DNA of 64,000 nucleotides from Terricaulis silvestris (GTDB lineage: Bacteria; Pseudomonadota; Alphaproteobacteria; Caulobacterales; Aquidulcibacteraceae), in contig NZ_CP047045.1 of assembly GCF_009792355.1 (NCBI RefSeq), positions 434,001 to 498,000 of the forward strand, given 5' to 3'. Below are positions 1 through 64,000 of the stretch, piece after piece. Both the position numbers and the translations under genes were made by a program. Under the pieces are notes generated by a model that did not search any database, was not told where the DNA came from, and saw only the letters and a list, made by a program, of their open reading frames with translations. Every line of letters begins with the position of its first letter. Position 1 is the first letter of the stretch.

Positions 1-610
1 CGTCCATGGCGCCGAAGAACGAGCTCTCATCTTCCAGCGCCTTGCGGCGTTCGCGCGCTTGAGTCTCGTTGATCAGGCCGGCGGAGAGATCGGCGTCGAT
101 CGCCATTTGCTTGCCGGGCATGGCGTCCAAAGTGAAGCGCGCGGCGACTTCGGCGATGCGCGTCGAGCCCTTGGTGATGACGACGAAGTTCACGATCACG
201 AGGATCGCGAACACGATGACGCCGATTACGAACTCGCCGCCCATCACGAAATTCGCGAACGCCGCGATCACTTCGCCGGCGGCGTGTTCGCCGGTTTGGC
301 CGTTGGCGAGAATGAGCCGCGTGGTGGCGATGTTCAGCGAAAGCCGCAGCAGCGTCGCCAGCAGCAGCACGGATGGGAACGCCGTGAACTCAAGCGGCTT
401 GCGGATCATCAGCGCTGTCATCAGCACCAGGATCGAGAAGATGATCGAGATCGCCAGCAGCATGTCCAACAGGATCGGCGGCAGCGGCACCAGCATGATC
501 GCCAGAATGCCGAGTACGCCCAGCGCCAACGCGATTTCGCCGCGCATCAGCGCGTTGCGCAGCGCGTCGAAGCCGAAGGCTTGTCCTTGTGGTTGTGCGG
601 CGTCGGTCAT
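1..610 (-). CDS. flhA: Flagellar export gate protein FlhA, N-terminal part
   Basis: Reading the minus strand from the ATG at 610 gives a protein starting [20 protein letters not shown]. Closely spaced hydrophobic segments follow, then the conserved FlhA region with MARTRL-like ([10 protein letters not shown]), a VVITKG stretch and [17 protein letters not shown]. FlhA is the large inner-membrane component of the flagellar type III export gate and recruits substrate-chaperone complexes through its cytoplasmic domain. The gene is cut by the window edge, so only about 203 of the roughly 700 residues of the family are visible. It follows flbD by 7 bases and is the last visible gene of the fliF operon. 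Confidence 0.93.
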
Positions 611-617
611 TTAGGCG

Positions 618-1973
618 TCAGGCCGCCTGACCTGTCGGCGGCGCCGGCACCTTCACGCCATCGTCGGAATAGAGCTTCAGCTTGTTGCGCAACGTGCGGA
701 TCGAGATGCCGAGAATGTGCGCGGCGTGTGTGCGGTTGCCGAGGCAATGCGTGAGCGTTTCCAGGATGAGATCTTGTTCGACGTCTGACACGGTGCGCCC
801 TACGAGGGCGCGTGCAGCGGCTTGGCCGGCTTCGATCGCAGCGCCGAAGCCGTCATTGCGCGAACCGACCGGCGCGCCATCCGGTGCGCGGATCGCGTCG
901 GCGCCGACTTCTTCGCCGTTGGCGAGCAGCACCGCGCGGTGCATTGCGTTTTCCAATTCGCGCACGTTGCCGGGCCAAACGTGCGCCAGCACTTGCGCCA
1001 GCCCATCCTTCGAAAGCTTGCGGGCAGGGCGGCCGTTGGACTTGGCATATTTGTCGATGAAGAAGTTGCCGAGTGCTGCGAGATCGCCTTTGCGCTCTCG
1101 GAGCGGCGGAATGCGCAGGTTCACGACGTTGAGGCGATAGAGCAGATCTTCGCGGAACTCGTTGGTGCGGACGAGCGCGGTGAGATCGCGATTTGATGTC
1201 GCCAGCACTCGGATGTTGACCGGCACAGGCTTTGAGCCGCCGACGCGATCGATCACGCGCTCTTGCAACGCGCGCAGCAGCTTCGATTGCAGCCGTAAAT
1301 CCATCTCCGAGATTTCGTCCAACAGCAGCGTGCCGCCGTCGGCTTCTTCAAACTTGCCGATCCGGCGAGCGACGGCGCCGGTGAACGAGCCTTTCTCGTG
1401 GCCGAACAACTCGCTTTCGAGCAATTGCTCGGGGATCGCGGCGCAATTGACGGCGATAAACGGCTTTTCGGCGCGCTTGGATTTTTTGTGAACGTAGCGC
1501 GCCAGCACTTCCTTACCGACGCCGCTCTCGCCGGTGATCATGATCGAGGCTTCCGAGCCTGCGATTTGGTCGGCGAGCGTGATGACTTGCTTCATCGAAG
1601 CGTCTTCGGCGATCAGCGGGCGCTCATCGTCGGCGATGGCGGCGAGCACGGCGGCGATCAGTTCGGGATCAGGTGGCAGCGAGATGTATTCGCGCGCGCC
1701 AGCGCGGATCGAGCGCGCGGCCATGGTCGGATCGATGCCGACGCCGGCCGCGACAACCGGCACCACGATGTGTTCAGCTTCGTTCGCCGCGATCAGCGCC
1801 GCGATATCGAGCCTCGCATCCACCATCAGCAGATCGGCGCCGCGGCCCGCCCGCAACGCGGCCGTGGCTTGCTCGATCGTATCCACGTGCGCGACTTTCG
1901 CGCCGTGAGTCATGGCGATCTTGGTGGCGGCGGAGATTTGTCCTCCGAGCGTGCCAACAATGAGTAGACGCAT
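618..1973 (-). CDS. flbD: Sigma-54-dependent flagellar transcription activator FlbD
   Basis: A 451-residue NtrC-family activator. Residues 1-120 form a divergent receiver-like domain. Residues 125-350 are the AAA+ domain, with Walker A GESGVGKE, the sigma-54 contact loop as GSFTGA, and Walker B GGTLLLDE. The C-terminus is a Fis-type helix-turn-helix (HAAHILGISIRTLRNKL). In Caulobacter, FlbD activates late (class III/IV) flagellar genes and represses fliF. The position between fliN and flhA is the Caulobacter order. The ATG at 1973 has GAGGAGAAG just upstream. Confidence 0.92.
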   Translation of the reverse strand: MRLLIVGTLGGQISAATKIAMTHGAKVAHVDTIEQATAALRAGRGADLLMVDARLDIAALIAANEAEHIVVPVVAAGVGIDPTMAARSIRAGAREYISLPPDPELIAAVLAAIADDERPLIAEDASMKQVITLADQIAGSEASIMITGESGVGKEVLARYVHKKSKRAEKPFIAVNCAAIPEQLLESELFGHEKGSFTGAVARRIGKFEEADGGTLLLDEISEMDLRLQSKLLRALQERVIDRVGGSKPVPVNIRVLATSNRDLTALVRTNEFREDLLYRLNVVNLRIPPLRERKGDLAALGNFFIDKYAKSNGRPARKLSKDGLAQVLAHVWPGNVRELENAMHRAVLLANGEEVGADAIRAPDGAPVGSRNDGFGAAIEAGQAAARALVGRTVSDVEQDLILETLTHCLGNRTHAAHILGISIRTLRNKLKLYSDDGVKVPAPPTGQAA

Positions 1974-1996
1974 GGGCTTCTCCTCGGCGCGGCTTC

Positions 1997-2320
1997 TTAG
2001 GCCGCGTCGCCGTCCTTGATGATTTCCGTCATGGTCACGCCGAGACGTTCGTCGACGACGACGACCTCGCCGCGCGCGACCAGACGGTTGTTCACGTAAA
2101 TGTCGATCGCTTCGCCAACTTTGCGATCGAGCTCGATCACCGAGCCGCGCGTTAGGCGGAGCAGGGAGGCGACCTCCATGTTGGAGCGTCCGAGCACGGC
2201 CTGGATATGGACAGGCACGTCGTACACGGCGGCCAAATCGGCGGCGCTGCGTTCGAACGCTTCCGGCGGTTCTTCCGGCGCGGGCGTCGGCTGGAATTCG
2301 TCGAGCTTGAGATCACTCAT
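1997..2320 (-). CDS. fliN: Flagellar motor switch protein FliN
   Basis: A 107-residue protein whose C-terminal 75 residues are the SpoA/FliN domain (VPVHIQAVLGRSNMEVASLL, then IDIYVNNRLVARGEVVVVDE and LGVTMTEII). The N-terminus is acidic and proline-rich. FliN forms the bottom of the C-ring, binds CheY-P in the switch complex and helps dock the export ATPase complex. It sits 7 bases after flbE in the fliF operon, with GAGGCGCAG before the ATG. Confidence 0.93.
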   Translation of the reverse strand: MSDLKLDEFQPTPAPEEPPEAFERSAADLAAVYDVPVHIQAVLGRSNMEVASLLRLTRGSVIELDRKVGEAIDIYVNNRLVARGEVVVVDERLGVTMTEIIKDGDAA

Positions 2321-2327
2321 CTGCGCC

Positions 2328-2933
2328 TCATGACGTTGTCGGCGCCGCGAGCGCGGCTTCGACTAAAATGTTGATGCGTTCGGCGGCGTCGTCAGGGTTC
2401 ATGGTGATGACGCCGTCGGACCAATCGATGACGACTTCGCCGGATTTCAGTCCGGCTTCCGCGCGCACGAGCACGGCGCCGGCGTAAGCATGGGTTTCGC
2501 ACATCTCGGCGATGCGTGGCTTCAGCGCCTCGGCCGCTTCCGGCGAAAGCTTCACCACGAGACGCGGCTGATGGCGAAGTGCATCCATCGCCGCCTCGAC
2601 CGCGACCGCGGCGCGCTCGTGACCGAAGCCATCGAGTGCGGCGCCCGCTATCTTGTTCGCCGCAGCAATCGCGACGCGCGCCGCTTCTTCGCGCATGGCT
2701 TGGCTCTCAGCGTCGAGCCGCGTTAGCACGGCGGAAGCGGCATCCGCGATCGCCTGCAGTGCGGCGGCGGTTTGGCGCTCGGCCTGCGCCACGGCGTCTT
2801 GCTTGCCGCGCTCGTACGCGGCCGCGCACTCCGCCGCGATCTCTTCGGTCGTGAGCTTCTTCGGCGCATCCTTCACGATCGCGCCGTCAGGCCCGAACTC
2901 GGTGTCGAAGGCGTATTTGCGGACGTTGGCCAT
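2328..2933 (-). CDS. flbE: Flagellar assembly protein FliH family (FlbE)
   Basis: A 201-residue protein. The middle (residues 35-110) is rich in Ala, Glu and Gln and looks helical or coiled-coil, as in FliH. The C-terminal part (about 115-190) carries the conserved VKLSPEAAEALKPRI and VIDWSDGVITMN regions. FliH/FlbE proteins regulate the FliI ATPase and tether it to FliN at the C-ring. The Caulobacter gene at this operon position is flbE. The start codon overlaps the fliG stop (TGATG), which suggests translational coupling. Confidence 0.85.
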   Translation of the reverse strand: MANVRKYAFDTEFGPDGAIVKDAPKKLTTEEIAAECAAAYERGKQDAVAQAERQTAAALQAIADAASAVLTRLDAESQAMREEAARVAIAAANKIAGAALDGFGHERAAVAVEAAMDALRHQPRLVVKLSPEAAEALKPRIAEMCETHAYAGAVLVRAEAGLKSGEVVIDWSDGVITMNPDDAAERINILVEAALAAPTTS

Positions 2934-3964
2934 CAGTAGATCAGCTCGTCGTCGGACTTGCCGTCGGAAAGTAGGATCTCGCCGCGGGCGGAGAGGTCCT
3001 TTGCTGCCGCGACCATGCGCGTTTGCGCGGCGTCGACATCCTTCAGGCGCACAGGCCCCATGCCGGCCATGTCTTCCTTCAGAATTTTGCCGCCGCGTTC
3101 GGACATGTTGGAGAAGAAGAGAGTGCGCAGCGTGTCGGACGCCCCTTTGAGCGCGAGCGCCAGATCATTCTTGTCGACCGCACGGAGCAGGGTCTGGATG
3201 CCGCCGGAATCGAGTTTGCCCAGATCCTCGAACACGAACATCAACGCTTTGATGCGGTCGGCGCTATCGCGGTTCTTGCTTTCGAGCGCATTGATGAAGC
3301 GGGCTTCGGTCTGGCGATCGAAATTGTTGAAGATATCCGCCATCAGTTCGTGGCTGTCGCGCTTCGAGCTGCGCGACAGGTTCGACATGAACTCGGTGCG
3401 AAGCGTGGTCTCGATCTTGTCGAGGATTTCGCGCTGCACCGGCTCCATGCCGAGCATGCGCAGCATGCATTCTGCGGCGAAGTCCTCCGGCAGCTCGCCA
3501 AGCACTTTCGCCGCGTGCTCCGGTCGCACCTTCGCCAGCACCACGGCGACCGTTTGCGGGTATTCGTTCTTCAGATAGCTCGCGAGCACGGCTTCATTGA
3601 CGTTGGCGAGCTTGTCCCAAATGTTGCGACCGGCGGGACCGCGGATTTCATCCATCAGACCGTCGAGTTTTTCCTTCGGCAGCACGCTGGCGAGCATGCG
3701 CTGGGTTTGATCCAGCGAACCCATCACGGCGCCCGCGCCCGACATGCGCGAGACGAATTCCTGCACGACGGCTTCGACCACGACGGAAGGGACGACGCCG
3801 AGCGCGGCCATCGCTTGCGAGACTTCTTTGATCTCTTCTTCTTCGAGTGTCGCCCAGATCTTTTTGGCTTCTTCGCCGAGGCTCATCAGCACGATCGCCG
3901 CTTTCTCCGCGCCACTGTAGCGGGAGAGATCGACAGTCTCGGAGGCTTTGACCAGCGCGCTCAT
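2933..3964 (-). CDS. fliG: Flagellar motor switch protein FliG
   Basis: A 343-residue protein of usual FliG length. It has the N-terminal FliF-binding part ([21 protein letters not shown]), the EHPQ-like middle motif as [11 protein letters not shown], and a C-terminal torque domain with charged residues around [11 protein letters not shown]. FliG couples the MS ring to the C-ring and takes torque from the stator. It starts 3 bases after the fliF stop codon. Confidence 0.97.
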
Positions 3965-3967
3965 GGC

Positions 3968-5599
3968 TTACAACGCATTGTTCAGCCAGCCGCGAATGAT
4001 CTGCGACGATTCATCGGGATGCAGGTTCACGACTTCGGCCATCTTCTTCACCGACGATTGGCGCATGCGCCCGCCGATCTGGGCGACGTCGATGCTGGAT
4101 TCTTCTCCCATCATGGCTGCGCCGCCGTCGGGCGCGGGGAGGGCAGCCATCGCGCCGCCACCACCCGGCAAGGCCGGAACACCGCCGCCTGCGCCCACCG
4201 TAGCAGCGGCGCCGCCGCGCATCAGGCCGCCGATCAGCGGCCGCAGCACGAAGAACACGAACGCCAGCGAAGCAATCAGTGCCGCGACAATCTCGATAAT
4301 GCGCATCACATCGAGATCACCCATGAACGCCAACATGCCCGGCGCCTCCGCCGCGCCCGGCGCGGCGGCGCGTGCAAACTGCGTGTTGACGACTTCGACG
4401 ACGTCGCCGCGTTCCTGATTGAAGCCGACGGCTGAACGCACCAACGCGGTGAGGCGCGTCATCTCTTCTGCGCTGCGCGGCGCGTAAGTTGGCGGAGCGT
4501 CGCCTTCGCCAGGCGTCAGCATGCCATCGACGGCGACGGCGACAGAGAGCCGGCGAATGCGGCCGCCTTCGCTCACTTCGGTGCGCGTCGTGTGCGAGAT
4601 CTCGTAGTTGACGGTTTCCTGGCTCGATGAATTTCCATTGGCGCTGCTGCCGCCTGACGCGCCGCCGGCTGTTGTATCCGGTACGTTCGCGCCAGCCGTC
4701 GTCGCGCCGCCGCCGCCTGAGCTGTCCGAGGACGTTTCTTCCGTGCTCGACGTCGAGCGAACGACCCGGCCCTCCGGGTCGAACCGCTCGGACGTTTCGC
4801 TGACCCGGTTGAAGTCCATCTCGGCGGTGACCTGCACGCGCGCATTGCCTTGGCCGACGATGCCTTCGACGATGTTCGTCACTGTGCTGCGGATACGTTC
4901 TTCGGCGGAGACCTGCCGCGCATCGACGCCGTCTGCGTCGATGCCGCCTTCGGAAGATGGCGCGGCGAGCAAGCGGCCGGTTTCGTCGAGAATAGTGACG
5001 CGATTGGCGCTGAGCCCGGGTGTTGCGCTGGCGACCAGGTTGCGGATCGCGCGCACTTGGCCGGGCGTCAGCTCATCTCGGCGAAGCTGGATCACGATGG
5101 ACGCGGACGGTTGCTCGGTCTCACGCGCAAACAACTGGCGCTCCGGCAACACCAGGTGCACGCGCGCGGATTCGATGCCGTCAAGCGAACCGATTGTGCG
5201 CGCCAGCTCGCCTTCGAGCGCGCGCAGGCGGTTAATGTTCTGTTGAAACTGGGTTTGGCCGAGGGCGTCGGGTTCGTCGAAAATCTCGTAGCCGATCGAG
5301 CCGCGCGAGGGCAGGCCCTCGGCTGAGAGCATCATGCGGGCGTCTAGCACACGCGAGCGCGCCACATAGATCGAGCCGCCTTCGCCGCGCATCTCGTAGG
5401 GAATGTCGGCCGCTTCGAGCCGCTGGGTGATCTCCGAGGCTTCCCGCATCTCGACGCCGGCGAACAGCAGCGCCTTCTCCTCGCCGCCCATGCGGAACAC
5501 GAGCGTGAACAGGAGCGCCGCCACCACGGCAGCGATGCCTAACGCCGCGAACAATCGCGTCGGCCCAGCCTTAAGAAGGAGTTGCGTAAACCCGTTCAC
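3968..5599 (-). CDS. fliF: Flagellar MS-ring protein FliF
   Basis: A 543-residue FliF with a first membrane helix at about residues 15-38 (LFAALGIAAVVAALLFTLVF), YscJ/FliF ring-building domains at about 45-280, a low-complexity Ser/Gly/Thr linker near 300-345, a second membrane helix near 440-465, and a C-terminal tail that binds FliG. I place the start at the GTG at 5599, preceded by GAGG with a 5-base spacer. An upstream in-frame start at 5629 would only add residues without family resemblance. FliF is the first gene of the minus-strand operon. Confidence 0.95.
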   Translation of the reverse strand: MNGFTQLLLKAGPTRLFAALGIAAVVAALLFTLVFRMGGEEKALLFAGVEMREASEITQRLEAADIPYEMRGEGGSIYVARSRVLDARMMLSAEGLPSRGSIGYEIFDEPDALGQTQFQQNINRLRALEGELARTIGSLDGIESARVHLVLPERQLFARETEQPSASIVIQLRRDELTPGQVRAIRNLVASATPGLSANRVTILDETGRLLAAPSSEGGIDADGVDARQVSAEERIRSTVTNIVEGIVGQGNARVQVTAEMDFNRVSETSERFDPEGRVVRSTSSTEETSSDSSGGGGATTAGANVPDTTAGGASGGSSANGNSSSQETVNYEISHTTRTEVSEGGRIRRLSVAVAVDGMLTPGEGDAPPTYAPRSAEEMTRLTALVRSAVGFNQERGDVVEVVNTQFARAAAPGAAEAPGMLAFMGDLDVMRIIEIVAALIASLAFVFFVLRPLIGGLMRGGAAATVGAGGGVPALPGGGGAMAALPAPDGGAAMMGEESSIDVAQIGGRMRQSSVKKMAEVVNLHPDESSQIIRGWLNNAL

Positions 5600-5688
5600 G
5601 TCCGCCTCTGCACACGCGGTGGGGCTCACCCAGAATCACTGGGCAATTCTCACCGGTCGGCAGAAATTGCCCGGTTGGGCGTGAAACA

Positions 5689-5696
5689 ATCGTTAA
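5689..5696 (-). promoter_or_regulatory. Candidate CtrA half-site upstream of fliF
   Basis: On the minus strand this reads TTAACGAT, one base off the CtrA half-site TTAACCAT, about 90 bases upstream of the fliF start. A second half-site (TTAA at the expected spacing) is only partly matched (TTCA). Caulobacter fliF is CtrA-controlled, so the place is sensible, but a single 8-base match is weak. Confidence 0.3.
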
Positions 5697-5747
5697 GCAT
5701 GTTGGGACGCGCAGCGGCGCCAACATGCCCCGGCCCGCGAGCCGGGG
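5697..5747. repeat. Two adjacent inverted repeats between fliF and sciP
   Basis: GCATGTTGG at 5697-5705 pairs with CCAACATGC at 5720-5728. CCCCGGC at 5728-5734 pairs with GCCGGGG at 5741-5747 across a CCGCGA loop. Neither is followed by a T-run, so they do not look like simple terminators. The second resembles the GC-rich intergenic palindromes often dispersed in alphaproteobacterial genomes. Confidence 0.5.
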
Positions 5748-5772
5748 TCCAGGAGCAAGAAACCGGACGCGC

Positions 5773-5803
5773 AAAAGCCCCCGCGGGGAGAGCGGGGGCC
5801 TTT
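5773..5803 (-). terminator. Rho-independent terminator after sciP
   Basis: GCCCCCGC (5777-5784) pairs perfectly with GCGGGGGC (5792-5799) over a 7-base loop. On the minus strand the stem is preceded by AAAG and followed by TTTTGC, a good intrinsic terminator for sciP, which ends 48 bases upstream. Confidence 0.85.
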
Positions 5804-5850
5804 GGAAGCCTTGGTGCTTATAGTTCCGCTGCCGCAGCAGCGAGCGCCTG

Positions 5851-6132
5851 TTAGGCGCCCGTCGCGCGGTAGTGCTGAATGCGCGTGGTGCGCAGACCCG
5901 GAAGGCCGTGCTTCTCGATCGACTTACGCCAGGCGTCGAACTCTTCTTCAGAGAGCCCATACCGAGCGCACGCGTCTTCGAGCGTGAGCAGGCCACCGCG
6001 AACCGCGGCCACAACTTCCGCCTTGCGGCGGATCACCCAACGGGTCGTGCCCGCCGGCGGCAAATCGTCCAGCGTGAGGGGATTCCCGTCGGGACCCATC
6101 ACCACCCCATCATAGCGGCGTTGCTTCTGCAT
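5851..6132 (-). CDS. sciP: CtrA inhibitor SciP-like protein (DUF1153)
   Basis: A 93-residue protein of the DUF1153 family, with the signature GPDGNPLTLDDLPP, RWVIRRKAEVVAAVRGGLLT and LRTTRIQHYR. In Caulobacter, SciP binds CtrA through a helix-turn-helix-like fold and blocks CtrA-activated promoters, including flagellar genes, early in the cell cycle. I choose the ATG at 6132 because GAGGAGAAGG lies 5 bases before it; the in-frame GTG at 6162 has no such site. It is a single-gene unit between fliF and flgE, closed by the terminator at 5773. Confidence 0.9.
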   Translation of the reverse strand: MQKQRRYDGVVMGPDGNPLTLDDLPPAGTTRWVIRRKAEVVAAVRGGLLTLEDACARYGLSEEEFDAWRKSIEKHGLPGLRTTRIQHYRATGA

Positions 6133-6276
6133 TGCGCCTTCTCCTCGTTTCTTATGCCTCACGATAACTCGGAGCGCTAAAGAAACGACTAAGAGCGAAT
6201 CGAAATTCGCAAAAGGCGCGTGTATCGAATTAGAACATGAGTCTCTTACTCATTTCTTACCCGACCCACGCCCCGC

Positions 6277-7584
6277 TTAGCGCTTGATCATCAAAAGCTC
6301 TTCCAACATTTCGTCGGCGGTGGTGATGATCCGCGAGGCGGCAGAGTAGGCGCGTTGCGTGGTGATGAGGTTCGTGAACTCCGCCGCGAGGTCGACGTTG
6401 GAGGCTTCGAGCGCACCCGAAACAATCCGGCCGGCGCCGCCTGCGTTGGAGGAGTTGATGTTGTAGAGCCCGGACTGCAGCGTGGTGCGGAACGCGCCGC
6501 CTTGGTCCGCCGCGAGGCCGTTGGGGTTCAGGAACGTCGCCAGCGGGATTTGATAGAGCGCGCGGGCGCGGCCGTTAGAGAATTGCGCTGTCAGCATGCC
6601 GTCGCCTTCGAGCACGAGGCCGACGAGATCGCCTGGCGGCACGCCGTCGGCGGTGACGCTGGTGACGCCGAAGCTCTTGGCGAACTGGGTCATGCCGGTG
6701 TTGAGGTCGAGATTGATGGCCTGTGTGCTCGCGCCGGTGGCCGCCGCCCAGGGAATATTGAAGGTCGCCCCAATCGTGCCGGTGGCGCTGGCGACGGTGC
6801 CGTCCGTGTTGAAGTTGAGTGTGCCAGTGGCCAACAAACCGCCAGTCCCTGCGCCGCCCGTGATGTTGGTGTTGGGGCGGGCGTAGGACTCAACTTGCCA
6901 GGTGTTCGGACCAGTCTTGAGGAAGCCGAACGCAATCGTGCGCGGTGCGCCGAGACTGTCGAACACTTCGAGTGAGCTTTCAAAGTGAGGCGACACGGTG
7001 CCGTCGGCGAGATCGCCGGCCACATATGCGCCAGTGTGGGGCGTTTGATCGGAATTGAGGTTGGCGTTGATGCCGACGTTTGCCGTCGGCTCGGCCAAGC
7101 CGCCGACGCCAGAGATGTTCACCGCCTCGATTGCGGAGAGAGAGGTCGGGCTCGTCGTCACGCTGCCGTCGCTGGCCACCGGCCAACCTTGCAAGAACAA
7201 GCCCTGCGCGTTGACCATGTAACCGTCGGCGTCGATCGTGAACGAACCGGCGCGGGTGAACAGCACCGAGCCGCCGTTGGAGAGCTGCTGGTTGTTTGGC
7301 GAGACGATGAAGAAGCCATCGCCGGAGATTGCGAGGTCGGTCGCGGAGCGCGATTGCTCGAGTGACCCCTGCAGCGAGATCTGCTGACGCGTCAACGGCA
7401 GCACGCCGCCGGCGTTATACGTGGTGTTGGAGTTCTGCGCGTTGACCAGCGCGCTGAAATCAACGCCGGAGCGCTTGTAGCCAACGGTGTTCACGTTGGC
7501 GATGTTGTCGGAAATGACGGCGAGCGCGCTTGAGTTGGCGGTGAGGCCAGAAACGCCCGCGCGCAATGCGGTATAGATAGACAT
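6277..7584 (-). CDS. flgE: Flagellar hook protein FlgE
   Basis: A 435-residue rod/hook-family protein with the N-terminal signature (YTALRAGVSGLTANSSALAV, then ISDNIANVNTVGYK) and the C-terminal FlgE/F/G signature (SGALEASNVDLAAEFTNLIT, then RAYSAASRIITTADEML). The middle is the hook D1/D2 region. It builds the hook on the cell surface and is exported by the FlhA-type gate. It is shorter than many alphaproteobacterial FlgE proteins. It lies downstream of flgD in the same direction. Confidence 0.92.
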   Translation of the reverse strand: MSIYTALRAGVSGLTANSSALAVISDNIANVNTVGYKRSGVDFSALVNAQNSNTTYNAGGVLPLTRQQISLQGSLEQSRSATDLAISGDGFFIVSPNNQQLSNGGSVLFTRAGSFTIDADGYMVNAQGLFLQGWPVASDGSVTTSPTSLSAIEAVNISGVGGLAEPTANVGINANLNSDQTPHTGAYVAGDLADGTVSPHFESSLEVFDSLGAPRTIAFGFLKTGPNTWQVESYARPNTNITGGAGTGGLLATGTLNFNTDGTVASATGTIGATFNIPWAAATGASTQAINLDLNTGMTQFAKSFGVTSVTADGVPPGDLVGLVLEGDGMLTAQFSNGRARALYQIPLATFLNPNGLAADQGGAFRTTLQSGLYNINSSNAGGAGRIVSGALEASNVDLAAEFTNLITTQRAYSAASRIITTADEMLEELLMIKR

Positions 7585-7697
7585 GTGTGTCCCAGCTCCA
7601 TCGCCGCGTGCGTCCCACCGTCCGCGGCGTTAAGATTGATACTGATGGAGCGCTTCTGCGCGTGATGGCGTCCGCATTCGGCGGGCGCCTAGCTTGA

Positions 7698-8360
7698 TCA
7701 ACTGACGTCGAGCACCGAGCGGATCGTGTCCAAACTCCGCGTGCCGGACGGCGTGATGACGACGGGCGCGGCGCCGGAGAAATCGACGCCCATAATGGTT
7801 TCGCGAACGCTGATGGTCGGCGTAATGGAGGTCCCGGCGGCGTTCTCCGCTTCGATCCCGATCGTGTAGACGCCGTCCGCCGCGATCTCGCCGTTGGTCT
7901 TCTTGCCATCCCAGGTGAAGAGATGTTCGCCCGCGCCGCGATCGGCGGTGGTGGTCTCGTACACGGCGCGGCCGCTTGAATCTTTGACCGTAATGGTCAG
8001 ATCGGTCGCCGTCTCCGGCATGCGATAGGCCCAATTGGCTTCGCCGCCGGCGAGATAGGTTTCGTCCGCTTCGATGATCGCGTCTTTGCCCAGATAGGAG
8101 AGGGCGGCGCCGGCGCTTGCGGCTTGATATTGGCCGACCAGACCTTCGAGCTGCTCGTTGGTGCGGATCTGCTGTTCGACTTGGCTGAATTGCACCAGCT
8201 GTTGCGTGAACTGCGTCGAATCCATCGGCGCCAGCGGGTCCTGGTTCTGCAGTTGCGCCGTGAGCAGGATGAGAAACGTGTCGTAATTGTCGGATAGCCG
8301 CGTGCGCGAGCCTCCCGCGTCCGATTGCGTTTCTGTGCTGACTGGTGGGATCGCCGCCAT
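7698..8360 (-). CDS. flgD: Hook-capping protein FlgD
   Basis: A 220-residue protein. The N-terminal third has the FlgD signature (FLILLTAQLQNQDPLAPMDS, then TQFTQQLVQFSQVEQQI). The C-terminal part has the FlgD Tudor/FnIII-like region with FTWDGKKTNGEIAADGVYTI. FlgD is a temporary cap that directs polymerisation of hook subunits. It follows fliK by 8 bases and precedes flgE. Confidence 0.93.
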   Translation of the reverse strand: MAAIPPVSTETQSDAGGSRTRLSDNYDTFLILLTAQLQNQDPLAPMDSTQFTQQLVQFSQVEQQIRTNEQLEGLVGQYQAASAGAALSYLGKDAIIEADETYLAGGEANWAYRMPETATDLTITVKDSSGRAVYETTTADRGAGEHLFTWDGKKTNGEIAADGVYTIGIEAENAAGTSITPTISVRETIMGVDFSGAAPVVITPSGTRSLDTIRSVLDVS

Positions 8361-8368
8361 CGTCTACC

Positions 8369-9766
8369 TCAAACCGTCACATCGACACGCACGCCACGCC
8401 AACGCTCGAAACCGAGCGGGCGGGCGGCAATGGATGCTTGTTGTTGTGGCGCGTCGTCGCCGCTCTGCGCAGCGCGTCCGCGTGAATTTGTATCGCCGGC
8501 GTCAGCGTTGCCTTCGCTGCCTTGGCGCAGATCGAACGACAGGCCGCTGTCGCTGAGCTGCAAACCCGCGTCGTTCAGCATTTGCTCGAGTTCGCGTGCG
8601 TTGCGGGCGAGTTCTGCCAGCGCTTGAGGGCTGTCAGCGGAAATGACTGCCGTGACGCGATGATCGCGCGACACATCGAGCCGCACTTCGACACGACCGA
8701 GCTCCGGCGGATCGAGGCGGAGTTCAAACGTCGTGTTGTCGCCATCAAACCGGCGCACGATCTCTCGCGCGACTTGAGCGGCGGCGGGCGTGACGCGAAC
8801 GGCGGCCGTGTGATCGACGCTTGCCGTTTGTTGTGCTTGCGCGGCAGCTTGAGCAAGCGGCGTTCCGCCCTGCTGCGATATCGGCGCTGGAATTTCAGGC
8901 GCGTCCGCTTGGAGCGCGAGCAGCGGGGATGCGGCATCCTTGCTTGCGGCTGAAGCAGCCGGCACGCTCTTCTGCGTTTGCGCGGCGCTCACTGGCGGCG
9001 CGTCAGTCTTGCTGTCTTCAACGACCGCTTCGAACGATTTAGCGCCGCGTTGCGTGTCCGCCTTGCCCGTGCGCTGAGGCGTAGGCGCCTGACGTTCAAC
9101 CGGTGCGGGCTGCGCGGAGATCGTCGCCAAGTCAGGTGGCGGCGCATCGGTTGTTGGCAGGGGCGAGGGCGCTTGCGCGGTTGTCACACCGGTTTGCGTT
9201 GGTGTTGGCGCTTGGGGAGGCGCGGTGTTGGCTTCGGCGGTGTCGCTTTGTTGTGTGGCGGCGCCGACAGCGCTCTTCGCTACATCCGACTTGGAGTCCG
9301 ACGGTTCAGCACCGGCTGCGCTCTCTGCGCTGTTCGGCGCTGGAGGAGGCGAAGGGGCAGGAGCAGCGCTTGGCGCTGTGGGCGCGGGCGCTTGTGGCGC
9401 AGACGCGGCTTCGATCGGCGCGGTCTGAGGCGTCGCGCCATTTGCGTCAGCGGCCTCGCTTGCGATTGGCGCGGGCGGCGGCGGGGCGACGATCTGTACG
9501 ATGTGTGGTGGAGCAGATGGCTCAGTCGGAGGCGAGGCGTCCGCTTCGATCGCGGGCGCTTCAGATTCTGTGTCCGTGTTGTCGCTCGCCTTCGCGTTGT
9601 CCGCCGGCTTCGCGCGCTCCTCGCGCGGCGCTTCCTCGGCCGTCGCGACTTCGAGGTGATCGTCGAAGCTCGGCTCTGACGTGTCGCGGGCAGGCGCGGG
9701 ACGAGCGTTCGCAGGCCGAGAAGGCGGCGCCGCAACGTCGAAAACGGCGTCTGCCGCGAAATCCAT
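8369..9766 (-). CDS. fliK: Flagellar hook-length control protein, FliK-like
   Basis: A 465-residue protein. Residues 1-320 are low-complexity and rich in Ala, Pro, Thr and Gln, as in FliK molecular rulers. The C-terminal 110 residues form the Flg_hook domain (FELRLDPPELGRVEVRLDVS, then LAELARNARELEQMLNDAG). FliK measures hook length and switches export specificity at FlhB. The name rests on the C-terminal domain and on the position before flgD-flgE; the N-terminal region is not conserved in sequence in this family. Confidence 0.85.
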   Translation of the reverse strand: MDFAADAVFDVAAPPSRPANARPAPARDTSEPSFDDHLEVATAEEAPREERAKPADNAKASDNTDTESEAPAIEADASPPTEPSAPPHIVQIVAPPPPAPIASEAADANGATPQTAPIEAASAPQAPAPTAPSAAPAPSPPPAPNSAESAAGAEPSDSKSDVAKSAVGAATQQSDTAEANTAPPQAPTPTQTGVTTAQAPSPLPTTDAPPPDLATISAQPAPVERQAPTPQRTGKADTQRGAKSFEAVVEDSKTDAPPVSAAQTQKSVPAASAASKDAASPLLALQADAPEIPAPISQQGGTPLAQAAAQAQQTASVDHTAAVRVTPAAAQVAREIVRRFDGDNTTFELRLDPPELGRVEVRLDVSRDHRVTAVISADSPQALAELARNARELEQMLNDAGLQLSDSGLSFDLRQGSEGNADAGDTNSRGRAAQSGDDAPQQQASIAARPLGFERWRGVRVDVTV

Positions 9767-10125
9767 ACGTCCCCCGATGCCCGCACGTGCGGGCTGAGAG
9801 GAGAGAGCAAGCGCCGGGCCACGGCGCTAACCAAGAAAAATTACATAAAAACAGCATGATAGATTTGGCGTTGCCGCTCCGAAACGCACAATCCGGCAAT
9901 TGGCGCCGGGTCCGCCCGGCAGCTTCTGCCGAGCATTGACCGTGGCCCCAAGCTTGCGAGGACATGGCTAACGACGGTTATTGCGCGGTCTCGCGCGGAG
10001 CCAGCGTTGGAGGATTAAAGCGTGTTGTTTCAAGCGCTTGAGTGCGTTTGTGCGGCGGCCGGAGCGCCGTCGCCGACCCGGCAAAATCCGCCGGGCGCTG
10101 GGCGCTTTTTGCCGGGAGCATGCGC
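9767..10125. other. Divergent intergenic region between fliK and flgK
   Basis: A 359-base region that must hold promoters for both flagellar units. A perfect 16-base palindrome, GCCCGCACGTGCGGGC, lies at 9779-9794, just upstream of fliK. An AT-rich stretch is at 9835-9870. TGGCGCCGGGTCCGC at 9901-9915 has sigma-54 spacing but a poor -12 element. No coding sequence is seen. Confidence 0.6.
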
Positions 10126-12276
10126 ATGGTCGGTCTAACCAGCGTTCTTCTCTCCGGTCTCTCCGGTATGCGCGCCTCGCAAACCGCGATGGCGACGATT
10201 TCGCAAAACATCGCCAACGCCAACACACCTGGCTACGTGCGCACCGAAGTCACGCTGTCGCCGCGCTCGGATTTGGGCGCAGGGGCCGGCGTTGAGGTCA
10301 CCGGCATCAAGCGCGCCGCGGACCGTTTCCTCGCCACTGCAAGCTACATCGCCGAAGCCGCGCGCGGTTCCGCCGCGGCGCGCGCCGACATTCTCTCGCG
10401 CGCGCAGTCGAATTTCGGCGACCCTGCCGGCACAACATCGGTGTTCGCCTCGCTCGATAATTTCTGGTCGGCGATGACTGAGATCGGCGTTGATCCGGCC
10501 TCGCAATTGCGCCGTGGCGACGCCGTCACCGCGTTGCAGTCGATGTATTCCGAAGTGCAGCGCATCGGAGAGTCGATACAATCGCTCATTGCCGAGGCTG
10601 ATCAGCGCATCGCGGATTCCGTCGAGGAAGCGCAGAGCCTGATCGATCGGATCGCCGAGCTGAACCTGGAAGTTCAGCTCAATAAGCGGATGGGCGCCGA
10701 TTCAACCGGCGCCGAGAATGCGCAAGGCGCGCTGATCGATCAGCTTTCCAGTTTAATGGACGTGCGGGTCACACCTGTGACGGAGGGCGGCGTCCACGTG
10801 CGCACCAGCGGCGGCGCGCTGCTCGTGGGCGTAACCGCCGCAAACCTCAGCTATTCGCCGAACTCATCGCCGTATGCGACGCACGGCGTCATCAAGTTCA
10901 ACGAACAGCTCGGCACCCAGGCCAATCTTGAGCCGTATCTGCTTGGCGGCGAGATCAAGGGTCTGTTGCAGGCGCGCGACACCGATCTCGTCAATCTCTC
11001 CGAGGCGCTGGGCGGTTTCGCCGGCGCGTTGGCCGATGCGCTGAACGAGGTGCACAACGAAAACGCCTCGTCGCCGGCCTTGGGACAATTGGTTGGCCGG
11101 CAAACCGGCTTGCTCGGTACGGATGCGCTTGGCTTCACCGGCAACGCCGTGCTTGGCGTCACCACCGCATCGGGTAATCTGGCGCAGCGCCTCACCATCG
11201 ATTTCGACGCGCAGACCATCACCGGTGAAGCGCCCGCCGCCGTCTACAGTTTTGCCGGCGGCACGGTCGCCGCTTTCACCACCGCGCTGAATAGCGCGCT
11301 CGGCGCCGCCAATCCCGCCGGAACGGCGACGTTCGTCAATGGCGTGCTGACGGTAAATGTCGGCAGCAGTGGCGGTGCGGTGATTCAGCAAGCCGAAACC
11401 GATCCGAGCGATCGCGCCGGCCGCGGCTTCTCGCACTTCTTCGGCCTCAACGACCTCGTGTCGCGCCCGACGCCGCTCTTCTTCGAAACCGGTTTGCAGG
11501 CGAGCGATCTGCACGGTCTCGCTGCGGGCGGCGAGATTGCTTATGAGGTTCGCGACAGTCTGGGACGCTCCGTCGCGACGCGCACGATCGCGATTTCCGG
11601 CGGTCTGATCGGCGGGGATTGGGGCGATCTGGTCACGGCGCTCAATGCCACGGGCACAGGGCTTGGCGAGTACGGTACGTTTGCACTCGATCCCGGCACC
11701 GGCCGCATAGGCTTCACGCCGAATGACGGCTACAAGGCTTCGCTCGTCGCGGATTCCACATTGCGCGGCGGCACTGGCGTTTCGTTCTCGTCGCTGCACG
11801 GTTTGTCGCAAGCGGCGACCGGCGGCCGGGCGCTCGAAGTCGGCATCGATGCACAGATCGCCGCCAATACTGGCCGCCTTGCGGTTGGCCGACCCGATCT
11901 CACCGCCGACATCGGCGATCGTATTATCGAAGCCGGCGACAATCGCGGCTCTGCGGCCCTGGTTGCGGCGCGCGACACGGTGCGCGGCTTTCCAGCCGCC
12001 GGCGCGATGAACGCACAAACGACGACGCTCGCGGTCTACGCGGCACGTCTCGGCGGCGAAGCCGGACGGATGGCGACGGACGCCGAGCGTGGTGCGCTAG
12101 GTGCGGAAGCGGTGGCGCTCGCGGCCGCCGATCGCCGCGCCGAAGTCGAAAGCGTCAGTCTCGACGATGAATTGCTGAAGATGACGACGTTCCAGAATGC
12201 CTATGCGGCGGCGGCGCGGGTCATCCAGGCCGCAACCGATATGCTCGATATCCTGATGTCGATTGGGTATCGCTAG
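10126..12276 (+). CDS. flgK: Flagellar hook-associated protein FlgK
   Basis: A 716-residue protein with the N-terminal rod/hook signature (TSVLLSGLSGMRASQTAMAT, then ISQNIANANTPGYVRTEV) and the matching C-terminal helix (LLKMTTFQNAYAAAARVIQA). FlgK is the first hook-filament junction protein (HAP1). I choose the ATG at 10126 because GGGAG is 7 bases upstream; the ATG at 10120 is too close to that site. flgL follows after 15 bases. The central domains are large, which fits the variable length of the family. Confidence 0.93.
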   Translation: MVGLTSVLLSGLSGMRASQTAMATISQNIANANTPGYVRTEVTLSPRSDLGAGAGVEVTGIKRAADRFLATASYIAEAARGSAAARADILSRAQSNFGDPAGTTSVFASLDNFWSAMTEIGVDPASQLRRGDAVTALQSMYSEVQRIGESIQSLIAEADQRIADSVEEAQSLIDRIAELNLEVQLNKRMGADSTGAENAQGALIDQLSSLMDVRVTPVTEGGVHVRTSGGALLVGVTAANLSYSPNSSPYATHGVIKFNEQLGTQANLEPYLLGGEIKGLLQARDTDLVNLSEALGGFAGALADALNEVHNENASSPALGQLVGRQTGLLGTDALGFTGNAVLGVTTASGNLAQRLTIDFDAQTITGEAPAAVYSFAGGTVAAFTTALNSALGAANPAGTATFVNGVLTVNVGSSGGAVIQQAETDPSDRAGRGFSHFFGLNDLVSRPTPLFFETGLQASDLHGLAAGGEIAYEVRDSLGRSVATRTIAISGGLIGGDWGDLVTALNATGTGLGEYGTFALDPGTGRIGFTPNDGYKASLVADSTLRGGTGVSFSSLHGLSQAATGGRALEVGIDAQIAANTGRLAVGRPDLTADIGDRIIEAGDNRGSAALVAARDTVRGFPAAGAMNAQTTTLAVYAARLGGEAGRMATDAERGALGAEAVALAAADRRAEVESVSLDDELLKMTTFQNAYAAAARVIQAATDMLDILMSIGYR

Positions 12277-12291
12277 AAGGAGTAGGCCGTC

Positions 12292-13215
12292 ATGAGCGGC
12301 GCGTTGTCACTACGGTTTTCGACCCAGGCGCAGGTCGACGTGCGTCGCATCACCCGCGAACTCGCCGACTTGCAAGGCCAGATGGCGTCGGGCGCGAAGG
12401 CGCGCGACCTGCAAGGGTTCGGCGGCGCTTCGAGCCGGCTGCTCACGGCGCAGAGCCTGAAGGCAACTTCGGACGCACGCGGCTCGGTGATCAATCAGCT
12501 GCAGGCGCGCTTCGGCGTGCAGGGCGCTGCGCTCGGGCAGGTCGCGCAAGCGTCGAGCCTGCTGGCTCAATCGATCCGCGAAGCCATCAGCGCTGATGAC
12601 GGCCGCGGCATCGCCACCGAACTCGACCTTTCTTTCACCAGCATCATCTCGGCCATGAACGAAACCTGGAACGGCCAGCCGCTGTTCGCTGGCGAACGCC
12701 AAGGGACAGGACCGATCACGATCAATACGCTCGAGGAGCTGCAAGCCGCCGCGGATGTCGCAGACATCTTTGACGAGGCCGGGCGCCACCAGATCATCGA
12801 TTTGGGAGCGGGCGCGCCCGTCAAGCTGTCGGCAAAGGCTTCGGAACTCTCCATGGGCCTGTTCCAAACGATCCGCGGCCTGAAGGACATGCTCGACGCC
12901 GCCGGCGGCGCCATCGGCCAGCCGATCACGACCACGCAGCGCGATCAGCTCATCTTGTTCGCCGACACGCTCTCGGACCAAGCCAACAACTTCACCAACG
13001 AAGAGGGCCGGGCTGGCCAGCTGCAAAGGCGCTTCGAAGGCGAGCTGACGCAGTTGGAGGAACGATCGAACCTGCTGACGAAGGAGATCGGCTCCGAGGC
13101 CGACGCCGATCTCGCCCAAATCTCGATTCAGCTCAGCGCGCTGCTGGTGCAGTACGAAGCTGCCGCCAAGACCTTCGCCGACCTTTCAAGATTGTCGCTT
13201 CTCGACTATCTGTAG
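12292..13215 (+). CDS. flgL: Flagellar hook-associated protein FlgL
   Basis: A 307-residue flagellin-related protein. The N-terminal helix matches the HAP3/flagellin start (LSLRFSTQAQVDVRRITREL, then DLQGQMASGAKARDLQGFGG), and the C-terminus ends in a long amphipathic helix (LSALLVQYEAAAKTFADLSR). FlgL is the second junction protein between FlgK and the filament. AAGGAG lies before the ATG. It is the last flagellar gene of this cluster. Confidence 0.88.
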   Translation: MSGALSLRFSTQAQVDVRRITRELADLQGQMASGAKARDLQGFGGASSRLLTAQSLKATSDARGSVINQLQARFGVQGAALGQVAQASSLLAQSIREAISADDGRGIATELDLSFTSIISAMNETWNGQPLFAGERQGTGPITINTLEELQAAADVADIFDEAGRHQIIDLGAGAPVKLSAKASELSMGLFQTIRGLKDMLDAAGGAIGQPITTTQRDQLILFADTLSDQANNFTNEEGRAGQLQRRFEGELTQLEERSNLLTKEIGSEADADLAQISIQLSALLVQYEAAAKTFADLSRLSLLDYL

Positions 13216-13254
13216 CCCATCGCTCCGGGCCTTGACCCCGGGGGGAAGGAATGG

Positions 13255-14415
13255 ATGTCAGACGTTAGCCTCGCCGCGCCCCCACGCGCGCAAACTCTCA
13301 ACTCTCTTGGGTTCGCCAAGCCGCCGGCGCAAACGCGCGTGGTGGCGGCGATGTCGGGCGGGGTCGATTCCTCGGTCGTCGCAGCGATGCTGGCGCGCGA
13401 GGGGTATGATGTCGTGGGCGTCACGCTGCAGCTCTATGACCACGGCGCCGCGATCAACAAGGCAGGCTCTTGCTGCGCCGGGCAGGACATCCACGACGCG
13501 CGCCGCGTCGCCGACAGCATGGGCTTTCCGCACTACGTGCTCGACTACGAAAGCCGCTTCCGCAACGCGGTGATGGAAGATTTCGCGGACACTTATCTGG
13601 CGGGCGCGACGCCGATCCCGTGCGTGCGGTGCAATCAAACCGTGAAGTTCAAGGATCTAAAGCGTGTCGCCGAAGAGCTCGGCGCCGATTGCTTGGCGAC
13701 GGGGCACTACGTGCGCCGTGTCGAGAGCGATCACGGCGCGGAGCTGCACCGTGCAGCCGACGCCAACCGAGACCAAACCTATTTCCTGTTTGCCACGACG
13801 CGTGAGCAGCTTGACTTCCTGCGCTTTCCGCTGGGCGACAAGCCGAAGAGCGATGTGCGCGCGCTGGCGGCGGAGCTGGGGCTACGCGTCGCCGAAAAGC
13901 CGGATAGCCAGGACATCTGCTTCGTACCGCAAGGCAAATATCAGGCCGTGGTCGAAAAGCTGCGTCCTGGCGCGATCGAACCTGGCGACATCGTGCACGT
14001 TGATGGCCGCGTCATGGGTCGCCATGACGGCGTGATCAATTTCACCGTGGGCCAACGCCGGGGGCTGGGCGTTGCCACTGGCGAACCATTGTTCGTTGTG
14101 AAGCTCAATGCCGCGGCCAAGCGCGTCATCGTCGGACCGCGCGAGGCGCTTGGCGTCAGCCGCATCGCGTTGAAGGACGTGAACTGGATCGGTGAAAATG
14201 CAGCGGTCGAGGATCAGCTCGACGGCCGCCCCATCTTGGTCCGCGTGCGCTCGACGCGTCCGCCCGTGCCGGCGCGGCTTAGTGTTGGTGCGGGCTGGTC
14301 GGTCTTGCTTGACGCGCCGGAAGAGGGCGTAGCACCGGGCCAAGCTGCTGTGTTCTACGATCCCGGCACGACGCGCGTGCTCGGCGGCGGCTGGATTGCG
14401 GCGACGGAGCGTTGA
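13255..14415 (+). CDS. mnmA: tRNA-specific 2-thiouridylase MnmA
   Basis: A 386-residue protein with the PP-loop [15 protein letters not shown], the family motifs [20 protein letters not shown] and [14 protein letters not shown], and the later Cys in [12 protein letters not shown]. MnmA activates U34 of tRNA Lys, Gln and Glu with ATP and inserts sulfur received from a TusE- or IscS-type donor. The ATG at 13255 follows GGGGGAAGGA. The stop codon overlaps the next start. Confidence 0.96.
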
Positions 14416-14882
14416 TGGAGAACACTGACTCAAAAGCGCTGATGGCGATGACGGGCCTCGAAGCGCTGCGCGCGTTGATCGCCGGTCAGTTCGCGCCGCC
14501 GACGATTGGCGCAACCATGGGCTTCACCCTTGTCGAAGTAGAGCATGGTTTTGCGGCGTTTGAGGGCGAACCTTCCGCGCGCGTGCTCAATCCGATGGGT
14601 GTGGTTCACGGCGGCTGGGCGCTGACCTTGATCGATAGCTGCTGCGGCTGCGCTGGGCACACGACGCTGCCGGCTGGCGTCGGCTACGGGACCGTCGAAA
14701 CCAAAGTGAACTTCGTGCGGCCGATCGCCCCCGACACTGGAACGCTGCGCGCTGAAGGCCGCGTGCTCGCGTTGGGCCGCACTCTCATTACCGCTGAAGG
14801 CAAGCTCATCGACAAGAGGGGCAAGCTCTACGCACACGGCACATCCACTTGCATGATCATTCGTCCGGAGAAGGCAAAATGA
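14415..14882 (+). CDS. PaaI-family hotdog-fold thioesterase
   Basis: A 155-residue hotdog protein with the PaaI-type motif NPMGVVHGGWALTLIDSCCG, followed by ETKVNFVRPI and LITAEGKLIDKRGKLYAHGT. The Asn...His-Gly-Gly pattern is the active-site region of acyl-CoA thioesterases of this group. The substrate cannot be read from sequence. The ATG overlaps the mnmA stop (TGATG), and the stop overlaps the thiolase start (ATGA), so the genes are likely coupled. The pairing with a thiolase suggests acyl-CoA metabolism. Confidence 0.85.
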   Translation: MENTDSKALMAMTGLEALRALIAGQFAPPTIGATMGFTLVEVEHGFAAFEGEPSARVLNPMGVVHGGWALTLIDSCCGCAGHTTLPAGVGYGTVETKVNFVRPIAPDTGTLRAEGRVLALGRTLITAEGKLIDKRGKLYAHGTSTCMIIRPEKAK

Positions 14883-16039
14883 GCGAAGATATCGTCATCG
14901 TCGGCATGGCGCGCACGCCGATCGGCGGGCTGCTTGGAGAATTGTCCGGCTTCAGCGCCGCCGAACTTGGCGCGGTTGCCGTGAAGGCCGCTGTGAAAGA
15001 GGCGGGTGTCTCTGGCGCGGATCAGATCATCATGGGCAACGTGCTCTCCGCTGGCCAAGGTCAGGCGCCCGCGCGACAAGCGGCGCTTAAGGCCGGGCTC
15101 GCGAAGTCCACCGAAGCGGTGACGCTGAACAAGATGTGCGGTTCGGGCCTACAAGCCGTGGCGATGGCGCGGCAAGCGTTGTTGGCTGGCGAAGCTGATG
15201 TCGTTGTCGCTGGCGGCATGGAGAGCATGTCGCGGGCGCCATTCCTGATGCCGAACCATCGCGGCGGCAAAAAGTACGGTCACGACACGATCAAGGACCA
15301 CATGGCGCAAGACGGCCTCGAGGATGCCTACGAAGGCTTCGCCATGGGCGTCTACGCCGACCAAGCGGCGAAAGAGTATCAGTTCACCCGCGAAGCGCAG
15401 GACGCCTACGCGTTGGAAACTCTGGCCCGTGCGCAGAGCGCGACCAAGGAAGGCCGGTTCAAGCGCGAGATTGCGCCGGTGGAATCCAAGGCAGGAATCT
15501 TCGACACCGACGAACTGCCGCGCAAGGCCAAGCCGGACAAGATTCCGAGCTTGAAGCCCGCATTCACGCCGGACGGTACTGTCACGGCGGCGAATGCGTC
15601 CGCGATCTCCGATGGCGCGGCGGCGTTGGTGCTGATGCGCGCGTCGGATGCGAAGGAACGTGGTCTGAAGCCGCTCGCGCGCATCGTCGCGCAAGCGTCG
15701 CATGCACAAGAGCCTTCGAAGTTCACCTCGGCGCCGGTGCCGGCGATCAAGAAGGCGCTCGATCGCGCCGGTTGGAAAGCGAGTGACGTCGATCTCTGGG
15801 AGATCAACGAAGCTTTCGCTATCGTACCGATGATCGCGATGAAAGAACTCGGCATCACGCACGACAAGATCAACGTGAACGGTGGCGCGTGTGCGATGGG
15901 CCATCCAATCGGCGCATCCGGCGCGCGCGTGCTGGTGACGTTGATTGCGGCGATGGAAGCGCGCGACGCCAAGCGTGGCGTGGCTTCGCTCTGTATCGGC
16001 GGCGGCGAGGGCATTGCGCTCGCCGTGGAGCGCGCGTGA
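14879..16039 (+). CDS. Acetyl-CoA C-acetyltransferase (thiolase)
   Basis: A 386-residue thiolase with the nucleophile Cys in LNKMCGSGLQAVAMARQ, the central GGMESMSRAPFL, the His motif WEINEAFA, the NVNGGACAMGHPIGASGAR segment and the second Cys in SLCIGGGEGIA. It either condenses two acetyl-CoA to acetoacetyl-CoA (PHB or isoprenoid direction) or carries out the last step of beta-oxidation. It lies within a four-gene overlapping run with the thioesterase and the DUF2332 gene. No phaB or phaC is adjacent, so the pathway is not fixed by context. Confidence 0.93.
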   Translation: MSEDIVIVGMARTPIGGLLGELSGFSAAELGAVAVKAAVKEAGVSGADQIIMGNVLSAGQGQAPARQAALKAGLAKSTEAVTLNKMCGSGLQAVAMARQALLAGEADVVVAGGMESMSRAPFLMPNHRGGKKYGHDTIKDHMAQDGLEDAYEGFAMGVYADQAAKEYQFTREAQDAYALETLARAQSATKEGRFKREIAPVESKAGIFDTDELPRKAKPDKIPSLKPAFTPDGTVTAANASAISDGAAALVLMRASDAKERGLKPLARIVAQASHAQEPSKFTSAPVPAIKKALDRAGWKASDVDLWEINEAFAIVPMIAMKELGITHDKINVNGGACAMGHPIGASGARVLVTLIAAMEARDAKRGVASLCIGGGEGIALAVERA

Positions 16040-17091
16040 GCCTGGAACGCATCCTTGCTCACTTCCGTGAGCAGGCCGCGTTCTGCACGTCGTACGGCTC
16101 GCCCTTCACCGGCGAGCTGATTGGCGCGATGGCGGATGACATCGAGAGCGGCGGGCCTACCACCGCGCTTGTCGCCGACTGGCCCACAAATCCACGCGCC
16201 GACGCGCTATCGTTGCGGCTTGCGGGCGCGCTGCACGCCGCGGTTCTGACTGGACGCGACGCCGCGCTCGCCGCGCTTTACCAAGGTCACACCGCCGCGT
16301 CGAGCATGAGCGAAGTTTGGCCTGTTGCGCGCGCGTTCTTGGATCGCGAGCGCGTGTGGGTGGCGGAGTTCATCCGCTCCGCGCCACAGACGAACGAGAC
16401 GCGCCGATCGATCGCGCTGCTTTCGGGCTTTCTCACGTTTGCGCAAAATTGGCATGGGCCGGTGGATACTTTGGAGATAGGCGCGAGCGCTGGCCTCAAT
16501 CTGAACTGGGACAGTTTCGCTTATCGCACGCGTGATTGGTCGTGGGGCGACGATAGCCCCGTGGTCATCGATACGGACTGGAATGGCCCGCCGCCGCCAA
16601 CGGAGACGCGGATCAACGTCCGCAACCGCGCCGCGTGCGACCTCAACCCGCTCGACATTCGTGACGAAGGGCAGCGTCTCCGGCTCAAATCCTATATCTG
16701 GCCCGACCAGCCAGATCGCTTGGCGCGTTTCGAGGGCGCTGTGGCGCTGGCGCTTGCCAATGACGTGCGCGTTGACCGCGCCGACGCAGCGGCGTGGATC
16801 GCAGATCGACTCGCCCGACGGGCGCGGGATGCGGCGACCATCGTGTACCACTCCATCTTCCTGCAATACCCGCCGCGCGAGGCCCGCGCCGCCATCGTGG
16901 ACGCAATCCGACGCGCCGGCGTTGAGGCGACGCCGGAAGCCCCACTCGCTTGGGTGCGGCTCGAACCTGAAGGCGTGACCGATGGTGTGGACACCCCGCG
17001 CATGGTTGCCGACATCCACGTCTGGCCCGGCGGTGAGCGGCGTATCCTTGCTTATACGGACGGCCACGTTCGTGCGGTGTATGCGGTTTAG
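16036..17091 (+). CDS. DUF2332 family protein
   Basis: A 351-residue protein that matches the DUF2332 family, with landmarks SPFTGELIGAMADDI, LEIGASAGLNLNWD, DLNPLDIRDEGQRLRLKSYI, WPDQPDR and TIVYHSIFLQYPP. The GASAGLNL segment resembles a nucleotide- or SAM-binding glycine loop, but no activity is established. The GTG start at 16036 overlaps the thiolase stop (GTGA). It is the last gene of the mnmA run. Confidence 0.8.
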   Translation: MSLERILAHFREQAAFCTSYGSPFTGELIGAMADDIESGGPTTALVADWPTNPRADALSLRLAGALHAAVLTGRDAALAALYQGHTAASSMSEVWPVARAFLDRERVWVAEFIRSAPQTNETRRSIALLSGFLTFAQNWHGPVDTLEIGASAGLNLNWDSFAYRTRDWSWGDDSPVVIDTDWNGPPPPTETRINVRNRAACDLNPLDIRDEGQRLRLKSYIWPDQPDRLARFEGAVALALANDVRVDRADAAAWIADRLARRARDAATIVYHSIFLQYPPREARAAIVDAIRRAGVEATPEAPLAWVRLEPEGVTDGVDTPRMVADIHVWPGGERRILAYTDGHVRAVYAV

Positions 17092-17125
17092 CCCGCCTGG
17101 AAAACTCTGCTAGAGACGGGCTCTG

Positions 17126-17145
17126 CGAGCGCTGGCAGGCGCTCG
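17126..17145. terminator. Hairpin between convergent DUF2332 and cysNC genes
   Basis: CGAGCGC (17126-17132) pairs with GCGCTCG (17139-17145) over a 6-base loop, in the 64-base gap between two convergent genes. There is no clear T-run on either side, so a terminator role is likely only from position. Confidence 0.4.
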
Positions 17146-17155
17146 TCCTGATAGC

Positions 17156-19051
17156 TCAACCGCGCTCGATCAAAGCCTTGACGATTTGCTCGGCGGCTTT
17201 GTCCGGTGACGTTTGCGTCGTGTCGATGCGGAGTTCAGGATTGTTCGGGCGCTCATACGGACTATCGACGCCAGTGAAGTTCTTGAGCTGGCCCGCTCGC
17301 GCCTTCTTGTAGAGCCCCTTAACATCACGCTTCTCGGCGTCTTCGAGCGGCGTATCGACGAACACTTCGAAGAATTCGCCCTTCGCCATCAACGCGCGCG
17401 CCATCTCGCGTTCGGCGCGGAATGGGGAGATGAAGGAGACCAGCACGATCAATCCGGCGTCCGACATCAGCCGCGCAACTTCGGCGACACGGCGGATGTT
17501 CTCGACACGATCAGCATCCGTGAAGCCTAGATCGCGATTGAGGCCATGGCGAAGGTTGTCGCCGTCGAGCAGTACGGTGTGCCTGCCAAGCGAATGGAGC
17601 CGCTTCTCGACCAAGTTGGCAATGGTGGATTTCCCGGCGCCTGAGAGGCCGGTGAACCAGAGTACTGCCGGCGTTTGACCTTTGATCTCCGCGCGCGACT
17701 CCCGCGTGATATCGAGCGCTTGCCAGTGCACGTTCTGAGCGCGGCGCAGCGCGAAGTGGATGAGGCCGGCGCCGGCCGTTGCGTTAGTCGTCCGGTCGAT
17801 CAGGATGAAGCTGCCCATGTCCTGGTTCGCGGCGTACGGATCGAACGCCACCGGTTGATCGAGGCTGACGTTGCAGACCGCAATCTCGTTCAGTTCAAGC
17901 ACCTTGCTGGCCAAGTGCTCAAGCGTGTTGACGTTGATCTTGTACTTGATGTCGGTCACTTGTGCGGTGACGGTCTTGGCGCCGATCTTCAGCCAGTAGG
18001 AGCGTCCAGGCAGCAGCGGCTCGGCCGCCATCCAGATCAGCGTCGTCTCGAACTGATCCGCAACTTCCGGCGCATCATCAGCGGCGGCGATCACGTCACC
18101 GCGTGAGCAATCCACTTCGTCGCTCAATGTCAGCGTCACCGATTGGCCGGCGACGGCCTCGGCGAGATCGCCGTCCTTAGTGACGATGCGCGCAACGTTG
18201 CTGATCACACCCGACTGCGCGATGCGCACCCGATCGCCAGGACGAACGCGCCCACCGGAAATCTGTCCCGAGAAGCCGCGGAAATCTGAGTTGGGCCGAT
18301 TGACCCATTGCACCGGCATGCGGAAAGGCTGAGCGGCTCGGCGTGTTTCGCCGATCTCGACGCCTTCCAAATGCTGCATCAGCGTCGGGCCGCTGTACCA
18401 CGGCGACGCGGCGCTCTTGTTGGCGATGTTGTCGCCCTTCAGGCTGGAGATCGGAATCGCCAGCACGCTCTTGAGGCCGATCTGTTCAGCGAATTTGGCG
18501 TACCCTGCTTCGATGGTGTCGAACGTTAATTGTGACCAACCAACGAGATCCATCTTGTTGATGGCCAACACAGCATGGCGAATGCCCATCAGCGACACGA
18601 GGTAGGAGTGGCGTCGCGTCTGGGTCAGCACGCCTTTGCGCGCATCGATCAGTATTACCGCGAGATCGGCGGTGCTCGCGCCGGTGACCATGTTGCGCGT
18701 GTATTGCTCGTGGCCGGGCGTGTCGGCGACGATGAACTTGCGCTTGTCCGTGGAGAAGAAGCGATAAGCGACGTCGATGGTGATGCCTTGCTCGCGCTCG
18801 GCGGCGAGGCCGTCGACCAACAACGCGAAATCGATCTCGCCGCCTTGGGTGCCTACCTTCTTGGAGTCCTCGACCAGCGAAGCCAGCTGATCCTCGAAGA
18901 TCATCTTGGAATCGTAGAGCAAACGCCCAATCAAGGTGGACTTGCCGTCATCGACGCTACCGCAAGTGATGAAGCGCAGCAGCGACTTATGCTGATGCTG
19001 CAGCAGGTAGGCTTCGATATCCTCGCCGATGAGCTTGGAGACGTGAGCCAT
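17156..19051 (-). CDS. cysNC: Bifunctional sulfate adenylyltransferase subunit 1 / APS kinase
   Basis: A 631-residue fusion. Residues 20-430 are the CysN GTPase ([32 protein letters not shown]) with EF-Tu-like domains II and III. Residues about 445-631 are the CysC kinase ([31 protein letters not shown]). CysN with CysD makes APS from sulfate and ATP, driven by GTP, and CysC phosphorylates APS to PAPS. This fusion is usual in alphaproteobacteria (NodQ type). The start overlaps the cysD stop. Confidence 0.96.
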
Positions 19052-19980
19052 CAGAAATAGCCCTCGTGCTTCTTCTTCTCCATAGACCCGGCCTGGTCGT
19101 GGTCGATCACACGGCCTTGGCGCTCGCTCGTTGTGGTGAGAAGGATTTCCTGGATGATCGCCGGCACGGTTTCGGCGCTGCTTTCGACTGCACCCGTGAG
19201 CGGAAAGCAGCCGAGCGTGCGAAAGCGCACCGTGCGCAGTTCAGGCTTTTCACCAGGCGCAAGCGGCATGCGCTCATCATCGACCATGATCAACGCGCCA
19301 TCGCGAATCACAACCGGACGCGGCGCCGCGAAGTAGAGCGGCACGATGGGGATGTTCTCGAGGTGGATGTATTGCCAGACATCGAGCTCGGTCCAGTTCG
19401 AGATCGGAAACACGCGGATCGATTCATCCTTGTGCTTCTTGGCGTTGTAGAGCCGCCAAAGCTCGGGCCGTTGCGTCTTCGGATCCCAGCGGTGATTGGC
19501 CGAGCGAAAAGAGAAGATCCGCTCTTTCGCCCGCGACTTCTCCTCGTCGCGCCGCGCGCCGCCGAATGCGGCGTCGAAGCCATAGTGTGAAAGCGCTTGC
19601 TTCAAGCCTTCGGTTTTCCAGATCTGCGTATGCGCCGCTGAGCCGTGGTCAAACGGGTTGATGTTCTTCTCAACCGCTTCGGCGTTTTTGTAGACCAGTA
19701 GCTCGAACCCTAGCTCTGCCGCCATGCGCTCGCGCATTTCGTACATCGCCCGGAATTTCCACGTCGTGTCGACATGCAGGAGCGGAAACGGCGGCGGCGA
19801 GGGGTAGAACGCCTTCATCGCCAGATGCAGCATCACGGCGCTGTCTTTGCCGATGGAGTAGAGCATCACCGGCTTGTCGGCTTCTGCCGCCACCTCGCGC
19901 ATGATGTGGATCGACTCGGCTTCCAGGCGCTGCAGATGCGTAAGCCGCGCTGGGCTGATCGTGGGCGAGGTCTTAGCCAT
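19051..19980 (-). CDS. cysD: Sulfate adenylyltransferase subunit 2
   Basis: A 309-residue PP-loop enzyme with [19 protein letters not shown], the Arg-rich [15 protein letters not shown] and the conserved [11 protein letters not shown] and [15 protein letters not shown] segments. It is the catalytic ATP sulfurylase subunit and needs CysN. It is the first gene of a two-gene operon overlapping cysNC. No reductase or transporter gene is adjacent. Confidence 0.96.
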
Positions 19981-20039
19981 GATTGGCGCCTTCTTAGCGC
20001 CGGCGGTCCGCGTTTGGGAATGCGAAACAACCGCGGACG

Positions 20040-21149
20040 TCAGCGATCCAGGCTTTCGGATGCTATCGCGGCGACGTGCTCGGCGATGGCCAGCGATGAG
20101 GTGAGGCCGGGGGACTCGATGCCGAGCAAGTTAATCAGGCCGCGAGCGCCATGTTCGCGCGGACCTTCAATCTGGAAATCCACTGCGGGCGCGCCGGCGG
20201 GCGCAAGCTTTGGGCGTACGCCCGCATAAGCAGGCGCCAACGCGCCGTCGCGCAGCCCGGGCCAGTACGTGCGAATGACGGCGTAGAACTTGTCAGCGCG
20301 GGCGGGATTGACGTCGTAATTGGGTTCATCGATCCACTCGACGTCAGGGCCGAACCGCGCTTGGCCAGCGAGATCGAGCGTCAAATGCACACCGAGCCCG
20401 CCTGGCTCTGGCGCTGGATAGACCAGCCGCGCGAACGGCGAGCGCCCGGTCAGCGTGAAATAGTTTCCCTTGGCGTAGTAGCTGGGCCGCGCGAACGCCG
20501 CGTTGAATCCCTCGATGCGATGGGTGAGGGGCGCCGCGTCCAGTCCGCCCGCATTCACCACGATGCGCGCCTTCAGCGTGTCCTCGTCGCCGATCCGGAT
20601 GACGATGCCATCGTCTTCGAGCCGCATGCTGGAAACTGGCGACCCGTAAGCGATCATCGCGCCACTTGCTTGTGCGTCTCCCAGTAAGCTCAACATGAGC
20701 CCGTGTGTGTCGATGATCCCGGTCGATGGCGACAGCAGCGCGGCGACGCACTGCAGTTCCGGTTCGAGCGCGCGCGCCTCTTCGCTCGTGAGGCGTTGGA
20801 TGTCGCTGACGCCGTTGCGCGCCGCGGCTGCGGCAATGCGGCCAAGTTCATCGACTTGCTTGTCGTCGGTCGCGACGATCAGCTTGCCGCAGCGTTTGTG
20901 CGTGACGCCATGGCTGGTGCAATATTCGTAAAGCCGATCGCGCCCGCTGATGCAGAACCGAGCCTTCAGCGAATTGGCGGGATAGTAAATGCCGGCGTGG
21001 ATCACCTCGCTGTTGCGCGAGCTGATGCCTGATCCAAAATGATCCTCCCGCTCCAGGATGATCACCTCGCGCCCGGCTTGGGCGAGCGCGCGCGCAACAG
21101 CGAGGCCGATCACACCCGCGCCAATCACCACACACTCGATCTCGTCCAT
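20040..21149 (-). CDS. FAD-dependent oxidoreductase, L-2-hydroxyglutarate oxidase-like
   Basis: A 369-residue DAO-family flavoprotein. The N-terminus has the dinucleotide-binding loop [20 protein letters not shown] and [20 protein letters not shown], which is typical of the LhgO/L2HGDH group, followed by [11 protein letters not shown]. The C-terminal half has [20 protein letters not shown]. It likely oxidises L-2-hydroxyglutarate or a related 2-hydroxyacid and passes electrons to oxygen or quinone. The ATG at 21149 begins the conserved [10 protein letters not shown]; the upstream in-frame extension to 21284 has no family resemblance. Confidence 0.8.
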
Positions 21150-21219
21150 GAGCCAGACCTCTACACTGCCGCTTCGCAATGCAGCCAATGCGGGCGCCGC
21201 AGCAAGCCCTTTGCCAAGA

Positions 21220-22269
21220 TTAACTGCTTCGGATGCGCGCGCGAAGGCGGCCCAGCTCCCAAAGGTCGTTACGTGTAAAGCCAAGTCTGGAACTGATAGC
21301 GGTCACCACTGGTTTGCCGAGACGCTGCTCAAGTGCATCGAGGCGAGAGGATTTCTCTCGATCAGCGTCAGCGATCGCAATTGAGGCGCCTTCCATGCTC
21401 GCCCGGATAAGCTCTTCGGCGCGTAGGACGAGTTCAGTCTTCAGTTCAAGGTAAGCGAACGCATCGGCGGCGCTGCCTTGGCCGAGGCGGCCAACGAGTT
21501 GATGCAACGAGCGCCCGGCCTCACTCTCGGCGAAGCGGCCGGCGCGGATGTCTTCGAGCGCCTTGCGGTGCGCTGCCTCGTCGGTCTTGAGCCACTGGCT
21601 GGTTGCTCGTTCGCTCCGCGCCAGCGTCAAGAACAGGGTTACGGGCACGAGCATGAGCGTCAGCGCCATGATCAGGACGGGCTGGTTGGGGAAATGGTTG
21701 AAGGTTGAGTGGATGACGATCGCGGCGGCAAGGCCTGGCAGGAAGAGCAGCGGGTTGAAGCTGTACTTCGCCGCCGCGTCCTCGGCTTGGCGTTCCGTCA
21801 TTTCGTGCGAGATCACGGCGAACAACGCAGTGGCGCCGCCATGCATGACGGCCGTGCCGAAGCCGCGCACCAGCCAGGCGCTGACATTGGCGTCGAGCAC
21901 TGCGAACAAAAACCAGAGGTTCTCGGCAACAGAGAAGCCAGCACCCAGCGCAAAGCCAGCGATTGCCGCATCGAGCTTGAAGCCGAGCCGGTTGTAGTAG
22001 AACAGCGCCAGGATCGGCGCGGCTTTAAGGGTTTCCTCAATCAGGGGCGACACGTAGCGGCTGAAGGCGCTGAATCCGATTGGAAAGCCGTCCATTGCCT
22101 GGCCGTTGAGGAGCAGGCTGACCGCCGCCGCGCCGCCGCCCGCCAAAGTCAGCAGCGAAATATCGCGCAGGCTAATGAGATTAAAGACGTCCAGCCGGTC
22201 GAACACCGTGAGCAGGACAAGCACGGGCGCCACCGCGATCAGCGCCTTCAGCAGCAGATCAGATTCCAT
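21220..22269 (-). CDS. PrsW-type intramembrane protease
   Basis: A 349-residue membrane protein with about seven hydrophobic segments in the first 235 residues. It has the PrsW motif set: EE in [16 protein letters not shown], the [17 protein letters not shown] segment, HGGATALFA and the His in [10 protein letters not shown]. PrsW proteases cut membrane proteins such as anti-sigma factors. The C-terminal 120 residues are soluble and charged, an extension beyond the protease core. The ATG at 22269 overlaps the stop of the upstream 1027-residue protein (TGATG), so the two are probably co-translated. Confidence 0.8.
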
Positions 22270-25200
22270 CACATGATCTTCAGCGAGATCAGCACTTCGC
22301 TGCCCCGATTTTCGCCATCCTCGAAGCCTTCGGCGTAGCCGAGTGAGAACACCATTGGCAACCTGTGCGCGATGGTGAAATTCCAATCGGTTTGGACGCC
22401 GACGGTTTGTAGCGACCGGCGATCGCCCTTGGCCGGGTCCGCCTCCAGGGCGCCAGCAAACAGGGCGGGGCGCATTGAGCTCAGGAAGATGCTGGGGATG
22501 CCGATGTCCTCGAACCGGATCGGCGGCAGATTCACCTCCGCCACCGAGCGCACGAATGAGCGCGCGTCGATTTCGTTGATGTCGAAGCCCGGGAAGCTAT
22601 CGAACTCCCGGTAGCGCTTCACTTCGCGATCGTCGACGTAATTGTTGCCGAAGGCCCCCAGATAAAAGCTGCCGAGCGGGCTGTCGCGCTCGCCGCCGAC
22701 CGTGCCGGCAGCCGTGTAAAGCCAGACCGACGAGTTGTTGAGCGGCAGCGGCACGCCGAAATCGATGCCGCCGCGCACGCTCGGGAACGTCTCACCGTTG
22801 GCGTGGTCCGCGCCCGCCGCCAAATTCCAACGCCAGCCGCGTTCATGATCGACGGCGCCGAGCGAACGGGTGGTGTTGGTGTAGTTGAGCTCGGCGCTCA
22901 CGGTGCCCAGCGAGTCGAATTGCGTTTCCACTTCCTGCGCCGTGGGCAGCGTGTCGAGGCCCGTGTAGTAGGCGGCTTCCACACTCAGATCGAGCTGGCG
23001 CGGCGTGTCGTAGATCAGCGCGCGGTGATAGCCAACGATAGCGGCATCGCCCGCGCGCGAACGCTCGGTCGGTCCGAACAGATCGTAGAAATCGGCGTCG
23101 TTGTGCCAGTAACGGAATTTCCAGCGCAGCGTCTGGTAGGCCAGATCGAAGTGCCAATCTTGATCGTCGAGCGGAGAATCCGGCGTGTACGTCAACGTTG
23201 CGTGCAGCTGGCTGAACTGCAGCGGGTCTTCGAACGTGGCGGTGTACCCGAACGCCGTGTAGCCGCGGTAGCCTTCGACCACGGGGTAAGCCGCGCCGAG
23301 CCGCATTTCATCGCGCGGCACGTAGCGGCCGCGTTCGGTAATCAGCTCATCCAAGGGCACGCTACTTGGTGAGCCCACGCCCCACGTCGTCACCACCGGA
23401 TGGCGCTCGGCAATCTCAGCGCCGAGGAAGGTGATCGCGCCAAGGTCTTGAAGCGGCGTCGGCTGGATCCGGGCGGGACGAAAGCCGTCGCCGGTGTATT
23501 CGAAAACGATGAGCGAACCATCGGCTTGCGGAATGGGCCGGAAGAAGCCAGTCGAGGCGTTGCTGACGGCTTCGATCGCCTGCGTTGCGATCTCGAAGCG
23601 ATAAATGTTCGACACGCCGGTGTAGTACGCGCTGCCATAAAGGTAGCGCCCATCCGGTGAGAACACGAAGCCTTCCGGCGTCGAGGCGCCAAGGCTGAGC
23701 GTAGCGATCGCTTGCGGCGCTTCACTCTGCTGCAGATCCGCGACGCGGAACACTTGCACCGATTGGTCGCCGTTGACTTCGCCGATCGATGCCGAGAGCA
23801 GGGCGCCGTCTGACGAGATATCAAGGTCGAACGGCACGCGGCCGAACGGGAAGGTGTAGATTTGGTTCCAGCGGTCGTAGGGCGGCGGCAGCCGCACCAG
23901 AGTCGCAAAGCCGTTCAGGTGCCGCAGCCCCCACAGCGAACGGTCCTCCGGATTGAACACGATGTCGCCGATGCGCCCGTCGTGCAGCACCATGCGTTCG
24001 CGGCCCGTCGCGATATCGACTTCGATGATGTCGCGGTAGGCGTAATTATCGGCGGTGTACCAGGCCGTGTTCGACTGCGGATCATAGGCCAGTGACGTGA
24101 CGCGATAGAGCATCGCGCCTTTGATGTCGGTGAGACGCCGGATGTCGCCGCTCTCCGGCGTCAGCACGCCAAGGTGTGCGATCACGCCGGGATAGCGGAA
24201 GCCGCCAATCAGCGCGCCGGTGTTTGCCTCGACGAAAGTGCGGGACACCGAACCAAGCGCGCGCGGCGAGAGCGGTGTGGCTTCGGTTGGCGGAAAGGCT
24301 TGCACCGACGCGAGATTGGCTTGCTGGAACGTGTGCTCCCACGCGATCCAATCGCGCCACGCGTCGTTCAGCGGCTTGCCGAACACCTGTTCGAATTGCG
24401 AGGCGTAGTAAGCTTCGCTCTCGGGGCCGCGGCGCAGCCATTCGATGACGCGCTCGGGCGAATAGGTCAGCGCCAGATAGCTGAAGAAGCGCGTGCCATA
24501 GAGGTAGTCATTCACGCCGACTTGGAAGTCGACGAAGATGCCTTCGGATTCGAGGCCTACCGGCGAGTAGAAGTGCGCGTCGTCGCGCACCATCGAGCGG
24601 AACACCATTTCGTCGTAGGCGCCTTGAGCGCGGCCGAAGCCGCCGGCCATCCACGTTTCGAGAAAAACGGCGCTGCCTTCGAGATACCAACGCGGCACGT
24701 TCACGCGCGGCGTAGCCAGATAATTGTAGAGAATGGATTCCGGGTGTTCCTGCACCGCCATCGGCTTGCCGCCGAACGCGCGCCGCCAGAACGCGTCGCG
24801 ATCGTTCCACACGTCCATGGTGGCGACGTGCGAGACCTCGTGGTTGGTCAGCGTGAAGAAGCGCTCGCCCGGGCTGAACGTCTCGTAGGAAAGGCTGAGC
24901 GGCGCGATGTCGAGCAGCAGGGCGTTGTTCGGTGAAGCGCGCGCGGCGGCGTTGCCGTAATCCGAGAAGTCCTTCAGCAGCAGCGTGGACTGATCCCACG
25001 GCTGCCATTCGAACATGCGCTCGTGATAGGCCAGCGCGTTTTCGAAGCTGCGCCCGACGTAGGGCGTCAAGTATGTCTCAGCCGGCGCGAAATAGAGGAG
25101 CCGTAGATCCTCGGTTTCGATCCGGCTGAGATCGATGAGCGGGATGTCGTCTGGCGCGCGGCTGGGAACGACCGTTTCGGGCTCTGGCGCGGGCGGCAGA

Positions 25201-25352
25201 GGAGGGTCTGGCGGGACCCCTACAATCGTTTCAGTTGGTGGCGCCGCTTGAAGCGGCGAGGGCGCTGCAGGCGCGTTCGTTTGCGCCTGCGCCGCCCCCG
25301 CCGAAACGAGTGTTGTCAGCGCCAAACCATATAAGAGCCCGCGGATCGTCAC
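22269..25352 (-). CDS. Exported zinc-metallopeptidase/beta-propeller-like protein
   Basis: A 1027-residue protein with an N-terminal signal peptide (LYGLALTTLVSAGAAQAQ) and a Pro-rich linker. Residues about 90-360 resemble a peptidase with HExxH as NHEVSHVAT, followed by a downstream Glu in WYLEGSAVFLE (gluzincin or peptidase MA-like). Residues about 375-660 show propeller-like repeats (SSDGALLSAS, FSPDGRYLYGSAYY, NPEDRSLWGL). The last 330 residues alternate like an outer-membrane beta-barrel. It is probably in the periplasm or outer membrane. The start is GTG at 25352; a TTG at 25361 is possible. The substrate is unknown. It is co-directional and coupled with the PrsW gene. Confidence 0.7.
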   Translation of the reverse strand: MTIRGLLYGLALTTLVSAGAAQAQTNAPAAPSPLQAAPPTETIVGVPPDPPLPPAPEPETVVPSRAPDDIPLIDLSRIETEDLRLLYFAPAETYLTPYVGRSFENALAYHERMFEWQPWDQSTLLLKDFSDYGNAAARASPNNALLLDIAPLSLSYETFSPGERFFTLTNHEVSHVATMDVWNDRDAFWRRAFGGKPMAVQEHPESILYNYLATPRVNVPRWYLEGSAVFLETWMAGGFGRAQGAYDEMVFRSMVRDDAHFYSPVGLESEGIFVDFQVGVNDYLYGTRFFSYLALTYSPERVIEWLRRGPESEAYYASQFEQVFGKPLNDAWRDWIAWEHTFQQANLASVQAFPPTEATPLSPRALGSVSRTFVEANTGALIGGFRYPGVIAHLGVLTPESGDIRRLTDIKGAMLYRVTSLAYDPQSNTAWYTADNYAYRDIIEVDIATGRERMVLHDGRIGDIVFNPEDRSLWGLRHLNGFATLVRLPPPYDRWNQIYTFPFGRVPFDLDISSDGALLSASIGEVNGDQSVQVFRVADLQQSEAPQAIATLSLGASTPEGFVFSPDGRYLYGSAYYTGVSNIYRFEIATQAIEAVSNASTGFFRPIPQADGSLIVFEYTGDGFRPARIQPTPLQDLGAITFLGAEIAERHPVVTTWGVGSPSSVPLDELITERGRYVPRDEMRLGAAYPVVEGYRGYTAFGYTATFEDPLQFSQLHATLTYTPDSPLDDQDWHFDLAYQTLRWKFRYWHNDADFYDLFGPTERSRAGDAAIVGYHRALIYDTPRQLDLSVEAAYYTGLDTLPTAQEVETQFDSLGTVSAELNYTNTTRSLGAVDHERGWRWNLAAGADHANGETFPSVRGGIDFGVPLPLNNSSVWLYTAAGTVGGERDSPLGSFYLGAFGNNYVDDREVKRYREFDSFPGFDINEIDARSFVRSVAEVNLPPIRFEDIGIPSIFLSSMRPALFAGALEADPAKGDRRSLQTVGVQTDWNFTIAHRLPMVFSLGYAEGFEDGENRGSEVLISLKIM

Positions 25353-25420
25353 TCCCCCCAAGTAACACGACCATCAAGCGCTCAAGTCGTGTCTCCCCCG
25401 TCGAGACGTAGGTTCGAAGC

Positions 25421-26995
25421 TCACTCTCTGATGGCGCGTGCAAAGCCCGGATCGTTGGCCATCGCCGCAAACGCCGAGCTGCCCGCGAGCGCCATGAAGC
25501 CAGGCTCGCGCGCCAGCGTCGTGAAGGCTTGCGCGTTGGTCGCGAGAGCCGTCAGCGCCTGCGAGTCACGCGCCAGCGCCGTGAACGCCTGCGGGTTCGA
25601 TGATACCGCGGCAAATGCGCCCGGATTTTGCGAGATCGCTGCGATCGCGCGTGCGTCCATGGCTTGGCTTGACCGGACAAGCGCTGCTTGGGCTTGGAAC
25701 GCCTGCGCGCTTGCCGCCATCGCGGTTAGACCCGCCGAGTCGCGCGCCAGCGCCGTGAACGCTTGCGAGTTCGCAGCCATCGCCGTGAAAGCTTGCGTGT
25801 TGCTTGCAAGTGCGGTGAAGGCGCCAGCGTCGCGCGCCAAGGCTTGGAACGCTTCCGCATTGGCGGCCAAAGCCGTGAATGCCTGCGGGTCGGCGCGGAG
25901 CGCGGTCATAGCGGCGGCGTCGCGGGCCAGCGCCGTGAACGCTTGAGCGTCGCGCGCCATGGCAACGTTTGCGCCTGCGTCGCGCGCAGCGGCGGCGAAG
26001 GCGGACGCGTCACGTGCGTAGGCGCCGAAAGCTTCGCCGTTGCGGGCCATCGCGGTGAAGGCTTCAGGGTGACGGGCCAACGCAGCGAACGCGCCAGCGT
26101 GGGCGGCCATCGCTGTGAACGCCTGCGGTTGCGTCGCCATCTGAGAGAACGCCTGCGAGTTCACAGCCAGGGCCGTAAGTGCTTGGGTATTGGCGGCTTG
26201 CGCGATGCGTGCGTCGGCGGTCGCGGCCTGAGCGGTCCGAACCATCGACGTCAGCGCCGCGGAATCGCGCGCCAAGGCTTGGAACGCTTCCGCATTGGCG
26301 GCCAAAGCCGTGAATGCCTGCGGGTCGGCGCGGAGCGCGGTCATAGCGGCGGCGTCGCGGGCCAGCGCCGTGAACGCTTGAGCGTCGCGCGCCATGGCAA
26401 CGTTTGCGCCTGCGTCGCGCGCAGCGGCGGCGAAGGCGGACGCGTCACGTGCGTAGGCGCCGAAAGCTTCGCCGTTGCGGGCCATCGCGGTGAAGGCTTC
26501 AGGGTGACGGGCCAACGCAGCGAACGCGCCAGCGTGGGCGGCCATCGCTGTGAACGCTTCGGCGTTCGCGGCTTGCGCGACCGCCGATTGCGCGACCGCA
26601 GCATCGGCGCCGCGAACCATGGCGGCGAACGAGGCCTGGTCGCGCGCCAGAGCGGTGAACGCTTGCGCGTCGCGCGCCATGGCGACGAGCGCTTCGGAAT
26701 TACTTGCGAGAGCGGCAAAGCCCGGATCGCGCGCGAGCGCGCGGAACGACGGATCATTGACCATCAGTTCGAACGCGTCGGTCTGCATCAGCTGCGGAAC
26801 GGTCTCGTCGCCGAGCGTGATGTCGGCGCCCGATACCTGCGAGGCGCGGTAGCGGTCGGCCGGTGCGATAGTGCCAACGCTCTCGCCGGTGGGCGGCCAA
26901 AGCGTGCCGACCGTGATCGCGCCGATCGCCAGAACCCCAACAAGGGCAGTCGTAGCGACGCCCAGCTTCAAGCTGTTCGAAAGACCATTCGACAT
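25421..26995 (-). CDS. Membrane-anchored protein of 10-residue AFxALARDxx repeats
   Basis: A 524-residue protein. Residues 8-32 form one membrane helix (LGVATTALVGVLAIGAITVG), and a short linker follows. From about residue 85 to the end the chain is almost entirely a 10-residue repeat with consensus A-F-x-A-(L/M)-A-x-(D/N)-x-x, for example AFTALARDAQ and AFTAMAANSQ. About 40 units are visible. It contains no charged catalytic pattern. The period fits a repetitive solenoid or helical array better than classic pentapeptide repeats (which need A(D/N)LxX). Function unknown. Two copies of a 293-base block inside the gene are identical. It sits 68 bases upstream of the metallopeptidase gene in the same direction. 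The ATG at 26995 has GGGGAA upstream. Confidence 0.72.
   Translation of the reverse strand: MSNGLSNSLKLGVATTALVGVLAIGAITVGTLWPPTGESVGTIAPADRYRASQVSGADITLGDETVPQLMQTDAFELMVNDPSFRALARDPGFAALASNSEALVAMARDAQAFTALARDQASFAAMVRGADAAVAQSAVAQAANAEAFTAMAAHAGAFAALARHPEAFTAMARNGEAFGAYARDASAFAAAARDAGANVAMARDAQAFTALARDAAAMTALRADPQAFTALAANAEAFQALARDSAALTSMVRTAQAATADARIAQAANTQALTALAVNSQAFSQMATQPQAFTAMAAHAGAFAALARHPEAFTAMARNGEAFGAYARDASAFAAAARDAGANVAMARDAQAFTALARDAAAMTALRADPQAFTALAANAEAFQALARDAGAFTALASNTQAFTAMAANSQAFTALARDSAGLTAMAASAQAFQAQAALVRSSQAMDARAIAAISQNPGAFAAVSSNPQAFTALARDSQALTALATNAQAFTTLAREPGFMALAGSSAFAAMANDPGFARAIRE
25830..26122. repeat. Direct repeat copy 1 inside the decapeptide-repeat gene
   Basis: This 293-base block appears again at 26265-26557, exactly 435 bases (145 codons) further on and in frame. 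I saw no difference between the copies by eye. It encodes about 97 residues. The identity contrasts with the divergence of the individual 30-base units, so the duplication or gene conversion is recent. Confidence 0.9.
26265..26557. repeat. Direct repeat copy 2 inside the decapeptide-repeat gene
   Basis: Second copy of the block at 25830-26122, same strand and reading frame. The match starts at TCGCGCGCCAAGGCTTGG and ends at GCTGTGAACGC, after which the sequences differ. Confidence 0.9.
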
Positions 26996-27220
26996 GGCTA
27001 GTAATTCCCCGTGTGCCTCGCGCTGGGGATTTGCTGCCAATTATTACCGCACGTCAATGAAATTAGGGCCGAAATGCCATTATGATAGCGCTCCGCACTT
27101 TGCTGCAGCGCAACAATTCGGCCCAGCAGGGGTGATTGCTCTCGAGCCTAAGCTGTTTGTAATATATCCGGATCGGAATCGGGCATATCGGACCCGCCAG
27201 GATCCACGAGGGGGAAGACA

Positions 27221-27595
27221 ATGATTGCGCGTTGGATGGTTGTTGGTTTCGTTTTGTGGATCGCTCTAGCCGCCGCCTTCCGCTTCGCAGGACATGAGCT
27301 GTTTCAACCAGGGCAAGGCGTGATGTGGCTGTTCTTGACGCTGCCTGTCGGGATGCTCGTGATCACATACGCGCTGCTCAAGATTCTGCGCGTTGCGCCG
27401 ACGGATCGCGCTGAAGCAGCATCCATCATGGTTGTGCCCGGCCTGCTCGTCGGCATCTATGAGATCACCAATTATGCGACGCTGTTTCCGAATCTGGATG
27501 CAGGTCTCAACGGCGCGTTCGCGTCTTTGATGTTCGCTTGCTACACGGCCATGATTCTTGCGGGCATCGTCGCGTCCAGACTGCAAAGCATTTAG
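27221..27595 (+). CDS. Small four-helix membrane protein, DUF5367-like
   Basis: A 124-residue protein with four hydrophobic segments (about residues 5-22, 34-55, 68-88 and 98-118). The segment YEITNYATLFPNLDAGLNGA between helices three and four resembles the DUF5367 family. The ATG follows GAGGGGGAAG. Function unknown. The upstream 225 bases, shared with the divergent repeat gene, are less GC-rich and probably hold both promoters. Confidence 0.65.
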   Translation: MIARWMVVGFVLWIALAAAFRFAGHELFQPGQGVMWLFLTLPVGMLVITYALLKILRVAPTDRAEAASIMVVPGLLVGIYEITNYATLFPNLDAGLNGAFASLMFACYTAMILAGIVASRLQSI

Positions 27596-27691
27596 GCGCT
27601 GCGCGCGCCGGCGCTGGTTCGGCGTCGCGCGTTGTGGCGGCCAATGAAGCGCGGCGCCTAATGTTCGCAGCGTACAGCGCGATGGAAGTGC

Positions 27692-29284
27692 ATGAGCAAC
27701 GGCCGCAATGAGGCGTTCAGAAGGTTTGCAATGCAGACCGCTATCCTCGCTTGGGGGGCGACGGCCGCGTTCTGGGTACTTTACGTCATCGATCACTATT
27801 GGCTCTCGCGCACCGCCGCGTCAGCCCAGTACAGCGGCGCTTTCGGGCGCTATTTCTCGTTCGATCCGGACAGCAACGCCGTCGCCTCTCTCTCCGGGGT
27901 GAACATCGCCGTATTCGGCATTGTTATCACTATCGTCAGCATCATCGTGCAGCTCTCGGCCGATCGCTACACTGGTGTTGCGCGCATGTTCCTACGCGAT
28001 CGCGTGAATATCCGTGTCGCGGCGTTTTACGTGGTGGCGTGCGTCATCAGCGTTTGGCTCTCGGCGTCGATCCAAGACGATTATGTGCCGCGCGCCACGC
28101 TCGTGGCGATGCTGTGCATGACCACGGGCGGCCTCGTGATCATGATGCCGTACTTCGGCTACGTGTTCTGGTTCCTCGATCCGCAAAATCTGATCCGGCA
28201 CATCCGCCGCGACGGCGTTGCCGACGCCGCTAAGGGCGCCGCCGAGCACGACGAGGCCAAGTGTTTCGAAGCGCAGGCGCAGACGCTGTTTGCCCTCGAA
28301 GAACTGACCGACATCGCCAACAACTCGATTTCCGGCAAGGACAAGATCATCGCCAGTTCGGTCGCCGATGCTTTGCGGGATTTCGCGATCGACTACCTCA
28401 AAGTAAAACCCACGGCGAGCAACGCGTGGTTCTCGATCGGCCCCGACATTCGGCTCAACCCTGATTTCGTCGCCATGGACGCGGAATCCCTCAGCGACCT
28501 CGAAGCGCGTCACACCTGGATCGAGTGGAAGGTGATGCGCCAGTTGCTGAGCATCTACGCTGAAGCTCTGGGCTCGATGCGCGACATCAATTACGTTATC
28601 GCGATTGACACCCGCTACATCGGCGAGGCCGCCGCCAAGGCCGACGACACCGAACTCGTGAATCTCGTGTTTCGGTTCATGAACTCGTACCTGCGTTCGA
28701 CGCTCAACGCCCGTGACGTGCGAACCGCCTACAATGTGCTGAACCAGTATCGAAAGCTCGGCGAAACCATGCTCGCCGAGGGCAAGCATCAAGCGGCCGT
28801 CGACGCGGTCAAGCACATGAAATACTACGGCCTCATCAGCTTCGAGATGGATTTGCACTTCGTCACCGAGACTGTCGGCTACGATCTCGGCGCGCTAGCG
28901 CAACTTGCCAACGAATTGGGCTCGCCAGCCGAGCAAGAGATCTTAGCCGAATTTCTCGAACTCGATCGCGCACCGTTCGTGCGCGAGCAGGAGAACGCGC
29001 TGTTGGGTGTCCGCAAAGCGCAGGTGAAGCTCGCCGTCTATTATTTGGCCAGTGGCCAAGATGATCGAGCCCGCGCCATCGCCAACGACATGCGCGACGA
29101 GCCGGCCGAACGCATGCGCCGGGTCTATCGCCAACTCGCCGCGGTCGAGAGCAAGGACTTTTGGGAGATCATCGATCGCGGCCGCAACTTCGAATACACG
29201 CCGCCGAAACAGCGGGAGTGCCTCGGGGCTTTCTTCGAGTTGCTGCACGTCGAGACGGCAAACGCGGCTCCGCCGAGCGAGTGA
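27692..29284 (+). CDS. DUF2254 family membrane protein
   Basis: A 530-residue protein with four N-terminal membrane helices (about residues 14-36, 66-90, 108-126 and 134-158). The DUF2254 hallmark region runs through them (FDPDSNAVASLSGVNIAVFG, then VQLSADRYTGVARMFLRDR). A large soluble helical part of about 370 residues follows. Function of the family is not established. No operon partner is evident; the preceding 27596-27691 gap has an 8-base inverted repeat (TTAGGCGC/GCGCCTAA). Confidence 0.78.
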   Translation: MSNGRNEAFRRFAMQTAILAWGATAAFWVLYVIDHYWLSRTAASAQYSGAFGRYFSFDPDSNAVASLSGVNIAVFGIVITIVSIIVQLSADRYTGVARMFLRDRVNIRVAAFYVVACVISVWLSASIQDDYVPRATLVAMLCMTTGGLVIMMPYFGYVFWFLDPQNLIRHIRRDGVADAAKGAAEHDEAKCFEAQAQTLFALEELTDIANNSISGKDKIIASSVADALRDFAIDYLKVKPTASNAWFSIGPDIRLNPDFVAMDAESLSDLEARHTWIEWKVMRQLLSIYAEALGSMRDINYVIAIDTRYIGEAAAKADDTELVNLVFRFMNSYLRSTLNARDVRTAYNVLNQYRKLGETMLAEGKHQAAVDAVKHMKYYGLISFEMDLHFVTETVGYDLGALAQLANELGSPAEQEILAEFLELDRAPFVREQENALLGVRKAQVKLAVYYLASGQDDRARAIANDMRDEPAERMRRVYRQLAAVESKDFWEIIDRGRNFEYTPPKQRECLGAFFELLHVETANAAPPSE

Positions 29285-29312
29285 ATCTCGCTCAAAAACT
29301 CATGGAAGAGGA

Positions 29313-29369
29313 TGGTAGTGGCGGGGGGCTTGGACCAGCGGCCTTAGGATTATGATCAATTGCCGAAGG
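29313..29369 (-). other. Degenerate tRNA-Met-like relic
   Basis: The plus-strand start TGGTAGTGGCGG, then CTTGGACCAG, CCTTAGGATTATGATC, follows the same order as the reverse complement of the 3' half of an initiator tRNA (CCA end, T-arm, anticodon CAT). It aligns with the better-preserved copy at 48411. The anticodon stem does not pair and the 5' half is not recognisable. It abuts the ilvE stop codon. It is not a functional tRNA by inspection. Confidence 0.35.
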
Positions 29370-30269
29370 CTAAGCGGGCTCCAGGGCCTGAATGGCATGT
29401 GCGCGAACATGGCGGCGGTAGCGTTCGACCAGGTCGAACGTGATGGCGCCGGGGCGGAACGAATGCGCGCCAATTTCGCCAACCGGCGTCACCTCCGCGG
29501 CGGTGCCGACGATGAAGCATTCGGTGAACGTCGGCAGGTCATGCGGTTCGATGCGTGTTTCGATCACATCGAGGCCCCGTTGGCGCGCCAGAGCGACTAC
29601 GGTTTGCCGTGTGATGCCATCGAGGAAGCAGTGCGGCGTCGGCGTGTGCAGCGCGCCGTCGCGGATGAAGAAGATGTTGGCGCCGGTGGTTTCGGCGATG
29701 GCGCCATCGCTATCGAGCATGAGCGCGTCGTCGTAGCCATCACGCTCCGCGGCGTTCTTGGACACCGTGCAGATCATGTAGAGCCCGGACGCTTTCGCTT
29801 CTGTCGGCGCGGCGTTCGCGGGTGGACGGCGATACTTGGCCCAGCACAACCGAACGCCGCGTTGGAAGCGTTCGGCGTCAAAGTATTTCGGCCATTCCCA
29901 CACCGCGATGGCGACATGCGTCCTGGTCGAGAGGGCGGAGACGCTCAGTTGTTCAGCGCCCCGCCAGGCGATGGGGCGGACGTAGCATTCGGTCAAACGG
30001 TTCTTGGCGCACGTTTCGATGCAGGCGCGGTTCATTTCAGCTTCCGTGTACGGAATCTCAAAGTCGAGAATTTCAGCTGAGCGAAACAGCCGACGCGTGT
30101 GCGCTTCGAGCGCGAAGATGCGCCCGTCATACATGCGCTCGCCCTCGAACACCGCCGATCCGTAATGCATCGCGTGCGTCAGCACATGCAGGTTCGCCGC
30201 GCGCCACGGCACGAACGCGCCGTCGAACCAGATCCAGCCGTCGCGGTCGTCAAATGGAACAAGCGCCAT
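29370..30269 (-). CDS. ilvE: Branched-chain amino acid aminotransferase
   Basis: A 299-residue fold-type IV PLP enzyme. It has HAMHYGSAVFEGERMYDG near the N-terminus, the PLP lysine in EAKASGLYMICTVSKN, and DGAIAETTGANIFFIRDG and GITRQTVVALARQRG. It catalyses the last step of Leu, Ile and Val synthesis from the 2-oxoacids. The ATG at 30269 begins the conserved part; the longer reading to 30509 overlaps leuB and has no resemblance. It is the last gene of the ilv-leu operon. Confidence 0.94.
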   Translation of the reverse strand: MALVPFDDRDGWIWFDGAFVPWRAANLHVLTHAMHYGSAVFEGERMYDGRIFALEAHTRRLFRSAEILDFEIPYTEAEMNRACIETCAKNRLTECYVRPIAWRGAEQLSVSALSTRTHVAIAVWEWPKYFDAERFQRGVRLCWAKYRRPPANAAPTEAKASGLYMICTVSKNAAERDGYDDALMLDSDGAIAETTGANIFFIRDGALHTPTPHCFLDGITRQTVVALARQRGLDVIETRIEPHDLPTFTECFIVGTAAEVTPVGEIGAHSFRPGAITFDLVERYRRHVRAHAIQALEPA

Positions 30270-30277
30270 GTGACCCC

Positions 30278-31366
30278 TCAACCCCAATGCATCTGGACAT
30301 GATGTGAATGCGAGACCGAGCGCAGAACCTCGTCGGCGATACGCTCCGCCATCGCTTGGCAGCCGATGTCGCCCCCGAGATCGGCCGTACGCGCGCCGGA
30401 ATTGATGACGCGTTCGACCGCGGCCTCGACAGCGTCGGCCTCGTCGGCAAGCCGCAAGCCATAACGCAACAGCAGTGCGGAGGAGAGAATCGCGCCGATC
30501 GGGTTGCATCTGTCGCGGCCCGCCAGATCGGGCGCCGAGCCATGAACGGGCTCGAACAAGCCTGGACCTTCGGCGCCGAGCGATGCGGAAGGCGCGAGCC
30601 CGATGGATCCGCCCAGTACGGAGGCTTCATCGGAGAGAATGTCGCCGAACATATTCTCGGTGAGGATGACGTCGTAGGCCCGTGGCTGGCGGATCAGTTG
30701 CATCGACATCGAATCCACGAGCGCGTGTTCCAGCCGCACGTCGGCGAATTCCTTGGCGTGCAGGTCCGTTACGACTTCTCGCCAGAGGCGGCTGGTTTCG
30801 AGCACGTTTGCTTTATCGACAGACGTAACTTTGCCGCGGCGTGCTCGAGCGGCAATGAAAGCCGCGCGGGCGACCCGCTCGATCTCGGGCGTGGTGTAGA
30901 TGCATTGATCACTGGCGAAATCTGCACCGCGGCGTTTCTCGCCGAAGTAGGAGCCGCCCGTCAGCTCGCGGAACACGACGAGATCAACATCGGCAACAAC
31001 CTCTCGGCGCAGAGGAGAGCAATCCAGCAGCGCATCATAGATCAAGACCGGGCGGATGTTGGCGAACACGCCCAAAGCCTTGCGCAGTTCGAGCAGGCCT
31101 TGTTCGGGGCGGCGCGAGCCGCCATCCCATTTCGGTCCGCCGACCGCACCAAGAAAAACGGCGTGCGATTGGCGGCAGGCGACGAGCGTTTCTTGCGTCA
31201 ACGGATCGCCGGTCGCATCGATGGCGGCGCCGCCAATCAGCTGCGTGTCGAAGACGAAGCGATGGTGAAAGCGATCGGCAACCGCTTGCAGCACCTCGGC
31301 CGCCGCGCGCGTCACTTCAGGCCCGACACCGTCGCCGGGCAGGAGTGCGATATTAAAGGTGCTCAT
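30278..31366 (-). CDS. leuB: 3-isopropylmalate dehydrogenase
   Basis: A 362-residue protein with the family pattern LLPGDGVGPEV, LGAVGGPKWD, FRELTGGSYFG, SVDKANVLETSRLWR, LVDSMSMQLI and FGDILSDEASVLGGSIGLAPSA (each cited separately). It oxidises and decarboxylates 3-isopropylmalate with NAD. The start overlaps the leuD stop by 4 bases, and ilvE follows after 8 bases. Confidence 0.96.
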   Translation of the reverse strand: MSTFNIALLPGDGVGPEVTRAAAEVLQAVADRFHHRFVFDTQLIGGAAIDATGDPLTQETLVACRQSHAVFLGAVGGPKWDGGSRRPEQGLLELRKALGVFANIRPVLIYDALLDCSPLRREVVADVDLVVFRELTGGSYFGEKRRGADFASDQCIYTTPEIERVARAAFIAARARRGKVTSVDKANVLETSRLWREVVTDLHAKEFADVRLEHALVDSMSMQLIRQPRAYDVILTENMFGDILSDEASVLGGSIGLAPSASLGAEGPGLFEPVHGSAPDLAGRDRCNPIGAILSSALLLRYGLRLADEADAVEAAVERVINSGARTADLGGDIGCQAMAERIADEVLRSVSHSHHVQMHWG

Positions 31367-31941
31367 GCTGTCCTCGTTTCAAATGCTTCGATTGCAGGCA
31401 GGCGTTCGATGAGCCAGCCCATGGTGTCCACGCCTTCGAGAAGGCAGCGGCGTGCGAATGGTTCGACGGTGAACGCCACCGGCGGCTCGTTGCCGACAGA
31501 GAGTTCGCAGCGTTCGAGGTCGATGGTGACGCGTCCGCCGGGGTCGGCGAGTAGGCGCTGGTGTGTCGCGTCGTCGACCACCACCGGCAGCAGGCCGTTC
31601 TTCAAGGCGTTCGACGAAAAGATGTCGGCGATGCTGGTGGAGATCACGGCGCGGAAGCCGTAGTCGAGCAGGGCCCATGGCGCATGCTCGCGCGAAGAGC
31701 CGCACGCGAAGTTATCTCCGGCGACGAGAACGCGGTGCTCAGTGGGATCAAGTGTGTTGAGAGCCGCGCCGTCCAGTGCGCCGCCGTCGGCATCGTAACG
31801 CCAATCATAGAAAGCAGCGGCGCCCAACCCCTCCCGTGACGTGGTGGTCAGGAAGCGCGCCGGAATGATCTGGTCGGTGTCGATGTTGGCTTGCGGCAAC
31901 ACGAGCGTGCGCGACGTAATCGTGGCAAAGCGTTCAGGCAT
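31363..31941 (-). CDS. leuD: 3-isopropylmalate dehydratase small subunit
   Basis: A 192-residue swivelling-domain subunit with [34 protein letters not shown] and [20 protein letters not shown]. With LeuC it isomerises 2- to 3-isopropylmalate. The ATG at 31941 (MPERFATI) is inside the end of leuC, an 8-base overlap. The longer in-frame reading to 32100 lies within leuC and is rejected. Confidence 0.95.
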
Positions 31942-33355
31942 CGACGCTCTCCCGTGCGTAAGTCCGCGGATCGGTGAGCGCGCCGGCGATGGCGCTTGCG
32001 GCCGCCGTCGCCGGGCTGGCGAGGATAGTGCGGGCGCCTTTGCCCTGGCGCCCTTCGAAGTTTCGGTTTGACGTTGAGACAGCGAGTTGGCCGGGTCCAA
32101 CGAAATCGCCGTTCATCGCAATGCACATCGAACATCCCGGCAGACGCCACTCCGCGCCCGCATCGATGAACACGCGATCCAACCCTTCCGCTTCCGCTTG
32201 CCGCTTGACCGCCTCTGAGCCAGGCACGACCAACATCCGCACACCGGGTTTTACCTGTCGGCCCCGCAGTACTGCGGCGGCGTCGCGCAAATCGGAGATG
32301 CGGCCGTTGGTGCATGAGCCAACGAACACCACATCGACGGCGTGACCGGCTGTGGGTGTGTTGGCTTTGAAGCCCATATAGTCGAGTGCTTGCCGCTCAC
32401 TGTCGGTGCGCGGTGTTGGCGTTGTGGCGCCGATCGCGATGGACGCGTCCGGTGTTGTGCCGAAGGTCGCCATTGGCGCGATGCTCGAGGCATCGAGTTC
32501 GATCTCGGCGTCGAAACGTGCGCCGTCATCGGTTGTGAAGGTGAGCCATTTGGCGGCCTCCGCTTCGAATGTTTCACTTGGCGGCGCGTATCGGCGTCCG
32601 CGCAGGAAAGCGACAGTCTTTTCATCGGCCGCCACCATGCCGGCGCGCGCACCGGCTTCGATCGACATGTTGCAGAGCGTCATGCGCCCTTCCATGTCGA
32701 GGGCGCGAATGGCCTCGCCTGCGTATTCGATGACAAAGCCCGAGCCGCCGCCGAAGCCGATGCGGCCAATGACGGCGAGTGTCAGATCCTTGGCAGCGAC
32801 GCCGGGCTGAAGCTGGCCATGCACCGTAACGCGCATTTGCTTGGGCTTGCGTTGCAGCAGGCACTGCGTCGCCAGCACGTGACCGACCTCAGAGGTGCCG
32901 ATGCCGAAGGCGAGGGCGCCGAACGCGCCGTGTGTGGCTGTGTGGCTATCGCCGCACACCACCACCATGCCCGGCTGCGTGAGACCGAGCTCCGGCGCCA
33001 TGACGTGGACGACGCCGCGATCGGCGCTGTCCCAGTCCGCCAGTCTGATGCCGTGCCGGGTGCAATTGTCGCGCAGTGCATCGACTTGCGCAGCGGCGGC
33101 AGTGCTGGCGTAGGGCCGTTCGCCGTTTGCGTTCGGTGGCAATGTCGGCGTCGAGTGATCGAGCGTGGCGTAGGTGCGTTCCGGGCGGCGAACCTTGAGG
33201 CCGGATCGATCGAGTTCGGTGAAGGCCTGCGGGCTCGTCACTTCGTGGACCAGGTGCAAGTCGACGTAGAGAATAGCCGGCGCATCGGCAGTCTCGGCCT
33301 GCACCACATGCGCATCCCAGATCTTGTCGAACAGCGTGCTAGGGCGCGAAGGCAT
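31934..33355 (-). CDS. leuC: 3-isopropylmalate dehydratase large subunit
   Basis: A 473-residue aconitase-family subunit beginning [18 protein letters not shown]. It has [45 protein letters not shown] and [11 protein letters not shown], which supply the three Cys ligands of the 4Fe-4S cluster. The ATG at 33355 overlaps the end of leuA by 17 bases. The extension to 33481 is inside leuA and is not used. Confidence 0.96.
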
Positions 33356-34556
33356 GGACGGCTCCAGTGTCTTCGGCGTTGGTTGCACCGATGATGATGA
33401 GCAGTTCGCTATCGTCGATCTCACCGATCTCATCCGCACGGGTCTTGAATCGCGCGAACACTTCGCCGAGTTCATTGCCACTCAGCCGATAGCCGAGCGC
33501 CTCCGCGCGCTGCACGATGGCGTGGCGTCCCGAATGTTTGCCGAGCACGAGGCGTGTGCCGGAGAAGCCGACATCTTCCGGGCGCATGATTTCATACGTA
33601 CGCGCATCCGCGATCATGCCGTGCTGGTGAATGCCAGCTTCGTGCGCAAACGCGTTCAGTCCGACGATGGCCTTGTTGCGGACGACTGGCGAGCGCGTCA
33701 GTGAGCTGAGCAGGCGGCTGGTGGCGACCAGCTTGGTGGTATCGACGCCGGTATGCACGCCATACAGGTCGGCACGCGTCCGCAGCGCCATCACCACTTC
33801 TTCCAGCGCGCAATTGCCCGCGCGTTCGCCGATGCCGTTGATTGCGACTTCGACTTGCCGCGCACCATTGGCGACCGCCGACAGCGTATTGGCGACGGCC
33901 ATGCCCAGATCGTTGTGGCAATGCGCCGAGATGACTATGCCGGGGTGGTGTGGTTCGACGCGGCGCTTGATCGCGGCAAAGATCGCGCCGATCTCGTCTG
34001 GCGTGGAGTAGCCGACTGTATCGGGGATGTTCAGCGTGCTGGCGCCGGCGTCGGCGACGGCCTCCATTATGTCGCCCAGAAACTCCGGCTCGGTGCGGAT
34101 CGCGTCTTCGGCGGAGAACTCCACGTCATCGAACAAAGTGCGCGCGAACGTGACCGCGCGCACGGCCGTGTCGAGCACGTCGGCGGCGCTCATATTGAGC
34201 TTGGCGGCGCGGTGGATCGGGCTGGTGCTGAGGAAAATGTGCAGCCGGCGCTTCGGGGCGCTTTGCAACGCGCCGTAGGCGGTTCGGATGTCCTCCTCGT
34301 TGGCGCGCGAGAGCGAGCAAAACACCGGGCCTTCGACTTCGCCCGCTACGCGCCGCACAGCGTCGGCGTCACCAGGGGAGGCGGCGGCGAAACCTGCTTC
34401 GATCACGTCGACGCCGAGATCGCGCAAGGCCGTGGCCATCTGCACCTTGGCTTGGGACGACATCGAGAAGCCCGGCGCTTGTTCGCCATCGCGCAGCGTC
34501 GTGTCGAAGACAATGACGCGATTGGGATCCAGTTGTTGGGAGTCTACGCCGGGCAT
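33339..34556 (-). CDS. leuA: 2-isopropylmalate synthase, short form without regulatory domain
   Basis: A 405-residue protein. Residues 13-280 are the HMGL-type TIM barrel ([57 protein letters not shown]). Residues about 300-400 are the linker subdomains ([20 protein letters not shown]). The roughly 110-residue C-terminal leucine-binding domain of ordinary LeuA (510-560 residues) is missing; the stop falls in a clean operon overlap with leuC, so this is not an obvious truncation. It condenses acetyl-CoA with 2-oxoisovalerate. Homocitrate or citramalate synthase is an alternative, but the leuCDB context favours LeuA. Confidence 0.88.
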
Positions 34557-34816
34557 GGCGCTACCTCCTCAACCCGTACAGATGAGGCGGTAGCCGTCAT
34601 GCGACGGGCGCCCACGAGACGGTCGATCTGACGGCCGAGCACATCCATGCACCGGCCCGGTTCGCGCACGCGCACGGCCACGCGCACTTCGCGATACGCG
34701 CCGTGATTGGCGACGCTCATGCTGTCGATGTGAAAGCCGCGGCGCTCCACGAGACCAATAAGACGCTGGAGTGAGCCTTCGGCGTGGTCCATCTGAATGA
34801 GGAAGACGTCTTTCAT
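34544..34816 (-). CDS. ilvN: Acetolactate synthase small subunit, single ACT domain (IlvN/IlvM type)
   Basis: A 90-residue protein that is essentially one ACT domain (EGSLQRLIGLVERRGFHIDS, then VRVREPGRCMDVLGRQIDRL). The usual alphaproteobacterial IlvH is about 160-180 residues; this length is closer to enterobacterial IlvM/IlvN. ACT subunits bind valine and activate or feedback-control the catalytic subunit. It overlaps both ilvB (4 bases) and leuA (13 bases). Confidence 0.85.
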   Translation of the reverse strand: MKDVFLIQMDHAEGSLQRLIGLVERRGFHIDSMSVANHGAYREVRVAVRVREPGRCMDVLGRQIDRLVGARRMTATASSVRVEEVAPCPA

Positions 34817-36519
34817 TGGGTCTCTCCGTGCATCATGTCCGAGTTACTCTTGCCTGGCGGCACCAGCGGCCAGACGTTGTCTTTTGCATCGATGATCACG
34901 TGCGCGAGGCAGGGGCCTTCGGCCGCGAGCAGCCGCGCGATGCCGGGGCCGACCTCCTCGCGCTTGCTAATTCGGAACGCTTCGATGCCGAACGCCCGCG
35001 CGACGGCGGCGAAGTCGGGATTGTCGGAGAGATCGATCTCGCTGAAGTTGCGATCGAAGAAGAGCTCTTGCCACTGGCGCACGAGGCCGAGCGAAGAATT
35101 GTCCAACACGACGATCTTCAGTGCGATGTTGTAGCGCCTCAGTGTCGCCAGCTCCTGAATGTTCATGATGAAAGAGCCGTCGCCACTGATGGTGACGACA
35201 TGGGCATCCGGGCGCGCCAACTTCGCGCCCAAGCCTGCAGGCAAGCCGTAGCCCATCGCGCCAAGGCCGCCCGAGGTGAGGTGAGCGGACGGCGACGAGA
35301 ACCGGCAGTGCTGCGCCACCCACATTTGGTGTTGGCCGACGTCGCACGCCGCGACGAAGGTATCGCCCGCTTCCGCGGACAACTGCGCCAGCAGCGCGGG
35401 CGCGTAGACGCCATCTCCTGGTGCGTCGTATCGGAACGCGTGAGCGCGCTTGCCTTCGGCGCATTGCGCGATCCAGTCGCCGACGCGCGGCGGATGCGGC
35501 GACAGCGCGGGGAGCACCGTCTTGACGTTGCCGGCAATAGCGATGTCCGCCGAGCGCAGTTTGCCGATCTCGGCCGCATCGACGTCGATGTGCAAAACGC
35601 GCGCATGCGGCGCGAAGCCTTCCAGCCGGCCCGTGGCGCGATCGTCGAACCGTGCGCCTAGCACGATCAGCAGGTCGCAGGCCTGCACCGCCTCGTTGGC
35701 GGCGCGCAGACCGTGCATGCCGATCATCCCGAGATTGGTGGGATCGTCCGGCGAGAGAACGCCAAGGCCCTGCAACGTGCAAACGCCTGGAATTGTCGTG
35801 GCCGCTTTGAAGGCGCGAACTTCATCGACAGCGTCGGCGATGCGAACGCCGCCGCCGATGTAGAGCAAAGGACGTTGCGCCGCGCTGATCATAGTTTCAG
35901 CGCGGCGCAAGTGCGCCGGATCGGGCTTGCGCGCGCCCCCTGGGTGACGGTTGGGGATGGAGGGCGCAGCGGCGAGTCCGATCTGGACGTCTTTTGGCAG
36001 ATCGATCAGCACGGGGCCTGGCCGGCCCGATGCGGCGATGTGAAAGGCCTCTTCAAAGATGGCCGGAATGTCGTTGGGATCGCGAACGATCCAAGAGTGT
36101 TTCACCAGCGGCAGCGTAGCGCCTAGGATGTCGATTTCCTGAAACGCATCGGTGCCCATGAGCGGCGATGAGACATTGCCCGTGATCGCCACCATCGGCA
36201 CCGAGTCCATCATCGCATTGGCGATGCCTGTGATCAGATTGGTGGCGCCGGGGCCGGACGTAGCCATGCACACGCCGGGCTTGCCGGTGACGCGAGCATA
36301 AGCATCGGCGGCGAATGCGGCAGCCTGTTCGTGGCGCACCAGGATGTGCTTGAAGCGCGCGCTGGTGAGCGCGTCATACACCGGCATGATGGCACCGCCC
36401 GGGTATCCAAACACGATCTCGACACCCAAACGGTCGAGCGTCTCGACGACGAGACGTGCGCCGTTGGGCGGCGCGGTGTCCGGTGCGGTGTTCGGCTTGG
36501 AGGCGACGCTTGCGGTCAT
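34813..36519 (-). CDS. ilvB: Acetolactate synthase large subunit
   Basis: A 568-residue ThDP enzyme. It has the catalytic Glu region (FGYPGGAIMPVYDAL, then LVRHEQAAAFAADAYARVTG), the FAD-region segments, and the ThDP motif beginning GDGSFIMNIQELATL with DNSSLGLVRQWQELFF. It makes acetolactate and acetohydroxybutyrate. It sits 3 bases downstream of ilvC and 4 bases into ilvN. Confidence 0.95.
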   Translation of the reverse strand: MTASVASKPNTAPDTAPPNGARLVVETLDRLGVEIVFGYPGGAIMPVYDALTSARFKHILVRHEQAAAFAADAYARVTGKPGVCMATSGPGATNLITGIANAMMDSVPMVAITGNVSSPLMGTDAFQEIDILGATLPLVKHSWIVRDPNDIPAIFEEAFHIAASGRPGPVLIDLPKDVQIGLAAAPSIPNRHPGGARKPDPAHLRRAETMISAAQRPLLYIGGGVRIADAVDEVRAFKAATTIPGVCTLQGLGVLSPDDPTNLGMIGMHGLRAANEAVQACDLLIVLGARFDDRATGRLEGFAPHARVLHIDVDAAEIGKLRSADIAIAGNVKTVLPALSPHPPRVGDWIAQCAEGKRAHAFRYDAPGDGVYAPALLAQLSAEAGDTFVAACDVGQHQMWVAQHCRFSSPSAHLTSGGLGAMGYGLPAGLGAKLARPDAHVVTISGDGSFIMNIQELATLRRYNIALKIVVLDNSSLGLVRQWQELFFDRNFSEIDLSDNPDFAAVARAFGIEAFRISKREEVGPGIARLLAAEGPCLAHVIIDAKDNVWPLVPPGKSNSDMMHGETQ

Positions 36520-36522
36520 GAC

Positions 36523-37524
36523 TCAGGCGTTCGTCGGCGATTTCAGCCAGGCCATGCGCTCTCGGAGCGCGGCGCCGGTCTTTTCTATGGGGTGATTGCG
36601 ATCAGCATTGAGCATTGCCGTGTAGCGCGGCTTGCCTGCTTGGTTTTCCAGGATCCAATCGCGCGCGAAATTGCCGGATTGGATGTCGCGCAGCACTTCG
36701 CGCATGCGCTCGCGTGTTTCCTCGGTGATGATGCGCGGACCAGAAGCGACGGCGCCGTACTTGGCGGTCTCGGAGATGAAATCGTGCATCTTCGAGATGC
36801 CGCCCTCGTAGAAGAGGTCCACGATCAGCTTCAGCTCGTGCATGCACTCGAAATAGGCCACCTCGGGCTGATAGCCGGCGTCGACCAAGGTCTGATAGCC
36901 GGCCTTCACCAATTCCTTGGCGCCGCCGCACAGCACTGCCTGTTCGCCGAACAGGTCAGTCTCGGTTTCTTCCGCGAACGTCGTTTCGATCAAGCCGCCA
37001 GCGGCGCCGCCGATGCCTTTGGCGTACGCCATGGCGCGGGCGCGCGCGGTCTCGGTGGCGTCCTGCTTCACCGCGAACAGCGCCGGTACGCCGCGTCCAC
37101 GGATGAACTCGCGCCGCACCAGATCGCCAGGGCCCTTCGGCGCCACCAGCACGACATCCATGTCGGCGCGCGGCTGCACGCGACCGTAGTGGATGGAGAA
37201 ACCGTGCGCGAAGAGCAGCGCCGAGCCCTCTTTGGCGTGGGGCGCAATGGTTTCCTTCCAGACGGCTTCTTGCGCCATGTCAGGTGTGAGGATTGCGATC
37301 AGATCGGCGCCTTTCACCGCTTCAGTGGGCTCGGCGGTTTCGATCTTGTCGGCGCGGGCGTTGGTCCAGCCTTTGCCGCCCTTGCGCACGCCCGTGACGA
37401 CGTCGAAGCCGCTGTCGCGCAAATTCTGCGCGTGAGCGCGGCCTTGGCTGCCATAGCCGATGATCGCGATGCGCTGATCTTGCAGTGCGTCTGAGCGCAC
37501 GTCGTCATTGGAATAGACTTTCAT
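36523..37524 (-). CDS. ilvC: Ketol-acid reductoisomerase
   Basis: A 333-residue class I KARI with the N-terminal Rossmann loop [20 protein letters not shown], the [10 protein letters not shown] and [11 protein letters not shown] segments, and the all-helical knotted C-terminal domain ([31 protein letters not shown]). It uses NADPH and Mg to make 2,3-dihydroxy acids. The start overlaps the ilvD stop by one base. Confidence 0.96.
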
Positions 37525-39245
37525 CAGGAGGCCTCACGCTGCGCCGGTGCGCGTTGCTGCGCCGGCGGTGGGTTGGGAATGGTGACGGCGCCTTGCGAAG
37601 CGGAGGCGACGAGGGCGGCGTATTTGGCGAAGGCGCCAACCGGCGCCGGGCGCGACGGCGGGACGGCGCTGCGCGTGGACAGGTCGGCGCGCACGTTCAT
37701 GCTACGCGCCGGCACGTCTATGGTGATGATGTCGCCGTCGCGGATCAGCGCAATCGGGCCGCCGCTCGCGGCTTCCGGCGACACGTGGCCAATGACGAAG
37801 CCGTACGAGGCGCCGGAAAAGCGGCCGTCTGTGATCAGCGCGACGTTCTGGTAGCCGCGACCCTTGAGGGCGGCGGTGACTTGCAGCATCTCGCGCATGC
37901 CGGGGCCGCCCTTTGGGCCTTCGTAGCGGATGACGATGACGTCGCCTTCGGTGATCGCGCCGGATTGCGTGGCTTCAAACGCGGCTTCCTCGCTGTCGAA
38001 CACGCGCGCCGGACCTTCGAAGCGCTCGATGGCGTGGCCCGCGAGCTTGATCACCGCGCCGTCCGGCGCGATGTCGCCGTAGATCACCGCGTAGGAGCCG
38101 CGTGGAATGACCGGGGACGAGAACGCGCGGACGACTTTCTGGTGCGGTGTTTCGACGGCTTCGCGCGCCTCTTCATAGAGCGAGCGGCCTGAAACAGTGG
38201 CGATGTCGGTGATGCGTCCGGAATCCATCAGGCGCTGCGCCAGCAGGCGCGTGCCCCCCGCGGCGAACAGATCGTGAGCCAAAAATTGCCCGCCCGGTTT
38301 CAGGTCGCAGATGACCGGCGCGCGTTCGCAGGCCTCGTTGCAGTCCTCGATGCCGAAAGCGACGCCAGCTTCGGCGGCGATGGCGGTGAGGTGGAGCACC
38401 GCATTTGTAGAACCGCCGCTGGCGGAGACGGCTGTCGCGGCGTTGCGCAGCGCGGCTCGCGTGATGAACTTGCGCGCGTTGAAGCCGCGCCGTGTCAGCT
38501 CCACCGCGACGCGGCCGCAGCGCTCGGCTTCGGCGGGCTTGCCGGGATGGACTGCAGGCACGTCGTTGGCGCCCATGGGGGAGAGACCCATCATCGAGAG
38601 CGCCATCGCCATGGTGTTGGCGGTGAACTGGCCGCCGCACGCACCGGCGCCTGGACAGGCGGCGGATTCGACTTGCTTCAAGCCCTCATCATCCAAAGTG
38701 CCGGCGCCATGCGCGCCGATGGCTTCGAACACGTCTTGGATGGAAATGTCCCTGCCGGCGTGTCTGCCGGCCATGATCGTGCCGCCGTAGAGTACACATC
38801 CCGGCAGATCCATGCGCGCCAGCGCCATAGCCGCGGCAGGAATGGTCTTATCGCAACCGACGATACAGACCACGCCGTCGAGTTGATGGCCCTGCACTGC
38901 GAGCTCAATCGAGTCTGCGATAACTTCGCGCGAAATCAGCGACGCCTTCATACCTGGCGTGCCCATCGAGATGCCGTCGGTGACGACGATGGTGTTGAAG
39001 TCGATCGGCACGCCGCCGGCTTCGCGCACGCCGCGGCGCACGTGCTCGGCCAAGTCGCCCAGATGCATGTTGCAGGGCGTGACCGATGACCAGGTGTTGA
39101 CGACCGCAATCAGCGGCCGCGCGAAGTCCTCATCGCCGAGCCCCGCCGCGCGCAGATACGAGCGCGCCGCGGCGCGATTTGCGCCAGAGGTCACGACCGC
39201 GCTGCGGAGCGGTTTTTGCTGATTTGGTGGGGATTCTCGCGTCAT
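37524..39245 (-). CDS. ilvD: Dihydroxy-acid dehydratase
   Basis: A 573-residue IlvD/Edd protein with cluster cysteines in [33 protein letters not shown] and [20 protein letters not shown]. The C-terminal domain has [23 protein letters not shown] in the usual position. It makes the 2-oxoacids for Val and Ile/Leu. It is the first structural gene of the operon. A small hairpin (GGTCCG/CGGACC at 39250-39268) lies just before the start, and no strong ribosome site is visible, so translation may be influenced by RNA structure. Confidence 0.95.
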
Positions 39246-39278
39246 TTTGGTCCGGTTGAGACGGACCGCCAGACAACA

Positions 39279-39305
39279 AAAAACCCGCTGCCTTTCGGAG
39301 CGGGG
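39279..39305 (-). terminator. Attenuator terminator of the ilv-leu operon
   Basis: On the minus strand CCCGCT and AGCGGG pair (39285-39290 with 39300-39305), extended by an inner GG/CC, and are followed directly by six T. It lies between the leader peptide stop (39337) and the ilvD start (39245). A strong terminator in front of an operon and after a Val/Leu-rich leader is the classic attenuator layout. Confidence 0.85.
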
Positions 39306-39336
39306 TGATGCTGGCGATCCTGTTGTTGAGGTCAGG

Positions 39337-39480
39337 TCACGTCAGCCACGCCGCTCCGGTGCTAAGAATAAGCGCCAGGCCAAGAAGGACTACGTTTACG
39401 ACGACGACGCCAAGCGCGCGCGCATCGACGGCGACAACAGTCGCGGTCGGGCGTGCAGCGGTGGGGCGATTCATCGACAC
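39337..39480 (-). CDS. ilvL: Val/Leu-rich leader peptide of the ilv-leu operon
   Basis: A 47-codon ORF read from the GTG at 39480, with AGGAG 8 bases upstream; an in-frame ATG at 39474 is the alternative. Residues 24-40 read GVVVVNVVLLGLALILS, so nearly every codon is Val, Leu or Ile. The terminator at 39279-39305 follows 31 bases after the stop. E. coli IlvL has the same logic: ribosomes stall on Val/Leu/Ile codons when charged tRNAs are scarce and prevent termination. The function is inferred; the sequence features are seen. Confidence 0.8.
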   Translation of the reverse strand: MSMNRPTAARPTATVVAVDARALGVVVVNVVLLGLALILSTGAAWLT

Positions 39481-39751
39481 GAAGTTAGCTCCTGAACAAA
39501 GAAGGACAGACTTTTGTGCAGTGCGCAATGCACAAAATGTCCGCTCCCGCGAAAATCCTGCGATTGCCGCTTTTTGGGGCGCCGCACAGTTAAGCGGCAC
39601 TAAACTCTCAGAGGCACGAGCAGACTTCGCGTTCATCGGGTGAGCGGCGAAGCCGGGCGAGTAGCGCCGCCGCAGTTCGCCTCTTGCGCTGATTTGGAAA
39701 ATGGTCGCACCGCCCCCAATTCTCAGGGACGGTCGAGGGAGCAGCAGAGCG

Positions 39752-40690
39752 GTGGAATCAAAGGAAGTCGTGCCTCCGTTTCTGAGCGTGCGCGTGTTCG
39801 AAGCCGCGGCGCGTCTCGGCAGCTTTGCGCGCGCTGCGGAGGAATTGGGCATCACGGCCGGCGCCGTCAGTCAGCATGTACGCATTCTGGAAGAGTTCGC
39901 GGGCCAGCCGCTATTCCGCCGGTTAGGGCGTGGCGTTGAGCTGAGCGATGCAGGGCAGGCGGCATTCTCGCACGCGAGTGCTGCGATGTCGGAGATGCTG
40001 GAAGCTGGCCGCGCCATGCGCGCAAGCATGCGTGGGCGGCGGATTTCGATCTCGACCCCGCCGTCCTTCGCGTCGAAATGGCTTATTCCCAGGCTCAGCG
40101 AGTTTCAGCAGCGCTACCCTGAGGTGGAGGTCCGCATCTCCGCCGACATGACACTAATCGATTTCGCGGTGACGGATATCGACCTCGCCATCCGCTACGG
40201 TCCTGGCGGCTACGAAGGTCTTTCTTGCGAGCGGCTAATGTCGGAGTCGGTGGCGGTCGTCGTTAGCCCAAAACTTCTCGAAGGCCGCGCGCCCGCGCGC
40301 ACAGCGGCTGATTTCTTGGACCTGCCGCTGATCCATGACGATGCGCCGGAGCGCGATCTTTCATGCCCGACCTGGAGCATGTGGTTCGCGGCGCGCGGTT
40401 TGCGGCGCGTCGAATCCGAGCGCGGGCTGCGTTTCAATCATTCTGGCTTGGCGCTGGAAGCCGCCGTTGCGGGCAAAGGCGCCGTGCTGGCTAAACGACA
40501 ATTGGCCCTGCGCGACCTGGCGGAGGGCACGTTGGTCTCGCCCTTGGATGAAGGCGATGCACCTCTGGCCTTTGCGTACTGGTTGGTGTGGCCGCGTGGC
40601 CGCCGGTTCGAACCGGCGCAGGCGGCGTTCCTCACGTGGTTGCGCGAGGAAGTGATCGCGAGCGACGCGGGCGCGGATCAAACCGCCTGA
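39752..40690 (+). CDS. LysR-family transcription regulator (GcvA-like)
   Basis: A protein of about 312 residues. The N-terminal winged helix-turn-helix has FLSVRVFEAAARLGSFARAA and ITAGAVSQHVRILEEFAGQP. The C-terminal substrate-binding domain has ISTPPSFASKWLIPRL and DIDLAIRYGPGGY, typical of the GcvA/AmpR branch. I use the GTG at 39752; a GTG at 39770 (just before PPFLS) and an ATG at 39701 are alternatives. It is divergent from the ilv leader and upstream of the his leader, so it may control either operon; no operator was identified. Confidence 0.88.
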   Translation: MESKEVVPPFLSVRVFEAAARLGSFARAAEELGITAGAVSQHVRILEEFAGQPLFRRLGRGVELSDAGQAAFSHASAAMSEMLEAGRAMRASMRGRRISISTPPSFASKWLIPRLSEFQQRYPEVEVRISADMTLIDFAVTDIDLAIRYGPGGYEGLSCERLMSESVAVVVSPKLLEGRAPARTAADFLDLPLIHDDAPERDLSCPTWSMWFAARGLRRVESERGLRFNHSGLALEAAVAGKGAVLAKRQLALRDLAEGTLVSPLDEGDAPLAFAYWLVWPRGRRFEPAQAAFLTWLREEVIASDAGADQTA

Positions 40691-40757
40691 GGCGCCGTTC
40701 GCGTCACGGGCGTGCGTGTTGACGCTCCGACCTAAGTTCGGATAGGCTTCCAACGTG

Positions 40758-40847
40758 ATGTGCACCGGTTTCCAACCGACTTTTGCCGACCGCCCCGTTC
40801 TGGGTGCGGTTGCGCATGCGCACCATCACGCTCACGCACGACATTAA
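40758..40847 (+). CDS. hisL: His-rich leader peptide of the his operon
   Basis: A 29-codon ORF from ATG 40758 (in-frame GTG at 40755 just before it) to TAA 40847. The last eleven residues read AHAHHHAHARH, with six His. It ends 95 bases before hisG, and a hairpin followed by a T-run lies between. This matches the layout of his attenuators, where stalling at His codons allows read-through. No strong ribosome site is seen (AGG about 9 bases upstream). Function is inferred from position and codon content. Confidence 0.7.
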   Translation: MCTGFQPTFADRPVLGAVAHAHHHAHARH

Positions 40848-40873
40848 AGCTCCGCATCCGCTTTTGAGCTGAG

Positions 40874-40914
40874 GGAGCGAGACGCCAGGCGTTTTCGCTC
40901 CATGCGCTGTTTTT
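40874..40914 (+). promoter_or_regulatory. Candidate his attenuator hairpin
   Basis: GGAGCGA (40874-40880) pairs with TCGCTCC (40895-40901), with an inner ACGC/GCGT extension, so the stem is about 11 pairs. Five T follow at 40910-40914, but eight bases separate them from the stem, so the terminator is not textbook. It lies between the leader peptide and hisG. The competing antiterminator fold was not worked out. Confidence 0.5.
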
Positions 40915-40942
40915 ATTCCCTTCCTGCGTCTGCGTGAGTTCC

Positions 40943-41821
40943 ATGGATACCCAACGTCTGCACATCGCGATTCAAAAGAGCGGCCGCTTGGCTGAGCGCA
41001 GCCTCGAATTGATCCGAGCCGCTGGCTACCGCCTCAACAAGAGCGCGGGCGAGCTCTCTTACAGCGTCGAGAACGCGCCAATCGACCTCTGGTGTGTGCG
41101 TGACGACGACATACCCACTTTCGTCGCCGATGGTGTAGCGGATCTCGGTATTGTCGGCCGCAACGTCCTGGCCGAACGGGAGAGCGCCGGCCGCGATGGG
41201 CTGGCAGAGGTGATGCCGCTCGGATTCGGCCGGTGCAAATTGTGCATCGCCGCGCCGGAAGGCTTTTCCTACGACGGTCCCGGCGCCTTACGCGGCGCCC
41301 GCATTGCGACGACATACCCAAACCTGCTCAGTCGATTCCTCAAAGAGCAGGGCGTGGAAGCTGAGATCGTCACGATGCGTGGCGCTGTCGAAGTGGCGCC
41401 TCGGCTCAAACTGGCCGACTTCATTTGCGACCTCGTCTCGACCGGTGCGACACTCGAGTCCAATGGACTCGCGGTTCTCGACACCATCCTGCAGAGCGAA
41501 GCCGTGCTTGTGCGCAATGCGCGAACGCTCGCGTCTGACCTGGCGCACGTTGCCGACAGTATGATCGCGCGCTTTCGCGGCGTTGTTGCGTCGCAGGACG
41601 CCAAATACGTCATGATGAATGCGCCGAGTGCGGCGCTGCCGCGTATCTCGGAAATCCTGCCGGGCGCCGGCGCGCCGACCGTCATGCCGCTCGCCGGGCG
41701 CGAAGGCTGGGTCGCGGTGCACGCCGTCTGCCAGGAATCAGTCTTCTGGGAGACGCTCGAAGCCCTGAAGGCCGTGGGCGCGACAGCGATACTGGTCCTC
41801 TCCATCGAGAAGATGATGTGA
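40943..41821 (+). CDS. hisG: ATP phosphoribosyltransferase, long form
   Basis: A 292-residue HisG with IAIQKSGRLAERSLELIRAA, VRDDDIPTFVADGVADLGIVG and the PRPP-binding region ADFICDLVSTGATLESNGL. The last 75 residues form the ACT-like regulatory domain (long form, as in E. coli), so no HisZ partner is needed. Many alphaproteobacteria instead have short HisG plus HisZ. It catalyses the first step of His synthesis and is normally His-inhibited. The ATG at 40943 is preferred to a GTG at 40934. Confidence 0.95.
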   Translation: MDTQRLHIAIQKSGRLAERSLELIRAAGYRLNKSAGELSYSVENAPIDLWCVRDDDIPTFVADGVADLGIVGRNVLAERESAGRDGLAEVMPLGFGRCKLCIAAPEGFSYDGPGALRGARIATTYPNLLSRFLKEQGVEAEIVTMRGAVEVAPRLKLADFICDLVSTGATLESNGLAVLDTILQSEAVLVRNARTLASDLAHVADSMIARFRGVVASQDAKYVMMNAPSAALPRISEILPGAGAPTVMPLAGREGWVAVHAVCQESVFWETLEALKAVGATAILVLSIEKMM

Positions 41822-41828
41822 GGCGATC

Positions 41829-43715
41829 ATGAAACGCTACACCTGGAGCGAAGCGAACACCGATGAACGTCAGCGCATTTTGGCGCGACCTGATCAGCGC
41901 GCATCGCCTGAAGTGGTTGCATTCGTCCGCCAGCTCTTCGCGGAAGTGGCCGATGAAGGCGAAGCCGCCTTGCGGCGGTGGTCGAAGAAGCTGGATGATT
42001 ATGAGCCTGCAACGCTCGAGCTTTCTCCGACTGTGTTGGACTCTGCCCGCGCCAGTCTCGCGTCCGAGGACATCGAGGCGATCGACTTTGCGATCGACCA
42101 GGTACGCTTCTATCACGAAGCGACAAAGCCAAAGCCGCAGGCGATCGAGCCGCTCCCTGGCGTTCGCGTGCGCCAGGTTTGGCGTCCGATCGCGACGTGT
42201 GGCCTCTACGTTCCGGCAGGCACAGCGCCACTTGTTTCCACCCTGATCATGCTTGCGGAGCCCGCACGTGTTGCGGGAGTGCGGGACCGCGTGATCACCA
42301 CGGCCCCAGGGGAGGGCGGTGCGCCTCATCCCGCGATGATCGTGGCCGCCGCGACGTGCGGACTTGATCGTCTTTGGCTAATCGGTGGCGCGCAAGCGAT
42401 TGCTGCGCTCGCGTTGGGTGTGTGGACGCCGAGGGCGCAGAAGATCTTCGGACCGGGCAATGCTTATGTCGCGGAAGCCAAGCGCCAAGCCGCTGCGTTG
42501 CCCAACGGCCCCGCCATCGACCTGCCCGCGGGGCCAAGCGAACTCATGGTCATCGCCGACCGCGGCGCCAATGCGGCAATGGTCGCGTCGGATCTGCTCA
42601 GTCAAGCAGAGCACGACGCAGACGCGCAGGTGATGCTCGTATCTGCATCCGACGAACTGCTCGCCGAAGTTGAAGTCGAACTCCAACGCCAGCTGACCGG
42701 CTTGCCGCGCGAGTCGATCGCGCGCCGGTCGATCGAACAAGCGCGCGCGATCCGTGTGAGATCGCTGGTAGAGGCGGTGGGAGTAGCAAACGATTACGCC
42801 CCCGAGCATCTATCGCTTCAGGTCGCGACCCCTGGGGATTTGGTCGATAGCATCGAAAACGCCGGCGCCGTGTTCATCGGCGCGTACACTGCGGAATCGT
42901 TCAGCGATTATGTGGTTGGCCCGAGCCACGTGCTGCCGACTGATGCTGCGGCAAAGTCCTATGGCGGCGTCAGCGTCGCGTCCTTCATGAAGAGCTTCAC
43001 ACAGCAAGAGGTGAGCGCTGCCGGCGCCCAACGCTTGGCGGGCGCCGCTGCGCGGTTGGCGCGGCTTGAGGGCCTAGAAGCCCACGCGCGCGCCGCGGAC
43101 ATTCGCTTTGCACCAGCGCGCCCCGCGGAGGAGGCGGTAAGGCGGCGTTGCGGTGAGATTAAGCGCACGACGAAGGAGACGAAGATCGTCGCGCGAGTGG
43201 ATCTCGATAGCGTCGTGCCCGTGTCGATTAGCACCGGTGTCGGCTTTTTCGATCATATGCTGGAGCAAGTGGCGCACCATGGCGGCTTTTCGCTGACGCT
43301 CTCTTGCGCCGGCGATCTGCACATTGATGCGCACCACTCGATAGAGGATTGCGCGATCGCGTTTGGGCAAGCGCTCAAGGGAGCTCTCTCGGACCGGCGC
43401 GGCATCGCGCGCTTTGGCTTTGTTCTTCCTATGGACGAAGCCGAGGCGAAGCTCTCCATCGATCTTGGCGGGCGGCCTTACCTTGTGTTCGATGGCGCAT
43501 TCGCGGCGCCGGCGATCGGCGCCTATCCGACAGAGATGACCAAGCACGTCTTCCGCTCGCTCGCCGAGAACCTTGGCGCGACGATCCATCTCTCCGTCAC
43601 GGGCGAGAACGATCATCACAAGACGGAAGCGTGTTTCAAAGCGCTCGGCCGAGCCTTGCGCTCTGCCATTCGGGTCGAAAGCGCTGACCTTCCGTCGACC
43701 AAGGGCGTCATCTGA
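41829..43715 (+). CDS. hisDB: HisD-HisB fusion: histidinol dehydrogenase / imidazoleglycerol-phosphate dehydratase
   Basis: A single 628-codon frame. Residues 1 to about 425 are a full histidinol dehydrogenase (CGLYVPAGTAPLVSTLIM, KIFGPGNAYVAEAKRQ, DLPAGPSELMVIAD, YAPEHLSLQ, GPSHVLPT). Residues about 440-628 are a full IGP dehydratase (RTTKETKI, STGVGFFDHMLEQVAHHGG, IDAHHSIEDCAIAFGQAL, GENDHHKTEACFKALGRALR), with the Mn-binding His/Glu motifs present. No stop or start lies between them beyond a short linker, RRRCGEIK. The two enzymes act at non-adjacent steps. I do not know this fusion as a standard arrangement. AGGCGATC precedes the ATG, and the stop overlaps hisH. Confidence 0.93.
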   Translation: MKRYTWSEANTDERQRILARPDQRASPEVVAFVRQLFAEVADEGEAALRRWSKKLDDYEPATLELSPTVLDSARASLASEDIEAIDFAIDQVRFYHEATKPKPQAIEPLPGVRVRQVWRPIATCGLYVPAGTAPLVSTLIMLAEPARVAGVRDRVITTAPGEGGAPHPAMIVAAATCGLDRLWLIGGAQAIAALALGVWTPRAQKIFGPGNAYVAEAKRQAAALPNGPAIDLPAGPSELMVIADRGANAAMVASDLLSQAEHDADAQVMLVSASDELLAEVEVELQRQLTGLPRESIARRSIEQARAIRVRSLVEAVGVANDYAPEHLSLQVATPGDLVDSIENAGAVFIGAYTAESFSDYVVGPSHVLPTDAAAKSYGGVSVASFMKSFTQQEVSAAGAQRLAGAAARLARLEGLEAHARAADIRFAPARPAEEAVRRRCGEIKRTTKETKIVARVDLDSVVPVSISTGVGFFDHMLEQVAHHGGFSLTLSCAGDLHIDAHHSIEDCAIAFGQALKGALSDRRGIARFGFVLPMDEAEAKLSIDLGGRPYLVFDGAFAAPAIGAYPTEMTKHVFRSLAENLGATIHLSVTGENDHHKTEACFKALGRALRSAIRVESADLPSTKGVI

Positions 43716-44311
43716 TGGACGTCGCGGTGATCAAGCTTGGCGTGGGCAACACCGCGTCCGTGATGTTCGCGCTCGAACGGGTTGGGGCTAACGCGACGCT
43801 GACGAACGATCCGACGCAGGTGCGGGACGCCGCGCGCGTCATCCTGCCCGGCGTTGGCGCCGCGGCGGCAGCGATGCGTCTGTTGAACCAATCCGGCATG
43901 GCGGAGGTGTTGCGCACGTTCGCGCGTCCATTGCTCGGCATCTGTCTCGGCCAACAGGTGCTCTATGATCGAAGCGAAGAGGGTAGCGCCGCAGGACTTG
44001 GCCTCCTACCGGGAACAGTTGCAGCGTTGGAGGCCACGCCGCAACGCCCAGCGCCGCACATGGGATGGAGCGCGCTGCGCATAGAGCAACATCACGCTCT
44101 GTTGGAAGGCGTTCGCTCTGGCGACTATGCGTACTTTGTCCATTCCTATGCCTGCCCTGCCGACGCGAACGCCATCGCCCAAGCAGAATACGGCGCCGTG
44201 TTCGCGGCGGCCGTCGCTCGCGACAACGTATTCGGGTGTCAGTTTCACCCCGAGCGCTCCGGCGCTGTGGGTGCCCGAATCTTGCGCAACTTCCTGGCGC
44301 TGCCATGCTGA
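43715..44311 (+). CDS. hisH: Imidazole glycerol phosphate synthase glutaminase subunit
   Basis: A 198-residue class I glutamine amidotransferase with the oxyanion PGVG, nucleophile Cys in PLLGICLGQQVLYD and catalytic His and Glu in GCQFHPERSG. It hydrolyses Gln to feed ammonia to HisF. The start overlaps the hisDB stop by one base (TGATG). Confidence 0.95.
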   Translation: MDVAVIKLGVGNTASVMFALERVGANATLTNDPTQVRDAARVILPGVGAAAAAMRLLNQSGMAEVLRTFARPLLGICLGQQVLYDRSEEGSAAGLGLLPGTVAALEATPQRPAPHMGWSALRIEQHHALLEGVRSGDYAYFVHSYACPADANAIAQAEYGAVFAAAVARDNVFGCQFHPERSGAVGARILRNFLALPC

Positions 44312-45027
44312 TCCTGCCGGCCATCGATCTGAAGCAGGGCGCATGCGTACGTCTCACGCAAGGCCGCTTTGACGCCGTCACAGAATACGGCCATCCTTTT
44401 GCACGTCTGCGCAGCTTCTCCGACGCCGGCGCGGAATGGGTGCACGTTGTCGATCTTGACGGCGCGCGCGCGCGCGAACCGGTGCAGCACGATCTCATCG
44501 CGCGGCTCGTCGCGGAGACGCGATTGCGTGTGCAATCCGGTGGCGGCGTGCGGACGCGCGAACATGTTGCGACACTGTTGAACGCCGGCGTGGCGCGCGT
44601 GGTTGTGGGATCGATGGCCGTGCGCGATCCGGCGGAGGTCCGCAGTTGGACCGTTGAGTTTGGACCCGAGCGCATCTGCGTCGCATTGGACGTCCGCGCC
44701 GCTGATGGCGATTGGGAAGTCGCCGCCGATGGCTGGGCCGTCGGCGCTGGCGTACGTCTGGCGGATGCGCTGGCGCAGTTTCCGTCAGGTAGCTTGGCGC
44801 ACATCCTTGTCACCGACATTTCACGCGACGGCGCGCTTAGCGGCCCAAACGTTGACTTAATGAGGATGATCCGCGCACTGCGACCGGATCTCAGGCTGCA
44901 AGCGTCAGGAGGTGTATCGCAACTGTATGACCTATTCGCTTTGCGGGAGGCGGGCGCCAGCACCGCTATCGTTGGCCGCGCGCTCTACGAAGGGCGCTTT
45001 ACCTTGGAGGCCGCTCTTGCCCTCTAA
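44305..45027 (+). CDS. hisA: Phosphoribosylformimino-AICAR ribotide isomerase
   Basis: A 240-residue TIM barrel with PAIDLKQGACVRLTQGRFD, VHVVDLDGARA, VQSGGGVRT and TDISRDGALSGPN. These give the two half-barrel phosphate sites and catalytic Asp residues. The ATG at 44305 overlaps hisH by 7 bases. Confidence 0.95.
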   Translation: MLILPAIDLKQGACVRLTQGRFDAVTEYGHPFARLRSFSDAGAEWVHVVDLDGARAREPVQHDLIARLVAETRLRVQSGGGVRTREHVATLLNAGVARVVVGSMAVRDPAEVRSWTVEFGPERICVALDVRAADGDWEVAADGWAVGAGVRLADALAQFPSGSLAHILVTDISRDGALSGPNVDLMRMIRALRPDLRLQASGGVSQLYDLFALREAGASTAIVGRALYEGRFTLEAALAL

Positions 45028-45784
45028 GCGTATCATCGCTTGCCTCGATGTCAGGGATGGCCGTGTCGTCAAAGGCGTGCGGTTCGAGGGCCATGCCGAC
45101 ATGGGCGATCCCGCCGAACTCGCGGCGCGCTATCGCGATCAGGGCGCCGACGAGATCGTCATCTACGACATCACCGCGTCGGCTGAGCGACGCACGATCG
45201 ACTACGGCTGGCTCGCGCGCGTTGCGCGCGTTCTGGACATCCCGCTTGCCGTCGCCGGTGGTATCCGCTCGCTGGAGCAAGCCATCGCCTGCCTCGAACA
45301 CGGCGCCGACAAAGTGTCGATCAATTCGCCGGCGCTGGAACGGCCGGAGTTGATTGCCGAGATTGCCGAAGTCGCCGGTTCGCAATGCGTTGTCGTCGGC
45401 GTCGATAGCCGCGCCATTGATGGGCAATGGCGCACATACCAATACACCGGATCGGCTGACACCATCCGGCGAACACCGAGGCTCACACTCGATTGGATTG
45501 TCGAGGCGCAGGACCGCGGCGCTGGCGAGATCGTGCTGAACTGCATGGATCAGGACGGCGTACGCGCGGGCTACGACATCGCGCAGCTCAAGGCTGCCCG
45601 ACAGCGGCTTCGCATTCCGCTCGTGGCGTCAGGTGGAGCTGGTGGGCCGCAGCATTTTGTTGACGTCTTCGAGCAAGCCGATGTTTCAGCGGCGCTTGCT
45701 GCCGGCATTTTTCACGCGGGCGTCGCCACGGTGTCGGACGTGAAAGCTGCGATGCGCGACGCAGGTCTAGAGGTGCGGCCATGA
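45017..45784 (+). CDS. hisF: Imidazole glycerol phosphate synthase cyclase subunit
   Basis: A 255-residue TIM barrel with [66 protein letters not shown] and [12 protein letters not shown]. The best start is TTG at 45017, with GGAGG six bases upstream; no ATG is present nearby in frame. It overlaps the end of hisA by 11 bases. Confidence 0.94.
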
Positions 45785-46401
45785 TCGCGTTGGACATATC
45801 GAAAGTGGATTTCGACAAAGGTGGCGGGTTGGTCTGCGCCGTCGCGCAGGACCGGCTCACGCTGCAAGTCCTCATGGTCGCGTGGATGGATCGCGCCGCG
45901 CTTGAGGAAACGCTCGCGTCCGGTGAGGCGACGTTCTTCTCGCGATCGCGTCAGGCGCGCTGGCGAAAGGGCGAGACGTCGGGAAATACGCTTCGCGTCA
46001 CCGATGTTGTCGCCGATTGCGATGGCGATACACTATTGCTCTCCGTCGAGCCTGCGGGCCCCGCATGTCATCGCGGCGCGGTAAGCTGCTTCGGCGATGC
46101 GGTTGCGCCAGGTATTGGCCGCCTCGGCGCGCTGGAGCGAACGGTGGCCGCGCGCGCATCTGCCCCTCTCGCGGAAAGCTACACGGCGAAATTGCTCGGC
46201 GAAGGCTTGAAGCGCGTCGCGCAGAAAGTTGGCGAGGAGGGCGTCGAGACCGCGCTCGCTGGCGCCGCAGGCGATGACGCCGAACTCTGCAACGAAGCAG
46301 CAGACCTGCTCTATCACCTTGCCGTTCTGCTGAAGGCGCGCGGTCTGAACTTCGCCGACGTCACTGCCGTGCTGGGCGCGCGCGCGGAGTCAGCGCGATG
46401 A
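45781..46401 (+). CDS. hisIE: PRA-CH / PRA-PH bifunctional enzyme HisIE
   Basis: A 206-residue fusion. Residues 1-105 are the cyclohydrolase ([57 protein letters not shown]). Residues about 115-200 are the pyrophosphohydrolase ([34 protein letters not shown]). Alphaproteobacteria mostly keep hisI and hisE separate, so the fusion is unusual here. The ATG overlaps the hisF stop (ATGA). Confidence 0.95.
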
Positions 46402-47471
46402 GGCCGACACCCAAAGCCGGCATCTTGGAGATCGCGCCTTACGTGCCAGGTCGCTCCAAGGCGCAAGGCGTTGAGCGGCCGTTGAAGCTGTCCGCGAACG
46501 AGAACCCGTTCGGATGCAGCGAGGCGGCGCGCGCCGCCTTCCTTGCCGCCGCTTCGGACATCCATCTCTATCCAGACGCGAGGACGTCGAGTCTGCGCGC
46601 TGCAATCGCGGAAAAGTTTGACCTTGAGCCGGAGCGCCTGGTTTTCGGGGCGGGTTCGGATGAGATCTTCTCGATGGCGGCCCAAGCCTATTTGGGCGAG
46701 GGCGACAACGCGGTGCAGCCGCAATACGGCTTTGCCGCCTGGGCCATCGCTGTCCAGGCCGCGGGCGCCGCTATCAAATCCGCGCCGGAGCCGGACTTTG
46801 TGGTGGATATCGACGGCATACTCGCCGCTGTCAATGAACGCACGCGCATCGTGTTCATCGCAAACCCTGCCAACCCGACCGGCACCTGGCTGCCGTTCAG
46901 TGAGATCGAACGTCTGCACGCTGGCCTGCCTAAACGTGTGCTGCTCGTCTTGGACGGCGCATATGCCGAATGCGCGTTCGGTATTGATGGCTATAGCGAC
47001 GGTCTCACTTGGTCGCGTGACAAAGAGAACGTGCTCGTCACGCGCACATTCTCGAAAGCGTACGGCCTCGCGTCGTTGCGCGTTGGTTGGGCTTATGGCC
47101 CCGGGTCAGTGATCGCTGCGCTGGATCGTATTCGCCTCCCGTTCTCGGTGCCACGTGCAGGGGAGGCGGCTGCTGTAGCGGCGTTGGGGGACGATGCGTT
47201 CGTGGCCAAGTCAGTGGGCGCGTTTGCCGAAGGGCGCCAGCAACTCGACGCCGCCTGCCGCGCGCTCGGTGCGCGAACATTGCCGTCACTCGCCAATTTC
47301 GTGACTGCGCGTTTCGCCGATGCAAGCGCGATCGATCAAGCCTTAGCGAGCCGCGGCATTCTGGTGCGCCACCTCGCAAACTACGGCATGCCGGATTGGC
47401 TCCGCATCAGCGTCGGTCGACCGGCTGAAACGGAACGAGCGATCACCGTGCTGGCCGATATCTGTCGCTAG
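46398..47471 (+). CDS. hisC: Histidinol-phosphate aminotransferase
   Basis: A 357-residue fold-type I PLP enzyme with [17 protein letters not shown], the PNPTG-like [25 protein letters not shown] and the PLP lysine in [21 protein letters not shown]. It ends the operon and overlaps hisIE (ATGA). No histidinol-phosphate phosphatase is in the cluster, since the HisB part is dehydratase only. Confidence 0.95.
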
Positions 47472-47529
47472 TTCGCACCTCTGTATTGGCGCCTGCGTGA
47501 TCGGCGTGGCTAACAAGGAAGGCGCGGTC

Positions 47530-47763
47530 GGCCCAACAAGCATGCGTTCCGGAGCAGATTTTATGCGGCAGCGCGATGCGGGCGACGGGGCCGTCCGCGA
47601 TGCGCTTCGCATCAATCACCACGCACTCGGATTTGCCGGCGTTCTCGCCGATGACGAAGCTAACCAGGTAACCATCGTCTTCGTCCTCAGCGTTGATGCG
47701 CGGCGCGAAAGGCGCTTCGCCGCCACAGCGGCCTTCGCCGAATTCGTATGATTCCGAATTGCC
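47530..47763 (-). pseudogene. Carotenoid oxygenase C-terminal remnant
   Basis: About 78 codons on the minus strand read like the end of a carotenoid cleavage dioxygenase (SYEFGEGRCGGEAPFAPR, EDDGYLVSFVIGENAGKSEC, VVIDAKRIADGPVARIALPH). The last part contains the conserved region ICSGTHACWA. The N-terminal 350 or more residues are missing, and the upstream frame is unrelated. It immediately follows hisC in the opposite direction. Confidence 0.6.
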
Positions 47764-47899
47764 GGTTACCGCCGTCTGCGTCTGAACAACGGCGCGCGTG
47801 AACCCGCGAAACTCGGCGGGTGTAAGTTGCTCCCCTTTCATAAGAAGGGGCATTAGCGCCGAGATCGCCATCGGGCTCTCGGGTGCCAATACGATCTCG

Positions 47900-48350
47900 C
47901 CGGTAACCGCACCCGGCTCACCTATCCGGACTCGAACTATGTCGAGTTCACCTACGACGTGCTCAGCCGCATGGACCAAGCGCGCGAGAACGACGCCACG
48001 TCAGGGGCCGGTTTGCTGGCACTACGCCTACGATAACCTCAGCCGCGTCACGTCGCTCACGTTCGGCAACGGCGCGTCGCGCAGCGCCACGTACAACATC
48101 TCGAACACGCTGAACTGGTCGCTCTCGCAGAACATGTCCGGCACGTCGCACGATGTGACCGCTACGTTCCAGTGAACCCCGGTGGACAGAGTGAGGCCGG
48201 CGATCTCTCGAACAGCGCGTATACCTACGCTCCGTCCGTGCTCGAAGAGACCTACACGCGCGACGGGCCCAATCGCTGCACCGCAGTCGAAGGGACAAGC
48301 TTCACCTATGATGCGCGCCAGAACCCCCTGCCTCTCCGACACGTCGGTGT
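47900..48350 (+). pseudogene. RHS/YD-repeat protein remnant
   Basis: Short YD-type repeats are spread over shifting frames: RLTYPDSNYVEFTYDVLSRM, HYAYDNLSRVTSLTFGNG, then after a stop SAYTYAPSVLEE and TRDGPNRCTAVEGTSFTYDA. Intact RHS proteins are polymorphic surface toxins of 1000 or more residues. Stops and frameshifts show that this is decayed. The neighbouring remnants suggest repeated insertion and deletion here. Confidence 0.6.
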
Positions 48351-48410
48351 GAATCAGCGCCGTGGAATTTGAGTCAGGTTCTATGGAATGCGACAAACTG
48401 TTCGAATTCA

Positions 48411-48489
48411 TGGTGGTGGCGGGTGGACTTGAACCACCTACCTTGGGGTTATGAAACCCATAGTCCTTCTGAATACTAAGCCCGCCACA
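48411..48489 (-). other. Initiator-tRNA-like sequence (CAU), probably degenerate
   Basis: Folding the minus strand gives a 79-base cloverleaf: encoded CCA end, six-pair acceptor with a mismatch at 1-72, perfect T-stem GGTGG/CCACC with loop TTCAAGT, and an anticodon loop TTCATAA (CAU) on a GGG/CCC-rich stem, which are initiator-tRNA-like marks. Odd points are a T:C mismatch closing the anticodon loop, a four-base spacer before the D-stem, a poor D-loop and no base 26. It may be a tRNA relic or an attachment site next to the integrase. Confidence 0.45.
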
Positions 48490-48588
48490 GGCGACATTGT
48501 CCGATAAATCGCTTTTCTAGCGTGAGTTTTTGGCTATATACGGCCGCGCTGTCTCTCTCGTTCGATGTTAGACCCCAGTTAGACCCGC

Positions 48589-49505
48589 GTGCAAGTCAAC
48601 TCCAAAACGAAGATTCTGGATCTCTCCCGAGACGGTGAGGGTGAGGGCACTTTCGTTGTTCTATGGCGCACCCGCGGTGGCACCCGTGCATCCACGTGGG
48701 TTTGCCGCCTAAGGCTTGCAGCAGAAGCGCGAAGTTCGCCGCGCTCATTCTATGCGACTGGTAGTCTGAATACTGCTGACCAGGCGGTCGCGAGAGAGCG
48801 CGCTTTCGCCTGGCGACGTGATCGCGACGAAGCAGGCGAAAAGATCCTTGAGGCGAACAAGCCAGCTTTCGTAGACGTGGCCGTCGCTTGGCTCGCTCAT
48901 CTTGAGCAATCGCGTGCGATGGCGGAGAGTCTGGGCGAGCGGCCGCTTGGCATCGACCAGTTTCGCAGGCTGCGGTCGGTGACCAAACGGTACCTCATTC
49001 CGTACTTTGGCCGCTATCCGATAGACCGGATAACTCGTCGCGAGACAATCGGCTACGCGCCTTGGCGTAAGATGTACTACTCGAACGGGCCCGGCGTCGC
49101 TGAGACTTCAATATCCTATCAACGCAACGGAAAGGTAGTAGCGAGGCCACCGCGAAAATCCGCCGCTCCTGCGCGCTCGACGGTCGCCAAAGATGTGGAA
49201 GCCTTCAACAAGATCATCGCGTTCGCGCAGGCTCAGCATCAAGAACTGGATTGGAGCGTGGTGCCGCGCCTTGAAGGCGTGACGAAGGGAGCGCGGCTGC
49301 CAAGGCCAAGAGCGAGATTCAAACCAGATCAGGTAAAGCTCATCTTCCAAACCGCGATAGATCGCGCCGGAGACCCGAAGATCGATCGTCGGCCTACGGC
49401 ATGCTACGCTCGCGACATAACACTCAGCCTTATCCGGTTTCTCTGGACGACGGGTGCGAGGCCGACCGAGGCGCTTGCGTTGAGGGTTGGTGATCTCGAA
49501 TTCGC
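48589..49505 (+). pseudogene. Tyrosine integrase, N-terminal fragment
   Basis: About 305 codons from GTG 48589. They contain an N-terminal DNA-binding part, the SAM-like core-binding region (VAVAWLAHLEQSR, RYLIPYFGRYPIDRITRRE) and the first catalytic Arg in WTTGARPTEALALRVGDLEF. Integrase resemblance ends there; the frame runs on to 49788 antisense to a thermonuclease fragment. The missing C-terminal catalytic half is on the opposite strand at 51620-52015. Confidence 0.8.
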
Positions 49506-49650
49506 GAAGGCGCCCAAGGGGACAATGATCCCAGGAATCGGCCGTCTGCATGGCAATGCGTATGTTGGGGACTGGGGTGAGCCAGATCTTGATCACCCCC
49601 AAATTGAGAGCGTTGATGGGATGTACGAGTACGTCGTCGCGTTGGCTGAT

Positions 49651-49800
49651 GCAGAGGCTGTCGCCGTCGCCGATGTAGCGGACGACGCCGGAAAAGGCGT
49701 CGCCGGCACGGCGGGGGAGCTCGCCTTCGCAGGGATCGGCGAAGGCGAGCGAGGGGACGATCGCGAAGAGCAGCGCGGCGACGAGTAGTCTTATCGGCAT
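49651..49800 (-). pseudogene. Thermonuclease-like secreted protein, N-terminal fragment
   Basis: From ATG 49800 the frame encodes a signal peptide (RLLVAALLFAIVPSLAFA) and the start of an SNase-like domain (SGVVRYIGDGDSLC). After codon 50 the resemblance stops and the frame runs antisense to the integrase fragment. The matching remainder (SDDPNTWIEVRLADF...) is on the plus strand from about 52055. Confidence 0.75.
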
Positions 49801-49825
49801 CCGACCAAGCTTAACGGATTCGGGC

Positions 49826-49922
49826 TTGGGCGTCGCCCGCTCTCGCGGGCCGGGCTCTAGTGCTCGCGCACGAAGCCGCGCGTGGCGCGCGTCTTCGCCC
49901 TTCGGGCTTCGATCCCTGACGC
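49826..49922 (-). repeat. Dispersed intergenic repeat A, copy 1
   Basis: The reverse complement of this stretch (GCGTCAGGGATCGAAGC at its start, GACGCCCAA at its end) closely matches the plus strand at 60087-60180. It lies just upstream of the thermonuclease fragment start. Confidence 0.65.
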
Positions 49923-49984
49923 GCGCAGCGGTGAGGCTTCTTTGCTCTGCCTCTTCGATCGCTTTGCCTGCGTCCGCAATAGCG

Positions 49985-50188
49985 TCAGCAAAGGCAGCTG
50001 CGTCGATGGCGCCTTCCTTGAGACGGCTTAGCACTGCCCTTACGCGCTCGGCCTGGAAGGCAGGTTGGCAACAGATCATCGCTCAGCAGGTTTTGGCGGC
50101 GCCCAACACACTCTTTGTGGGCCTTGGCTCCGCGGCTCCGGTGCTCTCTGAAACTGTAGCCATGATCGCCGATGCAGTGGGACATCAT
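49985..50188 (-). CDS. Small basic hypothetical protein
   Basis: A 67-codon ORF starting with two Met codons, overlapping the upstream 46-codon ORF by ATGA. It is Cys-, Arg- and His-rich (SHCIGDHGYSFREHRSRG). No family recognised. A second frame over the same DNA (MATVSESTGAAEP, stop, then ERVRAVLSRLKEGAIDAAAF) also looks protein-like, so which frame is real is unclear. Confidence 0.25.
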   Translation of the reverse strand: MMSHCIGDHGYSFREHRSRGAKAHKECVGRRQNLLSDDLLPTCLPGRARKGSAKPSQGRRHRRSCLC

Positions 50189-50325
50189 GGTCGCCCCTTT
50201 CGACGACCGTGGTCATCTGGAGGACGTTTCGTGGTTTCGTAAAACCAGACCGTCATCACGACACCGCCAAAAAACGCCACCAACGCTGCGATTTTTTGCA
50301 GTGTCTCCCAATGTTCGTAGGTCAT
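50185..50325 (-). CDS. Small single-helix membrane protein
   Basis: A 46-codon ORF from ATG 50325: an amphipathic start (MTYEHWETLQKI), one membrane helix (AALVAFFGGVVMTVWFY) and a charged tail (RPPDDHGRRKGRP). GGGGA lies about eight bases upstream. The shape recalls phage-encoded small membrane proteins, but no family is assigned. Confidence 0.4.
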   Translation of the reverse strand: MTYEHWETLQKIAALVAFFGGVVMTVWFYETTKRPPDDHGRRKGRP

Positions 50326-50387
50326 TCCAGCCGTCCCCGGCAGACTCGCATCTCGATCTGCCCACCATTAGTGGGTGCCCCCAGCAC

Positions 50388-50543
50388 TCATTTTTGCGTC
50401 CGCGTCACACGGCCATCGCGGTACTCAATTTTGAAGGATTTGGAGCACGACTTGCAGTTCAGGTGCGTGTTTCCGAAGTTTCCGCCGATGCTGTATTGGC
50501 CCGTGGCACTGCAATGCGGACAGACGATGGAATAGTTGCTCAC
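50388..50543 (-). CDS. Small zinc-ribbon-like protein
   Basis: A 51-residue protein with CPHC and CKSC pairs about 20 residues apart (SIVCPHCSATGQYSIGG, then HLNCKSCSKSFKIEYRDGR), which would form a zinc ribbon. The GTG at 50543 has AAGGGGG five bases upstream; an ATG at 50576 is an alternative. It is divergent from the XRE gene across an AT-rich gap (50577-50623) containing TATAAT. Confidence 0.5.
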   Translation of the reverse strand: MSNYSIVCPHCSATGQYSIGGNFGNTHLNCKSCSKSFKIEYRDGRVTRTQK

Positions 50544-50623
50544 GACCGCCCCCTTAGGATCGCCCTCACAGTACATATTATAGTTGATAGCATTAAAGTA
50601 TGTAAACCCCGCATATCCTTGCG

Positions 50624-50866
50624 ATGGACATGCGGAAGCTTGTCGGACGCAATTTTTCGCGGTTACGGCGTGAGAAGGGTCTGACCCAGGAAGAGATCGA
50701 GGAACGATCCGGCTTCAGCCAGCAATATTTGAGCGGGCTTGAACAAGGTAGCCGGAATCCGACTGTGATTACGCTGTACGAGTTAGCTCAAGCGCTTGGT
50801 GTGAGCCATGTTGAACTGCTGACGCCGGATGCAGAAGCGTTGAGAGAAAGTCGAAAGCGTCGGTAA
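50624..50866 (+). CDS. XRE-family transcription regulator
   Basis: An 80-residue Cro/CI-type helix-turn-helix protein (VGRNFSRLRREKGLTQEEIE, GFSQQYLSGLEQGSRNPTVI, LYELAQALGVSHVELL). It is a single DNA-binding domain without an effector domain. It lies inside the inverted segment and is AT-richer than the chromosome core, as expected for a mobile-element regulator. No toxin-type partner is adjacent. Confidence 0.85.
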   Translation: MDMRKLVGRNFSRLRREKGLTQEEIEERSGFSQQYLSGLEQGSRNPTVITLYELAQALGVSHVELLTPDAEALRESRKRR

Positions 50867-51171
50867 GCCGAACTAGGGAGAGGCAAGCTGAGCGAGCCTC
50901 CTGCTTACGTTTCCAAAATCGAACAATGTCAACAGCGACTCGATCCGCTCCAGCCTGTTGAATGTACGCGGCCGTCGGGGCGGACGTTGAGATGTTTCTC
51001 GTAGAAGTGGTTGCGACGGCACCGCCAAGCCCAATCATCGGTGAAATATCCGGTTGCCTTTCTGACAATGCCAATATTTGAATCGGTCGCTCGCATTGAC
51101 GGTCTTGGTAAAGCGCGTCCCGCCGTGAAGCCCCTGGGTTTTGCCGTCATGAAAGTTGACCGGCTTCGAAA
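50867..51171. other. Region without a convincing gene inside the inverted segment
   Basis: No ORF here has a recognised family. One minus-strand frame (about 50929-51150) contains a protein-like stretch, ATGYFTDDWAWRCRRNHFYE, which may be a relic. Confidence 0.5.
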
Positions 51172-51555
51172 TCAAACGAATAGCCGTTTGCAAAGTAACC
51201 AGACCGTCTCTTGGAATCTCGCCTCGCTGCGAAAGGCCACTGCCAAAGCTTTAATCGCCGGCTGTCTGGCGCGGCGCAGCAACCACACGACACTTACTGC
51301 AGCGGCGGCTTCCGGCGACAACCTCTGCGCCAGCTGCATACCGACATGATTGCCGGCTGTTTTTCGTGACGCTACGAGTGCAATGTCGTTTCCGATCGCG
51401 CGCAGACTTGCACGAAGCAGAGCTTGGGCAGCATGGATTAGCGCGTCCGAAAGCTCGATCCGTTCGTTGAGCCGAGCGTGCAATGCGCGATCAACCAGGA
51501 AGGCCAGCTCAAGCAAACGCGCACGATTGATGTCGTGGGAACAAAGCGAGGTCAT
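51172..51555 (-). CDS. Hypothetical protein in the inverted segment
   Basis: A 127-residue Ala- and Leu-rich, largely helical protein (LLELAFLVDRALHARLNERI, then SDALIHAAQALLRASLRAIG). No family recognised. The ATG at 51555 gives the compact form; an in-frame start at 51645 exists. It is immediately downstream of the integrase C-terminal fragment on the same strand. Confidence 0.4.
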   Translation of the reverse strand: MTSLCSHDINRARLLELAFLVDRALHARLNERIELSDALIHAAQALLRASLRAIGNDIALVASRKTAGNHVGMQLAQRLSPEAAAAVSVVWLLRRARQPAIKALAVAFRSEARFQETVWLLCKRLFV

Positions 51556-51619
51556 GCGCCTATTTAGATCACATCGGCTTTGTGGCGCCGCGCCGACAGA
51601 TCTCCGCGCGGATCGGCGC

Positions 51620-52015
51620 TTAAATACGAAGGCGTTCCTTTGCAAAAGATGGAAGGAGATGACCGTAATACTGATCGATCATCTTCTCCGTCGTCCCCAT
51701 ATTTCGCGCGAGAATGGTCACCATATTAGGTGTTCTTGATTGCGCGAAGGCTTCAATCATCTCGGAAGCATAGGTGTGCCGCCACGAGGAGAGGCTCATT
51801 CTCCGACCATCGACGTAGAGCAAACCTTTTGGACAGGCGTCGTCGATGCAGTCATTGAGCAGATTGTCATGCTGCTTTCCGATCGAAAACCGTCCTCCAT
51901 CATAAGCCGGAAACAAGGGCATGTCCTTCGGAAGCCCCTTGAAACCGACGCGATGCTTTCCAAAGCGCGCTTGCAACAACTTGCTGTGCCAGAAGAACCA
52001 GTCCTCGAACTCAAT
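51620..52015 (-). pseudogene. Tyrosine integrase, C-terminal fragment
   Basis: The minus strand encodes the catalytic half of a tyrosine recombinase: FEDWFFWHSKLLQARFGK, PLFPAYDGGRFS, the Arg-His box SSWRHTYASEMIEAF and the nucleophile Tyr in EKMIDQYYGHL. It has no proper start; resemblance fades near 52015. Joined to the fragment at 48589-49505 it would give an integrase of about 435 residues. Confidence 0.8.
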
Positions 52016-52054
52016 CCGCGGCGTCGCGCGACGCGCATGCGAGACATGTTTTAT

Positions 52055-52318
52055 GTCTGGGAATCCGACGATCCCAACACCTGGATCGAGGTGCGCTTGG
52101 CGGACTTCAATGCCCCTGAGCTCAACGCCTCAGGCGGCGCTGCCGCCAAGTCCGCGCTCGAACGCATCGCCATGCGCCGAACAGCGCAATGCATCGCCGG
52201 CGGTGGCCGCTCGCGCCGCGTGATCTCCTATGACCGGGTCATCGCCACCTGCCGCATCAGCGGCCGCCGCATCGGCGATCTCTTGCGCGAAGCCGGCGCC
52301 GAGGAGGGCGGGCGATAG
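52055..52318 (+). pseudogene. Thermonuclease-like protein, C-terminal fragment
   Basis: About 87 codons continue an SNase-like fold: DDPNTWIEVRLADFNAPELN, AAAKSALERIAMRRTAQCIA, and SRRVISYDRVIATCRISGRR. The IEVRLADF...APEL segment matches the SNase substrate region. The frame extends upstream to 51740, but that part is antisense to the integrase fragment. The N-terminal half is at 49651-49800 on the other strand. Confidence 0.75.
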
Positions 52319-52357
52319 GGTCTGGTTCGGATGGGGCCGCGGCGCGAAGCTTGTCAC

Positions 52358-52543
52358 ATGGCGTTTGACGCATCCCGTCATCCGGAACCCGAGCACCAGC
52401 GCGCTCCCGTGCTTCAGGACGAACCTCTCGATTACGTCGATTGGGGCATGCGCATCGTTGTCTTCGGCGGTGCCTTGATTGCCTACTTCCTTTGGCTGGT
52501 CCAACTCATCGCACAGATCATTGCCGCGTTCGTCGCGCGATAG
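52358..52543 (+). CDS. Small membrane protein
   Basis: A 61-residue protein with a soluble acidic start (MAFDASRHPEPEHQRAPVLQ) and one or two hydrophobic helices at the end (IVVFGGALIAYFLWLVQLIA). No family recognised. It follows the thermonuclease fragment in the same direction, and a strong hairpin lies downstream. Confidence 0.45.
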   Translation: MAFDASRHPEPEHQRAPVLQDEPLDYVDWGMRIVVFGGALIAYFLWLVQLIAQIIAAFVAR

Positions 52544-52585
52544 CTCCGGCCGCGGCAAAGCGTCGGCCTCACTGGCGCGCGCCTT

Positions 52586-52618
52586 GCCCTTGCTGGGGCG
52601 GATCGGGCCAGCAAGGGC
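52586..52618. repeat. Perfect 11-pair hairpin before the protease-nuclease gene
   Basis: GCCCTTGCTGG (52586-52596) pairs with CCAGCAAGGGC (52608-52618) over 11 bases. No T-run follows. It is 54 bases upstream of the ATG at 52673, so it may be a terminator for the small membrane gene or a leader structure. Confidence 0.6.
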
Positions 52619-52672
52619 ATTGCCTACGCCCTGAAGTTGCAGCACACTCGCCTCCGGCTAGGGGCGGGCGCC

Positions 52673-54820
52673 ATGGCGGACATCCTCGACTTTGACGCTG
52701 ACGATCTCATCGACATCGAGATCATCGAGGAGGCGGCGCGCCGCTGGGACCAGTCGGCCGCTGAACGCGAGCGAAAGACGATCGCGCTCAGCGAAGGGCG
52801 CTACCACGACGTTGAGCCGGCCGGGCGGCTGGCCAAGCGTCTCAACCATCTCGCCGCCAAAGCCAATATCGACCGCGTTGGCGACGCGCCTATGGGTCTG
52901 GCGGCGATCATCGCCGACGGCGTCACGGAATCTGAATTGGACGATGCGACGTACGAACAGCTTCTCGGTGAAACGGTCGACTACCTCTCTGCGCGATTCC
53001 TGAGTGAAGGAGCGCGCGCAAGTCGTTCGGTATGCCGTATAAGACTGCGTGTGGATGGTCGCGACAAATTCGGCACCGGGTTCCTGGTCGGACCGGGGCT
53101 GTTGATCACGAATTGGCATGTGCTGAAGCAGAGCCGCCACGCGGATGGCGCGGTCGCGGAGTTCCTCTACGAAGACGGCGCCGAGGCCGTGCAGGCGGCG
53201 CTCGCGCCATCGCGCTTCTTCATCAATGACCGCGCGTTGGATTTCGCAGTATGCGCGCTGGACGCCGACGACGACCTTTCTGCATTCGGCTGGCTGCCGC
53301 TGATCGGACAGGAGGGCAAAATTTCTATCGGCGAGCCGGTGAACATCATCCAGCATCCGCGGGGCCTGCGCAAAAAGATCGTCGTGCGGGAGAACTCGCT
53401 GGTCCACCTTCCCGACGCGCCGTTGGATTTCGTGGCTCAATATCTTGCCGACACCGAATATGGCGCGTCAGGGTCGCCGGTGTTCAATGATCAATGGGAA
53501 GTCGTGGCCCTGCATCACGCAGGCGTTCCGAAACGCAACGGCGCTGGTGAATGGCTGGCGCGCAACGGCGGCGTTTGGCGCAAAGGCGACGCCCCCTCAG
53601 AGATCGACTGGATCGCCAACGAAGGAATACGAATTTCGCGCATCGTCGCGGCGCTCAAGGCAATGGCGTTGACTGGCGCAAGGGCGAAATTGCGCAACGC
53701 GATTGTCGCCGGCGCCGTAGCGCCGCGCGACACGCCCGCGTCCACTCGGCGCGGGGGCATGACTTTGGAGGAAGACGCCATGGCCGCCGACGATGCGACT
53801 TTTCATACAAGAGCCAACATCGGGGGCGTAACGCTGCCCATCACCGTGACGGTGACCATTGGCGCCAGCGCTGCGGCGCCCTCTGGCGCTGTTGCAATTG
53901 CCAGCGACGACATCACAAGCGAAGCTGCGGTCAAACCGGATGAGAACTACGCCAAACGTAAAGGCTACAATCCGACCTTCCTGGGAGCTGGCGCGGAAGC
54001 CGCGCTGCCTACCCCCTCGAACACGATCATGAACGACGTTGTTCAGCTCGAAGACGGCAGTCACGAACTCAAGTACCACCATTTTAGCGTGATCATGAGC
54101 CGCTCGCGGCGGCTCGCTTTCATTTCAGCGGTAAATTTCCACACCAAGGCAAAGGTGCGCCGCGCGCGCGATGCGAGCGGGCCTTGGTACTTTGACCCGC
54201 GCATTGATGAAGCGTTGCAGGCGGGCAATGAGTATTACGCTGACAATCCGCTCGATCGCGGCCATCTTGCGCGCCGCGCCGATTCCGCTTGGGGCGCCAC
54301 CGAACAGGAAGCGCGCCAAGCCAACGACGACACCTTCCACTGGACCAATTGCGCGCCTCAGCATGAAATCTTCAACCAGAGCAGTAAGGCGACAGAGCGC
54401 GGACTGCTGCTTTGGGGCAATTTGGAAAATCATATCGCCGCTGAGGCCGCCGCGGACGGCAAGGTCAGCGTATTCAACGGCCCTGTGCTTGCGCGCGGCG
54501 ATCGCAAGCTCGACGGCTTCGACCTTAAACTGCCCAAACGTTACTGGAAGATCGTCCTCTATCGCTCGGACGGCGGCCTCGGCGCAGCGGCGTTCCTGCT
54601 GACGCAGAGCGATCTGATCGCCGATTTGCAAGAGGAAGAATTCGATCCCGGTGATTTCGCGCCCTTCCAAGTCAAGGTGACGGAAATCGAGAGGCTTACA
54701 AAGCTCGATTTCGGCGACTTGTGGAAGTGTGATCCGCTCGAGGCGCCGGGCGCCGAAGAGAACTTCATCCAGCCTTTGGAGCGCGTCGTGATCCGTGATT
54801 TGGCGGATATCGTGGTTTGA
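52673..54820 (+). CDS. Trypsin-like protease fused to DNA/RNA non-specific endonuclease
   Basis: A 715-residue two-enzyme protein. Residues 1-110 are acidic and helical with no signal peptide. Residues about 115-300 are a trypsin-like domain with the full triad: His149 (ITNWHVL), Asp190 (RALDFAVCAL) and Ser266 (YGASGSPVF). A linker of about 110 residues follows. Residues about 430-700 are a NucA/EndoG-type nuclease with DRGH at 528-531 (NPLDRGHLARRAD) and the metal-binding Asn region HWTNCAPQHEIFNQ. Both active sites look intact. No signal peptide is seen, so it is probably cytosolic. The ATG at 52673 has GGGGCGGGC upstream. Role unknown; fusions of proteases and nucleases are typical of conflict systems. 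Confidence 0.88.
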   Translation: MADILDFDADDLIDIEIIEEAARRWDQSAAERERKTIALSEGRYHDVEPAGRLAKRLNHLAAKANIDRVGDAPMGLAAIIADGVTESELDDATYEQLLGETVDYLSARFLSEGARASRSVCRIRLRVDGRDKFGTGFLVGPGLLITNWHVLKQSRHADGAVAEFLYEDGAEAVQAALAPSRFFINDRALDFAVCALDADDDLSAFGWLPLIGQEGKISIGEPVNIIQHPRGLRKKIVVRENSLVHLPDAPLDFVAQYLADTEYGASGSPVFNDQWEVVALHHAGVPKRNGAGEWLARNGGVWRKGDAPSEIDWIANEGIRISRIVAALKAMALTGARAKLRNAIVAGAVAPRDTPASTRRGGMTLEEDAMAADDATFHTRANIGGVTLPITVTVTIGASAAAPSGAVAIASDDITSEAAVKPDENYAKRKGYNPTFLGAGAEAALPTPSNTIMNDVVQLEDGSHELKYHHFSVIMSRSRRLAFISAVNFHTKAKVRRARDASGPWYFDPRIDEALQAGNEYYADNPLDRGHLARRADSAWGATEQEARQANDDTFHWTNCAPQHEIFNQSSKATERGLLLWGNLENHIAAEAAADGKVSVFNGPVLARGDRKLDGFDLKLPKRYWKIVLYRSDGGLGAAAFLLTQSDLIADLQEEEFDPGDFAPFQVKVTEIERLTKLDFGDLWKCDPLEAPGAEENFIQPLERVVIRDLADIVV

Positions 54821-55506
54821 TTTGGCGCCAGGGCGGGCGAAGGCGTGCGTGCTCCACTCCTCTGGCTAAACTCACGCAACTGTGCGACGGCGCGGTCGTG
54901 CGGAGCTTGATGTCCCATAAGATCCAAGACTGATAGCTAGAGAAGCGAGTGTTGGCGCACGACCAGCGCAACGAGACAAACTTCGGGGCCATTTTCGTAG
55001 CGGCATGGAGCACGCTCATCCGCCGTGGCCGGGAAATGTCGGGAAACGATCGGAACGCGCTTCTTGAACCGCATTCTCGCGCGACGACAAGGTTGAGGCA
55101 TGTTATCTATGAGCCGCTCGAAACGAGCGGTGAAACCATTTGATTGCGATGGTCGACGAGCGCGCACTACGAGGCATTTTTTTGTCGGCGCGTTTGACGG
55201 TGTCGCGTCAAAACCCACCCTCACGACGAGCGATCGCGCAGGTGGCGAGGAGTCGGTCGATTTTTGAGTGGGATTGCGGAGCCGCTGACGTCCGCTTTCG
55301 GTCGCGTCCAAGCTAGAGTCCGCTAATGGGATGAAGCGGAGGGGCGCAGTTAGGAGTCCGAAATCTTATCCCGCCGATCGTGATGGAGATTTTGCGCGCT
55401 TGCGCTGGCGGCATGGCGCACGAAGTGTGTAACCAAGACTTCAGAGTCGATCGTGGACTCGTCGCGGTTCTACAATTATGGGTAGAACTGGACGGGGGAA
55501 CGGGGC
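54821..55506. other. Long intergenic region upstream of the CHAT gene
   Basis: 686 bases without a convincing gene. It holds dispersed repeat B (55281-55335). A minus-strand ORF at 54937-55311 has no protein-like pattern. The last 100 bases are less GC-rich and should contain the CHAT promoter; no clear box was identified. Confidence 0.6.
55281..55335 (+). repeat. Dispersed intergenic repeat B, copy 1
   Basis: Two TCCGCT half-motifs 28 bases apart (GACGTCCGCTTTCGG and AGTCCGCTAATGGGATGA). The same pair with the same 28-base spacing is at 63549-63600, and the second half alone is at 60602-60623. Confidence 0.6.
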
Positions 55507-57660
55507 ATGCGCAGAAGAACGTTTTTCACTGCTAGCGCTGCTGCGTTTGCGGGACTTTCACCTGCTTCCGCGGTCGCTCAACAACCCTCTGCCGCAGAAG
55601 AAATCCGTGCACTTTACATGGCGATATCGCTACGCGTCCTTACCGGGGGACGACAGTCCACCGTGCGTTTTGGCGCAGATGAGCTGACAAGGCTGAGTCG
55701 CTACGATCGCAATTGGGTTCGTTACGGAGATTCTGCGCAGCTCGCGCATTTGCTTTACAAACTCGCAGACCGCTCGGATCGGACGACCCTGCTAGAAGTC
55801 TGCCGCCTTGTGGTCGATACCTTCTGGGGCACAGCCGGCATGACCGGCCTCAGCCTTTCTGAGACCTACGCCAATTTGTGTGGCGCCGCGGCGCTGACGT
55901 TGGCTAACCCCGACGTCTTTTCGCGCATGGCGATGACACGCGGAGAGACGAGTGTCCTGATGCTGCATTGCGCGGCGTTAGCGCCGGGCGGCCAGCGTGA
56001 GGAATGGGCGCAAATTGGGCTGCGCGAAACGCGACTCCACGGCGCTCAAGCGCTGCAAACCTGGACCAGGGACAACATCACGGGACGGTTCATTGCGGTG
56101 GGCACTGCGGTGGCCGGCGATCATCGCGCTGCGGCTGCGCAGTATCTGCAGGTGTTGGCAAATTCAACTGGCGCGATGCAAGACCTTGTCGAGCAGCGCC
56201 AACCAGCGGCTCGTACGATCGGCGAACTCGCGGTCAATGGGCTGGAGAATCTTTGGAATCGAGCGACTGGCGGCACCCATTTGGGCGGGCTCGCTGCAAC
56301 CGTCGCTGGGATCCGAATGTTACGCGCCGAAGCGGCCACTCTTGCGTTTGTCACTGGCGAGCAAGACCGCGCCATTGATCTATTAGAGCTGTCGCGCGGA
56401 CCGGGCGTGGGCGCGGTCGCCAATGAAACATCAACATCGGCCCGCACGTGGGAGCGTCAGTTGACCGGTGCGGGCGTGACGCTGGTACAAGTCGCGACCA
56501 CTCAGATTGGTTGTTTCTGCGTCGTCAGCGTTCAGCGCCGTGGGCGCATCGTGCGCAGCCACGCCCTTGATTACGCTCCTGGCGGCGCCGCCATGTTGGA
56601 CATTATGGGCGGTTGGCGCAGCGGCTTCTCGAGGCATCCAGGGTTACTGCAGCAGTTTGATCAAGCGCACCGTGCATCCGCTCGCCGCATCGAACGGGAG
56701 ATGATGGAGTATGTGGGACTGGCCTCGGGTGCAGCAAAGGAGCTTGCTGGCAACACAATTTTGACCGCGTTGGCGAGTGCGGGCGTCGCGCCGACCGGCG
56801 ATGTCTTGGTCATTCAACCGGCTTCGCTCGCGAGCTTGCCGCTAGGCCTGTCGGTTGACGCGGACGGGGTGCGTCTGGCGCAGCGCTATAAGGTGAGGTT
56901 TGCAACGAGCCTTGAATCCGCGGCTAGGTCCGCCGAGCGGGTGGCTCAGCCTAGTCAATCGGCACCTACGATCGCTCACCTCGTCTCAAGGGGGCGCGAC
57001 GCACCTCGCTATGCGCCGTTCGAGATTGCCGCGGTTGAAGCACACTTCGCGCCGGAGGCGCGCCGTGCGCCCGTGGCGGCGTCCAACAGCGCCAATGCGT
57101 TGCAGCCCCTTGTCGGCGCCCAATATTGGCACCTGGCGACGCACGGTGTCTGGAATTTCCGCAATCAGGACCAATCCGGCCTATTGGTGATTGATGAGGA
57201 CGACCCCACAACAGTGGCGCATGTTTCGGCGTTTCACGCCGACCCGGCGCCACGCCTTGTCTTTCTCTCCGCGTGCGAGACGAACCTGATCAACACTGAG
57301 CGTGATCTCAACGACTTTGTCGGACTCAACACGGCGTTTATGAAGGCGGGCGCAGCGGGCGTGATTGGAACGCAGTGGGCGGTCAGCGACGCTGCTTCGG
57401 CCCTGCTGGCGACGCGGTTCTATGCATCTCACATCGCAGGAGCCATGGCGCCGGCCGCCGCTCTACAGGAAGCGCAAAATTGGCTGCGCGCCGCTACGCC
57501 GTCGGAGTTGATGAGCTTCATCGAAGGCCTCGTTGCTTCGGGCAAGGTGAGCGCCGAGGCTTCCGAAGCCATCTTGGGCTTCCTTTCGGAATTGCCGAGC
57601 GGCGAGCGGCCGTTCGAAGATCCATACTTCTGGGGCGGGTTCCAGTTGCTGGGAGGGTGA
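55507..57660 (+). CDS. Exported CHAT-domain (caspase-like) protease
   Basis: A 717-residue protein with an N-terminal twin-arginine-like signal (MRRRTFFTASAAAFAGLSPA, cleavage near AVAQ). Residues about 30-330 are helical and may be degenerate TPR-like. Residues about 400-717 are a CHAT domain with catalytic His546 (YWHLATHGVWNF) and Cys590 (RLVFLSACETNL), then GAAGVIGTQWAVSD, as in the family. Most CHAT proteins are cytosolic; this one appears to be exported folded. The ATG follows GGACGGGGGAACGGGGC. The next gene starts 2 bases after its stop, so a partner role for that gene is likely. Confidence 0.85.
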   Translation: MRRRTFFTASAAAFAGLSPASAVAQQPSAAEEIRALYMAISLRVLTGGRQSTVRFGADELTRLSRYDRNWVRYGDSAQLAHLLYKLADRSDRTTLLEVCRLVVDTFWGTAGMTGLSLSETYANLCGAAALTLANPDVFSRMAMTRGETSVLMLHCAALAPGGQREEWAQIGLRETRLHGAQALQTWTRDNITGRFIAVGTAVAGDHRAAAAQYLQVLANSTGAMQDLVEQRQPAARTIGELAVNGLENLWNRATGGTHLGGLAATVAGIRMLRAEAATLAFVTGEQDRAIDLLELSRGPGVGAVANETSTSARTWERQLTGAGVTLVQVATTQIGCFCVVSVQRRGRIVRSHALDYAPGGAAMLDIMGGWRSGFSRHPGLLQQFDQAHRASARRIEREMMEYVGLASGAAKELAGNTILTALASAGVAPTGDVLVIQPASLASLPLGLSVDADGVRLAQRYKVRFATSLESAARSAERVAQPSQSAPTIAHLVSRGRDAPRYAPFEIAAVEAHFAPEARRAPVAASNSANALQPLVGAQYWHLATHGVWNFRNQDQSGLLVIDEDDPTTVAHVSAFHADPAPRLVFLSACETNLINTERDLNDFVGLNTAFMKAGAAGVIGTQWAVSDAASALLATRFYASHIAGAMAPAAALQEAQNWLRAATPSELMSFIEGLVASGKVSAEASEAILGFLSELPSGERPFEDPYFWGGFQLLGG

Positions 57661-57661
57661 A

Positions 57662-58048
57662 GTGAAGCGGCTGAAGCGCCTCGTGGTTTGTCTGGCGATT
57701 TTCGCGGTTGGGTCGAACGTAGAAGCGTTCGCCCAGGCGCCGCCGCAGACGTTGCGGCTCACCCGCTCGCAATGGGCTTGTTTGCAAACGCGTCTGCCGG
57801 TGTTGCAGCGCTCCGAATCCGAACTGGTGCGAGTTCCACTTGGTCCGTGCGGCGAGCGTTCTGGAACACGCGGGCAAGGCGTGGGCAATACGACCGCGGG
57901 CCGCGCGCGGCGTCAATCAAGCGATCCCAGCTTAACCCAGTCGCCCCTGTATTTGACGCACGAGCAACTCGCATGCGTCGAACGTCAACTGCCCTCCGTC
58001 ACGCGTAGGCGCGGGACAAGCGCAATCGACCTGACGCAATGCGATTGA
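57662..58048 (+). CDS. Small secreted protein with two Cys-containing repeats
   Basis: A 128-residue protein starting at GTG 57662. It has a signal peptide (LKRLVVCLAIFAVGSNVEAFA) and two copies of one motif: LTRSQWACLQTRLPVLQRSE ending PLGPC, and LTHEQLACVERQLPSVTRRR ending DLTQCD. Each copy has two Cys about 25 residues apart, probably a disulfide. No family recognised. It is almost fused to the CHAT gene (2-base gap) and is the natural candidate substrate, inhibitor or sensor for it. Confidence 0.65.
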   Translation: MKRLKRLVVCLAIFAVGSNVEAFAQAPPQTLRLTRSQWACLQTRLPVLQRSESELVRVPLGPCGERSGTRGQGVGNTTAGRARRQSSDPSLTQSPLYLTHEQLACVERQLPSVTRRRGTSAIDLTQCD

Positions 58049-58052
58049 TCGC

Positions 58053-59771
58053 TCAGGCGCGGCATGCTGCAAGCGAGCGCAGGCGCTGGATTTCGCGACC
58101 GGCGTAACCGCGTTGCGCGGGTGCAGAACGGAGCACTGTACAGGCTTCGGCAGCGCGGTCAGGATCATGCGATCTTGCGATCTCCACAAGAGCGGACGCG
58201 ATCGCTGCGTTGTTTTCCGCTCTCAGCGCGCGCCAGCCATTTTGCGCTTCGCCGGCACTCCGTTCTGCATCGTTAAAACGTCGCAGAAGGATTTGAGCTT
58301 CGACAATCTGCAGCACGGCTTCCATTTCCGCCCTGCGCATGCCCTCAACGCGGGCGCGCTCGCGAACACCCTCCGCGACAGACAGGGCGCGATCGTAATC
58401 TCCTTGCCGCAGTGCAAGTCGAGCGAAACTGACGGCTACAAAAAGGGAAAGGTAGCCGTCTTCTTGCTGGGCGGCGGCTTGCTGCGACTCACGCAACAAC
58501 TGATCGGCGGCAGTGAAGTTGGCGTCGCCGATCCATGCTTCAGCGGTGTTAAAGTCCGCGTAGGCCATGGATTCCGGGTAGCCGATTGCATTCGCGAAGT
58601 CGCGCGCTTCGGAGAAGCGCGCCCGCGCCTCGCCGTGGCGGCCGCGGTCAAGCGCCACCAATCCGCGATCAATCATCAGATCGGCTTCCAACATGTCGTC
58701 GACGGCCGCGCGTGCAAGCTCCGTTGCTCTCTCAAACTCCCGCTCGGCCGCTTCCGTTTCGCCACGGTCGAGCAAGGCTTGGCCCATGACTTGGCGCAAG
58801 CGCGCTTCTTCACTTGGCCCAAGCGCGCCTTGCGCGAGCACGACGCCAAAGAGCTGCGCGGCCTCGTCTAGGCGTCCTTCTCGTTGATAGAGCACCCCCA
58901 AAGCGGTCAGAATCGCAACGTCATTCGACGCGAAGCGGCGCGCTTCCTCCAACGCCATCCGCGCCTCAGTGGGCTTTTCGTTGAACTGCAAAAGTCCGAC
59001 TTGTCGCCAGAGGTTGGCGGTGCGCTCCATTTGCGCGTCAATGGCGCTGCCCTGATCCCGCGCCAATGACGATAGCGTGGCGATCGCCTCATCGCGCGAA
59101 CCGTGTTCAAGGCTATTGAGTGCGCGTTGGGTCCTGAGATCAGTCGACCGCGCAAGATCGCCGAGCGCCCGGCGAAAACCGTCTTGAGTGCCCGGTCCGA
59201 TATTCCCGTCGGGAGTAAGCTCGGCGGAGGATCGCGCTGCAAACGTTTCAGATGTCGACCAGCGCACTCCGGCGTCCACGATTCCGGTGATTGCTGCAAG
59301 GAATGTGACCAATCCAACAACACTGGCGCCGGCGGCTGCGAGCGTGATGCGGCGTTTCCATGGAATAGGCTTCGCCGCACGTCCTTCCACGAGTGACCGC
59401 AACGCTTCGACCGTTTCAGGAAAACCGTGGTTGCCGCGGTCACCGCGCCATTGGGTCATGTCGCTCGTGTGCAACCGGTCAAATGGGCGGGGGATCTGAC
59501 AGGTTTCGATCACGACTGGGACGAGCATAGCGGCGCTTCGGGCGGATTCTGCTTCGGACTGGACCCAAAGCGAGCGCACGGAAGCTTGTGACCACACCAC
59601 CAGAACTGCCTTGGCGTTTTTGAGCGCTTGATCGATTTCTGTCTCAAAGGACGCGCCAGGCACAAGCGCGCGATCCCACCAGACGCTGAGCTCCTCTGCT
59701 TCCAACGCATGAGCGAGCAGAGCAACACGGTCGCGATCGGCACTGCAATAGGAAATGAAGATGTCCGCCAT
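58053..59771 (-). CDS. TIR domain-TM-TPR protein
   Basis: A 572-residue protein. Residues 1-130 are a TIR domain (DIFISYCSADRDRVALLAHA, then VWWDRALVPGASF), with the putative NADase Glu73 in SLWVQSEAES. One membrane helix lies at about 142-165 (LAAAGASVVGLVTFLAAITG). Residues about 200-570 are TPR-like helical hairpins (ALGVLYQREGRLDEAAQLFG, IDRGLVALDRGRHGEARARF), probably periplasmic if the TIR is cytosolic. The ATG at 59771 has GGGGG five bases upstream. It is convergent with the CHAT operon, 4 bases apart. Activity is not known. Confidence 0.85.
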   Translation of the reverse strand: MADIFISYCSADRDRVALLAHALEAEELSVWWDRALVPGASFETEIDQALKNAKAVLVVWSQASVRSLWVQSEAESARSAAMLVPVVIETCQIPRPFDRLHTSDMTQWRGDRGNHGFPETVEALRSLVEGRAAKPIPWKRRITLAAAGASVVGLVTFLAAITGIVDAGVRWSTSETFAARSSAELTPDGNIGPGTQDGFRRALGDLARSTDLRTQRALNSLEHGSRDEAIATLSSLARDQGSAIDAQMERTANLWRQVGLLQFNEKPTEARMALEEARRFASNDVAILTALGVLYQREGRLDEAAQLFGVVLAQGALGPSEEARLRQVMGQALLDRGETEAAEREFERATELARAAVDDMLEADLMIDRGLVALDRGRHGEARARFSEARDFANAIGYPESMAYADFNTAEAWIGDANFTAADQLLRESQQAAAQQEDGYLSLFVAVSFARLALRQGDYDRALSVAEGVRERARVEGMRRAEMEAVLQIVEAQILLRRFNDAERSAGEAQNGWRALRAENNAAIASALVEIARSHDPDRAAEACTVLRSAPAQRGYAGREIQRLRSLAACRA

Positions 59772-60279
59772 GGCCGCCCCCTGTCTCGTCATTATCAAAC
59801 AGGAACATTGTCTTCGCTAGCCCTTCAGAGTAGCAGCCGCTCCGAAGCGCCTGTGATGCTGTGAGCCGCGCCCGCGTTGACGAGACTTCCGCTGTTCGCG
59901 CGAACGTAACTGACGGCCTCTCACCTCAGCCCCGGGGTTCGATCCGCCGGAGGCGAAGCGAAGTTAAACTCGAGGGACGCCCCGCGTCCCGACCACATCT
60001 CACGGCCATCGCGCGCAAGCACGGGTCAAGCCCGAAGAGCGGAGCGCGGCTTGACCCGTGCGAGCACGATGGCATCGGCAGTTCATGCGTCAGGGATCGA
60101 AGCTCGGAGGGCGGCGACGCGGAACGCGGCGCCGTGCTTTGCACGAGCGCCCGCCCGCGCGCACGCGCGGCGACGCCCAACCTTGTCTTCACTTGGTCTG
60201 AACTCAGTTCAAGAAGACGCAGTGTTTGCCGCCTGTCGGTCTGGGGCCATCTTTCCGGAAAGCATAAGGGATGCGTTCC
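59772..60279. other. Intergenic region with hairpin and repeats
   Basis: 508 bases without a supported gene. A perfect 14-pair hairpin (GCACGGGTCAAGCC at 60019-60032, GGCTTGACCCGTGC at 60048-60061) is the strongest structure. Repeat A follows it at 60087-60180. ORFs here are products of the repeats. Confidence 0.65.
60087..60180 (+). repeat. Dispersed intergenic repeat A, copy 2
   Basis: Begins GCGTCAGGGATCGAAGC and ends GACGCCCAA. It is matched by the reverse complement of 49826-49922, with small differences and indels in the middle. Confidence 0.65.
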
Positions 60280-60621
60280 ATGAGCTACGCTGTTGGCCCT
60301 GGCGATCTGGTTTTATGTGTTAACGCCGCCCCAAACCATGTCACGGGAGAGCAGGTCCCGTTCGTTGTTGGCGAGACCTATACGGTCGGTGCGATCATGG
60401 AGTTTGCTTGCCCGTGCGGGCGTTCGGATGCCCTGCTCGATATCGGCATTGACTCGCCTGGCGCCAAACGCGCTTTCGGCTTTTGCCCAAGCCGAAGTTC
60501 AAGGCCGAGTCCAATACGCATCACGTCTCCGCGCCGAAAGAGAAGGAGACGTACGGTCATGACTCACGCGGCCAAGGTCTGCTTTGCGACGCACCTGAGC
60601 CAGAGTCCGCTTATGGGATGA
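60280..60621 (+). CDS. Small hypothetical protein, 3' end possibly shifted
   Basis: A 113-residue frame from ATG 60280. The first 70 residues look real (VGPGDLVLCVNAAP, VPFVVGETYTVGAIMEFACP, DIGIDSPGAKRAFGF), with a CPCGR motif. They resemble short phage or prophage proteins of the form GDLVVCV...G..Y.V. After GFCPSR the chain becomes Arg/Ser-rich, and its last codons lie in a half copy of repeat B, so a frameshift or a different natural end is possible. GGGAT lies upstream. Confidence 0.45.
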   Translation: MSYAVGPGDLVLCVNAAPNHVTGEQVPFVVGETYTVGAIMEFACPCGRSDALLDIGIDSPGAKRAFGFCPSRSSRPSPIRITSPRRKRRRRTVMTHAAKVCFATHLSQSPLMG

Positions 60622-60628
60622 ATTAGCC

Positions 60629-61141
60629 TTACCCTTCCGCGCACCAGTCTGGTTTGGGCGCCATTGCACGGGAGCCGTTATGGGGCCAGGCCGCGAGATA
60701 GCCTGCTTCAATTCCATGACGTCCAACATCAACTCCACCCACCGAGAGATCGATGAGTAGGCGTGGTTCTTCCATGCGGTCGTAGCCGTGGGTGTTTGTA
60801 ATGCGCAGACTGCCGATGTCGCGGGTGCGTTCTTGCATCCATTCCCTGGCAGCGATGCCCCGAGTGCGTTCACGCTCGCATTTCGCTGCGCCAATCGCGG
60901 CGCCAAGTCCTCCTGTCTCGGGCGCATCAACATCGCTGAGGCGAAAGCGCACGCCATTGATGTCGCCACTGTCGGCATCATCCCAATCGATTGAGGTGAT
61001 CTGCCACTCTGTCGGTAACGACGGCGTGCTTGCTTCCGATGGAGGAACGAGGACGGGCGGCTCTCCAGTCTGAGCCTTCGGCGCGGGCGTCGGATGGCAT
61101 GCGGCAAGTGCGAAGGCGAAAACCGCCAATAGATGTCTCAC
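60629..61141 (-). CDS. Thermonuclease-like lipoprotein
   Basis: A 170-residue protein from GTG 61141 (GGGGGAA six bases upstream). It has a lipoprotein signal (VFAFALAAC, lipobox Cys at about residue 16) and a Pro-rich linker. A thermonuclease-like domain follows: DDADSGDINGVRFRLSDVDA, PETGGLGAAIGAAKCERERT, TNTHGYDRMEEPRLLIDLSV, VDVGRHGIEAGYLAAWP. The DVDAPET segment matches SNase, but whether all catalytic Arg/Glu residues are kept is unclear. It is likely attached to the outer membrane or periplasmic face. Confidence 0.65.
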   Translation of the reverse strand: MRHLLAVFAFALAACHPTPAPKAQTGEPPVLVPPSEASTPSLPTEWQITSIDWDDADSGDINGVRFRLSDVDAPETGGLGAAIGAAKCERERTRGIAAREWMQERTRDIGSLRITNTHGYDRMEEPRLLIDLSVGGVDVGRHGIEAGYLAAWPHNGSRAMAPKPDWCAEG

Positions 61142-61246
61142 CGCTGATTCCCCCTGATCCATCGACGCGCGTCGCACATCTATGGGTCAGACATTGCGCG
61201 CTGCAACCAGAACGCTAGGGTCGACCCGGGTAGGGGAGTGGGCGTC

Positions 61247-63520
61247 ATGACTGACGCAGTTGCGCCCGACATGGCCGAAGGCCAGGGCGGCCTGACCATG
61301 AATTGGTTAGGCAGATGGGCGCGTTGGCAATTCGCCAGCGCGCAAGGCCTCGTCGTCCTTTGGATGATAGTCGCTTTCGGCGCTCTCGCCGGCGTGGCTA
61401 TCTGGCATTTCTATCGCTCTCCGATACTCGCAAGCGCCGAGGTGCAGGCCTTGTTCGCGAGCAGCTCTGTAATCGCATATCTGCCGGCGCTGCTGCTCCT
61501 TAGAGATTCCAGATCCGATCTCGCAGAAGGGCCACGCGTTTATCTTTCACTCGCCACGCTTGCTACTCTGGGCGCTCTGGCGAGTTTGGCCTATGTCGAT
61601 GCGAATTCGGCCGCGCCTTATCTTCGTGGGTCTAGACTGGGCGCCGCGGTCCCGATCATCCTAATCACGGGCTTCTTCGCCTATCTCGCCGCAAGTTTCC
61701 TTCCACGTATTCTCAACGCCGCACGCTTTGCCGCCTATGATCGTGAGCGGCGCGATCAAAGGCGGGCCGAACTTGAAGCGCAGGCGCGCGCGAAAGCGCA
61801 ATCGCAGTCCGACGCTTTCGGACGCGTCGTCGCGCCGGATGCGCCGGTCGTCCCGACGGACGCGGAAGAAACGATCGTTGAAACGCGTGATGCGGAAGCG
61901 ATGGGTGCGCTCATTGCAACGGTCACCGTCTTGCTTATTGGCGGCTTGGCATACGTCGCGGGCGATGGTGCTGCACTGAGCCTGCAGACCCGGTTTGGCC
62001 TCGTCCTCTGCTTTTGTGTGATTGGTCTCTTCGCGGCCGTCGTATTTGTGGACGCGTTGGCGGAGGCGGCGCCCGTTCGCTCGCTCGCCAATGGGCTGGA
62101 ATGGGTAGCGCGACGTTTTTATTGGCTAGCCGCGTTCTACGATTGGGTCGACACGATCCTTGTCAGGATCAGCGCCCATGTTGCCGGTATGGGCCATCGC
62201 AGCATGGCGATGCGTTATCTGACCCTCGCGGGCAGCTTGGCGGCATTGTGCGTGATGGGATGGTATCTGCCCGCGCCCTATGGGCTGATCCCAACCTTCT
62301 TTGTGTTCGTGCTTGCGATTTCGGTCTCGCGACTTTGGAGTTGGGTCGAAGAGGACCGCGCCCTTGCGGCCATGACTGAATACAGAACCACGGCACCGTA
62401 TCGCATGGATTTCCGCGAGGACTTTCGCGACGAGACCTTGCTGGGTTTCATCTTCGTATTCCTCGCTGCGCCAATCGCGATGATGCAAGCGCACAATGGA
62501 GCGGTATTTGGTCCCGACCTCTTCTCTAATGCTGAGGGACGCAGTTTCGGAGATTGGTTCGGTTTCTTTGGCATCGAGCTGGCCAAAGCGATCCCAATCG
62601 TCGATTGGGCTGAGATTTATGGCGTCGAGACTAGCTCTGACATGATCGCGATTCACGGGGCGGCGTCGCGTCACGCAATCTTTCTGGCGCGGGTGATGGT
62701 GGATCTGGTTCTGATCGCATCGCTAGCGCAAGCGATCGGAGTTTGGACGCGGAACCGGCAGCAGAAAGAACTCTACCGCAACAGACATATTTCGCGGCTC
62801 GATCCGTTCGTAGAGCGCGTTGAGTTGGCGCGCGCCATTAGAGGCACAAAGTCTAGCAGTGCTGACGGCGCCGCGGACTTCGATTTAACGCGCCTGCGTT
62901 TGAATGCCTTCGTCGATTTCCGGCGCTATCTCGATACGCAGCTACGGCAGATCTACGGTTCGACGCGAAACTCGGATACTCGCGCCTTCATCGAGGCGAT
63001 TGCCAAGCAGCGGAACTTGCAGCTCTCGCATCCGATCGAACTTGCCATCGGCACTGCCGAAGGTAGCAAGGATGAAGAGATCCTTTTCCGGACCTTCCAC
63101 CTCGCGCTGCGTGAACACGATGAGAATGTTCGTTACATAGAGCCGGACGACCTTTACCGCATCCTGACCGGGATACGGACGACGCAGGGCCTCCATGCCT
63201 TTAAACGAGAAGTCGTGCACACGATGTGCCGCATCGCCGAACCTTCAGAGACAGTGGAGCTATTGTCCGGGTTAGCGGGCGGCGAAAAAGGCGAGAAGTT
63301 CCAATACGCCAAAGACCACATGATCAAGGCGATCGGACTGGTGACGAGACGCATGAGTGATGTCGCTGAAGTACAGCGTGTACGTGCGGAAGTGCGAAGG
63401 ATTGCGCGCTTGCGCAATGCGCCAAGTCAGCCGGCGGTGCGATCAGCGTTGAGAACAATAGATGAGAGCTTGCGCCGACTGGGCGTTAAAGTCCGCCGCC
63501 GCAGTGATGACGAAGAGTGA
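61247..63520 (+). CDS. Large multi-span membrane protein of unknown function
   Basis: A 757-residue protein with about nine to ten hydrophobic segments in residues 25-510 (for example LVVLWMIVAFGALAGVAIWH and LGAAVPIILITGFFAYLAAS). A charged cytosolic loop of about 60 residues rich in Arg, Glu and Gln lies near 165-220. A soluble helical C-terminal part of about 230 residues ends RRLGVKVRRRSDDEE. No family recognised. The ATG at 61247 follows GGGGAG. It is divergent from the thermonuclease-like lipoprotein, 105 bases apart. Confidence 0.65.
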   Translation: MTDAVAPDMAEGQGGLTMNWLGRWARWQFASAQGLVVLWMIVAFGALAGVAIWHFYRSPILASAEVQALFASSSVIAYLPALLLLRDSRSDLAEGPRVYLSLATLATLGALASLAYVDANSAAPYLRGSRLGAAVPIILITGFFAYLAASFLPRILNAARFAAYDRERRDQRRAELEAQARAKAQSQSDAFGRVVAPDAPVVPTDAEETIVETRDAEAMGALIATVTVLLIGGLAYVAGDGAALSLQTRFGLVLCFCVIGLFAAVVFVDALAEAAPVRSLANGLEWVARRFYWLAAFYDWVDTILVRISAHVAGMGHRSMAMRYLTLAGSLAALCVMGWYLPAPYGLIPTFFVFVLAISVSRLWSWVEEDRALAAMTEYRTTAPYRMDFREDFRDETLLGFIFVFLAAPIAMMQAHNGAVFGPDLFSNAEGRSFGDWFGFFGIELAKAIPIVDWAEIYGVETSSDMIAIHGAASRHAIFLARVMVDLVLIASLAQAIGVWTRNRQQKELYRNRHISRLDPFVERVELARAIRGTKSSSADGAADFDLTRLRLNAFVDFRRYLDTQLRQIYGSTRNSDTRAFIEAIAKQRNLQLSHPIELAIGTAEGSKDEEILFRTFHLALREHDENVRYIEPDDLYRILTGIRTTQGLHAFKREVVHTMCRIAEPSETVELLSGLAGGEKGEKFQYAKDHMIKAIGLVTRRMSDVAEVQRVRAEVRRIARLRNAPSQPAVRSALRTIDESLRRLGVKVRRRSDDEE

Positions 63521-63548
63521 TCGCAGCGATTCGCTGGCGTGATTAGCT

Positions 63549-63600
63549 TGCCGATGTCCGCTATCGGGAAGGAGACCCCTAGGGTCCGTTCTTGGGATGT
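63549..63600 (+). repeat. Dispersed intergenic repeat B, copy 2
   Basis: GATGTCCGCTATCGGG and GGTCCGTTCTTGGGATG with the two TCCG motifs 28 bases apart, the same layout as 55281-55335. It lies between the membrane protein gene and the convergent trehalase gene. Confidence 0.6.
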
Positions 63601-63667
63601 TTGAGACGACGTCTGACGGGGATTTGAATATTCGATGGCATCGCGCCGTGCGGGAGCAAACGTCTCG

Positions 63668-64000
63668 TCAGCCTGACGTGCGCGCAAGCCCGGAAAACAC
63701 GGTGTCGCCGATGTGAGCTAATTCGGGGAACCGGCGGATGAGCGCTGCTGTCACGCCATTGGTCCAGCCGAACCCATCTTGCAGCGGGTACTCGCCCCCA
63801 CCGCCTGGTTCGGAAGCTACCACATCATACTTTTCCAGCATCTTACCGGTGTGGCCGTAGACCTGCGCGACCAAGCGCAACCATCGTTCCGCGATAGACG
63901 CCGCGAGTGCCTCAGCGCCGCAGCGGCGCAGGCCCTCAATCACCACCCATTGCAGCGGCGCCCAGCCGTTCGGCGCATCCCATTGTTCGCCGGTGACCCG
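63668..64000 (-). CDS. Alpha,alpha-trehalase (GH37), C-terminal part
   Basis: 111 codons, open to the window end. The chain reads EQWDAPNGWAPLQWVVIEGL and MLEKYDVVASEPGGGGEYPL, then DGFGWTNGVTAALI, the two C-terminal signature regions of family 37 trehalases. The catalytic N-terminal part is outside the window, so periplasmic (TreA) and cytosolic (TreF) forms cannot be told apart. It hydrolyses trehalose to two glucoses. Confidence 0.93.
   Translation of the reverse strand, partial: RVTGEQWDAPNGWAPLQWVVIEGLRRCGAEALAASIAERWLRLVAQVYGHTGKMLEKYDVVASEPGGGGEYPLQDGFGWTNGVTAALIRRFPELAHIGDTVFSGLARTSG

Follow-up and report, generated by a model that had tools for sequence, protein, structure and literature searches.

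Predicted ribosome-mediated attenuation, with rare control codons, upstream of an ilvD-headed operon in Caulobacterales

The window, which is the whole 64,000-nucleotide stretch of DNA analyzed here, carries upstream of ilvD a short open reading frame (ORF) rich in Val, Leu and Ile codons, followed by an intrinsic terminator. With a probability of about 0.92, we read these elements as a device for ribosome-mediated transcription attenuation of the ilvD-ilvC-ilvG-small subunit-leuACDB-ilvE operon. Computation shows the elements themselves, their complementarity, conservation and codon bias, and a folding of the window leader that depends on where the ribosome stalls; a promoter, actual termination and readthrough, the operon structure and a response to amino acids are inferred.

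In the proposed mechanism, RNA polymerase would start upstream of the leader ORF. When charged Val-, Leu- or Ile-tRNA is scarce, the ribosome would stall on the run of GTC, GTA, CTT and ATT codons, leaving segment 2 of the RNA free to pair with segment 3, so that no terminator would form and the operon would be transcribed. When charged tRNA is plentiful, the ribosome would reach the stop codon and cover segment 2; segments 3 and 4 would then form the terminator, and transcription would end 32 nt before ilvD. An earlier note on this DNA had proposed attenuation by Val/Leu/Ile supply, and that proposal is supported by the antiterminator complementarity, the stall switch of the window leader, conservation and the rare control codons.

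The leader, its terminator and the genes downstream

The leader ORF (39337..39480, minus strand) comprises 47 codons plus a stop, with a GTG start and a TGA stop. It encodes the peptide VSMNRPTAARPTATVVAVDARALGVVVVNVVLLGLALILSTGAAWLT, within which lies the Val/Leu/Ile-rich run GVVVVNVVLLGLALILS. A putative ribosome-binding site, CAGGAGC (39488..39494, minus strand), stands 7 bases 5′ of the GTG, so that the sequence offers the short, apparently translatable leader ORF (39480-39337) characteristic of ribosome-mediated attenuators. ORF, ribosome site and run were all found on the minus strand where the earlier note had placed them. The control codons (LGVVVVNVVLLGLALIL, 39364..39414, minus strand) form the V/L/I-rich part of the ORF, with 13 such codons within a 20-codon stretch, and are thus enriched for the amino acids that the operon makes. 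When the 455 nt upstream of ilvD were shuffled with dinucleotide content preserved, 0/3000 shuffles contained an ORF with at least 13 V/L/I in 17 residues, a threshold chosen after the sequence had been seen, with or without a terminator. The leader ORF together with the terminator is beyond chance expectation.

The terminator (CCCGCTCC-GAAA-GGCAGCGGG plus six U; 39278..39304, minus strand) was recognized by folding and sequence and lies between the leader and the first gene. Its stem (39304-39284) starts 32 nt past the leader stop, and the six U run to 39278. Folded alone it reaches −14.1 kcal/mol, equaled by 1/200 shuffles. A strong intrinsic terminator had been claimed 34 nt before ilvD; the terminator is there, but the distance from the U-tract to the ilvD ATG (39245) is 32 nt. 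A simple terminator scan did not list it upstream of ilvD, probably because of a bulge in the stem.

All nine downstream genes lie on the minus strand, and profile matches (scores given against model cut-offs) bear out the nine-gene ilv-leu set of the earlier note. The set begins with ilvD, encoding dihydroxy-acid dehydratase (37524..39245; PRK00911, 708.6 vs 644; TIGR00110, 609.8, just below its cut-off of 618.15), followed by ilvC (36523..37524; TIGR00465, 429.8 vs 226.15), an ilvG-like gene for a II-type acetolactate synthase large subunit (34813..36519; PRK08978, 860.9 vs 738) and a gene for a 90-aa small subunit (34544..34816), which matches three small-subunit models, all below cut-off. 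Next come leuA (33339..34556, 405 aa; PRK00915.1-3, 571.4 vs 532, the match stopping at model position 386/516), leuC (scanned as 31934..33379, listed ORF 31934-33481; TIGR00170, 628.9 vs 560.25) and leuD (31363..32100; TIGR00171, 168.6 vs 116.25). Since the leuD match begins only at residue 56, its true start is probably internal. The set ends with leuB (30278..31366; TIGR00169, 467 vs 353.2) and ilvE (scanned as 29370..30239, listed ORF 29370-30509; TIGR01122, 287.2 vs 245.55). By these matches and pathway knowledge, the operon covers the Leu branch and the enzymes common to Val and Ile synthesis, and from their arrangement the nine genes would form one transcript. Elsewhere in the genome of the window (3.86 Mb, single contig) are another dihydroxy-acid dehydratase-like gene with 47% identity (G000:C1:684319-685968) and another ilvC (G000:C1:2637529-2638461). 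The window itself also holds a 539-aa ORF of internal repeats of the MARDAQAFTALARD type (25421-27040, minus strand).

A promoter for the leader would be expected upstream of the ORF. A candidate −35-like element, TTGCGC (39523..39528, minus strand), is separated by a 19-nt spacer from a poor −10-like element within 39504-39497; scanning 39000-40000 for sigma-70 promoters gave no hit. A TTG(C/A)-N15-20-TCTA-like pattern, a loose and ad hoc definition, ends shortly before the ribosome site in 16/22 leaders of the genus and in 1/13 Brevundimonas-type leaders.

Beyond the leader, the earlier note had proposed a His leader using the same logic. A His-rich, leader-like ORF (40755-40847, plus strand), ending HAHHHAHARH, is indeed present before hisG. 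Eight bases lie between the hairpin near hisG (40874-40901; −18.4 kcal/mol, equaled by 3/200 shuffles) and its U5 run, so that as folded the His terminator is not canonical; this part of the proposal is supported only in part.

Antiterminator, stall folding and the outer stem

Segment 2, the 5′ strand of the antiterminator (GGAGCGGCGTGG, 39346..39357, minus strand), consists of the codons for Gly-Ala-Ala-Trp (GGA GCG GCG TGG). When the leader is folded to minimum energy, 39357-39346 pairs with 39307-39297, which is segment 3, the 3′ strand (CACCCCGCTCC, 39297..39307, minus strand). Segment 3 overlaps the 5′ arm of the terminator, and the two structures are mutually exclusive. Folding the leader RNA for antiterminator pairing was the check that had been suggested, and it gave pairing of the last ORF codons with the 5′ arm of the terminator.

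The strength of this duplex was compared in 50 leaders with 1000 versions encoding the same peptide and drawn from ilvD codon usage (that of the genus for all leaders except the Brevundimonas type). Leaders L210 and L211 were left out of this comparison, the terminator pattern being too narrow, and kept for the folding and outer-stem tests. The window duplex beats its synonymous controls at p=0.001. Across the set, 34/50 leaders do so at p<0.05 with a mean z of −2.12 (p values uncorrected, leaders related), comprising 16/22 of the genus, 7/13 of the Brevundimonas type, 10/11 further leaders and 1/4 remoter ones; the other 16/50 do not beat the control at 0.05. Because the duplex is stronger than its synonymous controls, the conserved Gly-Ala-Ala-Trp end reflects the RNA and not the peptide alone.

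Stalling was simulated by folding, codon by codon, the RNA ahead of the ribosome, from 13 nt past the start of the A-site codon to the U-tract. In the window leader the folding switches with the stall position. The probability of the terminator is 0.01-0.18 for Val and Leu stalls from the first through the penultimate control Leu and 0.49 for a stall at Ile; once the ribosome has reached the last control Leu, and as far as the stop, it is 0.98-1.00. With the ribosome at the stop, it exceeds 0.9 in 52/52 folded leaders; all of these have the terminator, the set having been picked for it, and U-tracts are poor in L112 and two congeners. At some V/L/I stall it falls below 0.5 in 28/52 leaders (12/22 genus, 7/13 Brevundimonas type, 8/13 further, 1/4 remoter) and, under equilibrium folding, stays above 0.5 in 24/52. 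In these 24, the antiterminator would have to act kinetically, as it can form ahead of segment 4.

For the ribosome-free window leader, the fold depends on how much sequence is included: 110-190 nt upstream of the stop give the antiterminator (terminator probability 0.00-0.18), 100 or 90 nt the terminator (0.64 and 0.94). Given this dependence on the chosen 5′ end, no part of the window leader stands out clearly as a segment-1 protector. Within the first half of the ORF a hairpin recurs in position, and a role in pausing was considered. It was rejected, since the hairpin does not exceed its synonymous controls in strength (mean z −0.38 in the genus and −0.09 in the Brevundimonas type), and p<0.05 was reached in 3/22 genus, 1/13 Brevundimonas-type, 3/13 further and 0/4 remoter leaders. 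RNAalifold, run on a MAFFT alignment, returned five pairs only, all of the antiterminator, perhaps because the terminator loop is gapped in the alignment.

An additional outer stem encloses the terminator and its U-tract. Covariation identifies its 5′ strand just 5′ of the terminator (GGATCGCCAGCA, 39309..39320, minus strand) and its 3′ strand after the U-tract (CTGGCGGTCC, 39263..39272, minus strand). In 52 leaders, strands paired with their own partners averaged −16.29 kcal/mol, against −14.05 kcal/mol when partners were swapped within groups, and 0/20000 permutations were as good. Four remoter leaders do not show the stem (own mean −5.12), and 5′ strands of the Brevundimonas type fit 3′ strands of the genus nearly as well as their own (−17.11 vs −17.32). 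A further hairpin, GGTCCG...CGGACC (39249..39267, minus strand; −10.1 kcal/mol, 7/200 shuffles as good), ends 3 nt before the ilvD start. It shares GGTCC with the 3′ strand of the outer stem, and only one of the two can form at a time. In 24/36 loci this stretch contains some inverted repeat of 5 bp or more, a count made without a chance control. In the boldest reading, the choice between outer stem and hairpin could provide a second, translational control of ilvD.

Conservation and choice of control codons

IlvD orthologs (at least 78% identity) occur in 23/30 genomes of the genus, the window included. One lies at a contig edge with its upstream DNA cut off, and this locus (L023) was excluded from the leader counts. 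Among the genus genomes in which the DNA before an IlvD ortholog can be read, 22/22 carry leader and terminator, again counting the window. The absence of the leader ORF from close relatives sharing the operon had been named as a result that would speak against attenuation; the ORF was looked for and is there in all 22, the leader being conserved together with the operon. Ribosome sites of the AGGAG/GGAG type precede 21/22 of the genus leaders and 10/13 of the Brevundimonas-type leaders, start codons in the relatives having been picked so as to favor such a site. An RNA model built from 36 leaders matches, among the 30 genus genomes, exactly these 22, by construction since they are its own training sequences, and 0/7 of those without an IlvD ortholog. 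Leader and terminator also occur in 13/13 loci of the Brevundimonas type (10 titled Brevundimonas, one Caulobacteraceae, one Alphaproteobacteria and one Bordetella with a like leader). Since the sequences are related, none of these leader counts is independent.

The leader was not seen before 50% identical IlvD genes in another genus of the same family (L114-L116, L118), and the upstream DNA of L054, L065 and L113, which are not among the folded set, held no convincing leader. Among 80 relative loci, upstream DNA was examined in 25 (L032-L055, L065), the other 55 being remote taxa; six of the 25 are repeats of genus genomes (among them L038, which lacks upstream DNA), and the leader of L037 is that of L112 again. 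Three genomes of the genus (G017, G027, G029) have neither an IlvD ortholog nor an IlvC above cut-off, so that they may need branched-chain amino acids; four others (G009, G011, G014, G028) retain ilvC and lack the IlvD ortholog.

Across the order, taken as Caulobacterales from named relatives, the RNA model matches 119/398 genomes and 19/59 genera. Twenty-two further matches in 20 regions precede ilvD (10), ilvC (3), an aspartokinase-type gene (4) or small genes (5), the downstream gene being judged by its protein start, with one ilvC and one aspartokinase checked against NCBIfam. In view of these other genes, the weak matches are partly other attenuators or chance. Two loci, L209 (G264:C2:108700-114000) and L211 (G109:C1:287000-292100), each carry a divergent pair of attenuator-like leaders within a single intergenic region: one rich in Val/Leu/Ile before ilvC, the other rich in Thr/Ile (TTIITITTT-type) before the aspartokinase-type gene. 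The latter is reminiscent of thrL of E. coli. The aspartokinase-type gene of L209 encodes a 598-aa aspartokinase-homoserine dehydrogenase fusion. Weak matches at L205-L208 and L218 (L218 belongs to a congeneric genome, G001) precede small genes of 103-131 aa; ORFs upstream of these contain Thr/Ile/Met or Val/Ile runs, and NCBIfam gave no match for the N-terminal parts of two of the small genes.

The control codons are unusual in their third positions. In the genus, 114/254 of the V/L/I codons at positions −28 to −9 before the leader stop end in G/C; the other codons of this stretch do so in 168/185 cases, and the V/L/I codons in ilvD of the same species in 1853/2169. The corresponding figures for the Brevundimonas type are 78/145, 99/113 and 1292/1347. 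Outside this stretch, G/C-ending V/L/I codons number 45/69 in the N-terminal part and 42/48 in the last eight codons in the genus, and 31/35 and 13/14, respectively, in the Brevundimonas type. The AT-ending shift is thus concentrated in the control codons, and in the genus it is not wholly confined to them. By amino acid, in the last 27 codons, GTA makes up 51% of Val codons vs 3.2% in ilvD in the genus (44% vs 0.6% in the Brevundimonas type), CTT 39% vs 6.8% of Leu codons (32% vs 0.3%) and ATT 62% vs 19% of Ile codons (78% vs 4.3%), an enrichment over ilvD of the same species of about three-fold to hundred-fold. The window leader uses CTT for 5/7 Leu, ATT for 1/1 Ile, and GTA for 2/6 and GTC for 4/6 Val in this region; GTC, the commonest of its Val control codons, is a common Val codon and counts against the rare-codon pattern there. 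Among 139 genes called heuristically in the window's genome, 24 V/L/I-rich stretches have a mean third-position GC of 0.81, with 1/24 at or below 0.5, compared with 5/13 in the V/L/I stretch of the leader.

The shift is a strong sign of selection on the reading of V/L/I codons, and rare synonymous codons probably sharpen the response of the attenuator. It agrees with a theory in which attenuators favor the sensitive ones among synonymous codons and isoacceptor charging predicts a bias in control-codon choice; rarity alone is described as an oversimplification, as thr uses major codons (PMC1183508). Alternatively, AT-ending codons could serve to keep the RNA unpaired, although neighboring codons do not show the same shift. 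A survey of tRNA genes found one gene each for Val UAC, GAC and CAC and for Leu UAA, UAG, GAG and CAG; as Ile GAU was absent, the survey is probably incomplete and offers no argument from gene dosage. ATT and ATC are expected to share one tRNA, in which case the ATT bias would need another cause, such as decoding speed or RNA structure.

Competing explanations, known systems and significance

The ORF might instead encode a functional small membrane protein, with the terminator merely separating it from ilvD. Its C-terminal half is hydrophobic and conserved and has a well-kept GA(A/V/E)W motif, but V, L and I interchange between species while rare codons are enriched, and V/L/I-rich stretches of the genome's other genes are not rare-coded. 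The antiterminator accounts for the GAAW codons, with complementarity above that of synonymous codons. Moreover, the peptide has no NCBIfam family, and two leaders scanned have no Pfam family. We therefore hold a membrane protein to be very improbable. A metabolite-binding riboswitch or a T-box in place of a ribosome sensor is less credible still. A covarying outer stem around the terminator is what such an RNA might show, but the key strand lies inside an ORF under codon selection, and the window has no Rfam match at gathering score. Below that score, 39200-39560 has a sole match, to an animal miRNA family, attributable to chance.

Control chiefly by a regulator, with the leader secondary, deserves somewhat more attention. 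A divergent LysR-type gene of the GcvA subfamily (39701-40690; PRK11139, 290.4 vs 288) adjoins the leader, and a palindrome, TTTTGTGCATTGCGCACTGCACAAAA (39512..39537), overlaps the −35-like element as a candidate operator. In Caulobacter, IlvR is said to act on ilvD. Gene and palindrome suggest extra control at the window locus, and LysR control and attenuation are not mutually exclusive. However, a LysR homolog adjoins the leader in only 2/41 loci (L002, L014; within the 0.5-3 kb examined), as opposed to a leader in all readable loci of the genus, and palindrome-like sequences occur in few relatives and are not generally conserved. As the main control, this candidate was rejected for its lack of conservation and is considered unlikely. 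Ribosome-mediated attenuation remains the preferred reading.

Among known systems, ilvGMEDA of Escherichia coli and Salmonella is likewise an attenuated operon with an acetolactate synthase II-type enzyme, ilvE and ilvD (PMC1183508). The window operon differs in being headed by ilvD, in including leuACDB and in having segment 2 inside the leader ORF. The Salmonella leu leader shares the use of rare synonymous control codons, in its case CUA, and a swap to CUG lowered its sensitivity (PMC1183508); window-type leaders differ in favoring rare codons for three amino acids together. Closer to the present lineage, Caulobacter crescentus ilvBN/ilvIH has an Ile/Val leader with an intrinsic terminator and reported attenuation (PMC4117421), so that attenuation of an ilv operon already has a precedent in a relative; Tarleton et al. 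1994 is cited there as the original study. The Caulobacter crescentus leader precedes ilvBN and the window leader ilvD. The ilvD (WRC-18-2) motif of Veillonella likewise precedes ilvD as a conserved RNA and in some cases has a potential terminator; as described, it is confined to Veillonella and ranks as a weak candidate for a riboswitch (PMC8632094). The main text of PMC4117421 does not mention ilvD, and that of PMC2965389 mentions neither ilvD nor Caulobacter. In the open-licence literature, with subscription journals largely outside, no description of an ilvD leader in Caulobacterales was found. The ilvD-headed attenuator, its spread and its use of rare control codons thus look undescribed.

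A wider reading, which we offer tentatively and regard as doubtful, is that Caulobacterales possess one attenuator layout with exchangeable control codons, placed before ilvD, ilvC and the fused aspartokinase-homoserine dehydrogenase gene. Its elements would be an antiterminator strand, GGAGCGG, in the last leader codons and a terminator of the CCCCGCTCC type, with the ilvD version adding a translational second switch. Super-attenuation is known for trp; since the ribosome-free window leader folds as the antiterminator, blocked leader translation might here cause readthrough instead.

As a GC-rich lineage, these bacteria provide a clean natural record of control-codon choice. If the attenuation reading is true, it would explain how a nine-gene operon for Val, Leu and Ile is controlled in a little-studied branch of the Alphaproteobacteria and in Brevundimonas.
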